45,172 nt of DNA, taken from positions 1-45,172 of the forward strand of contig CADBYZ010000003.1 in the NCBI GenBank assembly GCA_902799075.1, written 5' to 3'. The translations under genes were made by a program, and so were the position numbers. The notes under the pieces are model-generated. The model was not told the DNA's origin and ran no database searches. It saw only the letters and a program-made list of their open reading frames with translations. Source of the stretch: Oscillospiraceae bacterium. Lineage in GTDB: Bacteria > Bacillota > Clostridia > Oscillospirales > Oscillospiraceae. Positions 1 to 45,172 of the stretch are shown here, piece after piece (within the stretch, counting starts at the first letter, position 1; every line of letters starts with the position of its first letter).

Positions 1-1
1 G

Positions 2-97
2 GTCCAGCCCTGGATGCAGCCCATCTTCAAGTACTTCGTCCCCATCTGCGTCGGGGCCCTGTACATCTACGGCCTCGCCACCTTCGGCTGGAAATAA
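2..97 (+). CDS. C-terminal end of a membrane transporter, possibly a sodium:neurotransmitter symporter family protein (partial)
   Basis: Only the last 31 codons lie in the window; the gene starts upstream of base 1. The readable end is hydrophobic, with a short KYFVP segment followed by one membrane-spanning stretch and a TAA stop at 95-97. A tryptophan-rich linker, then K-Y-x-x-P and a final helix is how many bacterial NSS/SNF-family symporters end, so that is the best guess, but too little is visible to be sure. A strong intrinsic terminator follows within 15 bases, so this is the last gene of its transcript. Confidence 0.5.
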   Translation, partial: VQPWMQPIFKYFVPICVGALYIYGLATFGWK

Positions 98-110
98 ACG
101 ATCATATGCC

Positions 111-152
111 AAAAAAGATGATCTGTACCGTTTGGCACAGATCATCTTTTTT
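111..152 (+). terminator. Intrinsic terminator after the transporter tail
   Basis: A perfect 16-bp inverted repeat (111-126 with 137-152) beginning with six A and ending with six T. The symmetry means it could work in both directions. It ends the upstream transporter transcript. Confidence 0.85.
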
Positions 153-163
153 GTTAAAAGTAC

Positions 164-192
164 TTTCAATATTGGTACTTTTGTAGTATAGT
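164..192 (+). promoter_or_regulatory. Weak candidate promoter for the VTT-domain gene
   Basis: TTTCAA at 164-169, a 17-base spacer and TATAGT at 187-192. The -35 is poor; the -10 is good. It lies 48 bases upstream of the start codon at 241. Confidence 0.35.
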
Positions 193-240
193 GATTCTTG
201 TATCGCACCGGAAATCTGACGGGCGTGCAACGGAGGCTGT

Positions 241-939
241 ATGAAACCTTTTCAGTTCGGGAAAAAGCAAAAGCTCCTGTGGGGGCTGTTTCTGCTGTGT
301 GCGTGGGGAACGGTGATTCTCCTTTTCTCCAGGCACCATGGCGGCTTTACGGCCAAGGAGCTTGCAAACTATAAGCCGGATAATTCCTTTCTGTCATGCC
401 TTGTGATGCTGGGGCTGTTCGCACTCAAGAGCGTGGATTTTCTCATGCACTCCGGCGTCCTCTATGCCGCCTCCGGGATCATGTTCCCACTGCCGGCGGC
501 GCTGCTGCTCAATACCGTAGGCATCATGATCACCGTGACGCCGACCTATTTTCTCGGCAGAATCTGGGGACCGCCCGTCATTGAGACACTGTGCCGCAAA
601 TATCCAAAGCTGCGCATCATTGCGGACGATCAGAAAGGCGGAAGCCTAGCGGTGGCGATCCTGCATCGCACGGTAGGGCTCCCCATCCAGGTCGGCAGCG
701 TGTACATGGGCGCCGCAAATTACCGCTTCGGGCGCTTTCTCCTGGGCTCGGTGCTCGGCCTGCTGCCGGTGATGATCCCCTATACGATCATGGGCGAAAA
801 CGCGGGCAAGCCCGGCTCCCCCGCCTTTGTCATTGCGCTTGCGACCGAAATCCTTCTGCATTTCAGCTCGGTCCTGATCTTTGCCGTCATTGCCAAACGG
901 CGCTTGTCAGATAGTTCGGCTGCGATAGACAAAGCGTAA
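241..939 (+). CDS. TVP38/TMEM64 (VTT domain, DedA-like) membrane protein
   Basis: A 232-residue polytopic membrane protein. After an N-terminal helix (about residues 12-30) there are hydrophobic segments near 50-110, an amphipathic stretch containing the G-R-x-W-G region near 105-110, and more helices near 160-220. The order of a hydrophobic block, a charged middle (KYPKLRIIADDQKGG) and a re-entrant glycine-rich block matches the VTT domain of TVP38/TMEM64 and DedA proteins. These are inner-membrane proteins linked to lipid flipping and membrane homeostasis; no substrate can be read here. GGAGG at 232-236 fixes the ATG at 241. It stands alone between two terminators, so it is probably monocistronic. 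Confidence 0.75.
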   Translation: MKPFQFGKKQKLLWGLFLLCAWGTVILLFSRHHGGFTAKELANYKPDNSFLSCLVMLGLFALKSVDFLMHSGVLYAASGIMFPLPAALLLNTVGIMITVTPTYFLGRIWGPPVIETLCRKYPKLRIIADDQKGGSLAVAILHRTVGLPIQVGSVYMGAANYRFGRFLLGSVLGLLPVMIPYTIMGENAGKPGSPAFVIALATEILLHFSSVLIFAVIAKRRLSDSSAAIDKA

Positions 940-944
940 ACAAT

Positions 945-980
945 GGGGCTGTCTCATTTAGAGACAGCCCCTCAATTTTT
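945..980 (+). terminator. Intrinsic terminator between convergent genes
   Basis: An 11-bp perfect stem (945-955 with 961-971), loop ATTTA, followed by TCAATTTTT. It terminates the VTT-domain gene. It sits just beyond the stop of the convergent gene ending at 979, but on that strand the T-tract is weak. Confidence 0.85.
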
Positions 981-2628
981 ATTTGCCCATTTTATAGCGC
1001 AGACTGCTGCGCAGGGACTCACTTGTGATGCGGATGGTATTGAGCACCGACGCGATGGCGGCGGCAAAGTCGATGACCACCGCAAGCCAGAGGTTGCAGT
1101 AACCGATGATGCTGAGGAAGATCAGGAATGCCTTGATGATGAAGACGAACAGCGCGTTTTCCACACAGATCTCCCGCATGCGCGCGGAGATGCCTTTGGC
1201 CATCGGCAGGTTGCCGACCGCGTCGGGATGTGAGATCGCATCGGCGTACCTGGCACGGCTGTTGACGCGGATGTCGATGGCCGCGTCGCTGTGCGCTTCG
1301 ATGCCGTTGGAGTAGACAAAGAGTACCGCGCCCTTGGTCTTGCGGGCAATGTCGCTGATGATGCGCAGCTTCTTCTCCGTGTCGCACTGGGCGTACATCT
1401 CCGAGAAATTCAGCATCTCGGCAAGCTCCTGGCCCGCCTCCTTGCTGTCGTCGCTGAGCAGGACACAGCGGGACACGCCGACCTTCTTCAGGTCGGGCAC
1501 CAGTCCCTCGAGATCCTGGTTCACATCGGAGGAGATGACCACCTTGCCCATCGGCCTGCCGGCCACGACCATGTAATAGGCGGTGCCGGTCTCCGTGGGA
1601 GGATCGTCAACCTGAATGCCGCGCTCTTCCAGAAGCGGTCTTGTGGCGAAGGTGACGTCGATGCCGTCGATGGAAAGCTCCATCCCGTAGCCCGGGATCT
1701 CACGGAAGTCCTTGATCACGTCCAGCTTGTAGTCGTGGTCGTATACGGCGGAAATGGCGTTGGCGACGGGCTGCTCGGAGTAGTACACGGCGTGGGCCAC
1801 GAAGTTGAGGAAGGTATCGTAATCCAGAACATCGGAGTGCATGGCGATGATGCGGGGGCATTCCTCGGCAAAGATACCGTTTTTGTCAAACACCGCGGCG
1901 GACACATCGGCCATGGCCTCAAGCGGGGCGGCGCTGCCGAAGACAATGCCGTGCCTTGCGCTCTGGCACATGCCCACGGCCGCGGCCAGCGGGAAGGACA
2001 CCACGACGGAAGCGGGCGTCGCCGCGAGCATCATGACAAGCGCGCGGTGGATGGAGATTGAGAAGCTCATGCTGGTAACGACGGGCATGGCAATCGCGTA
2101 AATCACGGCCAGCAGCATCGCGATTTTCAGGATCAGCCCGGCGCTGCTGCTCATCACCTGCCGGAGGGACATGGCGGTCTTTTCCTCGTCGGCGATTAGC
2201 TCACGCATATGTGCGATGACTCCGGTGTCCTGATCCTGTACAAGATCCAGTGCTGCCTTCCGGGTATGTTCCCGCGCGTATTTGAGCAGCAACATGCCGA
2301 TCTGATACAGCAGGACGAGCGCCGCGCCCTCGACGCCGAAGCCGATGAAGAAGGCCAGCACCGCCGTTATACCCACGATCAGGGGCGTTGCCGTATAGTC
2401 GCCGCCCTCGACCGCCTCGACCGCATTCATGAGGATGTCATATCCGGCGAGTACCGAGGCCAGCACCAGAAGCAGGATATGGGCAAAGTCCGGCATGTCG
2501 ATGATCAGCGACAGGGCGAAGATCACGCACGCGATGACGAGTCTGATAACCAGAGAATTGTTAAGTGTGGCGGAAAGCTTTGCCGTATCTATCTTTGGCG
2601 GCGTCGGTTTTACATGTTTCTGGGGCAT
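979..2628 (-). CDS. Degenerate P1B-type (heavy-metal) ATPase-like membrane protein
   Basis: 549 residues with the plan of a CadA/ZntA metal-transporting ATPase but with its active site dismantled. Membrane helices occupy about 25-65, 80-115 and 162-215. The metal-binding CPC of the transport helix is replaced by ATPAS (203-207). The phosphorylation motif DKTGT is DKNGI (D248 kept, T lost). The SEHP nucleotide motif is SEQP (284-287), the TGD motif is LSDDS (391-395), and the GDGxNDxPAL hinge is SNGIEAHSDAAI (440-451). Only about 45 residues separate the helices where the roughly 130-residue actuator domain with TGES belongs, so that domain is missing. The frame is intact and the ribosome site is strong (GGAGGTGG, 2632-2639), so it looks like a maintained pseudoenzyme. 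It follows fba by 29 bases and is probably co-transcribed. Confidence 0.8.
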   Translation of the reverse strand: MPQKHVKPTPPKIDTAKLSATLNNSLVIRLVIACVIFALSLIIDMPDFAHILLLVLASVLAGYDILMNAVEAVEGGDYTATPLIVGITAVLAFFIGFGVEGAALVLLYQIGMLLLKYAREHTRKAALDLVQDQDTGVIAHMRELIADEEKTAMSLRQVMSSSAGLILKIAMLLAVIYAIAMPVVTSMSFSISIHRALVMMLAATPASVVVSFPLAAAVGMCQSARHGIVFGSAAPLEAMADVSAAVFDKNGIFAEECPRIIAMHSDVLDYDTFLNFVAHAVYYSEQPVANAISAVYDHDYKLDVIKDFREIPGYGMELSIDGIDVTFATRPLLEERGIQVDDPPTETGTAYYMVVAGRPMGKVVISSDVNQDLEGLVPDLKKVGVSRCVLLSDDSKEAGQELAEMLNFSEMYAQCDTEKKLRIISDIARKTKGAVLFVYSNGIEAHSDAAIDIRVNSRARYADAISHPDAVGNLPMAKGISARMREICVENALFVFIIKAFLIFLSIIGYCNLWLAVVIDFAAAIASVLNTIRITSESLRSSLRYKMGK

Positions 2629-2657
2629 TCTGCCACCTCCCTGACGATCTCAGAAAA

Positions 2658-3626
2658 TCAGGCCTTGCCGTCGGAGCCCAGAACGTGGACGATCTTGTGG
2701 GCGACCATATCCTTCACTGCCTGACGCGCGGGCTTGAGGTACTGGCGCGGATCAAAGTGATCGGGATGCTCGGCAAAGTACTTGCGGATGTTGCCGGTCA
2801 TGGCCAGACGGATATCGGAGTCGATGTTGATCTTGCAGACTGCCAGCTTTGCGGCCTCGCGCAGCTGATCCTCGGGGATGCCGATGGCATCGGGCATGTT
2901 GCCGCCGTACTGGTTGACCATCTTGACGAACTCCTGGGGAACGGAGGAGGAGCCGTGCAGAACGATCGGGAAGCCGGGCAGGCGCTTGATGCACTCATGC
3001 AGAACGTCGAAGCGGAGGGGAGGCGGGACCAGAACGCCGTCGGCGTTGCGGGTGCACTGGGAGGCCTTGAACTTATATGCGCCGTGGGAGGTGCCGATGG
3101 CGATGGCCAGGGAGTCGCAGCCGGTGCGGGAGACGAACTCCTCAACCTCTTCGGGGCGGGTGTAGCTCTCGTGGCCGTGCTCGACAGAGACCTCATCCTC
3201 AACACCGGCGAGGGTGCCGAGCTCGGCCTCGACGACGACACCGTGATCGTGGGCGTACTCGACGACCTTACGGGTCAGGGCGATGTTCTCGTCAAAGGGC
3301 TTGGAGGAGGCGTCGATCATGACGGAGGTGAAGCCGCCGTCGATGCAGGACTTGCACAGCTCGAAGGTATCGCCGTGGTCCAGATGCAGGGCGATGGGGA
3401 TCTCGGGATTCTCGATGATGGCAGCCTCGACCAGCTTCACGAGGTAGGTGTGGTTCGCGTAGGCGCGGGCGCCCTTGGACACCTGGAGGATGACGGGGCT
3501 CTTGAGCTCGCCGGCAGCTTCGGTGATGCCCTGGACGATTTCCATGTTGTTGACGTTGAAGGCGCCGACGGCATAACCGCCGTTGTAGGCTTTCGCAAAC
3601 ATTTCCTTGGTTGTTACGAGAGGCAT
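2658..3626 (-). CDS. fba: Class II fructose-bisphosphate aldolase
   Basis: 322 residues. It cleaves fructose 1,6-bisphosphate to dihydroxyacetone phosphate and glyceraldehyde 3-phosphate in the cytoplasm, using zinc. Visible family motifs in order are the N-terminal GAFNVNN, the zinc-binding HLDHGD, MIDASSKPFDENI, the VEAELGTLAG loop, GTSHGAYK, LHGSSSVP and the phosphate-binding KINIDSDIR near the C-terminus. The start is set at 3626 (MPLVTTKEM) because AAAGGAG lies at 3637-3643; a longer frame to 3674 has no ribosome site. A good promoter lies at 3693-3721. It diverges from the PPi-phosphofructokinase gene, so two consecutive glycolytic steps share one 147-bp control region. The degenerate P1B-ATPase gene follows on the same strand. 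Confidence 0.95.
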   Translation of the reverse strand: MPLVTTKEMFAKAYNGGYAVGAFNVNNMEIVQGITEAAGELKSPVILQVSKGARAYANHTYLVKLVEAAIIENPEIPIALHLDHGDTFELCKSCIDGGFTSVMIDASSKPFDENIALTRKVVEYAHDHGVVVEAELGTLAGVEDEVSVEHGHESYTRPEEVEEFVSRTGCDSLAIAIGTSHGAYKFKASQCTRNADGVLVPPPLRFDVLHECIKRLPGFPIVLHGSSSVPQEFVKMVNQYGGNMPDAIGIPEDQLREAAKLAVCKINIDSDIRLAMTGNIRKYFAEHPDHFDPRQYLKPARQAVKDMVAHKIVHVLGSDGKA

Positions 3627-3692
3627 AATACAAAATCTCCTTTGTTTTTCTAAAAATTTGTACAAAAAGCACATTTACAAATTTTCGTTAAT

Positions 3693-3721
3693 ATTATATC
3701 CTCAATCCAGCGCATAATCAA
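3693..3721 (-). promoter_or_regulatory. Promoter of fba
   Basis: Reading leftward: -35 TTGATT (3716-3721), 17-base spacer, -10 TATAAT (3693-3698). Transcription should begin near 3686, giving a leader of about 60 bases. Confidence 0.75.
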
Positions 3722-3723
3722 TA

Positions 3724-3751
3724 TGGACTTTCTACAAAAACAAAATATTTT
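3724..3751 (+). promoter_or_regulatory. Candidate promoter of the PPi-phosphofructokinase gene
   Basis: TGGACT (3724-3729), 16-base spacer, TATTTT (3746-3751), four of six matches in each box. It lies back to back with the fba promoter. Confidence 0.4.
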
Positions 3752-3773
3752 TTAAGTAACTGGAGGAATAAAA

Positions 3774-5015
3774 ATGTCAGAGAAGTTAATCGGCTCCTGC
3801 ATCTTCGGTCAGTCCGGCGGTCCCACCGCGGTCATCAACGCCAGTGCCTACGGCGTTATCCGCGCCGCGCTCGACGCTGAGGAGATCACCAAGGTCTACG
3901 GCGCCAGCCACGGCATCAAGGGCGTTCTGGATGACAAGCTCTTCGTCATGGACGAGGAAGACCCCGAAGAGCTCAAGCTTCTGCTTCACACCCCGTCTTC
4001 CGAGCTCGGCTCCTGCCGCTATAAAATCGCCGACCCCGAGGTCGACGACACCGACTACAAGCGCATCCTCGAGATCTTCAAGAAATACAATGTCCGCTAT
4101 TTCTTCTATAACGGCGGCAATGACTCCATGGACACCTGCAACAAGATCAGCCGCTACATGGAGTCCGTCGGCTACGCCTGCCACGTGATGGGCGTTCCCA
4201 AGACCATCGACAACGACCTCTTCGGCACCGACCACTGCCCCGGCTTTGCCAGCGCCGCCAAGTACATCGCCACCTCCTGCATGGAGATCAACAAAGACGC
4301 CCGCGTCTATGACAGCGGCATGATCACCGTTGTGGAGATCATGGGCCGTCACGCAGGCTGGCTCGCCGCCAGCGCCGCCCTCGCCACCGCCTACGGCTCC
4401 GGCCCCGACCTTGTGTACCTGCCCGAGCTCGACTTCGACATGGACAAGTTTCTGGCCGATGTGGTGCGCATCTATAAGGAAAACGGCAAGTGCTTCATCG
4501 CCGTGTCCGAGGGCATCCACTATGCCGACGGCAGCTTCGTGTCCGAGGCCAAGACCTCCGCGACCGACGGCTTCGGCCATGCCCAGTTGGGCGGCCTTGC
4601 CACCATGCTCGCCGAGATCATCAAGGCCCACACCGGCGCCAAGGTCCGCGGCATCGAGCTGAGCCTGCTTCAGCGCTGCGGCGCGCACCTTGCTTCCGCC
4701 ACCGATGTGGAGGAAGCCTGCACCGCCGGTATGGAAGCGGTCAGAAACGCCGTCAACGGCGTGTCCGGCAAGATGGTTGCCTTTGAGCGCGAGATGATCG
4801 ACGGCAAGTACCACTGCAAGTATGTGCTGCTGCCCCTGTCTTCCGTGGCAAACTACGAGAAGAAGGTCCCGCTGGAGTGGATCAATGAAAACGGCAACGG
4901 CCTCAAGCAGGAGTTCATCGACTACGTGCTGCCCCTTATCCAGGGTGAGCCCGAGCTTCCGCGTGTTGATTCCCTGCCCCGCTACGCCAAGCTCAAGAAG
5001 GTCCTGGCAAAGTAA
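3774..5015 (+). CDS. pfp: Pyrophosphate-dependent 6-phosphofructokinase
   Basis: 413 residues. It phosphorylates fructose 6-phosphate to fructose 1,6-bisphosphate; the phosphoryl donor is read as pyrophosphate from two diagnostic motifs. The glycine loop is GGNDS rather than the GGDGS of ATP enzymes, and the next loop is PKTIDND with lysine in place of glycine. Other family signatures are FGQSGGPTAVINAS at the N-terminus and the MGRHAGW substrate motif near residue 190. The length suits the single-subunit PPi-PFK/ATP-PFK-like clade of Clostridia. TGGAGGA at 3761-3767 sets the ATG at 3774. It is divergent from fba, whose product uses its product, and ends in a strong terminator. PPi use makes the step reversible in principle. 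Confidence 0.92.
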   Translation: MSEKLIGSCIFGQSGGPTAVINASAYGVIRAALDAEEITKVYGASHGIKGVLDDKLFVMDEEDPEELKLLLHTPSSELGSCRYKIADPEVDDTDYKRILEIFKKYNVRYFFYNGGNDSMDTCNKISRYMESVGYACHVMGVPKTIDNDLFGTDHCPGFASAAKYIATSCMEINKDARVYDSGMITVVEIMGRHAGWLAASAALATAYGSGPDLVYLPELDFDMDKFLADVVRIYKENGKCFIAVSEGIHYADGSFVSEAKTSATDGFGHAQLGGLATMLAEIIKAHTGAKVRGIELSLLQRCGAHLASATDVEEACTAGMEAVRNAVNGVSGKMVAFEREMIDGKYHCKYVLLPLSSVANYEKKVPLEWINENGNGLKQEFIDYVLPLIQGEPELPRVDSLPRYAKLKKVLAK

Positions 5016-5028
5016 GCATAAAATTCTT

Positions 5029-5055
5029 AAAGGGTGCCGCTTTGGCACCCTTTTT
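5029..5055 (+). terminator. Intrinsic terminator of pfp
   Basis: A 10-bp stem (5029-5038 with 5044-5053), loop GCTTT, ending in a T run. Confidence 0.9.
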
Positions 5056-5077
5056 CTGTTTTAAACTCTCTATCCGG

Positions 5078-5103
5078 TCCTTCCGAGCGAAGCGAAGGAT
5101 GCC
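5078..5103. repeat. Short GAAGGA-type palindromic repeat fragment
   Basis: TCCTTC (5078-5083) pairs with GAAGGA (5094-5099) around GAGCGAAGC. The core GAGCGAAGCGAAGGAT resembles the internal part of the 140-bp hairpin repeat at 10758-10897, so this may be a remnant of the same intergenic repeat family. Confidence 0.45.
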
Positions 5104-5131
5104 AAAAGGAAACTGCTGCGTGTTCTTTTGA

Positions 5132-5160
5132 TTGCGCTGCAGGGCCGGTTCGGGTATAAT
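5132..5160 (+). promoter_or_regulatory. Promoter of the papain-like gene
   Basis: TTGCGC (5132-5137), 17-base spacer, perfect TATAAT (5155-5160). Transcription should start near 5167, only a few bases before the first usable ATG at 5171. Confidence 0.65.
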
Positions 5161-5170
5161 CACAGCGGTG

Positions 5171-5854
5171 ATGGAAATGCTCTCTTTACAGCATCCTTAT
5201 ATCGGTGTCGCGCTCCCCCATGGCGTCAGCTACGGCGGCGGGCAGCAGCATTCCCGCGACGCCACGCTCCGCCGCTGCGGCTGCGGGGTGGTCGCGGCGG
5301 CGGATCTGCTTGTCTATCTCACGCGCTGGCACAGCCACGGGGCGGTGGACTATTTTGCGGGCCTGCTCACCGACGAGCCGGTCCCTCTGCCGGTTTATGA
5401 CACCCTCCTGCGGGACCTGAGCCGCCGGGAGTTTCCGATGATCCCCTATGCGGGCATCAACGGCGTCATGCTCATGGCGGGCATGGAGCTTTTCTTCCGC
5501 CGCCACGGCATGCCCTACACCGCGCGCTGGTGCGTATCGCCGGGCAAGCTCTGGGAGCGGATCGAAGAGATGCTGCGCTCCGACATCCCGGTCATCATGT
5601 CGGTGGGACCGAACTTTCCGCTCATCTGGGGCGACAAGCGCGTGCGCTTTTACGCACACGCCCCGGCGGGCGGCTATATCCCGGCATCCGGGGCAAAGGC
5701 CCACTACTTCACGGTCACGGGCCTTGACGGCGAGTGGCTGCGCATCTCCTCCTGGGGCCGCTGCTATTATCTGAGCCGCCGGGAGTTTGAGGAATACGCA
5801 AGGCATGCCAGCACCACGATCGCAAGCAATGTCCTGCTTGTGAGACGGAAATGA
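5171..5854 (+). CDS. Papain-like / C39-like cysteine peptidase fold protein
   Basis: 227 residues, no signal peptide, so likely cytoplasmic. The sequence shows Gln25/Gln26, then CGCGVVAAAD with a likely catalytic Cys38 at the head of a helix, His178 in AHYFTVTG, and SSWG at 193-196 followed by an aromatic-rich strand. This order (oxyanion Gln, Cys, His, then xSWG) is that of papain-like folds, including C39-like peptidases, but the asparagine of papain's NSWG is serine here. Activity is therefore uncertain. The frame is open from 5132, but that start sits inside the -35 box; the ATG at 5171 (or 5177) is the first that a transcript from this promoter could carry. No clear ribosome site precedes it. 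A terminator follows directly, so the gene is monocistronic. Confidence 0.6.
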   Translation: MEMLSLQHPYIGVALPHGVSYGGGQQHSRDATLRRCGCGVVAAADLLVYLTRWHSHGAVDYFAGLLTDEPVPLPVYDTLLRDLSRREFPMIPYAGINGVMLMAGMELFFRRHGMPYTARWCVSPGKLWERIEEMLRSDIPVIMSVGPNFPLIWGDKRVRFYAHAPAGGYIPASGAKAHYFTVTGLDGEWLRISSWGRCYYLSRREFEEYARHASTTIASNVLLVRRK

Positions 5855-5857
5855 CAG

Positions 5858-5890
5858 AAAGCCTTCGGCGAAATTGCCGGAGGCTTTTTT
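5858..5890 (+). terminator. Intrinsic terminator
   Basis: A 12-bp stem with one G-U pair (5858-5869 with 5876-5887) and a T run. It ends the papain-like gene. Confidence 0.85.
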
Positions 5891-5948
5891 GCGTGCGTCT
5901 ATTATCCCAGTGCGCTTCACTCTACACTTTTCACTTTTCACTTTTTGA

Positions 5949-6644
5949 TTATAGTTTTTCCACCCCGAGCACGCCGTCGGTCTGCTCGAATTTCTGAATG
6001 ATCTTCTGCTCCATGTCCTGACGGGTGAGCAGGATGGTCAGGATCGCGCTGTAGCGGTAGCCGCCGTCCGCCTCCGCCATGCGGTTGACCTCCATGTCGT
6101 TCATGGGGATCTTCTCCGTGCGCAGCACACGCACGAGGCGCTGCACCGTTGAGGGCAGGCTGTACTCCACATAGAGGTTTACCTCCCTGCTGCGCTTGAC
6201 AAAGCGGTACTCGATGCGGATGAGCACCAGCTCCGCAAACATGACCATCAGCGTTGCGAAGATCGCGCACTCGGCATAGCCCGCGCCGCAGGCAAGGCCG
6301 ATGATCGACGCCGTCCAGAGGCCCGCCGCGGTGGTCAGGCCCTTTACGCGGTTGCTGCGGGTGACGATGATCGTGCCCGCGCCCACGAAGCTCACGCCCG
6401 CGATGACCTGGGCGCCCATACGGGAGATGTCCGTGTACAGGTGCATGACCTGGTAGAGATAAAGGTTTGTGAGGATCGTAATGGCAGAGCCCATGCAGAT
6501 GAGGATGTGCGTGCGAAAACCTGCGGAGCGGCGGCGCACCTCGCGCTCAAGGCCGATGAGCCCGCCGCACAGTACCGCCAGCACCAGCCGCGCGGTGATC
6601 GCCAGCATGTTCATTTCCCGGATGAAATCAAAGCAACGCAGCAT
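5949..6644 (-). CDS. MgtC/SapB family membrane protein (second copy)
   Basis: 231 residues. The N-terminal membrane domain has about four or five helices and the family signatures GGLIGLERE, SAGFRTHILICMGSA, RMGAQVIAGVSFVGAGTII and GLTTAAGLWTASIIGLACGAG. A soluble ACT-like C-terminal domain follows (about 150-231). MgtC proteins act in magnesium-limited survival and membrane energetics in characterised bacteria; the role here is not shown. GGGGGTG at 6650-6656 sets the ATG at 6644, 12 bases after the stop of the upstream paralogue, so the two copies form one operon. The C-terminal domains of the two paralogues have diverged more than the membrane domains. Confidence 0.9.
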   Translation of the reverse strand: MLRCFDFIREMNMLAITARLVLAVLCGGLIGLEREVRRRSAGFRTHILICMGSAITILTNLYLYQVMHLYTDISRMGAQVIAGVSFVGAGTIIVTRSNRVKGLTTAAGLWTASIIGLACGAGYAECAIFATLMVMFAELVLIRIEYRFVKRSREVNLYVEYSLPSTVQRLVRVLRTEKIPMNDMEVNRMAEADGGYRYSAILTILLTRQDMEQKIIQKFEQTDGVLGVEKL

Positions 6645-6656
6645 CGTCGCACCCCC

Positions 6657-7379
6657 TCAGACCTCGTCAATGCTCACCACGCCGTTCAGAGTGGACAGGG
6701 CTGCCACAAGCTCGGCATGGTAGAGATGGATGGGCAGGCGCATATCCAGCACCGCCGACACGCCGTCAAAGGAGTTGGGCTTGTCGCTGATCTCCACGGA
6801 GAAGATGCGGATATCCTCGCGCTTGATGTAGTTGATGATCGCGGACAGCTGCAGGATGTTTTCCGTCTCCACATACAGCATCATGTTGCGGGAGCGGTTG
6901 AGGACCAGGGTCTCGATGGCGGGCAAGACGCTGATGCTCAGCACGATGAGCAGAAAGCTCACCAGCACGCACTCGATAAAGCCCGCGCCCGCCGCAAGGC
7001 CCATGCAGGCCGAGGCCCAGAGGCCCGCCGCCGTGGTTAGGCCCGTGACCTCCAGCTTGCCGGTGACGATGACGGTCCCGGCGGCGAGAAAGCCAACGCC
7101 GCTGATGACCTGCGTACCAAGGCGCACCACATCCGTCCGGCTCTTGACCGCGTCATAGGCGTCCTTCATGAAGGAGTTGAGCATCTGATCGAGATACTGG
7201 CTCAAAATCACTGTTACCGCAGCGCCGAGCGCCACCAGCATATAGGTGCGAAAGCCCGCGGCCCGGCCCTTGCGCTCGCGCTCGAGCCCGATCACGCCCC
7301 CCATCAGCATGGCCAGCACGATCCGCAGCATCATTGACCAAAGATTCAGTTCCCGGAAGAAATGAAAGTTCAGTTCCAT
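6657..7379 (-). CDS. MgtC/SapB family membrane protein (first copy)
   Basis: 240 residues. It is the paralogue of the next gene downstream and carries the same signatures: GGVIGLERERKGRAAGFRTYML, LGTQVISGVGFLAAGTVIV and GLTTAAGLWASACMGLAAGAG. A soluble C-terminal domain follows from about residue 165. The loop after the second helix is longer than in the other copy. The start is placed at 7379 (MELNFHFF), with GAGGG a few bases upstream; the frame is open to 7505, but that would overlap the promoter and the leader hairpins. An attenuator-like hairpin with a T run ends about 20 bases before the start codon, which suggests conditional readthrough. Confidence 0.88.
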   Translation of the reverse strand: MELNFHFFRELNLWSMMLRIVLAMLMGGVIGLERERKGRAAGFRTYMLVALGAAVTVILSQYLDQMLNSFMKDAYDAVKSRTDVVRLGTQVISGVGFLAAGTVIVTGKLEVTGLTTAAGLWASACMGLAAGAGFIECVLVSFLLIVLSISVLPAIETLVLNRSRNMMLYVETENILQLSAIINYIKREDIRIFSVEISDKPNSFDGVSAVLDMRLPIHLYHAELVAALSTLNGVVSIDEV

Positions 7380-7395
7380 GTTTGCCCTCAAATGT

Positions 7396-7455
7396 AAAAA
7401 CGGAGCGTCGAGCAGCTCAACGCTCCGCAGACACGAATACCGTTTTCTGTATCTG
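7396..7455 (-). promoter_or_regulatory. Attenuator-like 5' leader of the mgtC pair
   Basis: Reading leftward there are two consecutive hairpins. The first is a 7-bp stem (7449-7455 with 7428-7434). It is followed at once by a 12-bp stem (7416-7427 with 7401-7412, one G-U pair) with a three-base loop and a run of five T (7396-7400). The second is a complete intrinsic terminator placed between the promoter and the ribosome site of the gene, the layout of a transcription attenuator. A simple terminator for the upstream HAD gene is the alternative. Confidence 0.6.
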
Positions 7456-7464
7456 ATGGATAGC

Positions 7465-7492
7465 ATTATATCATTTGACAATCGAAAAACAA
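7465..7492 (-). promoter_or_regulatory. Promoter of the mgtC pair
   Basis: TTGTTT (7487-7492), 16-base spacer, perfect TATAAT (7465-7470) with an extended TGA in front. It lies upstream of the leader terminator and downstream of the HAD gene stop. Confidence 0.65.
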
Positions 7493-7533
7493 GGGAACAA
7501 ATCAACGAAATGGGCCGTCACTTTTTGTGTGTT

Positions 7534-8247
7534 TTATTCAAAAATTTGTTTCAGCAGACTTTCAAATTCGTCAAGCTTGCCGATTTCGTAGTCCGGGTGA
7601 ATGTTGCTTCGGTTTTCCGTCCCCTTCGGATTGAACCAGCAGGTCATGATCCCGGCATTGATCCCGCCCCGGATGTCGGAGCTGAGGCTGTCGCCGAGGA
7701 TGATGGCCCGTTCCCGTTTGAAGCCGGGGATCTCCCGGAAGCACTGCGCAAAGAAGCGCGCGTCAGGCTTGTTGGCCTCCATGTGCTCGGAAATGAAGAT
7801 TTTTTCGAAATACGGCGCAATACCCGCGCTGGCAATGCGTCCGTCCTGGACTCTCTGGACGCCGTTGGAGGCGATGAAGAGACGGTATTTTCCATGCAGT
7901 GCCTTCAGAAGCTCCTCGGCCCCGGGCATGAACCAGTGACCCTCGGCAAGGAAGCTCTCATACAGAGCCTGGGTCCGCTCGGCGTCACCCTCCACGCCGA
8001 GTTCGCGGTACAGTGTCTCGTAGCGCTGCACCAGCACCTGCGCGCGGGTGAGGATGCCGTCCTCCAGCATTTCCCAGTGGCGGATGTTAATTTGGTGATA
8101 GCGGGCGGCAATGTCATCGTTCATTTCAAGGCCGAGCTCCGCGAAGGCGCGGCCGAGGGCGACGCGCTCGGCGTGGTTGAAGTCCAGGATCGTGTTGTCG
8201 AGATCCAGGAATACGATCGGCCGACTGTCCATAGCGTTGTCCCTCAT
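7534..8247 (-). CDS. HAD-superfamily hydrolase, YjjG (noncanonical pyrimidine nucleotidase) type
   Basis: 237 residues with all four HAD motifs: nucleophile FLDLDNTILDF near residue 13, IASNG (motif II), the lysine of NKPDARFF (motif III) and ILGDSLSSDIRGGINAG (motif IV). The helical cap between motifs I and II and the phrase GINAGIMTCWFNP match the YjjG branch, which dephosphorylates nucleoside monophosphates, including noncanonical pyrimidines. The ATG at 8247 overlaps the murF stop (ATGA), suggesting translational coupling. An ATG at 8232 preceded by GAGGGA is an equally good alternative that shortens the protein by five residues. It forms the second gene of a murF operon. Confidence 0.85.
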   Translation of the reverse strand: MRDNAMDSRPIVFLDLDNTILDFNHAERVALGRAFAELGLEMNDDIAARYHQINIRHWEMLEDGILTRAQVLVQRYETLYRELGVEGDAERTQALYESFLAEGHWFMPGAEELLKALHGKYRLFIASNGVQRVQDGRIASAGIAPYFEKIFISEHMEANKPDARFFAQCFREIPGFKRERAIILGDSLSSDIRGGINAGIMTCWFNPKGTENRSNIHPDYEIGKLDEFESLLKQIFE

Positions 8248-9590
8248 AGAGCGTTCAGTGTCTTGACAGCCTCCGCCACATGTTCCATGTGCATGCCGAG
8301 AGATGCTTTGACAAGCACGCGGTCACCTTTTTTCAGAAGCCCCGGCAGAGCTTCGATCATGGCGTCACGGGAGGCAAACCACTGTCCCCTCTCCCCTGCT
8401 CCTTCGGCGATGTTTTTGCCCTGCTCTCCGCAGGCGGCCACGAGCTCGATGCCCTTTTGGGCGGCGTAGCGGCCGAGCTCCAGGTGCAGCCTCGGGGAGT
8501 CCTCCCCCAGCTCCAGCATGTCGGCAAGCAGGCAGACCCGCCGTCCGCTGCAGGCGGCGAGGGAATCCACCGCGCAGCGCATGGACTCGGGGTTTGCGTT
8601 GTAGCAGTCGTCCACCAGCGTGACAAAGCCCGTGTCGATGACCGCGTTGCGGCGGCCCACGGTCCTGTAGGAGGCGATGCCCGCCTCGATCTCCCGATCG
8701 CTGAGGCCCAGGACGATGCCGACCGCCGCGCCTTCCAGGGCTGCGTAGACCATCTGCCGCCCGAAGGCCGGGACGTCGGCGTTTATCACACGGTCTTCAT
8801 ACCGGATGCGGCAGCGGGTGCGGCCCTCGGGCAGAAGCTCGATTTCGTCCGCGCGCACGCCGCAGTTTTCGCCCGTGCCGTAGAGCAGCACGCGCTGGGG
8901 ACAGGTGATTTTGCTGAGCCAGGCGTCGTCCCCGTTGGCAACGACCGTCCCGTCCGGCGGCAGGAAGGCCAGCATCTCGGTCTTGGCGCGAAAGACGCCC
9001 TCCAGATCATGCAGAAACTCGAGGTGTGCCCGGCCGATCACCGTGAACAGCGCCACCGTCGGCCTTGCAACAGAAGCAAGCTCGGTCATCTCCCCGAAGC
9101 CGGAGATGCCCATTTCCACCACGGCGGCTTCGTGCTCGGGCTCGATGCGGGAGACGGTCATGGGCACGCCGATCTGATTGTTGTGGTTGCCCTCGGTCCT
9201 GAGGGTATGATAGCGCTGCGACAGTACCGCCGCGACCATCTCTTTGGCGGTGGTCTTGCCCACGCTGCCGGTGATGCCGACAACAGGGATCTGCAGACTC
9301 TCGCGGTAGGCGGTGCAGACCGCCTCCAGGGCATTTTGCACGTCTTTTACCAGCAGGACAGGGCCCTCCACCTCTTCCGGTATGTACTCGGCCAGGGCAC
9401 AGACAGCGCCTTTTTCCAGCGCGCTTTCAATAAAGCGGTGTCCGTCTGTCTTCTCGCCGCGGTAGGCTACGAACAGGTCCCCCTGCTCGACGGCGCGGCT
9501 GTCGATCACGGCGCGGCTGATGCCAAGGCTTGCATCCTTGCAGTTTTTCAGCGTCCCGCCGCAGCATTCCGCCGCCTTTTTGAGTGTCAT
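8244..9590 (-). CDS. murF: UDP-N-acetylmuramoyl-tripeptide--D-alanyl-D-alanine ligase
   Basis: About 448 residues. It adds D-Ala-D-Ala to the UDP-MurNAc-tripeptide in the last cytoplasmic step of peptidoglycan precursor synthesis. The N-terminal domain carries DSRAVEQGDLFVAYRGEKTDGH, the central domain the P-loop GITGSVGKTTAKEM, then TEGNHNNQIGVP, VEMGISGFGEM and NGDD, and the C-terminal domain VDDCYNANPESM and GDRVLVKASLGMHME. Length is normal. The frame is open to 9641, but that start lies upstream of the -10 box, so it is excluded. The ATG at 9590 or an in-frame TTG at 9599, which is closer to AGGAG, must be the start. Confidence 0.93.
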   Translation of the reverse strand: MTLKKAAECCGGTLKNCKDASLGISRAVIDSRAVEQGDLFVAYRGEKTDGHRFIESALEKGAVCALAEYIPEEVEGPVLLVKDVQNALEAVCTAYRESLQIPVVGITGSVGKTTAKEMVAAVLSQRYHTLRTEGNHNNQIGVPMTVSRIEPEHEAAVVEMGISGFGEMTELASVARPTVALFTVIGRAHLEFLHDLEGVFRAKTEMLAFLPPDGTVVANGDDAWLSKITCPQRVLLYGTGENCGVRADEIELLPEGRTRCRIRYEDRVINADVPAFGRQMVYAALEGAAVGIVLGLSDREIEAGIASYRTVGRRNAVIDTGFVTLVDDCYNANPESMRCAVDSLAACSGRRVCLLADMLELGEDSPRLHLELGRYAAQKGIELVAACGEQGKNIAEGAGERGQWFASRDAMIEALPGLLKKGDRVLVKASLGMHMEHVAEAVKTLNAL

Positions 9591-9625
9591 CGTTTTCAAG
9601 ATCCGCTCATCTCCTCTCAATATAT

Positions 9626-9654
9626 AGTATAGCATAGTCACCCCGGCAAGGCAA
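9626..9654 (-). promoter_or_regulatory. Promoter of murF
   Basis: TTGCCT (9649-9654), 17-base spacer, TATACT (9626-9631) with an extended TGC. It rules out the longer murF reading frame and is divergent from the exonuclease promoter. Confidence 0.7.
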
Positions 9655-9696
9655 AAGAATTTGTTTTAAAAAAGTAGTGCATACAGAGAAAAGATA

Positions 9697-9705
9697 TGTT
9701 ATAAT
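9697..9705 (+). promoter_or_regulatory. Extended -10 promoter of the exonuclease gene
   Basis: TGT-TATAAT at 9697-9705. The -35 region 17 bases upstream (GTGCAT) is weak, as is usual with an extended -10. Confidence 0.6.
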
Positions 9706-9748
9706 AATCAAGCTTGTTTAAAACTATTACAGTCAAAGGATAATTGCT

Positions 9749-10738
9749 ATGAATTACGTGGTGGTGGATCTGGAATGGAATCAGGCGATGAGTTCCAAAT
9801 CCTCCGTATTTAATAAGCTGCCGATCCATCTCGGCGGCGAGATCATTGAGATCGGCGCGGTCAAGCTTACCGAGGACATGAAGCCCGGCGAGGAGTTTAC
9901 CATTGACGTAAAGCCCGTGTACTTTCGCCGCATGCACTACAAGGTCAAAAAGATCACCGGCTTTGACAAGGAGCGCCTGAGCCACGGACACTCCTTCCCC
10001 GACGCGATGGAGCAGTTTCGCGCCTGGTGTGGGGATGACGTGACCTTCATCACATGGGGCTGCGACGATCAGCGCATCATGGAGCAGAACATCATCATCC
10101 ACGATCTCGACTGGGATTGGATCGCGGGCTGGATCAACCTCCAGCTCATCTACAATCTCCAGACCGGCGGTGACAAGAACCAGAAGTCCCTTGCCAGCGC
10201 CATGGAGCATTTTGAGATCGAGCAGACCAGGGTTGCCCACGACGCACTCGGCGATGCGTATAATACCGCCGTCGTCGCCTCCCGTCTCGACATGGCGGAG
10301 GGCCTTCGCATGTATGACGAGGCGGCCCACATCCTCGCCATGCGCATGCCGAACTATAAGCCCCCCATGGAAAACGATGGGCCCGACACCATCAGCCACG
10401 ACGTGTTCGACGGCTTCAAAACCAAGGCCGAGGCCTTCGCCAACGAGCGGCTGTCCGTCCTCCCCTGTCCCATCTGCGGTCAGGAGACGGACGCGCTCAA
10501 GTGGATCAACCAGGGCGATCAGCGCTACATGAACATCTACTCCTGCGCCGAGCACGGCAGCTTTCTCGTGCGCGCCAAGTTCCGCAAGAGCAAGGAGGAC
10601 AGCTCCTGGCTTGCAAACCGCCTGGTCTACGAGGCGGACGAGGACATGGTAAGCTTCTACAAGACCAAGGCTTCCCAGTCCCGCCGCCGCAGCCGCGGCC
10701 ACAGCAATCGAAAACGCTCCGGCAGCAAGCAGTCCTGA
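9749..10738 (+). CDS. DEDDh 3'-5' exonuclease with C-terminal zinc knuckle and basic tail
   Basis: 329 residues. The N-terminal exonuclease fold shows Exo I VVDLEWN (Asp7, Glu9), GGEIIEIGAVKL, the Exo II aspartate in WGCDDQRIM (about 106) and the Exo III histidine and aspartate in AHDALGDAYNT (His164, Asp169). This is the DEDDh family that includes KapD-type and RNase T-type exonucleases. After residue 235 come a C-x2-C (240/243) and a C-x2-H (266/269) that could bind zinc, then a strongly basic tail (RRRSRGHSNRKRSG) suited to nucleic-acid binding. AAAGGA at 9735-9740 sets the start. The substrate, RNA or DNA, cannot be read. It is transcribed alone, divergent from murF. Confidence 0.85.
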   Translation: MNYVVVDLEWNQAMSSKSSVFNKLPIHLGGEIIEIGAVKLTEDMKPGEEFTIDVKPVYFRRMHYKVKKITGFDKERLSHGHSFPDAMEQFRAWCGDDVTFITWGCDDQRIMEQNIIIHDLDWDWIAGWINLQLIYNLQTGGDKNQKSLASAMEHFEIEQTRVAHDALGDAYNTAVVASRLDMAEGLRMYDEAAHILAMRMPNYKPPMENDGPDTISHDVFDGFKTKAEAFANERLSVLPCPICGQETDALKWINQGDQRYMNIYSCAEHGSFLVRAKFRKSKEDSSWLANRLVYEADEDMVSFYKTKASQSRRRSRGHSNRKRSGSKQS

Positions 10739-10757
10739 CGTTCCAGAATCGCAGACA

Positions 10758-10897
10758 GGGCGCGTTGCAAAATGCGTGTCATCCTGAGCATAAGCGAAGG
10801 ATCTTTTTCTAAAAGTTTGCAAAAACCTTCAAAAGAAAGATTCTTCGTCACTTTGTTCCTCAGAATGACAAAAAAGCAAGCATTTTGCAACGCGCCC
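10758..10897. repeat. 140-bp MITE-like hairpin repeat
   Basis: The ends are a perfect 18-bp inverted repeat (10758-10775 and 10880-10897). The interior continues as an imperfect inverted repeat built on GTCATyCTGAG and GAAGrATCTTT motifs. The GTCATyCTGAG...GAAG...ATC core resembles short intergenic repeats seen in many bacterial genomes. There is no coding potential; a single transcript through it would fold into a long hairpin. Confidence 0.75.
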
Positions 10898-10981
10898 TTT
10901 TCTTACTATATTTTGCAAATGTACTCAGCCAATCCCGTCATCTGTCCGGTGCGCGCCTGCATCTGCGGCGGTAGCTTCCCG

Positions 10982-11020
10982 AAAAAAGGCTGCTGCCGGA
11001 ATCCGGCAGCAGCCTTTTTT
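10982..11020. terminator. Bidirectional intrinsic terminator
   Basis: An 18-bp perfect stem (10982-10999 with 11003-11020), three-base loop, A6 on one side and T6 on the other. It lies 10 bases beyond the stop of the leftward gene ending at 11030. Confidence 0.9.
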
Positions 11021-11029
11021 GCTTATTTA

Positions 11030-11338
11030 TCAATCAAAGCTTCCGAAGGGCATCATGTTGTCGTAGCCGTCGTAGTAGAAGCCGCCCTCATCGACCCAGA
11101 AACTGGCGCCGCAGACCTGGCAGGTGTAGCCGTTCTGGCATACGCCGTCCTCAAGCCACCAGCTGAAGTTGCCCTCATACTGGTTGCCGCAGTAGGGGCA
11201 GGCGATGGTGTGGCCGTTGGCGTAACCTTCATGCTCCACAAAGCCGCCGCTGACCTTCTCGATCTCGCTGTCATTGAGCTTCACGGGAGATGCCGCAGGC
11301 GTCTTTACGATCTTGTTTCCGATTTTCTTTTCTGCCAT
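11030..11338 (-). CDS. Cys-rich small protein with a double-glycine-type leader
   Basis: 102 residues. Residues 21-32 (LNDSEIEKVSGG) match the L-x-x-x-E-L/I-x-x-V-x-G-G leader of bacteriocin and RiPP precursors that are cut after GG by C39-type transporters. The part after GG is unusual for a bacteriocin: it contains CPYC (47/50), C67 and CQVC (73/76), like a zinc ribbon, and ends in a Tyr/Gly/Met/Phe-rich acidic tail. The start at 11338 is set by AAAGGG; the frame upstream to 11371 has no better site. No C39 transporter or maturase is in the window. It may follow abrB in one transcript (43-base gap) and ends at a strong terminator. Function unknown. Confidence 0.65.
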   Translation of the reverse strand: MAEKKIGNKIVKTPAASPVKLNDSEIEKVSGGFVEHEGYANGHTIACPYCGNQYEGNFSWWLEDGVCQNGYTCQVCGASFWVDEGGFYYDGYDNMMPFGSFD

Positions 11339-11381
11339 TTTTATTTCCCTTTCCTTTCTGTCCGCTTTCAAGCAGACTTAA

Positions 11382-11627
11382 TCACAAATCTGACTTGATG
11401 TCTTTGAGACAATCAGCACAGATATTCTTGCCCTCAAAGTTCAGCACGTTTTTCGCGGAATTGCAGAAAACACATGCCGCCTGATACTTGCGCAGAATAA
11501 TGCTGTCCGCCTCCGTACAGATTTCAACAGGATCTTTCTCGCTGATGCCGAGCGTTCTGCGCATCTCGATGGGCAGAACGATGCGCCCGAGCTCGTCGAC
11601 TTTTCTAACCATACCGGTAGATTTCAT
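11382..11627 (-). CDS. AbrB/SpoVT-family transcriptional regulator with C-terminal Cys4 motif
   Basis: 81 residues. The N-terminal swapped-hairpin DNA-binding domain is clear: STGMVRKVDELGRIVLPIEMRRTLGISEKDPVEI is the classical AbrB/Abh/SpoVT signature. The C-terminal part is short and carries C52-x2-C55 and C70-x2-C73, a possible zinc site in place of the larger domain of AbrB. GGAGGG sets the ATG at 11627. Before insertion of the 5.6-kb element, the gene lay 44 bases downstream of yebC on the same strand, so it was probably co-transcribed with yebC; it is now next to the element end and an outward promoter at 11848-11877. Confidence 0.88.
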   Translation of the reverse strand: MKSTGMVRKVDELGRIVLPIEMRRTLGISEKDPVEICTEADSIILRKYQAACVFCNSAKNVLNFEGKNICADCLKDIKSDL

Positions 11628-11671
11628 ATGTATCCCTCCGCATTATCTACTGCCGGCAATTGCGAGTCGGA

Positions 11672-11713
11672 TTACTCCGCATCCTCCCAGTTGTGCCAGA
11701 CGTTCTGCACGTC
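11672..11713 (-). other. Left attachment site: displaced original 3' end of yebC
   Basis: On the minus strand this reads as the C-terminal codons of YebC (VQNVWHNWEDAE) followed by a TAA stop at 11672-11674. The intact yebC ends with the same codons but TGA. It is the left copy of the 40-bp repeat. Confidence 0.88.
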
Positions 11714-11781
11714 ATGCGATAAGCGACCGCTGCCCTATCGGGCGACGTCTGCTTTTCGCTGTTATTTTCTCACTTTTCAAT

Positions 11782-11837
11782 AACACAACGTCGCTCTTCT
11801 GTTGTGTTTTTTCGTAGTGGTATGTCACTACGCTTTT
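11782..11837. repeat. Two adjacent hairpins inside the left end of the element
   Basis: AACACAAC/GTTGTGTT (11782-11789 with 11801-11808) followed by T4, and CGTAGTG/CACTACG (11813-11819 with 11826-11832) followed by CTTTTTC. On the plus strand both look like intrinsic terminators, which would shield the element from rightward transcription entering from the host side. Recombination-protein binding is another possibility. Confidence 0.55.
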
Positions 11838-11847
11838 TCTGCTTGTT

Positions 11848-11877
11848 ATAATAATACAAGAGCAAGGGGAAAGTCAA
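11848..11877 (-). promoter_or_regulatory. Outward-facing promoter at the left end of the element
   Basis: TTGACT (11872-11877, overlapping the recombinase stop codon), 18-base spacer, TATTAT (11848-11853), reading leftward out of the element through the left attachment site into abrB. It could replace the transcription that abrB lost when the element separated it from yebC. Confidence 0.5.
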
Positions 11878-12488
11878 GCCCTCCCCTGCTCCATCATCTG
11901 TGCAAGTTTGTAAAAACTTGTCCGCTTCGCGCCTGTCTGCTCCATTGCGGCCTTAGCAGTAATCTCCCCTGCTTTCCACGCGCCGTACACTTCTTCCCAA
12001 TTCTCAGGGAACGTAAGCGAAGGCCGTCCAAGTTTCTTGCCCTTCTTTTTCGCCGCCTCGATGCCCTCCGCCTGCCTCTGCTTAATCGTGGCGCGTTCCT
12101 GTTCGGCAATCGTCCCAAGCACTTCAATTAAGATGTTATTGACCATTTCAAAGACCCATTCCTGACCCTCGGGCAAATCCATCATCGTTGTCGGCAAGTC
12201 AATCACTTTGAGACGGATGCCGTTATCCTTGAAGTATTGCAGTTCGTTCTTAATGTCCGCCTTGTTGCGGCTCAAACGGTCAAGGGATTTAACAACCAAT
12301 GTATCACCGCGCCGCAGCATGGCGTTTTTCAAGGCTTGGTATCCTGTTCTATCCAAATCCTTGCCGCTTTCTTTATCGGTGATAATCTCCCTTTCCGTGG
12401 CTCCAAGAGCAAGGAAAGCGGAAATCTGACGGTCAAGGTTTTGGTCTTTACTCGATACTCTTGCGTAATAATATGTGCGGCTGTCCAT
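11874..12488 (-). CDS. Small serine recombinase (resolvase/invertase family)
   Basis: 204 residues. The catalytic domain shows YYYARVSSKDQNLDRQ with nucleophile Ser12, then DKESGKDLDRTGYQAL, GDTLVVKSLDRLSRNK, LTTMMDLPEGQEW-like text and the long E helix EQERATIKQRQAEGIEAAKKKGKKLGRPS. A short helix-turn-helix (about 165-200) ends the protein. This is the size of Tn3/Hin-type resolvases or invertases, not of large integrases. AAGGGGG upstream sets the ATG at 12488; the frame to 12527 is not needed. Its upstream region carries several short inverted repeats that could be its sites. It may resolve multimers or invert a segment; insertion into yebC is better explained by the tyrosine integrase at the other end. 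Confidence 0.9.
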   Translation of the reverse strand: MDSRTYYYARVSSKDQNLDRQISAFLALGATEREIITDKESGKDLDRTGYQALKNAMLRRGDTLVVKSLDRLSRNKADIKNELQYFKDNGIRLKVIDLPTTMMDLPEGQEWVFEMVNNILIEVLGTIAEQERATIKQRQAEGIEAAKKKGKKLGRPSLTFPENWEEVYGAWKAGEITAKAAMEQTGAKRTSFYKLAQMMEQGRA

Positions 12489-12546
12489 GTTCGCGCCCCC
12501 TTCGTTCATCTGTTCGTATATTATCATAAGTATTCGTAAATGTCAA

Positions 12547-12571
12547 GCGCTTTGCGAATATGTTTGTAAAT
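12547..12571 (-). repeat. Candidate recombination subsite, copy 1
   Basis: Read leftward: ATTTACAAA, one base, ATATTCGCAA, one base, GCG. The same words occur in the opposite orientation at 15888-15918. It lies 60 bases upstream of the serine recombinase start among further inverted words (CGTATA/TATTCG near 12515-12537). Confidence 0.35.
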
Positions 12572-12644
12572 TAATTTTTATACTTCTCGAACACGATAAA
12601 CGACAAGTTTTTGCTTGTTTGTAAAGGTGTACTCTTGCGAACAA

Positions 12645-12677
12645 AGGAATGGGCATTAACTATAAATGCCCATTCCT
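12645..12677 (-). terminator. Terminator of the leftward element operon
   Basis: A 13-bp perfect stem (12645-12657 with 12665-12677), loop AACTATA, 11 bases beyond the stop of the secreted-protein gene. The T-tract on the minus strand is short (TTTGTT), so efficiency is uncertain. Confidence 0.6.
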
Positions 12678-12688
12678 GCCACGCTGTT

Positions 12689-13321
12689 TTAACTCAATGT
12701 GATACTCCAATTACCAACTGCCGAAACTTCAAGAATATATGGATTATACTTCATCATTACAGTCCCAGAATACTCTTCTGAGGTATTAACCATTAGATTA
12801 GACCTGTCGCCATAAGTTCTCATGTGAAAGTGTCTCTCTGCCGAATTTCCTTCAATTTGAGCAAGTTTTGCATCGACATCTAATAGGACTATTCTATCTC
12901 CCTTTCCATTATAAGTGCCAATACTGTCTATAATATCGCATGTCCAAATTGAGCGGACTTCGATATGCCAATTTCCATTTGATGATATTTCAAGAAGAAC
13001 TGTTTCCTGGCTTGGGTCAATTGTAATTCCCTCATAAGGTTCTGATGTATTAACAAATAATTCTGTTGAATCTCCTTTTGAATCATATCCCCTGACATGA
13101 AAATGCCGTGACTCATCATTTCCTTTTATGTAAAGCACAAATGCTCCTTGTGGGTGTTCAATACTCAAAATTGAATCGCCCTTTCCATCATAAACAATAG
13201 AATCTGGAATATTATCTGGTATGTTAAGTTTTGATGATTTGTTTTCAGCAAATGCATTGCTACAAATATAGAATACAAAAATTAATGAAAAGCAAATAAG
13301 AATAGAAATAGTTCTTCTCAT
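12689..13321 (-). CDS. Secreted protein with two internal beta-rich repeats
   Basis: 210 residues. A signal peptide (RR, a hydrophobic stretch, then a likely cut after SNAFA near residue 25) sends it out of the cell. The rest is two copies of one domain. Each begins with Y-x-GKGD, continues through G-N-x-x-x-RHFH-x-R, then VNTSE-x-Y-x-G, and ends in LE-(V/I)-S-x-x-GNW-x-I. The first copy covers about 43-125, the second about 137-210. No enzyme motif is seen; the pattern of alternating strands suggests a beta-sandwich binding domain. AGGAG sets the start. It is the last gene of the leftward element operon, after the zinc-ribbon membrane protein, so the two may act together at the cell surface. 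Function unknown. Confidence 0.7.
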   Translation of the reverse strand: MRRTISILICFSLIFVFYICSNAFAENKSSKLNIPDNIPDSIVYDGKGDSILSIEHPQGAFVLYIKGNDESRHFHVRGYDSKGDSTELFVNTSEPYEGITIDPSQETVLLEISSNGNWHIEVRSIWTCDIIDSIGTYNGKGDRIVLLDVDAKLAQIEGNSAERHFHMRTYGDRSNLMVNTSEEYSGTVMMKYNPYILEVSAVGNWSITLS

Positions 13322-13369
13322 ATCTTACTCCTTGTATGGTTCTAATAATACTATAATTTTCTTTTCCTA

Positions 13370-14098
13370 TTACTCAATATAAAAACCTACTGCATCATAA
13401 TACTTCATAAAACTACCATCAGCCTCATTAAAAGTCGAAGTATAACTTGTAATATTACCAGTTGGATTTACAGCACAATTGCATAAGTCTGAATATACTT
13501 CATACAAATCTTTTATTGAACTATATGCTTCTTTGTATTCATCTGGCGGATTTACAAGTTTCTTCATTTGTGAAGCAACTAAATCTTGATTCGTTTTAAT
13601 TGAATCAATTTTCGTTATAAAACTGCTATCTCTAAAAAGATTTGATAACGCTGTATTAAAATCGTCTACAAAATATCCATTTGGCCTGGTATATTTGTCT
13701 GTTTTTGAATCTCTTTTTTCGTAGATAGAATTATACCAAACATCATGAATTAAACCGCTTGCTGTTTCAGCATCAGAAGCGCCAAGAAGCATAGATGTAC
13801 GGGCCAAAGATAACGTTGAAAGATAATTACTTTTTGCTTCTTCTGCTTCTTTTTTTGCCTTTTCTGCCTTCAAATAATTAATTGCACCAAAAGCAGCCAC
13901 TATTATTGCAATAATTACAGCAACTATTATAATTGTCTTTTTTGCAGATTTATTAACAGATACTTTCGCTATCTCTACTTTCTGTGGTTCAAAATTGGTA
14001 CTTTCCCCATCTAGCGAAGTTGGACAACCACAATTTGGGCATGCCGCGGCCTTATCAGAATATTCCTTTCCACATTCTGGGCAAATAATAAGTGCCAT
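13370..14098 (-). CDS. Membrane protein with N-terminal zinc ribbon and extracytoplasmic domain
   Basis: 242 residues. The first 25 residues form a zinc ribbon (CPEC at 6-9, CPNC at 20-23). A linker leads to one membrane helix (about 53-75), then a Lys/Glu-rich coiled coil (about 78-92) and a helical domain to the end, with the likely topology of ribbon inside and domain outside. This layout is common in Bacillota zinc-ribbon membrane proteins of unknown role. AGGAG 7 bases upstream sets the start. The gene begins 8 bases after the HTH gene and is followed, after 48 bases, by the secreted repeat protein. Codon and base use are AT-rich like the rest of the element. Confidence 0.7.
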   Translation of the reverse strand: MALIICPECGKEYSDKAAACPNCGCPTSLDGESTNFEPQKVEIAKVSVNKSAKKTIIIVAVIIAIIVAAFGAINYLKAEKAKKEAEEAKSNYLSTLSLARTSMLLGASDAETASGLIHDVWYNSIYEKRDSKTDKYTRPNGYFVDDFNTALSNLFRDSSFITKIDSIKTNQDLVASQMKKLVNPPDEYKEAYSSIKDLYEVYSDLCNCAVNPTGNITSYTSTFNEADGSFMKYYDAVGFYIE

Positions 14099-14106
14099 AA
14101 TAACTC

Positions 14107-14298
14107 CTATTTTCCATTATTTATAATATTCTGCACCATTAATTGTATATTTTGCGGTACATCTTTCATCTGTACATATCTTGATACTGTTGTCCCGCTC
14201 CGCCCGATTTCACGGCCAACGGCTTCATATGTACCAAGAGTCTGATACAGTGTAATCATTTTTACAATTTCTTCGGGTGAGACGTGTTTTGCTCCCAT
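14107..14298 (-). CDS. Small helix-turn-helix protein
   Basis: 63 residues. Residues about 8-45 (SPEEIVKMITLYQTLGTYEAVGREIGRSGTTVSRYVQ) read as a helix-turn-helix of the resolvase/Hpr type: a first helix, the A-V-G-R-E-I-G helix, a turn and the recognition helix TTVSRYV. It lacks a catalytic domain, so it is a DNA-binding regulator or an accessory factor. The ATG follows the stop of the gene in front by one base, indicating translational coupling. Its stop codon is TAG overlapping the AGGAG of the next gene. It is a candidate repressor for the inverted repeats at 14552-14629. Confidence 0.6.
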   Translation of the reverse strand: MGAKHVSPEEIVKMITLYQTLGTYEAVGREIGRSGTTVSRYVQMKDVPQNIQLMVQNIINNGK

Positions 14299-14299
14299 A

Positions 14300-14521
14300 T
14301 TACTTCTTGCCTTTCTTTGTGGGCTTATCCGCTGTCTTTAAGCATGCATCCGAATTTTCCATGCAATAATTCCACATATCATTAATATAACCCTTAAAAT
14401 CCAATGACCTTGCGCCTTGTCCTCCTGCCGCTGCAATAATTGCGTTCATTGCGTTCAACTTGTCCTGATAATTCCAAGGAACCGTGATTGTTTTCTTGTC
14501 TGTGTCAAGAATAATTCGCAT
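14300..14521 (-). CDS. Small protein of unknown function, first gene of the leftward element operon
   Basis: 73 residues. The sequence starts MRIILDTDKKTITVP and ends in a lysine-rich tail (KPTKKGKK); the middle is predicted helical (YQDKLNAMNAIIAAAGG). It is not recognised as a known enzyme. GGGAGGA sets the ATG at 14521; the frame upstream to 14608 overlaps the promoter and is not used. It is the first gene after a near-consensus promoter with two inverted repeats, and is coupled to the HTH gene behind it. Small basic proteins of this kind are frequent in phages and integrative elements. Confidence 0.6.
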   Translation of the reverse strand: MRIILDTDKKTITVPWNYQDKLNAMNAIIAAAGGQGARSLDFKGYINDMWNYCMENSDACLKTADKPTKKGKK

Positions 14522-14551
14522 TGTTAAATCCTCCCCATAAATCTTTGTACA

Positions 14552-14580
14552 AATATCACAAGCATCACTGTTGTGATATT
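14552..14580 (-). promoter_or_regulatory. 10-bp inverted repeat just downstream of the transcription start
   Basis: AATATCACAA (14552-14561) and TTGTGATATT (14571-14580) around GCATCACTG. It begins about five bases after the predicted transcription start, so it may be an operator or a leader hairpin. Confidence 0.55.
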
Positions 14581-14591
14581 TTATTAATTGT

Positions 14592-14629
14592 ATTATATAG
14601 CAAAGCAAGGAAATGTCAAGAATTTCCTT
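14592..14629 (-). promoter_or_regulatory. Strong promoter of the leftward element operon with operator-like repeat
   Basis: Perfect TTGACA (14614-14619), 16-base spacer, perfect TATAAT (14592-14597). An 8-bp inverted repeat, AAGGAAAT (14607-14614) and ATTTCCTT (14622-14629), brackets the -35 box, which fits a repressor site. Confidence 0.8.
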
Positions 14630-14931
14630 AGAAATTGTCTGAAATGCAGTGATTTATAGTAAATATTATCAAAATTGATGAAATTTTAGTGTTTTCATCG
14701 TTTTTTGGTAATTCTGACTTGTTTTCCTTCGTTTTGATTGATTATCCTTACAATTCGTTCATTTTGACCTGTTTCTAAAAATTTGCGGAGACGGTAAAAA
14801 AATTTGCTTTTCATAGTTATATGCCTCACACCTATATCTAATTTCCATTGAAAGCATTTTTAGTCCCGAAATACCGCCCGGGGTCTTTTCACATGTAATC
14901 GGAACATATTTAAGCCATTAAATGTCCTAAT
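14630..14931. other. Gene-free AT-rich control region between the divergent element operons
   Basis: About 300 bases with no supported gene. It holds T-rich runs, the word AAAAATTTGC twice (about 14777 and 14799), several TCGTTTT/TTTTGA words and a small GC island (CCGCCCGGGG at 14874-14883). A replication or transfer origin is conceivable given its position, but no iteron array or nick site is recognisable. Confidence 0.4.
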
Positions 14932-14960
14932 TTGAAAAATTCAAAAAAATATGTTATAAT
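14932..14960 (+). promoter_or_regulatory. Strong promoter of the rightward element operon
   Basis: TTGAAA (14932-14937), 17-base spacer, perfect TATAAT (14955-14960) with an extended TGT. The leader of about 70 bases leads to GGAGG at 15021-15025. Confidence 0.8.
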
Positions 14961-15035
14961 ATATTTAGAAAAACGGAGATGGTAATAATCCTCGCCCCGT
15001 TTTATAAATTATGTGAAAAAGGAGGCCATATTAAA

Positions 15036-15308
15036 ATGGCAAATAGTATTAGAAACACTCGGTCATAGTATAATGACCCCATGGAATTATTATTAAACGC
15101 TCTTGGAAACACAGTTGAAACATCTATTTTGGCTCAAATCCGTCGTCAAATTAATGTGAACAATATGATTGAAAGAGAAAACCAGCGCCAGCAGACAGAA
15201 GCAATTGTATGTGAAGTGCTTTCCCGTATCAACGCAACCGTTGATGTATCAGAAATCATTTCATAGATTGATGAATTGCGCAGAGCAATAGATAGTCTTG
15301 GGAGGTAA
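15036..15308 (+). CDS. Small ORF containing two in-frame TAG codons
   Basis: From an ATG at 15036 with a strong GGAGG (15021-15025), the frame runs 90 codons to a TAA at 15306-15308, broken only by TAG at 15066-15068 and 15264-15266. There is no internal TAA or TGA although the DNA is AT-rich. The pieces are MANSIRNTRS, then 65 residues (YNDPMELLLNALGN...SEIIS), then IDELRRAIDSLGR. The final TAA sits right after the GGGAGG that serves the next gene, the normal spacing of an operon. The middle piece alone has no ribosome site at its ATG (15081). Both TAG codons follow TCA; the first lies within the hairpin GGTCAT/ATGACC (15061-15078). Read through, it is a mostly helical 90-residue protein. 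It is either a recoded or suppressed gene or a twice-mutated one. Confidence 0.5.
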
Positions 15309-15315
15309 ATTAATT

Positions 15316-15864
15316 ATGGCATATACATCTCCCTATCAAAAGACGGTCTACATTCATCGTTCCCCATTAGAAAAGAACTTTCTCGGTATCAATAATGATA
15401 GTTGGAAAGCCGCCGCGCGGATTTTAAACCCACCTGCTTTTCTACTCTATATATATTTTGCGGCTAATAAAGACAGATTTGGACTCGCATTATCTCCAAA
15501 AGCAGTACAAAAGGAAATCGGCATGGCGCGTTCCACGTTTTATGACCAATTGACCGCCTTGGAAAGCCTTGGTTTTATAGTAAAGGAAAAAGGTAAAAGC
15601 AATATATACCACTTCTATGAACGTCCTTTGGGCGTGCCTGATATCATTTATCATCCCTCCGATGACGTACAAGATTGTTTTAATTATTCGCCTCTCGGTT
15701 TTGACATGTCAACTTGCGGTGAAGAATATCCGCAAGAGAATATAGAAATATATAATAAATCCTCTCCCAAAGAGGATAAATATATATTACCAAAAGGTAA
15801 AGAAGACAATACTCAGGACGCAGAGTCAACACCTAAAAAAAATCCATGTGGATTTGACTTCTAA
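15316..15864 (+). CDS. Winged-helix DNA-binding protein of the element
   Basis: 182 residues. Residues about 35-105 form a winged-helix domain: NPPAFLLYIYFAANKDRFGLALSPKAVQKEIGMARSTFYDQLTALESLGFIVKEKG is a helical wHTH with the recognition helix at ARSTFYDQLTAL and a following wing. The C-terminal 70 residues are acidic and low in structure. Proteins of this kind act as replication-linked or regulatory factors on plasmids and integrative elements of Clostridia; the exact role is not visible. GGGAGG (15300-15305) sets the ATG at 15316, and a TTG at 15298 is not needed. It is the last gene before a double terminator. Confidence 0.7.
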   Translation: MAYTSPYQKTVYIHRSPLEKNFLGINNDSWKAAARILNPPAFLLYIYFAANKDRFGLALSPKAVQKEIGMARSTFYDQLTALESLGFIVKEKGKSNIYHFYERPLGVPDIIYHPSDDVQDCFNYSPLGFDMSTCGEEYPQENIEIYNKSSPKEDKYILPKGKEDNTQDAESTPKKNPCGFDF

Positions 15865-15887
15865 TCAGCGCTCAGCACGTCGCGCGG

Positions 15888-15918
15888 ATTTACAAATACG
15901 TTAGATATTCGCAACGCG
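15888..15918 (+). repeat. Candidate recombination subsite, copy 2
   Basis: ATTTACAAA, eight bases, ATATTCGCAA, one base, GCG. It is the inverted partner of 12547-12571 with a 7-base insertion. The two copies bracket almost all of the element's cargo in opposite orientation. The rest of 15865-16007 shows no gene. Confidence 0.35.
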
Positions 15919-16007
15919 GATTATCAATTACGGGTATACTACATCACTTCTAATAATGATGTACAAAATCTCTTGTTTCATATAATCACTTTCATATTTT
16001 CTACAAA

Positions 16008-16041
16008 GAGCGGGAGGCGCATAACCTCCCGCTCATTTTAT
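16008..16041 (+). terminator. Terminator of the rightward element operon
   Basis: A 10-bp perfect GC-rich stem (16008-16017 with 16025-16034) followed by ATTTTATT. Confidence 0.8.
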
Positions 16042-16060
16042 TAGTCTTTTGGAGCCATTT

Positions 16061-16085
16061 AGCCGCCTTTGTGCGGCTTTTTTCT
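16061..16085 (+). terminator. Second tandem terminator
   Basis: AGCCGC/GCGGCT (16061-16066 with 16073-16078) followed by a run of T to about 16085. It backs up the terminator at 16008. Confidence 0.75.
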
Positions 16086-16195
16086 TTACTTTGGCTTCAT
16101 CCTGATGTACCATGCGAATAGCAAGATAAGCCGTTAAAACCGTCTACGCCGTGCTTTTCCGCCTTTTACATGCCCTGTTCATGTGAAATATTACT

Positions 16196-17089
16196 TTACA
16201 TGCTCATTAAAACACTTCTTTGCTTTGTCATGGTGATAATGTCATCGTCCCGCAAACTATTTAAATAGGTCTGTGTAATCTGTACATTCTCGTGTCCCAA
16301 GAGACGAGAAATCGTGTAAAGGTCTGTACCCATTTTGATTTGTTGTTGCGCGAAAAAATGTCGGCAGGTATGAGGCGATACTCGTATATCTTTTATCCCG
16401 TCGCCGTGTTTCTTAACAATATGCTCAACTGCGCTATTAGTCAACTGCCGCCCATGAAACGAAAGAAAATAATAAGCGTCTGTATTCTTTAAGACATAGT
16501 AGTTTTCTTTCACAAGTTCATATTTCATCATGGCTTTGTGTAAAATCGGCGTAATGGGCACAACTCTTTGTTTGTGGTTTTTCCCGTTGATAATAATATA
16601 ATCGCCGTGTATGTCGCTCGGCCGAATACAGCACAACTCCCAACATCTGATACCAGTTTCAAATAACATAGTTAAAATTGCCGCGTCTCGTAAAGCAAGA
16701 TAATCTCTGCCCTTACAGGATTTGAGCATGGCGCGGACATCGGACGGAGTAAATGCCATGATAACGGCTTTTTCCTGCTTGCACCATTTAAAATTTTTCT
16801 TTGTATTAAACCCTCCATAGCCCTCATCATAACAATACTGAATAAAGGCTTTAACCACTTTCAAAAGTCCGTTGATATAACTGCCCTTGCGCCCTTTTCC
16901 AATCATGTATAATGTGAACCTACGGACAACCGCAAGCGTCAAATCGTCCAAATCCACCATATTTTCTTCCTCTTGGAAATAGCGGAGGAACAGATTTATG
17001 TTGTTACGATAACTCCGTATTGTTTTCTCTGTAAACTTTCTGACTTCAATCTCTACAAGGTATTCTTTTACCGCAACGCTGATTTTCAT
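16196..17089 (-). CDS. Tyrosine recombinase / integrase
   Basis: 297 residues. The N-terminal SAM-like core-binding domain (about 1-105) begins KEYLVEIEVRKFTEKTIRSYRNNINLFLRYF. The catalytic domain has Arg148 (ETGIRCWEL), a lysine at 170 or 173 (NGKNHKQRVVPI), His240-x-x-Arg243 (SPHTCRHFFA), His266 (LLGHENVQITQTYL) and the nucleophile Tyr275. All catalytic residues are present, so it should be active. It lacks the extra N-terminal arm-binding domain of lambda-type integrases, resembling XerC/D-size enzymes. It lies next to the right 40-bp repeat, as expected for the enzyme that inserted the element into yebC. AGGAGGG (17097-17103) sets the start but is sequestered in a hairpin. Confidence 0.93.
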   Translation of the reverse strand: MKISVAVKEYLVEIEVRKFTEKTIRSYRNNINLFLRYFQEEENMVDLDDLTLAVVRRFTLYMIGKGRKGSYINGLLKVVKAFIQYCYDEGYGGFNTKKNFKWCKQEKAVIMAFTPSDVRAMLKSCKGRDYLALRDAAILTMLFETGIRCWELCCIRPSDIHGDYIIINGKNHKQRVVPITPILHKAMMKYELVKENYYVLKNTDAYYFLSFHGRQLTNSAVEHIVKKHGDGIKDIRVSPHTCRHFFAQQQIKMGTDLYTISRLLGHENVQITQTYLNSLRDDDIITMTKQRSVLMSM

Positions 17090-17094
17090 AATAA

Positions 17095-17127
17095 AACCCT
17101 CCTATTGTACGTCACAACAGGAGGGTT
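17095..17127 (-). promoter_or_regulatory. Hairpin that buries the integrase ribosome-binding site
   Basis: On the integrase mRNA, AACCCTCCT (17119-17127) can pair perfectly with AGGAGGGTT (17095-17103), and the latter contains the AGGAGGG ribosome site 7 bases before the ATG. Folding would block translation. Confidence 0.65.
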
Positions 17128-17233
17128 ATTGTATGTCATCGTTAAAGCAAGGTATTGCACAACTGCTTTTCCATTTCTCTTGGAAAAGTTCTAACTAGAA
17201 ATCATACCGATGGATTTTCGGAACGAAAAGCCA

Positions 17234-17977
17234 TCACTCCGCATCCTCCCAGTTGTGCCAGACGTTCTGCACGTCGTCGTTATCCTCGAACATGTCGAGC
17301 ATCTTCTGCATGTTCTTGATATCGTCCTCATTGGTGAGCTTGATGTAGCCGTTCTGAGGCAGCATCTCCACCTGAGCACTCAGGAGCTTATAGCCCTTCG
17401 CGGTCAGGGCGTCGGCCACGGCGGCGAGGTCATCCTCGGTGGTATAGACGGTCATGGTCTCGTCGCCCTCATTTTCAAAGTCGGCGGCGCCAGCGTCCAG
17501 CGCGTCCATCATGACAGTATCCTCGTCCAGCTCCTCGTCCTCGTTGTCAATGACGATGACGCCCTTGCGGTCGAAGGACCAGGACACGCAGTTGGCAGCG
17601 CCCATGTTTCCGCCGTACTTGTCGAAGTAGTGGCGCATCTCACCGGCGGTGCGGTTGCGGTTGTCGGTCATGGTCTCGACGATGACCGCGACGCCCTGGG
17701 GGCCGTAGCCTTCGTAGGTGATCTTCTCGTAGTTTTCGGTGTTGCCCGCGCCGAGGGCCTTGTCGATGGTGCGCTTGATATTGTCATTGGGCATGTTGGC
17801 GGCCTTGGCCTTGGCAATGACGGTGGCGAGCTTGGAGTTTGAGCGCGGGTCACCGCCGCCGCCCTCCTTGACCGCGACGATCATTTCGCGGGCGATCTTG
17901 GTGAAGGCCTGCGCGCGCTTGGCGTCTGCCGCGCCCTTCGTTTTCTGTATATTATGCCATTTGGAATGTCCGGACAT
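17234..17977 (-). CDS. yebC: YebC/PmpR (TACO1-like) family protein
   Basis: 247 residues with the full family pattern: MSGHSKWHNIQKTKGAADAKRAQAFTKIAREM at the N-terminus, GGGDPRSNSKLATVIAKAKAANMPNDNIKRTI, YEGYGPQGVAVIVETMTDNRNRTAGEMRHYFDKYGGNMG and a C-terminal VWHNWEDAE. Family members are reported both as DNA-binding regulators and as translation factors. GGAGA upstream sets the ATG at 17977. The last 40 bases double as the right attachment site of the element, so the present 3' end was brought in by the element; the protein sequence is unchanged but the stop became TGA. Its promoter is at 18019-18047. Confidence 0.95.
   Translation of the reverse strand: MSGHSKWHNIQKTKGAADAKRAQAFTKIAREMIVAVKEGGGGDPRSNSKLATVIAKAKAANMPNDNIKRTIDKALGAGNTENYEKITYEGYGPQGVAVIVETMTDNRNRTAGEMRHYFDKYGGNMGAANCVSWSFDRKGVIVIDNEDEELDEDTVMMDALDAGAADFENEGDETMTVYTTEDDLAAVADALTAKGYKLLSAQVEMLPQNGYIKLTNEDDIKNMQKMLDMFEDNDDVQNVWHNWEDAE
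17236..17275 (-). other. Right attachment site within the 3' end of yebC
   Basis: A 40-bp perfect repeat of 11674-11713. It covers the last 13 codons of yebC apart from most of the stop codon, so integration restores the gene. Confidence 0.88.
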
Positions 17978-18018
17978 GTTGTGTTCTCTCCTTATACGAT
18001 GAATAATTCTGCTGAAAT

Positions 18019-18047
18019 ATTTTAACACATCCGCATAGGGATGACAA
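18019..18047 (-). promoter_or_regulatory. Promoter of yebC
   Basis: TTGTCA (18042-18047), 17-base spacer, TAAAAT (18019-18024) with an extended TGT. Confidence 0.75.
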
Positions 18048-18091
18048 GAGTCTCTTTTGTAATTCCGGCCCTGATTGCCAAAAACTGTGCC

Positions 18092-18119
18092 TTGCAAAAG
18101 TCCGCGCGTCGGCTACAAT
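18092..18119 (+). promoter_or_regulatory. Promoter of the small membrane protein gene
   Basis: TTGCAA (18092-18097), 16-base spacer, TACAAT (18114-18119). The predicted start of transcription is only about 10 bases before the start codon, and the GAGGTGAT ribosome site (18126-18133) is at the very 5' end. Confidence 0.6.
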
Positions 18120-18136
18120 GTCGGTGAGGTGATCGC

Positions 18137-18394
18137 ATGAAGCTGAGAAAAACCATCCAAAGGATGCTCTCCATGTGCCCGGATGCCTGGTACATATTCA
18201 TCACGTCCGTCAAGCTCACGGCCTTTGTGCTTTGCTGCGCGTTCGTACTGCTGCTCGGCTGGGGCGGGAGCATGATGGATGGCTACCGGGAGTACATGAC
18301 CGCCATGAGCCTGTATGAGATCGGGCAGGCGCTGCTGCTCGTCGGGGTGCTTTTCTCGGTCCTGATCGAGGATGTTCAGAGCTCCAGGCGGTAA
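18137..18394 (+). CDS. Small two-helix membrane protein of unknown function
   Basis: 85 residues. Two hydrophobic helices (about 18-42 and 62-80) are joined by a short loop (GGSMMDGYREYMTAMS); the N-terminus is basic (MKLRKTIQRM), which places it inside. No family is recognised. A clear ribosome site (GAGGTGAT) and a promoter support it as real. Its last 19 bases overlap the end of rnmV on the other strand, a convergent arrangement that may produce antisense interference. It is divergent from yebC. Confidence 0.65.
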   Translation: MKLRKTIQRMLSMCPDAWYIFITSVKLTAFVLCCAFVLLLGWGGSMMDGYREYMTAMSLYEIGQALLLVGVLFSVLIEDVQSSRR

Positions 18395-18957
18395 AACGCC
18401 TCGCGGTCCATGAGGGCGTTGAGCACATCCAGCATGGCATCCGCGCTCATGCGCTCGGGCAGGTCCAGGCGCTTTAACAGCTGCCGCCGTTTCTCAGCGC
18501 TGCCCGTTCCCCCGCTGAGGCCGCGCGCGTAGAGATCGGCCTTTGTGATCCGTTCACAGCATGTATCGTTGGGGCTGTCGTCAAAGGTGGCCCCGGCCCG
18601 GATGAGGGCGTCAAGCAGCACCTCGGGCCGCATGCCCTCCACGCCGAGCTTGCCTTCCTTGGAGGTCTTTGCCTTGCGGCGCTCCTTGCCGTAAATATCG
18701 GGGATGTAGGCGTGCTTGACGAATTTGGGGTCGACGCAGCCCCGGATGTGGTTTCGGATCAGAAAGCCCGCGCCGTCGGAGTCCGTGAGCACGATCAGGC
18801 CGCGCTGCTCCGCCATTGTTTTGAGCAGACGGCGTTTGGCTGCGTCGTTGAAGATGCCGAAGCCGGAGGTCTCCAGAATGACCGCATCCACCACCTGGCT
18901 GAGTGTGTTTTTGTCGTAGCGGCCTTCGACCACTATGACCTCCTTAAGCTTCCGCAT
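18376..18957 (-). CDS. rnmV: Ribonuclease M5
   Basis: 193 residues. It matures 5S rRNA precursors in Bacillota together with ribosomal protein L18. The N-terminal Toprim domain shows VVEGRYDKNTLS (catalytic Glu11), ILETSGFGIFN and LTDSDGAGFLIR with the DxD pair; then IPDIYGKERRK and the GKLGVEGM segment typical of RNase M5, followed by a C-terminal helical domain. GGGGGAG sets the ATG at 18957, 14 bases inside the end of holA, indicating translational coupling. In many Bacillota it sits beside ksgA; here it is the third gene of a comEC-holA-rnmV operon. Confidence 0.9.
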   Translation of the reverse strand: MRKLKEVIVVEGRYDKNTLSQVVDAVILETSGFGIFNDAAKRRLLKTMAEQRGLIVLTDSDGAGFLIRNHIRGCVDPKFVKHAYIPDIYGKERRKAKTSKEGKLGVEGMRPEVLLDALIRAGATFDDSPNDTCCERITKADLYARGLSGGTGSAEKRRQLLKRLDLPERMSADAMLDVLNALMDREAFYRLEL

Positions 18958-19996
18958 GGGTCTCCCCCGCCGCGATGCGCAGCACCGCTTCCTTCAAAAG
19001 CTCCCGGGGGTCGGCCCCGCTGCTCTTCATGCGGTAATCCGTCTCGGCGCAAAGCTCCACCGCGCGCTTGAGCTGCGGCAGCGTAAAGCCCCGGGCGGCG
19101 CTTATAAGCTTGGAGGCGATGTAGTCATACTTCATGGCGCAGACCTCCATCACGTATTTGGTGCCGAGGTTTTTGTCCAGCGCGAGGCGCGCAGCATAGA
19201 GCTGCCGCATCTGCCGCCCGAGGACCGCAAGCATCATGATGGGCTCGTTGTTTTTATCCGCCAGCAGCTCCGACAGGACGCTGAGGGCGGAGTTGATTTT
19301 TTTCTGTGAAATGAGCTCCGTCATCTCGAAGACCACCGCCTCCGGGATGTGGTTGGCCACGGCCTCCACGTCCGCCTGGGTGACCGCGTCGCCTTTTGCG
19401 TAGGCGGCGATTTTTTCGATCTCGGGGATGAGCCTGCTCATGAGATCGCCGCTGATGAAGATGAGGCGCTGGGCGGCAGAGAGCTCGACCTTCTTTCCCG
19501 CGGCTGCGAAGCGGCGGGCGATCCAGTCTGTGAGCATGCCCTGGGACTGCTGGGTAAACTTGAGCTCCCTGCACTCTGAGCGCAGGGTCTTGACAAAACG
19601 CAGCCGCCCATCCGGCTCAAACTGGGCGTTCTGGACAAAGGCCACCGTGCAGTAGTCAGGGATGTCGGAGATGAGCTTTGCGCAGCTTTCCGCGTCGGAG
19701 AGCTTGTTGATGTCCACGTCCCGCAGCTCGACAAAGGTGTGCTCGGTCATGAAGGGCATGGCGTCCAGGGCCTGCTGGAGCCTGAGCGGGTCCAGGGCAG
19801 GGCCGTCGAGGCGCTTGTAGCTGAAATCATCTTCCCCCTCGGGGAGGCATTTCTTTTTGAGCTGGGTCAGATACTGCTCGCGCAGATAGTCCTCCGGCCC
19901 CCAGAGAAGATACAGCCGCTCCGGCCCGCGCTCCTTTAACGTGCGCAGCTCGAAAGCATAATTGAATTGCTCGTCCTTTGCCGATTTCTTAGCCAT
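18944..19996 (-). CDS. holA: DNA polymerase III subunit delta
   Basis: 350 residues. This clamp-loader subunit opens the beta clamp. Visible are the N-terminal domain with LYLLWGPEDYLREQYLTQLKK (a degenerate P-loop-like segment, as in delta), DIPDYCTVAFVQNA, the middle domain with ELSAAQRLIFISGDLMSRLIPEIEKIAAYA, and the C-terminal collar domain (VFEMTELISQKKINSALSVL, LAVLGRQMRQLYAARL, CAETDYRMKSSGADPRELLKEAVLRI). The ATG at 19996 overlaps the end of comEC by 8 bases. A longer frame to 20077 runs through comEC and is not used. The holA-after-comEC order is widely conserved in Bacillota. Confidence 0.92.
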   Translation of the reverse strand: MAKKSAKDEQFNYAFELRTLKERGPERLYLLWGPEDYLREQYLTQLKKKCLPEGEDDFSYKRLDGPALDPLRLQQALDAMPFMTEHTFVELRDVDINKLSDAESCAKLISDIPDYCTVAFVQNAQFEPDGRLRFVKTLRSECRELKFTQQSQGMLTDWIARRFAAAGKKVELSAAQRLIFISGDLMSRLIPEIEKIAAYAKGDAVTQADVEAVANHIPEAVVFEMTELISQKKINSALSVLSELLADKNNEPIMMLAVLGRQMRQLYAARLALDKNLGTKYVMEVCAMKYDYIASKLISAARGFTLPQLKRAVELCAETDYRMKSSGADPRELLKEAVLRIAAGETHAEA

Positions 19997-22256
19997 GTTT
20001 CCTCTCCCAAACGATCTCCACCGTGCCGTCCTCGTCGGTTCGCTGTACCTGATAGCCGTACTTCTCGAGCGCCGCAAGCGTCTCCGGCGCGGGCTGGCCG
20101 TAATTGTTGTATCCCACGCTGATGACCGCGATGCCTCCGCCGACCTCGCTTAAAAGCTCCTCGGAGCTTGCGTCCTTCGAGCCGTGGTGCCCGACGATGA
20201 GGATATCCGTATTTTCAAGCGCTGCCTGCTCTGTAAGTCTTCGCTCCTGCTCCTTCGGCGAGTCCGCCGTCACAAGCAGATGCCTGTCCCCGACGGCGAG
20301 ATCGACCATCAGGCAGCGTTCGTTCAAATCTCCCTCGTCACCCGGCTTGTAGATCTGCGCGTCCAGCCTGCCGCAGCTTACACGCGCATTGCCGTCCAGC
20401 TTCTCCACTCTTGTCCCGTGTCTTTCGGCGCAGGCGAGGATTTGGTCGTGCAGGACGCTGTCCTCCTCGTCGGCCGGGAGGATCAGGGTGTTCACCGGCA
20501 CCATCTCCATGAGCCGCACCGTGCCGTCTGCGTGATCGGTGTGCAGGTGGGTCAGGATCAGAAAATCCACATTTCGCCGCCCGCAGCTCAACAGATACTC
20601 ACCCGCCGCGGCCCCGGCCTCGTCGATGGTGCCGGTGTTGCCGCAGTCGATGACGGCGGTCGCGTCCCCGGCAAAGGCGGTGATGCACTGGCCCTGCCCC
20701 ACATCCAGGACCGTGACGCAGTCGTTCTCGCGGTAATAGCGCTCGGTGCGCAGGATGATCCCCACAAGCAGCGAAATCGAAAGTCCCAGCGGCAGCAGCA
20801 CCCGCAGAACGCGCTTTCCGCGAAGCACAAAGCCCAGCAGCAGCATCGTGTAACCGAAGAGCATCCAGAAGAAGGTCCCGCGATTGCGCAGATACAGCAC
20901 CGCATAGGGCATACGCGAAACGAGGCCCGCCACAAGCAGGATGTACCGCACGACCCAGGCGCACAGCCACGCCGCCCCCGTTCCGAGCGCCGGGACCACC
21001 GACAGGGCGCAGGCCGCCCATGCAAGGCAGAAGCAGAGGCTCACCGCCCAGAGGCAGGCGATGTTGCTCAGGATGCTCAGAAGCGGCACATAGGAAAAGT
21101 GCAGCGCCGTCAGGGGCACGGTGAAGACCATGACGCTCAGGGTGCTTGCCATGACGCCCAGCACATAGCGCACGGCCTTGCAGTTTAGCCGATCCGGCAG
21201 CGGATTCAGAAAGCGCGCATAGAGCCTTTCCCCGAAGCACAGGATGCCCGCCATGGCGGCAAAGCTCATCTGCAGGCTCACGCTTTTCGCCGCCAGCGGA
21301 GAGCTCACAAGCAGCAGCGCCAGCACTGCCGAAAGCGAGGTGATCGGATCATTCTCCCGCCGCAGGATGGGCGCGAGCAGCAGAAGGGTCTGCATGAAGG
21401 CCGCGCGCACGGCGGAGGCGCTGCCGCCCGTGACAAGGACGAAGCACCAGATCAGCACGATGCTCCCGATCGCGCTGCGCCTGCCGTTACCCAGCAGGAA
21501 GGCGAGCAGGCCCACGAGGAATGAGACGTGCAGGCCCGACACCGCCACCACATGCATAAGACCCGAACGGCTCATGGCGACATAGAGAGCGTCGTCGTTG
21601 TAGAAATCCTGCTTGTCACCCAGCATCAGAGCCTTGACGAAGGCGCGGGCATCCGTTGGAAAGATGCTGTCCACGCGTTCACAGAGAAAACGGTGCAGGC
21701 GCACCGGCAGCGTGCGCAGGGAAAAACCGCCCTTTTCAAGCGCCTCGCCGCTCTTGATGCTCATGCGCAGATAGAAGCCGTTTACGTTGTAATTGTCGTA
21801 GGGCTTGCCGTAGAGCGTGTCGGCGGTGCTGAGCTTTGCCGTGAAGGAGACGATGTCCCCCGGCTCGGCTTCCGTGAGCTTCAGCTTGTTGTCATAGACG
21901 ATGGCCTTGAAGTGCGGCAGATCGTCCGAGCTTATGCGGATGCGCAGTCTCGCGTAGTCGCCGTAATCGTCCGGGTAGTCCAGCACCGTACCGCGCACCT
22001 CACGCGTCTGCCCGGCGTATTCCCTCGCCCGGTCGACGGTCAGGCGGGTGAAGGCGCTGTATTCCAGCAGACCGAGCGAGAAAAACAGCAGCGCGATCAT
22101 CGCCGGGCGGAGCCATTTTCGGTGCGCAAGCCCCAGCGCGGCCGACAGCAGCGCGCAGCTAAGCGCCGCCGCTGTGACAAGCCGCGTGGGCAGAATGTAG
22201 TTTGCCAGAAAAACCGCGGCGGAAAAAGACAGCGCTGCCACAGCCAGCTTCCGCAT
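19989..22256 (-). CDS. comEC: ComEC/Rec2 DNA internalisation channel
   Basis: 755 residues. It forms the membrane channel for single-stranded DNA uptake in natural transformation. Order: N-terminal helices (about 1-60), a soluble OB-like DUF4131 region (about 60-170), the polytopic competence domain with ALMLGDKQDFYNDDALYVAMSRSGLMHVVAVSGLHVSFLVGLLAF (about 210-260), and a C-terminal metallo-beta-lactamase domain with DVGQGQC, LTHLHTDHADGT and VGHHGSKDASSEELL. The zinc-ligand motifs of the hydrolase are intact. The start at 22256 (MRKLAVAAL) has GGGGTGA in front; an ATG at 22274 has none. The other uptake genes (comEA, pilus) are not in the window, so competence cannot be concluded. Confidence 0.93.
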   Translation of the reverse strand: MRKLAVAALSFSAAVFLANYILPTRLVTAAALSCALLSAALGLAHRKWLRPAMIALLFFSLGLLEYSAFTRLTVDRAREYAGQTREVRGTVLDYPDDYGDYARLRIRISSDDLPHFKAIVYDNKLKLTEAEPGDIVSFTAKLSTADTLYGKPYDNYNVNGFYLRMSIKSGEALEKGGFSLRTLPVRLHRFLCERVDSIFPTDARAFVKALMLGDKQDFYNDDALYVAMSRSGLMHVVAVSGLHVSFLVGLLAFLLGNGRRSAIGSIVLIWCFVLVTGGSASAVRAAFMQTLLLLAPILRRENDPITSLSAVLALLLVSSPLAAKSVSLQMSFAAMAGILCFGERLYARFLNPLPDRLNCKAVRYVLGVMASTLSVMVFTVPLTALHFSYVPLLSILSNIACLWAVSLCFCLAWAACALSVVPALGTGAAWLCAWVVRYILLVAGLVSRMPYAVLYLRNRGTFFWMLFGYTMLLLGFVLRGKRVLRVLLPLGLSISLLVGIILRTERYYRENDCVTVLDVGQGQCITAFAGDATAVIDCGNTGTIDEAGAAAGEYLLSCGRRNVDFLILTHLHTDHADGTVRLMEMVPVNTLILPADEEDSVLHDQILACAERHGTRVEKLDGNARVSCGRLDAQIYKPGDEGDLNERCLMVDLAVGDRHLLVTADSPKEQERRLTEQAALENTDILIVGHHGSKDASSEELLSEVGGGIAVISVGYNNYGQPAPETLAALEKYGYQVQRTDEDGTVEIVWERKHG

Positions 22257-22277
22257 AGGCTTCACCCCATACAAAAC

Positions 22278-22302
22278 AGGGCCGGTATGCTGTACCGGCC
22301 CT
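22278..22302 (-). terminator. Hairpin terminator between hit and comEC
   Basis: A 10-bp perfect GC-rich stem (22278-22287 with 22293-22302). On the minus strand it is followed by GTTTTGT; on the plus strand there is a T6 a few bases further. It ends the alaS-hit transcript. Confidence 0.7.
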
Positions 22303-22318
22303 ATCGTTTTTTATCAGT

Positions 22319-22660
22319 TCAGATAATATTCATGCCGAGCCAGGTGCCGCCGAGAAGGTGGAAGTGCAGGTGCATGACAGTCTGGCCGCCGTCTTCGCCG
22401 CAGTTGTTGATAACGCGGTAGCCGTTTACAAGGCCCTCGGCCTTGGCGATCTTCGCGATGGCCTCATAGCACCTGGCGACCCAGATGCTGTTGCTCTCGT
22501 TGATCTCGTCGGCGCAGGCGATGTGCTCCTTCGGCACCACCAGGACGTGAACGGGGGCCTGGGGATTGATGTCCCGGAAGGCGTAGACATATTCATCCTC
22601 GTACACCTTGGTGCTGGGGATCTCCCCGGCGATGATTTTGCAGAACAGGCAGTCGTCCAT
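22319..22660 (-). CDS. HIT family (HinT-like) nucleotide hydrolase
   Basis: 113 residues. The histidine triad HLHFH (His97, 99, 101) with the following LLGG, the N-terminal CLFCKIIAGEIPSTKVYEDE and the AFRDINPQAPVHVLVVPKEHI strand are classical for the HinT branch, which hydrolyses adenosine phosphoramidates and aminoacyl-adenylates. That substrate class fits its place directly behind alaS, 15 bases after the alaS stop and under the same T-box leader: it could clear alanyl-adenylate. AGGAGG sets the ATG at 22660. The coupling is an inference from position. Confidence 0.93.
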   Translation of the reverse strand: MDDCLFCKIIAGEIPSTKVYEDEYVYAFRDINPQAPVHVLVVPKEHIACADEINESNSIWVARCYEAIAKIAKAEGLVNGYRVINNCGEDGGQTVMHLHFHLLGGTWLGMNII

Positions 22661-22675
22661 TTTTCTTTCCTCCTG

Positions 22676-25312
<2,637 letters not shown>

Positions 25313-25340
25313 GTATATATCCTCCAAAATTGTGTTAACA

Positions 25341-25568
25341 AAAATAAAAGCCTCGCCCCAAAATGCAGGGGCGAAGCTCGGTTCGCGGTACCACCCTGAT
25401 TACCGCAAGTGCGGTATCTCAAGTGCCCTTAACGCAGGCAGACGTTCCGGTCTTTCCGGAAAGGCTCGGGAGTGGCTGTCGGTTTTGGAAGCAGGGCCTT
25501 TCAGCATGCTGGCCCCTCTCTGTGGAATCCTGCGCCGACTCGTTCCGTCACAGCCAATTGCAATATCG
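25341..25568 (-). promoter_or_regulatory. T-box riboswitch leader of alaS
   Basis: On the alaS mRNA the T-box core AGGGTGGTACCGCG lies at 25384-25397. It is followed by a terminator stem (25350-25359 with 25368-25377) and a T-rich run (25341-25349). Upstream, 25400-25568 folds into several GC-rich helices expected for stem I. Uncharged tRNA-Ala should bind the specifier loop and the core and prevent termination. I could not assign the specifier codon with certainty. Confidence 0.92.
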
Positions 25569-25574
25569 CATTGC

Positions 25575-25602
25575 ATTGTATCAGAAAAACAAAAATTGTC
25601 AA
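25575..25602 (-). promoter_or_regulatory. Promoter of the T-box-alaS-hit transcript
   Basis: Perfect TTGACA (25597-25602), 16-base spacer, TACAAT (25575-25580) with an extended TGA. Confidence 0.85.
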
Positions 25603-25630
25603 GTAGCGATCACCGGTTTTTCTGTGCCTG

Positions 25631-26065
25631 TCAATATCCCCAATCCATGAGCTTCCATTTCCCGCCGTCTGACCGGGCGAGCCACCACTGCCAGTCGGTG
25701 TACTCGTAATCCTCATTCCAAGCCGTCATCTCGGTATTCTTCTTAGGGGAATGGAAATCGCTGACAAAGGAAATGACCTGTGAAAAATGCTCTTTTGCGT
25801 CGCGCGCCTCCTCTAGATTGTTCACCCATGCCAGGTTTTCGGCATTGCACTGCTCATCGGAGGCATAGCGGATACTGTGCAGCTCGCAGCCCTTCCAGGT
25901 ATTGAATTCCTTCATAATCAGGGAAATCGCCGCATCCATATCTTCCCTTGTATAGAGTGAAGAGCTTCCGTAATCAATTGCGACCTTGTTCTCCTGTTTT
26001 GCGCCGCAGCCGGGCAGGAGGACGAGCGCCGCCAGAAACAGGCAAACGACAAGCCTTCTTTTCAT
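25631..26065 (-). CDS. Small lipoprotein of unknown function
   Basis: 144 residues. A type II signal peptide with lipobox LPGC (Cys20) anchors it outside the membrane. The mature part is a single domain with helical text (REDMDAAISLIMKEFNTWKGCELHSIRYASDEQC) followed by tryptophan-rich strands (TDWQWWLARSDGGKWKLMDWGY). Two further cysteines (about 60 and 72) could form a disulphide. No enzyme motif is seen. The ATG lies three bases after the stop of the U32 gene and has no good ribosome site, so it depends on coupled translation. Confidence 0.75.
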   Translation of the reverse strand: MKRRLVVCLFLAALVLLPGCGAKQENKVAIDYGSSSLYTREDMDAAISLIMKEFNTWKGCELHSIRYASDEQCNAENLAWVNNLEEARDAKEHFSQVISFVSDFHSPKKNTEMTAWNEDYEYTDWQWWLARSDGGKWKLMDWGY

Positions 26066-26068
26066 AAC

Positions 26069-27277
26069 TTACACGTTTCTCCGTTTTCTCAAAATGGACA
26101 GCCGCGGGGCTTCCTTGGGCAGCCGCAGATGTACCTCCATCATCGGGTGGCGCGCGTCGGGGATGGTCTCCCCTTCCGCGTCTTTTATCTCCGAAACGGT
26201 GAAGCTTATGGGCTCGTCCGTAGGGGTGAGAAGCTCCAGCTCATCGCCGGTGAGGAATTTGTTGCGCTGGGACAGGACCGCGTTTCCGTCCTCGTCACAG
26301 CTTTCCACCACGGCGACAATGTCCGCGCCTGATTTGTATGTTCCGTCATAGCACTGCCCCGGCTCGCCGCCGAGGTAGAAGCCCGTGCAGTAAGGGCGGT
26401 GACTGACCATCTCGGTCTCCTTCACCCATACCTCCGGCACCGGGTCCCCGCAGGCCACGGCGTCGAGCGCGTGGCGGTAAGCGTTAGTGACGACGGCGGC
26501 ATAGTAGGCGGACTTCATGCGACCCTCGATCTTGAAGCAGGAAACGCCCGCCTCCATAAGGTCTTGCAGGTGTTCGATCATACACAGATCGTTTGAGTTC
26601 ATGATGTACGTGCCGCCGTCCTCCACCACGTCAAAGTACTGACCGGGGCGCTTTTCCTCCATGAGGCTGTACTTCCAGCGGCAGGGCTGGGCACACTCAC
26701 CACGGTTGCCGTCGCGCCCGGTCATGTAATTGGACAGCAGGCACCTGCCCGAGAAGGAGACACACATCGCCCCGTGCACAAAAGCCTCGAGGCGAAGCTC
26801 TGACGGGGTGTTGGCCCGGATGCGGCGGATCTCGTCCAGCGGCAGCTCCCGCGCCAGCACCACGGTGTCCGCCCCCATGGCATGCAGGACCGTGGCTGCG
26901 GCGCTGTTGACCACGCCGAGCTGGGTGCTGACGTGCAGGGCGATTTTGGGCGCAAAGCGCCTGGCCAGGGCCAGCACGCCGAGATCGGCGATGATGAGCG
27001 CGTCCGGTCCCGCCTCGTTCAAAAAGGCGAGGTAGCCCGGCAGGCGCGCAAGCTCCTCCTCCCGCGGCAGCGTGTTGCAGGTCACGTAGACCTTTTTCCC
27101 CATGCCGTGGGCAAGCTCGATGGCCTTGACCAGTTCCTCGTTATCGAAATTACCGGCGGCGGCCCTGAGGCCGAATTCTTTTCCCGCCAGGTAAACGGCG
27201 TCCGCGCCGTAGCGCAGCGCCATCCCGAGCCGCTCAAAGTCCCCCGCGGGGGCGAGCAGCTCAAGATCATTGCGCAT
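26069..27277 (-). CDS. Peptidase U32 family protein (probable RNA hydroxylation factor, TrhP/RlhA type)
   Basis: 402 residues. The N-terminus MRNDLELLAPAGDFERLGMALRYGADAVYLAG is a TIM-barrel start typical of U32 proteins. The family signature appears as EAFVHGAMCVSFSGRCLLSNY, followed by the cysteine pattern RGECAQPCRWKY, and a conserved FKIEGRMKSAYYAA. Despite the name, characterised members (TrhP, RlhA) are iron-sulfur proteins that hydroxylate tRNA or 23S rRNA rather than peptidases. The neighbourhood mltG-U32 matches the Bacillus subtilis yrrL-yrrM-yrrN-yrrO order, which favours the tRNA (TrhP-like) branch. The frame is open far upstream through mltG, but homology begins at 27277, which overlaps the mltG stop by 11 bases. 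Confidence 0.88.
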   Translation of the reverse strand: MRNDLELLAPAGDFERLGMALRYGADAVYLAGKEFGLRAAAGNFDNEELVKAIELAHGMGKKVYVTCNTLPREEELARLPGYLAFLNEAGPDALIIADLGVLALARRFAPKIALHVSTQLGVVNSAAATVLHAMGADTVVLARELPLDEIRRIRANTPSELRLEAFVHGAMCVSFSGRCLLSNYMTGRDGNRGECAQPCRWKYSLMEEKRPGQYFDVVEDGGTYIMNSNDLCMIEHLQDLMEAGVSCFKIEGRMKSAYYAAVVTNAYRHALDAVACGDPVPEVWVKETEMVSHRPYCTGFYLGGEPGQCYDGTYKSGADIVAVVESCDEDGNAVLSQRNKFLTGDELELLTPTDEPISFTVSEIKDAEGETIPDARHPMMEVHLRLPKEAPRLSILRKRRNV

Positions 27278-28601
27278 AATTTTGTGAAGCAACAAAGTTA
27301 TTAAACTCCGTATCGTTCGTAAAGAATCTGTGCACGCCGGCCTCGGCGTCCAGGGCATAGAAGTAGTAGCTGGTGCTCTCGGGATAGAGGGCCGCGTAGA
27401 TGGAGGCAAGGCCCGGGCTGCAGATCGGTGTGGGCGGCAGACCGTCGTGAACGCGGGTATTGTAGGGGTCGTCCTTCTCCAGCATCTGCATGGTGGGCGC
27501 ACCCTCGTGGTCGTTGTAGGGATAGAGGACCGAGGCGTCGATGCCGAGCACGATGCCGGCGTTGAGGCGGTTATAGATGACGGAGGCGATATAGGGCCGC
27601 TCGTCGTCGTTGCCGGCCTCCTTTTCGATGAGGGAAGCGACCTTGAGCACATCGTACATGTTCATGCCGATCTCCTCGGCGCGCTGGTACATCTCGTCGG
27701 TGATGCGGCGGTGGAAGTTGTCGAGCAGCTTGTTGATGGCGCTTGAGCCCTGCATGCCCACATAGAACTCGTAGGTGTCCGGGAACAGGAAGCCCTCGAG
27801 CCGATAGGCGCCCTCTCCTTCCGTGAGGTCCAGGAAGTCGTAATTATACTCGGTGGAGGCGGCGTCCTCCATAAGGTCATTGTAATTGCATACGCCGTTT
27901 TCCTCCAGACGCATGAAGATCTGATGCATCTTGAAGCCCTCGGGGATCGTGACGGTGACCGTGACCGTGGAAGACGAGCCCGCGCGCATGTTCTGGATCA
28001 GGGCGCGGTAGTCGAAGGTGGAGCGCAGCTCGTACTCGCCGGGGCTTACCTTGGTGTCGGCGGTGGAAATTTTGCAGAAGAGATTGAAAAGCCACTTGTA
28101 TTCGATGAGTCCCGCATCCTTGAGCACATCCGCCACGTAGTCCATGTCCGCGTGGGTGACGCGCTTGGTGCCGACCTTCACGCCGTTTTCGTCGATCTTG
28201 TCCACAGTCTCCGACTGGAAGATATTGCTCGGCAGTGTGACGACGGCGGTAAAGTCGTCCTTATTGAGAGCCAGCATATCGCTCGTCGCCATCCAGGCAA
28301 GGCAGGCCAGCACGACGCTGACGCAGACAATGAACGTAAAGTACATCAGTCCCCCGAGGCAGCCCGAGTGGTATTCATGGCTCTGGCGCACGGGGCGGTA
28401 GTCCCGCTCGGACTCGGCGTCGCCGGTGTAGTTTCTGGTCTCGCGGCCCGAGGAGTCGATCAGCAGCTCGTCCATGGCCTTGATGGGGTTGCGTCGTGCT
28501 TTCGACTGCCGGGTCTTTTTCCGCTCGCTTTGGTCCTCCGGGCGCTTCTTCCCATCGTGGATGCGGAATATTTCGTTGATCTTATCCAGTTCGTCTGGCA
28601 T
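27267..28601 (-). CDS. mltG: Endolytic transglycosylase MltG (YceG-like)
   Basis: 444 residues. It cuts nascent peptidoglycan strands at the membrane. The cytoplasmic N-terminus (about 1-80) is charged and low in structure; one membrane helix lies at about 85-110. Outside, a LysM-like part (PEGFKMHQIFMRLEENGV) leads into the YceG catalytic domain: EGFLFPDTYEF, DVLKVASLIEKEAGNDDERPYIASVIYNRLNAGIVLGIDASVLY with the catalytic glutamate in EKEAG, NTRVHDGLPPTPICSPGLASI and a C-terminal HRFFTNDTEFNNFV. AGGAG sets the ATG at 28601; an earlier one at 28622 overlaps the ribosome site. It is the first gene of an mltG-U32-lipoprotein operon. Confidence 0.93.
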   Translation of the reverse strand: MPDELDKINEIFRIHDGKKRPEDQSERKKTRQSKARRNPIKAMDELLIDSSGRETRNYTGDAESERDYRPVRQSHEYHSGCLGGLMYFTFIVCVSVVLACLAWMATSDMLALNKDDFTAVVTLPSNIFQSETVDKIDENGVKVGTKRVTHADMDYVADVLKDAGLIEYKWLFNLFCKISTADTKVSPGEYELRSTFDYRALIQNMRAGSSSTVTVTVTIPEGFKMHQIFMRLEENGVCNYNDLMEDAASTEYNYDFLDLTEGEGAYRLEGFLFPDTYEFYVGMQGSSAINKLLDNFHRRITDEMYQRAEEIGMNMYDVLKVASLIEKEAGNDDERPYIASVIYNRLNAGIVLGIDASVLYPYNDHEGAPTMQMLEKDDPYNTRVHDGLPPTPICSPGLASIYAALYPESTSYYFYALDAEAGVHRFFTNDTEFNNFVASQNYAQ

Positions 28602-28755
28602 GGTATACTCCTTGTAGCACAAAGCCGCCGGGCGTCATAGGATGGCATGAGCTGAGCGTAGGAAACGCCAGGCCCAACATAGGGAGAAAGCCCTGCCGTC
28701 CACCGCACGGCGGGAGGGTGCGTCGACTGCTTTGGTGCGGAGAAAGGGAATCACT

Positions 28756-28956
28756 ATGTTCTGTAATTCTTGCAACAACGGCAATAATAACCTCTGGCTC
28801 ATCATCCTCATCATCATTCTCTTCGGCGGCTGCAACGGCGGTTACAACGGCTGCGGCAACAACTGCGGCTGCAACAACAATTGCGGCTGTGGCTGCAGCA
28901 ACAACTGCGGCTGCAGCAACAACTGCGGCTGCAACAACGACTGCGGCTGCTGCTGA
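28756..28956 (+). CDS. Cys/Asn/Gly-repeat small protein ('chorion class high-cysteine' type)
   Basis: 66 residues. After MFCNSCNNGNNN comes one hydrophobic helix (LWLIILIIILFGG), then a tail made almost only of Cys, Asn and Gly in tandem units of NNCGC. The tail has 14 or so cysteines. This is the architecture annotated in Clostridia as chorion class high-cysteine protein 13; its role is unknown. A cell-surface or spore-associated cross-linked peptide, or a metal-binding one, are both possible. GGAGAAAGG lies just upstream of the ATG; a frame starting at TTG 28732 would contain that site and is not used. It has its own terminator and diverges from mltG. The DNA also repeats in units of AACAACTGCGGCTGC, prone to slippage. 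Confidence 0.75.
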   Translation: MFCNSCNNGNNNLWLIILIIILFGGCNGGYNGCGNNCGCNNNCGCGCSNNCGCSNNCGCNNDCGCC

Positions 28957-28965
28957 GTCAGACGG

Positions 28966-28992
28966 AGGGGCCCCTTACGGGGCCTCTTTTTT
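28966..28992 (+). terminator. Intrinsic terminator of the Cys-rich gene
   Basis: A 9-bp stem with one G-U pair, loop TTAC (28975-28978), followed by six T. Confidence 0.85.
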
Positions 28993-29091
28993 GACGTTCG
29001 GAGAATGGATTTTGTTTCCGGAGGTTTTCGCAACACAAGTGATTATGCACAGGATGGTTGATTTACATACATCGGCAATGTACGCGATGCA

Positions 29092-29802
29092 TCAAACCTG
29101 CGAAAAGACCTCTCCGATTTTGCCGTGGATGACAAGGTCAGCCTCGGCGGGAGTGCTGGAGCGGGTGATGAGCACCAGCTTGTCGCCGCGATAGTAGTTG
29201 ATGAGACCCGCCGCGGGATAGACCTTGAGGGAGGTGCCGCCCACGATGAGCACGTCCGCATTGCGGATATACCGGATCGCCTCGCGCATCACGTCCTGGT
29301 CCAGCGCCTCCTCGTATAAAACAATGTCCGGGCGGATGACCCCGCCGCAGCCGCAGCGCGGCACGCCCGTGCCGTGGTTCATGAGATCGGCGTCGCAGCT
29401 TTTCCGGCAGCGGGAGCAGTAGGCTCTGAGGATGCTGCCGTGCAGCTCGAGGACGTTTTTGCTCCCCGCGGCCTGGTGCAGGCCGTCGATGTTCTGGGTG
29501 ACGACGGCGCGAAGCTTCCCCTCGCGCTCAAGCTCCGCAAGGCGCAGGTGGCAGCGATTGGGCTTTACCCCGTCGATGACCAGCTTCTCCCGGTGGAAAC
29601 GGTAGTATTCCTCGGGATAGCGCTCGAAAAAAGTATGGCTCAGGATGGTCTCGGGCGGGTATTTCCACTTTTGGTTGTACAGGCCGTCCACACTGCGAAA
29701 GTCGGGGATGCCGCTCTCGGTGCTGACGCCCGCCCCGCCGAAGAACACAATATTGTCGCTTCCGTCTATCCACTCTTTCAGTTTAGCGATGTTGGCTTCC
29801 AT
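29092..29802 (-). CDS. cobB: NAD-dependent protein deacylase (sirtuin)
   Basis: 236 residues. The Rossmann fold carries [23 protein letters not shown], the catalytic [13 protein letters not shown] with the histidine in [11 protein letters not shown], a zinc site (CSRC and CGC) and [15 protein letters not shown] for NAD binding. It removes acyl groups from lysines of cytoplasmic proteins at the cost of NAD. The HRD-type residues Tyr and Arg that favour succinyl-lysine (as in CobB/SIRT5) are not evident, so the acyl preference is open. GGAGG sets the ATG at 29802, 14 bases behind the previous gene; it is the third gene of the prfC operon. Confidence 0.93.
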
Positions 29803-29816
29803 GTATCGCGCCTCCT

Positions 29817-30428
29817 TTATACGGCCGCTTCCGCCGCCGCGATCACTTTAGCCGCGCACTCCTCGCAGGCCTTGAGCGTGATCTCGTTTTCCCGGCGGAC
29901 AATATAGCGGTAGGTGTCGTCCGAGCACTTGTCGGACATGTCCAGGATAAACAGGCGGGCGGCGCGGATGGCAGAGAGGGAAAACTCCGCGCTCTCGCCG
30001 AGGTAATGCAGGGCGTCCTTGGGACAGAACCCGGCAAGCTCCGCGCCCAGCTCCAGTGCCTGGCTCATCATGTTGATGACCTCGCCGGGGATGGCGACGG
30101 CCGGCTGGCGCGTGGCCTCGATCCTGCGCTCGTCCCTCTCCAGGAGGGCCTTGCGCAGCGGTCCGCGGGATTTCACATCCTCGTCGATGAGGTGGACCAT
30201 ATACGTTCTGAGGATCTCTGCGTTGCGGAAAATGTACGCCGCGCGCTCGTTTTCGGGCAGGGCGTTCACTGTGTGGGCCGCCGCCCGCTCCAGCAGCGAC
30301 ATGGCCAGGGCCGCGTTCATGGCGGCGGCGCTGCCGGTGTCGATGCGTGCTTCCGGGTCAGCGAGGGCTTTGGTCAGCTCGTCGGCATTTTTCAGCTTGA
30401 AGATCTCGATCTTGATTCCTTCCGCCAT
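29817..30428 (-). CDS. Cyclodeaminase/cyclohydrolase-like helical protein
   Basis: 203 residues, all helical. The text DTGSAAAMNAALAMSLLERAAAHT near residue 30 and RLFILDMSDKC resemble the FTCD_C fold of formiminotetrahydrofolate cyclodeaminase and methenyl-THF cyclohydrolase (FchA). The glycine-serine-alanine turn is present but the GG-S-V-A/A form is altered. It could act in one-carbon metabolism or be a divergent relative. The start at 30428 is set by AAAGGAG; a longer frame to 30800 is read through prfC in another frame and is not real. It lies 13 bases behind prfC and 14 before the sirtuin gene. Confidence 0.6.
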   Translation of the reverse strand: MAEGIKIEIFKLKNADELTKALADPEARIDTGSAAAMNAALAMSLLERAAAHTVNALPENERAAYIFRNAEILRTYMVHLIDEDVKSRGPLRKALLERDERRIEATRQPAVAIPGEVINMMSQALELGAELAGFCPKDALHYLGESAEFSLSAIRAARLFILDMSDKCSDDTYRYIVRRENEITLKACEECAAKVIAAAEAAV

Positions 30429-30441
30429 GCTTGCTCCTTTC

Positions 30442-32034
<1,593 letters not shown>

Positions 32035-32073
32035 AACAAACTTCCTTGGTTTCCATATAATTCTTGACGCTAT

Positions 32074-32102
32074 ATTATATCCGCTGAACGGGAAAAAGTA
32101 AA
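32074..32102 (-). promoter_or_regulatory. Promoter of the prfC operon
   Basis: TTTACT (32097-32102), 17-base spacer, perfect TATAAT (32074-32079). Confidence 0.65.
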
Positions 32103-32133
32103 GGTTTTAAAATGCGGCGAAAGCATCTTTCAG

Positions 32134-32165
32134 AAAACGGGCTCACGATCGCAGACCGTGAGCCC
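32134..32165 (-). terminator. Intrinsic terminator of the ABC transporter gene
   Basis: A 9-bp perfect stem (32139-32147 with 32157-32165) followed on the minus strand by GTTTTCTG. It lies 15 bases beyond the stop at 32180. Confidence 0.8.
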
Positions 32166-32179
32166 TTGGCAGAGGAGAT

Positions 32180-35110
32180 TTATTCGTTTCGCAGAGCCTC
32201 CACCGGATCCTTCTTGGCGGCGATGCCCGAGGGGATCAGGCCCGCGATGAAGGTCAGCGTCACGCTCACGAGCACGAGCCCGACTCCGCCGACAAGCGGC
32301 AGCGTGGAGCGCAGGCCCGCGAGGGACGGGTGCTCGGCGATGATGATATTGACCGGAATATTGATCAGCAGCGTGATGCCGATGCCGATGAGTCCCGCAA
32401 AGAGGCCGATGATAAAGGCCTCGGCATTGAACACGCGCGACACATCCCGCTTTGAAGCGCCGATGGCGCGCAGGATACCGATCTCCTTGGTGCGCTCAAG
32501 AACGCTGATATAGGTGATGATGCCGATCATGATGGAGGAGACGACCAGCGAAATGGCAACGAACGCGATGAGCACGTAGCTTATCACGTTGATGATCTTT
32601 GTAATGGAGCTCATGAGCATGGCCATAATGTCCGTATACTCGATCTGATCCTCCTCGGGTACGGTGTCGTTATAATTCGTGATGGCCTTGGCAACGGCGT
32701 CCTTGTTCTCGAAGCTTGAGGCGTAGATGTTGATGACGCTGGGGTTTTCGAGGTCCACATAGCCGAGCTGCTTCAGATTTTTGCGCAGGGTGCTCTCGGA
32801 GTAAGTGGGCGGCATGGCGTTGTCGTAGAGCCAGAGGTAGTCGTCGTCTTCCAGAGAGAGAAGCTCGAAGTCCCGGGCAAGCTCGCTGTCGGAGAGGTAG
32901 GCGTACATGTTGCGCATCTGCACGGCGTACTGCTCCTTGACCTGCTGGGAGATCATGCCGCGCATGTACTCAAAGAGCGTGTCGTCGTCCATCTCCTTGA
33001 GGAAGGACGCGTAGCCCGGATAGTACTGCAGCACCATGTCCTCGATGTCCTTGCGGGTGGTGTCCTTGAGCTGCTCGTCGAGCTGTTCGTCGATGTAGCT
33101 GTCCTCCGGGACGCTCATGAACTCCACATAGAGCTCCCCGAGCTTTTCCTCGTCGGCGTTGCGGATATAGTCCTTCGCCGCCTCGATCTTGCGCGATTTG
33201 CTCATGGCCTCGTCGTTTTCGTCTAGGAAGGGTAGGCCGTTGAGCACATCCGTCTCGGGTTTGGCAAGCTGACGGCTGACAAGCTCCTTCTTCTCCGCCT
33301 CCTTCACGACGTATTCCACCAGCTTATGCGTATAGCCGACAGCGCCGCTGGCCATCATGCCGGAGGACGCGTCCTTGCTCTGGCGGATGATACCCACGAT
33401 GCGGATCGGAAGGGCGTCCTTAAACAGCGTGCGCAGCCCGATATCCCCGTCCACAACACTGATGTACTTCTCTTCCTCCTCGTCGTAGCGGTATTCGTCC
33501 GCAGGGTAGATGTAACGCAGGACCATGTCGCAGACCTGCTCGTAACTCCAGCTCTCCTTTTCGGTGTTCAGGTTCTCCTGATTCATGAAGCTCTCCATAT
33601 CCTCGGAGAGATGGCTGCTGGACTTGAGGCCGAGGGCGTAAAGCGACATGTCCGAAACCTCGTTGTTCTTGTCTACGACCAGCACCACCTCGTCATACTT
33701 CTCCGGCCACTTGCCGTAGAGCAGATCGTATTGCTGCATGATAAGGGGGTTGATCGCCTCCCCGTTCTCCCCCGGCAGCATCTCCTGCCAGGCGTCCAAA
33801 ACGCTGTAGGCGGCCCCAAAGGTGGAGAAATAGGTGCTGTAGTCGCCGCCGAAGGTTGCGCTCATAGCCCGCTGCATCAGCTCCGTCACGTCGGTCTTGA
33901 CGATATTGCCGTCGCTGTCCTCGGCGTAGATGTTCATGTCCATGTCGTAGGAATACTGGATGGAGCTGATGTAGGTGCTAATATCCGTCTTGCCGCTTTC
34001 GATAAACTGTTTGAAGGCCTTGAGGTTGTTGGTCTGCTTTTCGGCGGAGACCATGGAGTTCATCATGTCATAGAGGACGGTGCTGGAATAGACCGCGTCC
34101 CGTTCATGCTGGTTTTCCTCCGCCTCGGCCTGCACGCCCATGAGTGAAGCCATCATGCTCGTCATGTCCACGGTCTCGGCCTGGATGGTGATAGGGTAGC
34201 TCGAGAGCGTGTCCTTCTGCATCTTGTCGATATAATTCTGGATGCCGTTTGAAAGCGACATAATGAGGGCGATGCCGATGATGCCGATGCTGCCGGCAAA
34301 GGCCGTGAGGATGGTGCGGGCCTTTTTGGTCATGAGGTTGTTGGTCGACAGGGCCAGGGCCGTAAAGAAGCTCATCGAGGTCTTGTCCTTGCGGGCGGTT
34401 TTCACGGACTCCGCCGTGTCGCCGGTGCCGGAGTCGTAGGGGTCGCTGTCGTCCACGATCACACCGTCCTTGAGGCGGATGATGCGGCTTGCATAGTCCA
34501 CGGCAAGCTCGGGGTTATGCGTGACCATGATGATGAGCTTGTCCTTGGAAATCTCTTTCAGAAGATCCATGATCTGCACGGAGGTCTCGGTATCCAGAGC
34601 GCCGGTGGGCTCGTCGGCCAGGAGGATATCGGGGTTGTTGACCAGGGCGCGGGCGATGGCCACACGCTGCATCTGGCCGCCGGACATCTGGCTGGGCTTT
34701 TTGTGGAGCTGATCCCCGAGGCCAACCTTCTGCAGGGCCTCCGTCGCCCGCTGCCGCCGCTCGCCCGAGCCGACGCCCGACAGCGTCAGCGCAAGCTCCA
34801 CGTTCGACAGCACCGTCTGGTGCGGGATGAGGTTATAGGACTGAAAGACGAAGCCGATGGAGTGGTTGCGGTAGGAGTCCCAGTCGGCGTCGGTGAAGCG
34901 CTTGGTGGATTTGTTGTTGATGATGAGATCGCCGGAGGTGTAATGATCCAGGCCGCCGATGATGTTCAGGAGCGTGGTCTTGCCGCAGCCGGAGTGGCCG
35001 AGGATGGCGACGAATTCATTCTCCCGAAACTCGAGGTCCACGCCCTTGAGCGCATGGACGACGGAATCGCCGGCTTCATAGTCTTTTCGGATCTGGCAGA
35101 GTTTGAGCAT
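32180..35110 (-). CDS. Fused ABC transporter: MacB/LolD-type ATPase with FtsX-like permease
   Basis: 976 residues. The N-terminal ATPase (about 1-225) has Walker [11 protein letters not shown]-loop [13 protein letters not shown], signature [15 protein letters not shown], Walker [13 protein letters not shown] and VTHNPELA. A first membrane helix near 265 is followed by a very long extracytoplasmic domain (about 290-840, rich in acidic residues and tyrosines), then three helices at the C-terminus ([52 protein letters not shown]) of the FtsX/MacB permease. Such transporters export peptides or lipids, or work as mechanotransmitters. Its extracytoplasmic domain is much larger than in MacB. AAGGGAT sets the ATG. 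It is transcribed alone, back to back with tRNA-Arg. Confidence 0.9.
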
Positions 35111-35137
35111 GGATATCCCTTCTATACAAAACAGCAG

Positions 35138-35166
35138 TTGACAACAGTTCCATTCTGCTGTATAAT
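35138..35166 (+). promoter_or_regulatory. Consensus promoter of tRNA-Arg
   Basis: Perfect TTGACA (35138-35143), 17-base spacer, perfect TATAAT (35161-35166). Confidence 0.9.
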
Positions 35167-35183
35167 TTTTGGGCTTAAAACAA

Positions 35184-35260
35184 GCCCACGTAGCTCAGCA
35201 GGATAGAGCACTCGCCTCCTAAGCGAGGGGTCGGAGGTTCGAATCCTCTCGTGGGTGCCA
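35184..35260 (+). tRNA. tRNA-Arg (anticodon CCU)
   Basis: 77 bases with a 7-bp acceptor stem GCCCACG/CGTGGGT (first pair G-U), D-arm TAGCTCAGCAGGATAGAGCA, anticodon loop CTCCTAA with anticodon CCT in DNA, T-arm with GGTTCGAATCC and an encoded CCA. It reads AGG codons. It is followed directly by a hairpin terminator and by copies of parts of its own 3' end. Confidence 0.95.
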
Positions 35261-35296
35261 TGACAAAAGCCATCCCATCCGGGATGGCTTTTGTCA
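35261..35296 (+). terminator. Terminator of tRNA-Arg
   Basis: A 16-bp perfect stem (35261-35276 with 35281-35296), loop ATCC. The T run lies in the descending arm. Confidence 0.75.
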
Positions 35297-35410
35297 TCCC
35301 GTGAGAGGATTCGAATAATCATCGCGCAGGCCGGGGGCCTGTGCATGAGCCGGTGCGCACACCGGCGAATACCTTTATCGTTCGCCGCCTCAGCGGTGAA
35401 CGATGCATGC

Positions 35411-35430
35411 GAATCCTCTCGTGGGTGCCA
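35411..35430 (+). repeat. 20-bp duplicate of the tRNA-Arg 3' end
   Basis: Identical to 35241-35260 (the end of the T-arm, acceptor strand and CCA). In addition, 35303-35315 is an inverted copy of 13 bases of the T-arm, and 35549-35561 carries a degenerate further copy. This is the footprint left by integration at, or loss of a tandem copy from, the tRNA. Confidence 0.75.
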
Positions 35431-35481
35431 GCGTCAGAAGAAGCCTGCTCCATTCCGTTTCCGCAGTCTCCTTCTTCCTTT

Positions 35482-35522
35482 CAAAATCGGACCCGCTTCG
35501 CTGGGCTCCGATTTTGTTTTTT
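35482..35522 (+). terminator. Intrinsic terminator in the tRNA-proximal region
   Basis: A 10-bp perfect stem (35482-35491 with 35507-35516) followed by a run of T. No gene is visible between it and the tRNA, so it is probably a remnant of a lost gene or tRNA copy. From 35523 to 35790 there is one more hairpin, CGGGATGG/CCATCCCG (35529-35549), and no gene. Confidence 0.75.
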
Positions 35523-35796
35523 CCCGAACGGGATGGTTTTTCCATCCCGAAGAGAGGATTTGAGTTGATTGCAATACTGAGTAATCATAGCACAACTTTC
35601 TCTCGTTTGGTAGAGGCCGGGTGATGAGTTTGCAATTTATTCACGCGTTCTTCATAATTGTCTGTGGTCGGATTTTCGGGGAAATAAGCAGAATGGGATT
35701 GCAGTTTTGCCCTCCCCTATGGTAAAATGTTTCCCGTCAAAGCACGGGGTACTTACTCGCCCCGGATCGGACTATACTGTTTAGGAGATGATCGCC

Positions 35797-35988
35797 GTGA
35801 AAACGCTGCGGGAAATGAACAACCGGGAGCTGTTCTGCCTTCTGACCGGTGAAGGAGAGATCGTACAGCAGACCATGCTGCGCAACATCATTCTTGCTTA
35901 TAAGAAAAAGTATCCGGAAAAGGTCGGCCATTTCGGTGAGATGGACCTTGCCGCGATCGTGGCCGAAATGACCGAAGAGGAAAACTGA
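35797..35988 (+). CDS. Small protein of unknown function
   Basis: 63 residues starting at a GTG: AGGAG (35783-35787) is nine bases before the GTG at 35797, whereas the ATG at 35788 touches the ribosome site and is too close. The protein is mostly helical (KTLREMNNRELFCLLTGEGEIVQQTMLRNIILAYKKKYPEK) and acidic at the end (EEEN). It has no signal peptide or membrane helix and no family that I recognise. A terminator directly follows, and a candidate -10 (TATACT, 35773-35778) lies upstream. Confidence 0.6.
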   Translation: MKTLREMNNRELFCLLTGEGEIVQQTMLRNIILAYKKKYPEKVGHFGEMDLAAIVAEMTEEEN

Positions 35989-36006
35989 ATACGTTCTGAC
36001 GTAATT

Positions 36007-36040
36007 GCAGGGGCCGATAGATAATCGGTCCCTGCTGTTT
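36007..36040 (+). terminator. Intrinsic terminator of the small-protein gene
   Basis: A 12-bp stem with one G-U pair (36007-36018 with 36024-36035), loop AGATA, followed by TGTTTTAAT. Confidence 0.75.
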
Positions 36041-37791
36041 TAATATCCGTAGTCGCCGAAGACGCGCATGGCGTGGCAGCGGTCACAGTAGTTGTACACC
36101 GCGCCGATGGGCAGCTCCTTTCCGCAGGAGCGGCAGCGGCGGATATATTCGTCCTTGCTGACCTTCATCAGCTCCGCAATTTTGTCGCAGATGGCCTTGC
36201 GCTCAGCGGTGCAGTCGTCCTCCTGGCCGATCCTTCTCAGAAGCTGGTGGCGGATGTCGTAGGCCTTGTACTGGAGCTCGCAGTCCTGGAGCGTCTCGTC
36301 GCCGAAGTAAGGCGCGGGCACGCGTTTGTTTTTCAGAATAGCCTCGGCGCAGCGGGCCCAGTAGATGACCAGTTCCTCCGTGCGGGTATCCACCGGGCAG
36401 GTGATGAGGTCATAGACCAGCTCCCGGTTTTCCGGGGTGATCTTTTTACGCAGGTGCTTGAGCAGGATGCGGGCATCCTGCATGCTCTCGCGCACAAATT
36501 CCGTCTCTCTCGGCATCTTGTCCCAGGCCAGAAGCAGCAGGTCCATGGGATAGTCGGAGGCAAGCACCTCGCGCGGGAAGCCGATGCAGGCCTGCTTGAT
36601 AGCCTTCACCCGCTGTCCCAGCCTGTCGCCGATCAGATTGTCTCCGCCGATTGCCAGGACTTCGCCGTATTCGTGCAGGCCGTAGCGTCCGGCCCGGCCG
36701 CCGATCTGGTTGATCTCCGCCGTGGTGAGAGGGCGAAACTCCCGGCCGTCAAACTTCTGCGTCTCGGCAAAGATCACGCGCCTGATGGGCAGCGAGATGC
36801 CGAGGCCGATGGCGTCGGTGGCGACGACGATGTTATTCTCGCCCGAGAGGTACTTTCGCACCTCGTTGCGCCTTGCCTCCGGCGGCAGCGCGCCGTAGAT
36901 GACGCTCGCGTGAAAGCCCTGCTTTTCCAGGATCGCGGCGGTGGAGAGGACGTTTTTGCGTGAAAAGCAGATGATGGCATCGTCGGGCCGGAATTCGCTG
37001 TAGCCCCGGCACTGTCCCGCATAGCGCAGCGGTGCGAGGCGCTGGTGCTGCACCACGTTGTAGGGGTCGCCGAAGCTCGTGATGAGCCGCTCGATATAGG
37101 GCAGGGCCTCGGGTGCCATGCAGATATGCACCGCCTCGGCGTCTACAAGACAGATCGCCTTGAGCCAGGCCGAGCCCCGGTCCCGGTCTGCGATGAGCTG
37201 CGCTTCGTCGATAACGGCGGTCTTGTAGTGGGCGTTGAAGTTGCACAGCTCGATGGTGGATGAGATGACCTCCGCCCCCTCGACCGGGATGGACTCCTCC
37301 CCTGTCAGCATGCTGCACGGAACGCCCGCGTCGTTGAGCTTGTCAAACATCTCCAGCGCCAGCAGGCGCAGCGGCCCGAGATAGGCCCCCGGCGTGTGCT
37401 TTTTCAGATCCTCGATAGCGTCATAGGTCTTGCCGCTGTTGGTGGGGCCGACATGGAGGATGAAAATGCGCTTGAGCTTCCGCGCCCGCTCGATATACGA
37501 TTCGGGCGAAAAAGACTCATAGAGTGCGGTGATTTCACGAAACTGCCGCTCGCGCAGCTCCTTTTCCTCCCGCTCGCGGATGAGCTGCCGGATTTCCGGG
37601 TGCTGTACAGCCCGCTCCGCCGCCTCCTCGGTCCAGCCTTCCATCGTCCACCAGGAGCCGCCGCGCCCGCGTACCTTGATGATCTCCGGCTTCGGGAAAT
37701 ACTCCTGTATCTGTTTTTTCGTGATATGGTATTTTTTGATGATCTGCTGCCTGGTGAGCAGACGCGTCTTTTCTTTTTTGTGTTTTCCCAT
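36040..37791 (-). CDS. SUV3-like DExD/H RNA helicase with C-terminal zinc ribbon
   Basis: 583 residues. Motif I is GPTNSGKT (115-122), followed by YDAIEDL, which is the hallmark wording of mitochondrial SUV3 helicases. Motif II is DEAQ (195-198), and the second RecA-like domain has FSRKNVLSTAAILE, VATDAIGLGISLPIRRVIFAE and motif VI NQIGGRAGRYG (361-371). A SUV3-type helical C-terminal domain follows. The last 40 residues carry CRSCGKELPIGAVYNYCDRCH, a zinc ribbon. The N-terminal 110 residues are basic and include a helix-turn-helix-like stretch (TRQQIIKKYHITKKQIQEYF). SUV3 unwinds RNA for degradation by PNPase or RNase partners. The start at 37791 follows the MFS stop by two bases; a longer frame to 37830 overlaps it. 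Confidence 0.85.
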   Translation of the reverse strand: MGKHKKEKTRLLTRQQIIKKYHITKKQIQEYFPKPEIIKVRGRGGSWWTMEGWTEEAAERAVQHPEIRQLIREREEKELRERQFREITALYESFSPESYIERARKLKRIFILHVGPTNSGKTYDAIEDLKKHTPGAYLGPLRLLALEMFDKLNDAGVPCSMLTGEESIPVEGAEVISSTIELCNFNAHYKTAVIDEAQLIADRDRGSAWLKAICLVDAEAVHICMAPEALPYIERLITSFGDPYNVVQHQRLAPLRYAGQCRGYSEFRPDDAIICFSRKNVLSTAAILEKQGFHASVIYGALPPEARRNEVRKYLSGENNIVVATDAIGLGISLPIRRVIFAETQKFDGREFRPLTTAEINQIGGRAGRYGLHEYGEVLAIGGDNLIGDRLGQRVKAIKQACIGFPREVLASDYPMDLLLLAWDKMPRETEFVRESMQDARILLKHLRKKITPENRELVYDLITCPVDTRTEELVIYWARCAEAILKNKRVPAPYFGDETLQDCELQYKAYDIRHQLLRRIGQEDDCTAERKAICDKIAELMKVSKDEYIRRCRSCGKELPIGAVYNYCDRCHAMRVFGDYGY

Positions 37792-37793
37792 GT

Positions 37794-38966
37794 TTATTTC
37801 GATTGAATCCTTTGATGTGCGCTTTTGCAAAGTCTTTCGTGCGATACGACCATGAATATCAGCAGTACGGTCAGACAGACCGGGAACAGGCGAAGCGAGC
37901 TGTGGGCGGCGATCCAGCCGAACAGCGGCGGCATCAGCGACGTGCCCACATAGGCGCTTGCCATCTGCACGCCGATGATGGCCTGGGAGCGCCCGGCCCC
38001 GAAGTGGGCGGGCGTGGCATGGATGAGGCTCGGATAGACCGGGGCGCAGCCGAGGCCGATGATGATGAGGCCTACAAGAGCAAAGCTGTTAGCAAGCGGC
38101 AGGAACACCAGCACAAGGCCCAGTACCAGAATTCCCTGTCCAAGCCGCACCATCTGCGAATCGTTCAGGCGCATGGTGATAAAGCCGCTCACGGCCCGCC
38201 CGACGGTAATACCGAGATAGAAAAGGCTGCCGTAGCGGGCGGCCGTCACCGCGTCAACGCCGCGTACCGTGACCAGATAGCTGCTGGCCCAGAGGCCCAC
38301 GGTCTGCTCGAGGGCACAGTAGCAGAAAAAGCAGAGCATGACCGCCTTTGCCCCCGGCAGGGCCACGACCTCGTGCAGGGACAGCGCCCGCGTGCGCTCC
38401 GCTCCTCCCCCGCTGCCGCCGGGAAATTTCCACAGCGGCAGGCTCAGCACCAGCGCCGCGGTGAGCGCAAGCTGCAAAAAGCCGATAACGCGGTAGCCCA
38501 TGCTCCAGCCGTGGCCGCCGGAGAGAGCCGCGCCCATGATATACGGCCCCAGCGTCGCGCCGATCCCCCACATGCAGTGCAGCCAGCTCATGTGGCGGCT
38601 GGCGTAGTGCAGGGCCACATAGTTATTGAGCGCCGCGTCCACGCCGCCCGCGCCGAGGCCGTAGGGTACGGCCCAGAGGCAGAGGGCCAGGTAGGAGCGG
38701 CTAAAGGAAAAGCCGAAGAGCGCCGCGCAGGTCATCGCCACGCTGATGGCCGTCACCTTTCCCGCGCCGAGACGGCGGGTCAGACGGTCACTGAGGAGAC
38801 TGGAGATGATGGTGCCGACGGAGATGATCATGAACACGCCGCCCGACCACGAAAGCGGTAACTGCAGCTCTCTGTGCATGACCGGCCAGGCGGAGCCGAG
38901 CAGGGCGTCCGGCAGGCCGAGACTGATAAAGGCCAGATAGATGATGGGCAGCAGCAAGGAAACCAT
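37794..38966 (-). CDS. Major facilitator superfamily transporter
   Basis: 390 residues with about 12 helices. The motif between helices 2 and 3 is present as SDRLTRRLGAGKVT (the G-x-x-x-D-R-x-G-R-R region), and the second half has a matching loop (GRAVSGFITMRLNDSQMVRLG). The style is of FucP/YfkF-like carriers with unknown substrate (sugar or drug). AGAGG is eight bases before the ATG at 38966; a TTG at 38972 is too close. It is the middle gene of a radical SAM-MFS-helicase operon and its stop is next to the helicase start. Confidence 0.88.
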   Translation of the reverse strand: MVSLLLPIIYLAFISLGLPDALLGSAWPVMHRELQLPLSWSGGVFMIISVGTIISSLLSDRLTRRLGAGKVTAISVAMTCAALFGFSFSRSYLALCLWAVPYGLGAGGVDAALNNYVALHYASRHMSWLHCMWGIGATLGPYIMGAALSGGHGWSMGYRVIGFLQLALTAALVLSLPLWKFPGGSGGGAERTRALSLHEVVALPGAKAVMLCFFCYCALEQTVGLWASSYLVTVRGVDAVTAARYGSLFYLGITVGRAVSGFITMRLNDSQMVRLGQGILVLGLVLVFLPLANSFALVGLIIIGLGCAPVYPSLIHATPAHFGAGRSQAIIGVQMASAYVGTSLMPPLFGWIAAHSSLRLFPVCLTVLLIFMVVSHERLCKSAHQRIQSK

Positions 38967-38984
38967 AGACAATACCTCTGAATT

Positions 38985-39854
38985 TTATAAATCGAACAGG
39001 GAAAGCTGTTCCTTTTTATCGGGCAGCTCCGCAATATAGCGGAAGCATTCCTCCGGATCATGGAGCACGCCTCGCTTGTCGCACTCGTCATGAAACAGGC
39101 GCATGAGAGCCGCGCTGTGCGGGCTGTTGACCTCGTAGGCGTTTCCGTAGCGGCGGCGGTATTCGTCGCTCAGGCCCGGGAAATGCCGGTCAAGGGCGCG
39201 GTAATAGTACTCCCGGTCCCCTTCCCGGAGCGTGACCCCGGCGCCGTAGCAAATGATGCCCTTCACATCCGCGTCAAAGCAGTAATCCAGGATGCGGCGG
39301 ATGTTCTCCTCCGTGTCCGTCAGAAAAGGCAGGATCGGCGTCATCCACACGACAGCGGGAATTCCATGCCGCTGAAATTCCTTTAGGACCTCATACCGTC
39401 TGGTAGTCGTGCAGACGTTCGGCTCCAGGAGCTTACTGAGGCTGTCGTTGGCCACCGTGAGCGTCATCTGCAGCACACTCTTCGCCCTGCGGTTGATGTT
39501 GTCAAAGAGGTCAAGATCCCGCAGGACCAGATCGGACTTGGTAATCACCGAGGCCCCGAAGCCATGGCGCTCGATGATTTCCAGACAGCGGCGCGTGAGC
39601 ATCAGTTCTTTTTCGCAGGGCTGGTAGGGGTCGCTCATGGAGCCGGTCGAGATCACCGCGCGTTTGCGCCGCCTTTGCAGGGTGTCCTCCAGCAGCTCGG
39701 GCGCGTTGCGCTTGACCTCGATATCCTCAAAGGGGTGGGTAAACCGATAGCAGGCACTGCGGCTGTCGCAGTAGACGCAGCCGTGCGCGCACCCGCGGTA
39801 CAGGTTCATTCCGTTCCAGCGTGACAGGAGTGTTTTTGCCTCCACAAAATGCAC
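38985..39854 (-). CDS. SPL-family (spore photoproduct lyase-like) radical SAM protein with C-terminal clamp-binding motif
   Basis: 289 residues. The iron-sulfur cluster motif is C22-x3-C26-x2-C29 (GCAHGCVYCDSR). The order SDPYQPCE, VITKSDLVLRDLDL and RYEVLKEFQRHGIPAVVWMTPILPFLTDT is that of the SPL-like/Rv2578c group, distinct from true spore photoproduct lyase, which has an extra conserved cysteine. The C-terminus ends QLSLFDL (283-289), a match to the bacterial beta-clamp binding motif QL-x-LF. This suggests work at replication or repair sites. It starts at a GTG (39854) with GGGGAGGGG in front and is the first gene of its operon. Substrate unknown. Confidence 0.85.
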   Translation of the reverse strand: MHFVEAKTLLSRWNGMNLYRGCAHGCVYCDSRSACYRFTHPFEDIEVKRNAPELLEDTLQRRRKRAVISTGSMSDPYQPCEKELMLTRRCLEIIERHGFGASVITKSDLVLRDLDLFDNINRRAKSVLQMTLTVANDSLSKLLEPNVCTTTRRYEVLKEFQRHGIPAVVWMTPILPFLTDTEENIRRILDYCFDADVKGIICYGAGVTLREGDREYYYRALDRHFPGLSDEYRRRYGNAYEVNSPHSAALMRLFHDECDKRGVLHDPEECFRYIAELPDKKEQLSLFDL

Positions 39855-39890
39855 GCAGTCCCCTCCCCTCTCTCAGGTCTGGATGGCAAT

Positions 39891-39919
39891 ACTATACAGG
39901 ATTCCGCGGCGGGCGTCAA
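39891..39919 (-). promoter_or_regulatory. Promoter of the radical SAM operon
   Basis: TTGACG (39914-39919), 17-base spacer, TATAGT (39891-39896). From 39920 to 40050 on either strand I see no gene, only an AT-rich stretch. Confidence 0.8.
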
Positions 39920-40053
39920 ATGAAAACGCAAAACGCCCATTTATACTGGTACACACCGCACAAATGCTGTGGTTTTCATGCTGTAAATACAGGTCGTCAC
40001 GAAGCCTCACTGGAAATTTTTTCTTGAAAACAGAAAATTTTTGAAAAAAATGC

Positions 40054-40082
40054 TTGACATTTCTCCTGCTTTCTGGTAATAT
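40054..40082 (+). promoter_or_regulatory. Promoter upstream of the tRNA-Ala fragment
   Basis: Perfect TTGACA (40054-40059), 17-base spacer, TAATAT (40077-40082). It is correctly placed for the truncated tRNA at 40096 and probably also drives the intact tRNA at 40204. Confidence 0.75.
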
Positions 40083-40095
40083 CCATCTTGCTCAC

Positions 40096-40117
40096 GGGGG
40101 TATAGCTCAGCTGGGAG
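40096..40117 (+). pseudogene. Truncated tRNA-Ala, 5' part only
   Basis: The 22 bases are identical to the first 22 bases of the intact tRNA at 40204, from the acceptor stem through the D-arm. After GGGAG the sequence diverges completely, so the fragment cannot fold to a tRNA. Confidence 0.85.
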
Positions 40118-40203
40118 CCCGGATGATGATTCACAAGCCCCCCATCGTTGAGCAAACGCGAAACCCGCAACGCCTTATAATTAAATAACAATGTACCCTA
40201 TTC

Positions 40204-40279
<76 letters not shown>

Positions 40280-40289
40280 GGTACATTGG

Positions 40290-40325
40290 AAAGGCTTGAT
40301 TTCTTAGGAAATCAAGCCTTTTTTG
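40290..40325 (+). terminator. Terminator of tRNA-Ala
   Basis: A 14-bp perfect stem (40290-40303 with 40308-40321), loop TTAG, with a run of T. Confidence 0.92.
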
Positions 40326-40392
40326 TAACAAAAATCAAATATTGGGATGATGCTGGCAGCTTCCACCGCCATTCAAGCATCCTCCCCTACCG

Positions 40393-40440
40393 AAAGGCCG
40401 TTTCCACGTTCCATGCAGATCGTGAAAGCGGCCTTTTTTT
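40393..40440. terminator. Long hairpin terminator downstream of tRNA-Ala
   Basis: A 16-bp stem (40393-40408 with 40421-40436, one mismatch and one G-U pair), 12-base loop and a run of seven T. It also lies just beyond the leftward RelE-like gene and may serve both strands. Confidence 0.75.
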
Positions 40441-40457
40441 GTTGCCCAAAATGCGGT

Positions 40458-40766
40458 TCACCGTGATGTGAGTGTTAAAGAATCTACACTATGACCACTT
40501 TTAACATCCACTATATCATGGATTACATTTTGCCCATTGACAGGAGAGAAAATGATTCGCTCATTTAGTCCAACACGAAAAACATACACATTATCATGAT
40601 TTGAAAGCTTGAGCTTTTTTACTTTCCCTGCTCTCTGAAGTGCTTCTAAATCATAAGAGCCCAATTGTTTTATTGCTTTTGAAATTCTTCGCGCCTGCTT
40701 AGGCGATTGTACAGTTGATTTTAACTTTCTTGAAGATCCTTTCCTGAGTAATATACGGATAGCCAT
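40458..40766 (-). CDS. RelE/ParE-like toxin-fold small protein
   Basis: 102 residues. Basic N-terminal helices (KGSSRKLKSTVQSPKQARRISKAIKQLG) lead to a beta hairpin region (KLKLSNHDNVYVFRVGLNERIIFSPVNGQNVIHDIVDVKSG). The latter is the V-Y-x-x-R-V-G-x-x-x-R-I-I-F pattern of RelE/ParE-type ribonuclease or gyrase toxins. Catalytic residues differ among such toxins, and I cannot assign activity. The start codon overlaps the stop of the membrane protein gene (TAATG), so the two are coupled. No typical antitoxin is next to it; the membrane protein would have to fill that place. The AT-rich sequence suggests recent transfer. Confidence 0.5.
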   Translation of the reverse strand: MAIRILLRKGSSRKLKSTVQSPKQARRISKAIKQLGSYDLEALQRAGKVKKLKLSNHDNVYVFRVGLNERIIFSPVNGQNVIHDIVDVKSGHSVDSLTLTSR

Positions 40767-41137
40767 TATTTTCGACTCCTTCTTTGCATTTTATCCAATA
40801 CTTTTATAGCCTTTTCCGCAGACTCAAATTTCTCTTTTTTTACATTCTCTGTGATTGTTTGAATAATCTCAACTGTGCTTTCAGAGATTGCTTTCTCAAC
40901 ATTTTCATCGACAACTCGATTTCTATGATTTACAACGGAAGAAAGAAAATAATATACAATCGTAAAAACGCAAATAGTCCAAAATACTGGATTCTTGAAC
41001 AATCGTAGCCAATTAAATGGGTGGGGTTCAGTAGCTTCATATACCAGTATATTTCCCAGAAACAAATTAGCTACTTGCCCAACAACAGAAAGAATTGCAA
41101 CAATGATTTTTGCTGCCTTTGAAAACAGAGAATTCAT
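40766..41137 (-). CDS. Two-helix membrane protein coupled to the RelE-like gene
   Basis: 123 residues. Helices at about 8-30 (AAKIIVAILSVVGQVANLFLG) and 50-67 (VFWTICVFTIVYYFLSS) are followed by a long charged, probably coiled-coil cytoplasmic tail (VVDENVEKAISESTVEIIQTITENVKKEKFESAEKAIKVLDKMQRRSRK). GAGGA sets the ATG at 41137; the frame to 41227 covers the promoter and is not used. The organisation of a two-helix membrane protein with a soluble partner recalls effector pairs in toxin-antitoxin and anti-phage modules, but no family is recognised. Confidence 0.6.
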   Translation of the reverse strand: MNSLFSKAAKIIVAILSVVGQVANLFLGNILVYEATEPHPFNWLRLFKNPVFWTICVFTIVYYFLSSVVNHRNRVVDENVEKAISESTVEIIQTITENVKKEKFESAEKAIKVLDKMQRRSRK

Positions 41138-41167
41138 ACTATGATTCCTCGTATACTTGATGGTTTG

Positions 41168-41196
41168 ATTATACAAGAAATAATACGACATGTAAA
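41168..41196 (-). promoter_or_regulatory. Promoter of the membrane protein/RelE-like pair
   Basis: TTTACA (41191-41196), 17-base spacer, perfect TATAAT (41168-41173). Confidence 0.8.
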
Positions 41197-41238
41197 GACA
41201 GCGGTGCTCATTATTCGCGAATTTCATACCAACCCGTC

Positions 41239-41270
41239 AAAAATCCGTTTCACCGTGAAACGGATTTTTT
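41239..41270. terminator. Bidirectional hairpin terminator at the edge of the adhesin region
   Basis: A 13-bp perfect stem (41239-41251 with 41257-41269), loop ACCGT, A5 and T6 ends. It separates the leftward pair from the rightward adhesin operon. Confidence 0.85.
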
Positions 41271-41317
41271 ATATATACCGCAAAGCCCCAATTTTGACCT
41301 TTGAAGGGAGGGATGCC

Positions 41318-41557
41318 ATGTATTTTACCCATGGCGATCATAGGGCTTTTGAAAGTCTCATGCGAGGAACACCCGGCTCAGACCATTATGACAGCGGCAA
41401 GGACGGCCCACACCCGGAGTGCCGGAGCTGCCGCTGGCACCGACCGTACCGCAAGGATCGGTACTGCAAGTTTGCCGAGTGTCCCTTTACTCCCGGCCGC
41501 ATGACCGCCATCAGCAAAGGCAATCCGCCGGGGGAAGGAGGTGGTGCCGTCCGCTAA
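41318..41557 (+). CDS. Cys-rich small protein upstream of the adhesin
   Basis: 79 residues, starting at an ATG with GAAGGGAGGG (41303-41312) in front. It begins MYFTHGDHRAFESLMRGTPGSDHYDSGKDG and has four cysteines in C-x2-C ... C-x4-C (about residues 35-57) with many basic and aromatic residues between, a possible zinc-binding unit. No family is recognised with confidence. It lies immediately before the adhesin gene, and similar small proteins occur in conjugative elements of gut Clostridia, so the two belong together. Confidence 0.6.
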   Translation: MYFTHGDHRAFESLMRGTPGSDHYDSGKDGPHPECRSCRWHRPYRKDRYCKFAECPFTPGRMTAISKGNPPGEGGGAVR

Positions 41558-41594
41558 TCTCTCTTTTCCCCAAAAACTATTTTACAGGAGGCGA

Positions 41595-44500
41595 TTGCCA
41601 ATTCTCAAAACAAAATGGCGCAGAAGCATCGCTGTGCTGCTCTGCGTTATGCTCATGTTCTGCGCAGCCTTTTCCCTGACCGCCTATGCGGACTCGGCGG
41701 TCATTACCACAGGCACCATGTACTCATTTTTCCAGACGTACAACACTTCCGGGGTCTGGGTCGATCTCCAGACGCCCGGACACGCTACTTCTGACGGTCA
41801 AGTGGCCTACTGCCTGCAAACCAGCAAAGATAACCCGTATAACGCGGCCTACTCCTCCATCGACGGCGAGTATGTATATGACGAGTATGTTTTGACCGGC
41901 CTCAAGGCAATTCTCACCCACGGCTACCCCGCGGACAATGGCGGCTTTTCTGACCTGGAGGCCAGATACGCAACCGCAAACGCTATTCGTTTTTTCTTAG
42001 CGGAGAATTACGCCGATGGGATGCCCCAGTACCTCAACCTCAATGTCAACGGCGACTGGATCAGGGGCAGGCCCGGCTATGAAGATCTGTTCTATTGGTC
42101 GCTCAGCCTGCTGCAAATGGCCCGATCCGGGAATGTGTCTACCGGCGGTGCCGGGAGTCTGACGTTTAGCCCATCAGAGATCACGCTCACCCAGGAGGGA
42201 GACTACTTCACCGGCAGCGTCACACTCACCAACGGTATCAACGGCACCTATGACCTCATGGACGATATGCCGGATGGCAAACAGATTCTCGGACATACCG
42301 GCGCGGATCAGGAAACGCTGACGATCAAGATTCCTGTTGCCTATGCCAATGGCAGCTATACGCTGTGCGCCTACGGTATGGATCACCTGCCCACCGCGAA
42401 GCTGTTTTTCTGGGCACCTTCCGTCTACAACCAGCAAAGAATCGTCACAAGCACGCTGGACGGGTCTCAGGACGTTTTTGTGAGAGGCTTCCTCACGGTG
42501 AAAACCCCAAGCGCGACCGTGCAGCCGCAGAAAGGCAGCTTGCAGATCACCAAGACGGACGACAGCGGCAATCCGCTTTCCGGTGTGGGCTTCACCCTGT
42601 ACGATGTTTCCAAGCGCGCCATCAGCACCAAGACAACAGACAGAAGCGGTATTGTCACGTTCTCCGATCTTGACCTCGGCAACTACTATTACGCCGAAAC
42701 GAGCGCCTTGCCCGGTTATGTGCTGGATTCCACGCAGTACCCGGTCTCCGTTTCCTCCAATGGGCAGGTCGTGAAAAAGACCATGACCAACACCCCGGAG
42801 AAAGGCGGCTTACTCTGTACGATGCTTCCAAGCGTACTATCAGCACAAAGACTACGGACAGCTCCGGCGTTGTATCGTTCTCCGATCTCACGCCCGGCAA
42901 TTACTACTACGCCGAAACAAGCGCCCTGCCCGGATATGTGCCGGACACAACACAGTATGCGGTATCTATCACGACGAGCAGCCTGCTTGTAAAGAAAACC
43001 GTCACAAATGAGCGCATCCCGGCCAAGGGCAGCTTGAAGCTCGTCAAGACCGATGAAAACGGCACTCCGATTGCAAGCACCGGTTTTCAACTGCTCGACA
43101 GCGACGGCAACCGGATCACAAGCGGCGGGACAGACAGCGACGGCGTCCTGGTATTCTCGGATCTCCCATTGGGCAACTATTTCTATCAGGAAACCTTTGC
43201 AGTTCCCGGCTATGCGCTGGACGACACCAAGTACCCCATCAGCATTACGGAAAACGAGCAGGTCGTTACCAAGACCATCGTCAACTACAAATCCGCTGGC
43301 ACCATCAAGATTCTCAAAACGGATTCCGAAACCGGCCAACCCCTACAGGGCGCAGAGTTTACCATCCTTGATGAACACATGCGCGAAGTCACCAAGGGAA
43401 CGACCGATGAATCCGGCGTTGTGGTTTTTGCGGGATTGCCCCTCGGCCCATACTACTGTCAGGAAACGCAGGCACCTCCCGGATACGTCCCGCTGGGCAG
43501 CATTGAGCTTGTTTATCTGGACGGGAACGGAAAGGTCGTCACGTTAAGCTACACCAACAAGCCCGCCAGAGGCAGCATCAAGCTCACAAAGAAGAACAGC
43601 GACGGCGAGCTTTTGAGCGGCGTGGTGTTCACGCTCTACGATGCGGACAAGAACGAGATCAAGACCGGCGCGACGGACGAAAACGGTGTGGTAGTCTTTG
43701 ACAATCTCCCCATCGGGGATTACTGGTATGCCGAAACCTCTGAGCTTCCCGGCTATGTACCGAATCATAACCTCCTGGCAGCACGGGTCGGCTTCCATAC
43801 CGCAGTTGACGAACACACGTTCACAAACTACAAGGCTCATGGTCATGTCCGGGTAATCAAAAGCGACGAGAACGGCGCTCCGCTTGCGGGCGTCCACTTC
43901 AAGCTGACTGACGAGGCCGGGAACCTGATCAATGAGGGCGACACCGCAGCAGACGGCAAGCTCACCTTCACCGGCCTTCCCCTCGACACCTACAAGCTGA
44001 CCGAAACAGCGGCCCCGGCTGGTTATGTCCTCGACTCCACCCCGATCACCGTTGAAGTCACGAACGCCGGGCAGACTGTGAGCAAGACAATCACCAATGC
44101 CAAGCAAACCGGCGGTATTGCTATCCTCAAGACTGATGCTGAAACGAGGAAGCCTCTTGCGGGAGCGCATTTCAAGCTGACGGATTCCACGGGCAAGCTC
44201 ATTTCCGAAGCTGTCACCGGCACTGAGGGCAAGATCACCTTTACCGGCATGGCCCTCGGCAAATATACGCTGGAGGAAACGGCAACCGTTGACGGATATA
44301 GCCTTATCAGCGATCCGATCCCCGTGGAACTGACCGAGCACGGCAAGACCGTGGAGATCAGTGTCAAGAACACCCCAAGCCGAGGAAGCCTGAAGCTCAT
44401 TAAGAAGGACGCCTATGAGAACAAGCCCCTTGCCGGAGCCGTGTATCGCCTTTTGGACGAAAGCGGCAAGAAGCTGGCCGAAGGCACCGCCGATGAAAAC

Positions 44501-45169
44501 GGTGAGATTGTCTTTGAAAATCTGCTCTACGGCAATTACCGGGTACAGGAGATTTCCGCGCCCAAGGGCTACAAGGTGGACGAGAGAGCCTACACCGTGA
44601 TCGTTCCCACCGAAAACGGCACCCAGACTGTGACAGATCTTCGCAGGCCGGGAACGCTGGAGGTCAAGAAGCAGGACGAGAAAGGCAAGCCCCTCGCAGG
44701 AGCATCCTTCCTTTTGGAATACTCCACGAACAACGGCATGACCTGGACCCCCGTCACAAACCGCAGCGGTGAGAACATCACGGCGGGCGGCTGCACCAGC
44801 GCCGCACTCAACGCCGGGCAGCTTACCACCGACAGCACCGGCAGCGTCAGCTTTACCGGCCTCCGGGCGGACAGCACGATTCTCTACCGCCTGACTGAAA
44901 CCAAGGCCCCGCAGGGCTATTCCCTGATCGGCACCGAACTCTACAAAGGCACACTTCCCATCGAAACGCAGAAAACCAATATTGAGGACTCGGAAACCGT
45001 GGACGGCAAGACATACTGTTATTCCCTGTATGTCACCGCAACAGACGATCCCACATATCGGCTCCCCGAAACTGGCGGCAGAGGCTTTGACCTGCTGCCT
45101 CTTTTTATGCCCATTTGCGCTATACCCCTTATCATCTATCTTAAACGAAAGGAAGACTGCGAATCTTGA
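41595..45169 (+). pseudogene. SpaA/CnaB-type LPETG-anchored surface adhesin, interrupted by a frameshift
   Basis: Intact, this would be about 1,190 residues: signal peptide (SIAVLLCVMLMFCAAFSLTAYA), an N-terminal domain resembling thioester-adhesin heads (VAYCLQTSKDNPY ... ATANAIRFFLAE; the glutamine expected in ATQxAI is alanine), a beta domain, then nine SpaA/CnaB repeats of about 90 residues with the K-x-D and E-T/S-x-x-P-GY residues of isopeptide folds, and LPETG plus a membrane helix and a charged tail for sortase anchoring. At 42806-42812, in repeat 2, 52 bases are missing relative to repeat 1 (17 codons plus one base), which shifts the frame; translation in the first frame stops at 42992. 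The second frame continues cleanly to 45169. The start is uncertain: TTG at 41595 follows AGGAGG closely; an earlier GTG at 41541 is possible. Confidence 0.8.
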
Positions 45170-45172
45170 AAA

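Follow-up and report, generated by a model that had tools for sequence, protein, structure and literature searches.

Tyrosine-integrase ICEs and IMEs are known at the 3′ ends of rpsI, rpmG, rplL, guaA, and lysS in the consulted parts of two papers (PMC4701971; PMC5704250), and the direct repeats that they derive from the target 3′ end are 12–54 bp long in the consulted part of the first (Ambroset et al. 2016, PMC4701971). As far as those parts describe such housekeeping-gene elements (Ambroset et al. 2016, PMC4701971; Guedon et al. 2017, PMC5704250), the locus analysed here resembles them in having a tyrosine integrase, a repeat of the target 3′ end, and an unchanged product, but differs in that the target is yebC, the element carries no relaxase or conjugation genes, and the repeats of some related elements reach 119–129 bp. 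The name yebC is absent from the text of both PMC4701971 and PMC5704250 and from the consulted part of PMC12884075, and neither yebC nor gap was found as a named integration target in the literature searched, the coverage of which was limited.

The window, the whole stretch of 45,172 nucleotides that was analysed, comes from a draft Oscillospiraceae genome (75.7% complete) and contains a 5.56-kb segment of 38% GC bounded by positions 11674 and 17275. Very probably, this segment is an integrative element that entered the 3′ end of yebC by a tyrosine-recombinase crossover and left YebC unchanged; the evidence consists of the border repeat, the invariant integrase residues, the recurrence after yebC, the host-matched displaced copies, the uninterrupted sites of a related element, and the relics. 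The features of the locus are as follows.

17234–17977, minus: yebC, the target gene (Pfam PF01709/PF20772, NCBIfam YebC), with its TGA stop within element DNA
17236–17275, minus: yebC-proximal 40-bp attachment repeat (attL), exact match
17107–17137, minus: two TGACATAC-like direct repeats ahead of the integrase gene (int); the one at element offset 99 reads GACATAC and the one at 120 reads TGTGACGTAC
17095–17127, minus: hairpin covering the int ribosome-binding site, with a T-rich run and then the ATG after it (15-bp stem; z −5.9)
16196–17089, minus: tyrosine integrase, 297 aa, core-binding and catalytic domains (PF00589, 5.7e-28; PF02899)
15316–15864, plus: winged-helix, replication-initiator-like protein (phrog_270, replication initiation, 5e-7)
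15081–15266, plus: small open reading frame, 61 aa, called as an ORF only
14300–14527, minus: 75-aa protein with a counterpart in the G054 element (54% identity)
14107–14298, minus: 63-aa helix-turn-helix protein (HTH_38 below cut-off; 56% in G054, 40% in An901)
13370–14098, minus: zinc-ribbon protein, cargo (phrog_4852, function unknown, 9.7e-25)
12689–13321, minus: 210-aa protein, cargo (weak phrog_7523; no Pfam or NCBIfam family at cut-off)
11874–12494, minus: small serine recombinase of resolvase/invertase type, 206 aa (PF00239, 1.8e-30; phrog_125, DNA invertase, 2.6e-49)
11674–11713, minus: abrB-proximal 40-bp attachment repeat (attR), the displaced yebC end, exact match
11382–11627, minus: AbrB/SpoVT-like chromosomal neighbour outside the element (Pfam/NCBIfam; 95–96% identical in G085 and G027)

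The first-pass annotation had described a perfect 40-bp repeat of the yebC end around an AT-rich segment with a tyrosine integrase at the yebC side. The repeat is indeed exact, its copies lie 5562 bp apart from start to start, and 100 dinucleotide-preserving shuffles yielded no match even with 3 mismatches allowed; the location was real, but the bounds, earlier placed at 11672 and 17277, had to be corrected to those given above. The repeat comprises the final 39 nt of yebC together with the initial base of its stop codon. As had been read at first, the gene in use stops with TGA and the displaced copy with TAA, and each encodes DVQNVWHNWEDAE followed by the stop. Over these 40 bp the two copies agree at every position, and beyond them they differ sharply, as do those of the G054 and An901 elements. 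GC is 0.30–0.42 at positions 12500–17000 compared with about 0.60 on the yebC side; over the serine-recombinase end it is about 0.50, indistinguishable from that of the abrB-side flank (0.51–0.54).

The integrase lies at the yebC side as annotated; it is full length and begins 144 bp past the yebC stop codon. Residues R148, K173, H240, R243, H266, and Y275, which we take to be its active-site residues, are invariant in all 17 aligned rows, and the solved chains that match it include XerC-like, XerD, and XerA recombinases. The crossover would have joined attP, the yebC 3′ end carried by the element, to attB, the 3′ end of the chromosomal gene. By analogy, mismatches in L189 and An565 would narrow it to 17247–17263 (minus strand), so that it most likely fell within GTCTGGCACAACTGGGA, the codons for VWHNWE. 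The element side would then supply the last yebC codons and the TGA stop, leaving YebC unchanged, and the far junction would be marked by the displaced, TAA-ending copy.

Integrases of this lineage were found directly after yebC in 14 genomes, namely the window and 13 more (7 of 7 loci in a scan of named genomes, the rest from searches of the family and the order), compared with none of 22 control integrases (other tyrosine recombinases) near yebC or gap in flanks of up to 1.5 kb. Nor did any of the 18 loci from a phylum search lie near either gene. These results uphold the proposal that elements integrate at the 3′ end of yebC, and the recurrence that had been suggested is wider than guessed. 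Carriers in culture include P. phocaeensis An901 and I. butyriciproducens An565. Eight elements could be delimited by a displaced yebC end, with sizes from 1.55 to 17.0 kb. In all eight, the displaced copy and the gene in use share the last 13 residues and the stop, a likeness in part built in by a search that tolerated 6 mismatches in 30 nt; each displaced copy thus matches its own host's C terminus, as expected from the claim that the element restores YebC. The exact repeat measures 37–55 bp in the window, G054, An901, and G310 elements, and the longer repeats mentioned above occur in other related elements. In 6 of these 14 genomes (L187, L188, L190, G366, G747, and G202), the search detected no displaced copy; the downstream sequence was short for most of them (3.1 kb in G747), but extended to 15.5 kb in G202, in which two broken integrase copies lie downstream of yebC.

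Fifteen more integrases, 35–42% identical, lie directly after gap, which encodes GAPDH (12 of 12 integrases in one set and 5 of 5 loci in another, with two loci shared). In a tree of 9 yebC, 8 gap, and 3 outgroup rows, target labels were clustered and the gap integrases formed a single clade (90/97). The yebC users did not form one clade in this tree (2 changes); 31% of the bootstrap trees united them. Judged from these sequences, the integrase is part of a lineage found in the Oscillospiraceae and the order to which they belong; its members target the 3′ end of yebC or, in a sister group, that of gap. Two broadly conserved protein genes would be added to the known integration targets, both used by one lineage, and since hosts share a conserved yebC attB core, these integrases are candidate site-specific insertion tools for hard-to-modify Clostridia. 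A more distant relative in G1226 (35% over ~270 aa) lies ~158 bp after guaA, and 15.6 kb beyond int there is a displaced guaA end, ~200 nt long and differing at one position. The mode of insertion there is the same as in the yebC elements: such a guaA-inserted island shares the geometry and the restoration, but differs in target gene and in its much longer repeat.

The comparison with gap-sited elements bears on which recombinase integrates. The serine recombinase adjoins one junction at the abrB end and is highly conserved, with 85–88% identical copies in G054, An901, and L189, but it is most improbable that it performs the integration in place of the tyrosine integrase. It is a short protein of resolvase/invertase type, it has no match in the whole G310 element at yebC, and an 86% identical copy resides in the G240 element at gap. 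Therefore, it is the tyrosine integrase that tracks the target, and the serine recombinase does not.

Uninterrupted target sites were observed for a related element. For the G054 element, relatives have uninterrupted yebC–rnpB–murD junctions, and yebC–rnpB is continuous in G089, G079, and G051. In the case of An901, the G197 and G874 matches span the stop codon over only ~80 nt and the further flank aligns poorly, so these two offer weak evidence of an empty site; G012 was rejected as an empty site, as its alignment did not pass the stop within 150 nt. For the window element itself, the first-pass annotation had expected genomes with yebC 44 bases from abrB, and had held that their absence would speak against integration. 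No such genome was found among those examined, neither among 30 yebC loci of the genus (window included) with flanks of up to 1.5 kb nor in longer regions of genus genomes.

Among the matches listed, those of G085 and G027 alone carry the abrB-side flank across the junction; attR and its TAA are followed by an abrB upstream region common to these two genomes. Their gene order is yebC, an adenosine-deaminase-like gene (named by eye), a degraded yebC end of ~115 nt, and abrB. The first-pass annotation had held that relatives lacking the insert and nevertheless carrying both yebC ends would speak against integration, and G085 and G027 are such genomes, their second end having 3 and 4 mismatches in 40. 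In our view, neither result overturns the integration reading, because the second copy is degraded and its border is that of yebC-targeting elements: the 5′ border of the fragment lies near −115, in agreement with the long-repeat border in G289 and G496. By its sequence, the degenerate end looks like an older insertion of a different segment at the same site. CIMEs are cis-mobilizable remnants with both att sites and no integrase, and the G085/G027 segment between yebC and the degraded yebC end, which lacks the window integrase, resembles them in layout, but its copies are degenerate.

These two genomes also raise the question of whether the second yebC end at abrB predates the window element, left either by an early partial duplication or as the border of an earlier insertion, one copy having then been entered and the intervening DNA lost. 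We regard this history as having a little less than an even chance. It is favoured by the match to theirs of the window sequence beyond the displaced copy, by the fragment start near the long-repeat border, and by a search of the window genome, which is 75.7% complete, that turned up no homologue of the deaminase-like gene. On the other hand, the 40-bp identity with sharp divergence outside, as in G054 and An901, is explained by the integrase whichever copy was the target; the alternative alters the history and not the mechanism.

Furthermore, out of 76 genomes, six, all of the genus, retain only the left end of the element, with int missing or, in one of them, truncated; 0 of 75 control stretches show this left end. 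The sequence just past the yebC stop, common to the six integrase-less genomes, was considered as native and rejected, since elements of other genera share it and G015 still retains the start of int (read by eye). Together with the broken integrases of G202, these left-end relics indicate that decay happens at the yebC site. The yebC 3′ flank is a recurrent scar-bearing site in the genus, which aids reading of the variable gene content there. The same relics, as well as the lack of a confidently identified excision factor among the element proteins, would fit a window element that is a dead passenger, long integrated and no longer able to excise. We think this unlikely given the perfect repeat, the full-length int with its invariant residues, and the conservation of the serine recombinase in three other elements. 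The 63-aa helix-turn-helix protein is, by sequence, a possible control or excision factor.

With its complete active site, border repeats, and restored product, the integrated element has the make-up of a gene-3′-end tyrosine-integrase island. No relaxase family (Pfam, NCBIfam, PHROGs) and no curated-cut-off match to conjugation families were detected among its proteins as for an IME or ICE, and PHROGs gave no structural or packaging family as for a prophage or satellite. A circular form is presumed, and because relaxase, conjugation, and phage structural genes are lacking, the element would depend on a helper for transfer from cell to cell, whatever its route. Integrase relatives of at least 60% identity were absent from 50,697 phage records, an IMG/VR scan by two peptide patterns gave none that was confirmed, and tblastn against plasmids matched 2,284 records, none at 60% identity or more. 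The zinc-ribbon protein shows a weak, below-cut-off match to a pilin-like conjugal protein. No family was assigned to the 61-aa ORF (Pfam, NCBIfam, PHROG) or to the 75-aa protein (Pfam, PHROG). PADLOC returned three weak matches only (E 0.004–0.01), which were set aside, and an Rfam scan of 11300–18100 gave no match at E ≤ 0.1.

The hairpin ahead of the integrase is shared well beyond the window. Single-sequence folding against shuffles, taking the best of the possible start codons in all three groups alike, detected a strong hairpin over the int ribosome-binding site in 8 of 13 yebC, 14 of 15 gap, and 2 of 20 control integrases, counts that are not independent, as some of the gap leaders are nearly identical. 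Controls L021 and L028 and the broken G202 integrase were left out. The hairpin was weak (z above −3) in the other 5 yebC members, and column-wise covariation was dropped because indels shift the stems out of register. In the integrated state, the hairpin would end the yebC transcript and would keep int untranslated on read-through mRNA. We tentatively propose, at rather less than even confidence, that this lineage with two targets, yebC and gap 3′ ends, neither of them found in the papers searched, restores the transcript end as well as the protein end: the left-border hairpin would serve as both host-gene terminator and lock on the int ribosome-binding site, so that constitutive host transcription could not switch int on during integration, and after decay it could persist as a borrowed terminator. 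The shared hairpin suggests a simple silencing route for the integrase of an element behind an expressed gene and, if this reading is true, mobile elements are the source of transcript ends that host genes now use.

Further observations concern the element's proteins and its repeats. The replication-initiator-like protein has homologues at 39–40% in the G054 and An901 elements, and a 60% homologue of the 210-aa cargo protein lies 3.4 kb downstream of yebC in G052 (L121). The window integrase resembles the simple tyrosine recombinases, as the consulted part of PMC8138268 describes them, in showing only SAM-like core-binding and catalytic domains, and the domain search gave no match to an arm-binding domain; it is unlike them in being tied to one protein gene and in having GACATAC repeats beside int that resemble arm sites. 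Additional GACATAC copies are located at offset 621, within int, and at offset 5410 (11820–11826), near the far end. Counted on both strands, exact GACATAC occurs 3 times in the 5.6-kb element versus 3 times in 39.6 kb of flank, and the TGACATAC-like repeats are candidates for binding by the recombinase or by an accessory protein.

The last 40 bases counted from the yebC 3′ end were indeed found twice around the mobile element, as the first-pass annotation had claimed; the identity was exact and far above chance expectation, and the repeat takes in the final 39 nt of yebC together with the stop codon's first base. The intervening segment, 5,562 bp from the yebC stop codon to the displaced stop, is AT-rich, with 38% GC versus 60% in yebC. 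Its features are as follows.

17236-17275: yebC-proximal repeat copy, in the gene in use, stop TGA
17095-17127: hairpin before the integrase gene (int), 15-bp stem
11674-11713: displaced repeat copy, stop TAA
Genes, read away from yebC: tyrosine integrase (16196-17089, minus); divergent replication-initiator-like protein; small helix-turn-helix protein; two cargo genes; small serine recombinase

Recurrence of the site was then assessed with related integrases. Among 149 relatives, a threshold of >200 bits yielded eight further matches, one directly 3′ of yebC (G054, a 79% match) and seven elsewhere. Scanning named genomes with two close integrases gave seven loci, all directly 3′ of yebC, in Oscillospiraceae RGIG1767 (L184), Pseudoflavonifractor phocaeensis An901 (L185), Intestinimonas butyriciproducens An565 (L186) and four MAGs (L187-L190). 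Searches at the family (E 1e-60) and order (E 1e-50) level matched 10 of 400 and 9 of 394 genomes, the window included in each; the former added yebC loci in G310, G366, G289 and G496, the latter in G747 and G202. Counting L184/G054, G494/An901 and G583/An565 once each, a related integrase adjoins yebC on 14 different contigs, assumed to be 14 genomes and including the window, which supports the proposed recurrence. The integrase was only partial in L188, L189 and L190, and G202 (L257, contig G202:C16) carried two copies 3′ of yebC, both broken by internal stops, the second several kb away from the gene. Neither the control tyrosine recombinases (0/22) nor the phylum-search loci (0/18) were near yebC or gap, the GAPDH gene. 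Tyrosine integrases entering the 3′ ends of conserved genes are well known (PMC4701971, PMC5704250). Neither yebC nor gap was found named as an integration target in the open-licence literature, judged mostly by title; the TIGER island database could already have entries for these targets.

A second yebC end was found for eight elements, 1.55 to 17.0 kb downstream, and in all eight it encodes the host yebC's own last 13 residues, indicating that the protein end is restored as proposed. No displaced end was found in L187, L188, L190, G366 and G747 within 0.5-4.9 kb of downstream sequence, nor in G202 despite 15.5 kb. The repeats were exact over 40 nt in the window, 37 in G054, 43 in An901 and 55 in G310, and long in G289 (119 nt) and G496 (129 nt), while those of L189 and An565 contained mismatches and were exact at the stop over 27 and 20 nt. 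Since the copy differences lie left of GTCTGGCACAACTGGGA in L189 and right of it in An565, the crossover would be confined to these 17 nt, if the differences mark two parents.

Flanking regions were compared within the window's genus. In G054, the element separates yebC from a block read by sequence as rnpB-murD, and an insert-free yebC was joined to this block in G089, G079 and G051. The expected insert-free yebC-abrB junction was not found: among 82 genus genomes examined, abrB was near yebC only in the window, G085 and G027. The latter two have the order yebC, an adenosine-deaminase-like gene (named by eye; L073 and L076, 0-1.7 kb 3′ of yebC), a degraded yebC end of ~115 nt, and abrB. Because this fragment matches the long G289 and G496 repeats in its left border, we read it as the putative remains of an older insertion by an element of that type; the deaminase-like segment may be an older element's remnant lacking an integrase. 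The deaminase-like gene was unmatched in the window genome, which says little for a draft. The yebC-end pattern matched in 83 of 102 genus genomes, with a second copy in five (G000, G054, G085, G027 and G010). In G010 (L149:4835-4894, contig G010:C153), a stray yebC 3′ end of ~60 nt is directly 3′ of an unrelated gene, and the window integrase was unmatched on this 9.7-kb contig. In the genus, yebC and rnpB-murD are virtually adjacent in some genomes and almost 8 kb apart in others, suggesting that this interval is a variable site beyond these elements.

Putative relics of the element's left end were also detected. A leader profile, built on nine integrase-bearing elements and spanning the stretch between 45 nt past the stop and the start of int, matched 6 of 78 locus sequences lacking a window-type integrase (from 76 genomes, of which two are represented twice), with E values between 1.6e-8 and 3.5e-20, and none of 75 control stretches lying 1 kb farther downstream. 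Downstream sequence was covered for all 85 genomes of the genus that match YebC except G016, G035 and G080, and four offered <200 nt. In G015, the opening codons of int are still recognisable by eye.

Upstream of int, the leader forms a stem in which the ribosome-binding site makes up the 3′ arm; a T run and then the start codon often come next. With the best start codon chosen for every protein alike, hairpin z was ≤ -3 in 8/13 yebC members, 14/15 gap members and 2/20 controls (medians, -4.8, -7.1 and -0.4), counts that are not independent because certain leaders nearly duplicate one another, including three almost identical ones in the gap set. Hairpins were weak in An901, L187, L189, L190 and G310. 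We infer that the hairpin would terminate transcription of the host gene and prevent int from being translated. In some insertion sequences, hairpins shield transposases from outside transcription; a literature search gave, among the matches listed, no paper by title on an integrase-protecting hairpin.

A sister group targets gap. All 12 integrases of the first gap set (35-42% identity to the window's) follow a GAPDH 3′ end or fragment, recognised from sequence; G039 (L035, contig G039:C17) has tandem integrases, the second 3′ of a displaced GAPDH 3′ fragment. Direct repeats of 33-100 nt accompanied 7 of the 12, six of the seven starting at CAACGAGTG or ≤2 bases away. Two further gap loci were tested: G642 had a 66-nt direct repeat, and G696 had none in the short stretch covered. 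Querying with GAPDH placed gap at 5/5 loci, two of them already in the first set, bringing the total to 15 integrases in 14 genomes; G310 holds one element at yebC and another at gap. The gap users formed one clade (support 90/97) in an integrase tree with 9 yebC, 8 gap and 3 outgroup members, and yebC users required two label changes; therefore, the yebC target may be the ancestral one or have been acquired twice. Both cores share AAC(GAG)TGGG, set in a WHNW or WYDNEW coding context, and this common motif may explain the use of both targets by one lineage. A more distant relative (G1226, L253; 35% identity) lies 3′ of guaA; 15.6 kb past int there is a second, displaced guaA end (~200 nt, one mismatch), and both ends finish in ATIEWE-stop. 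Another, in G1137, is 3′ of a DUF59-like gene (named by eye), where the repeat test found none.

Cargo differed among the yebC elements. In the L203/L204 pair, G289 carries an ArsP-type permease, an SBF-family transporter and a low-molecular-weight phosphatase-family protein, arsenate-reductase-like by eye, and G496 carries type I restriction-modification subunits. Besides a D5-type primase, the 10-kb G310 element encodes 18 tRNA genes in an array (L201:15071-16656) adjacent to genes for an RtcB RNA ligase and an AAA protein, a set that looks like tRNA-repair or anti-nuclease cargo. Elsewhere in the window, 10757-10910 is a dispersed repeat of ~140 bp bounded by inverted ends, also present in G000 contigs C80 and C12 and in several relatives, and 11030-11338 (minus) encodes a small protein, perhaps a peptide precursor, with a double-glycine leader-like motif (LNDSEIEKVSGG) and cysteine pairs noted by eye.
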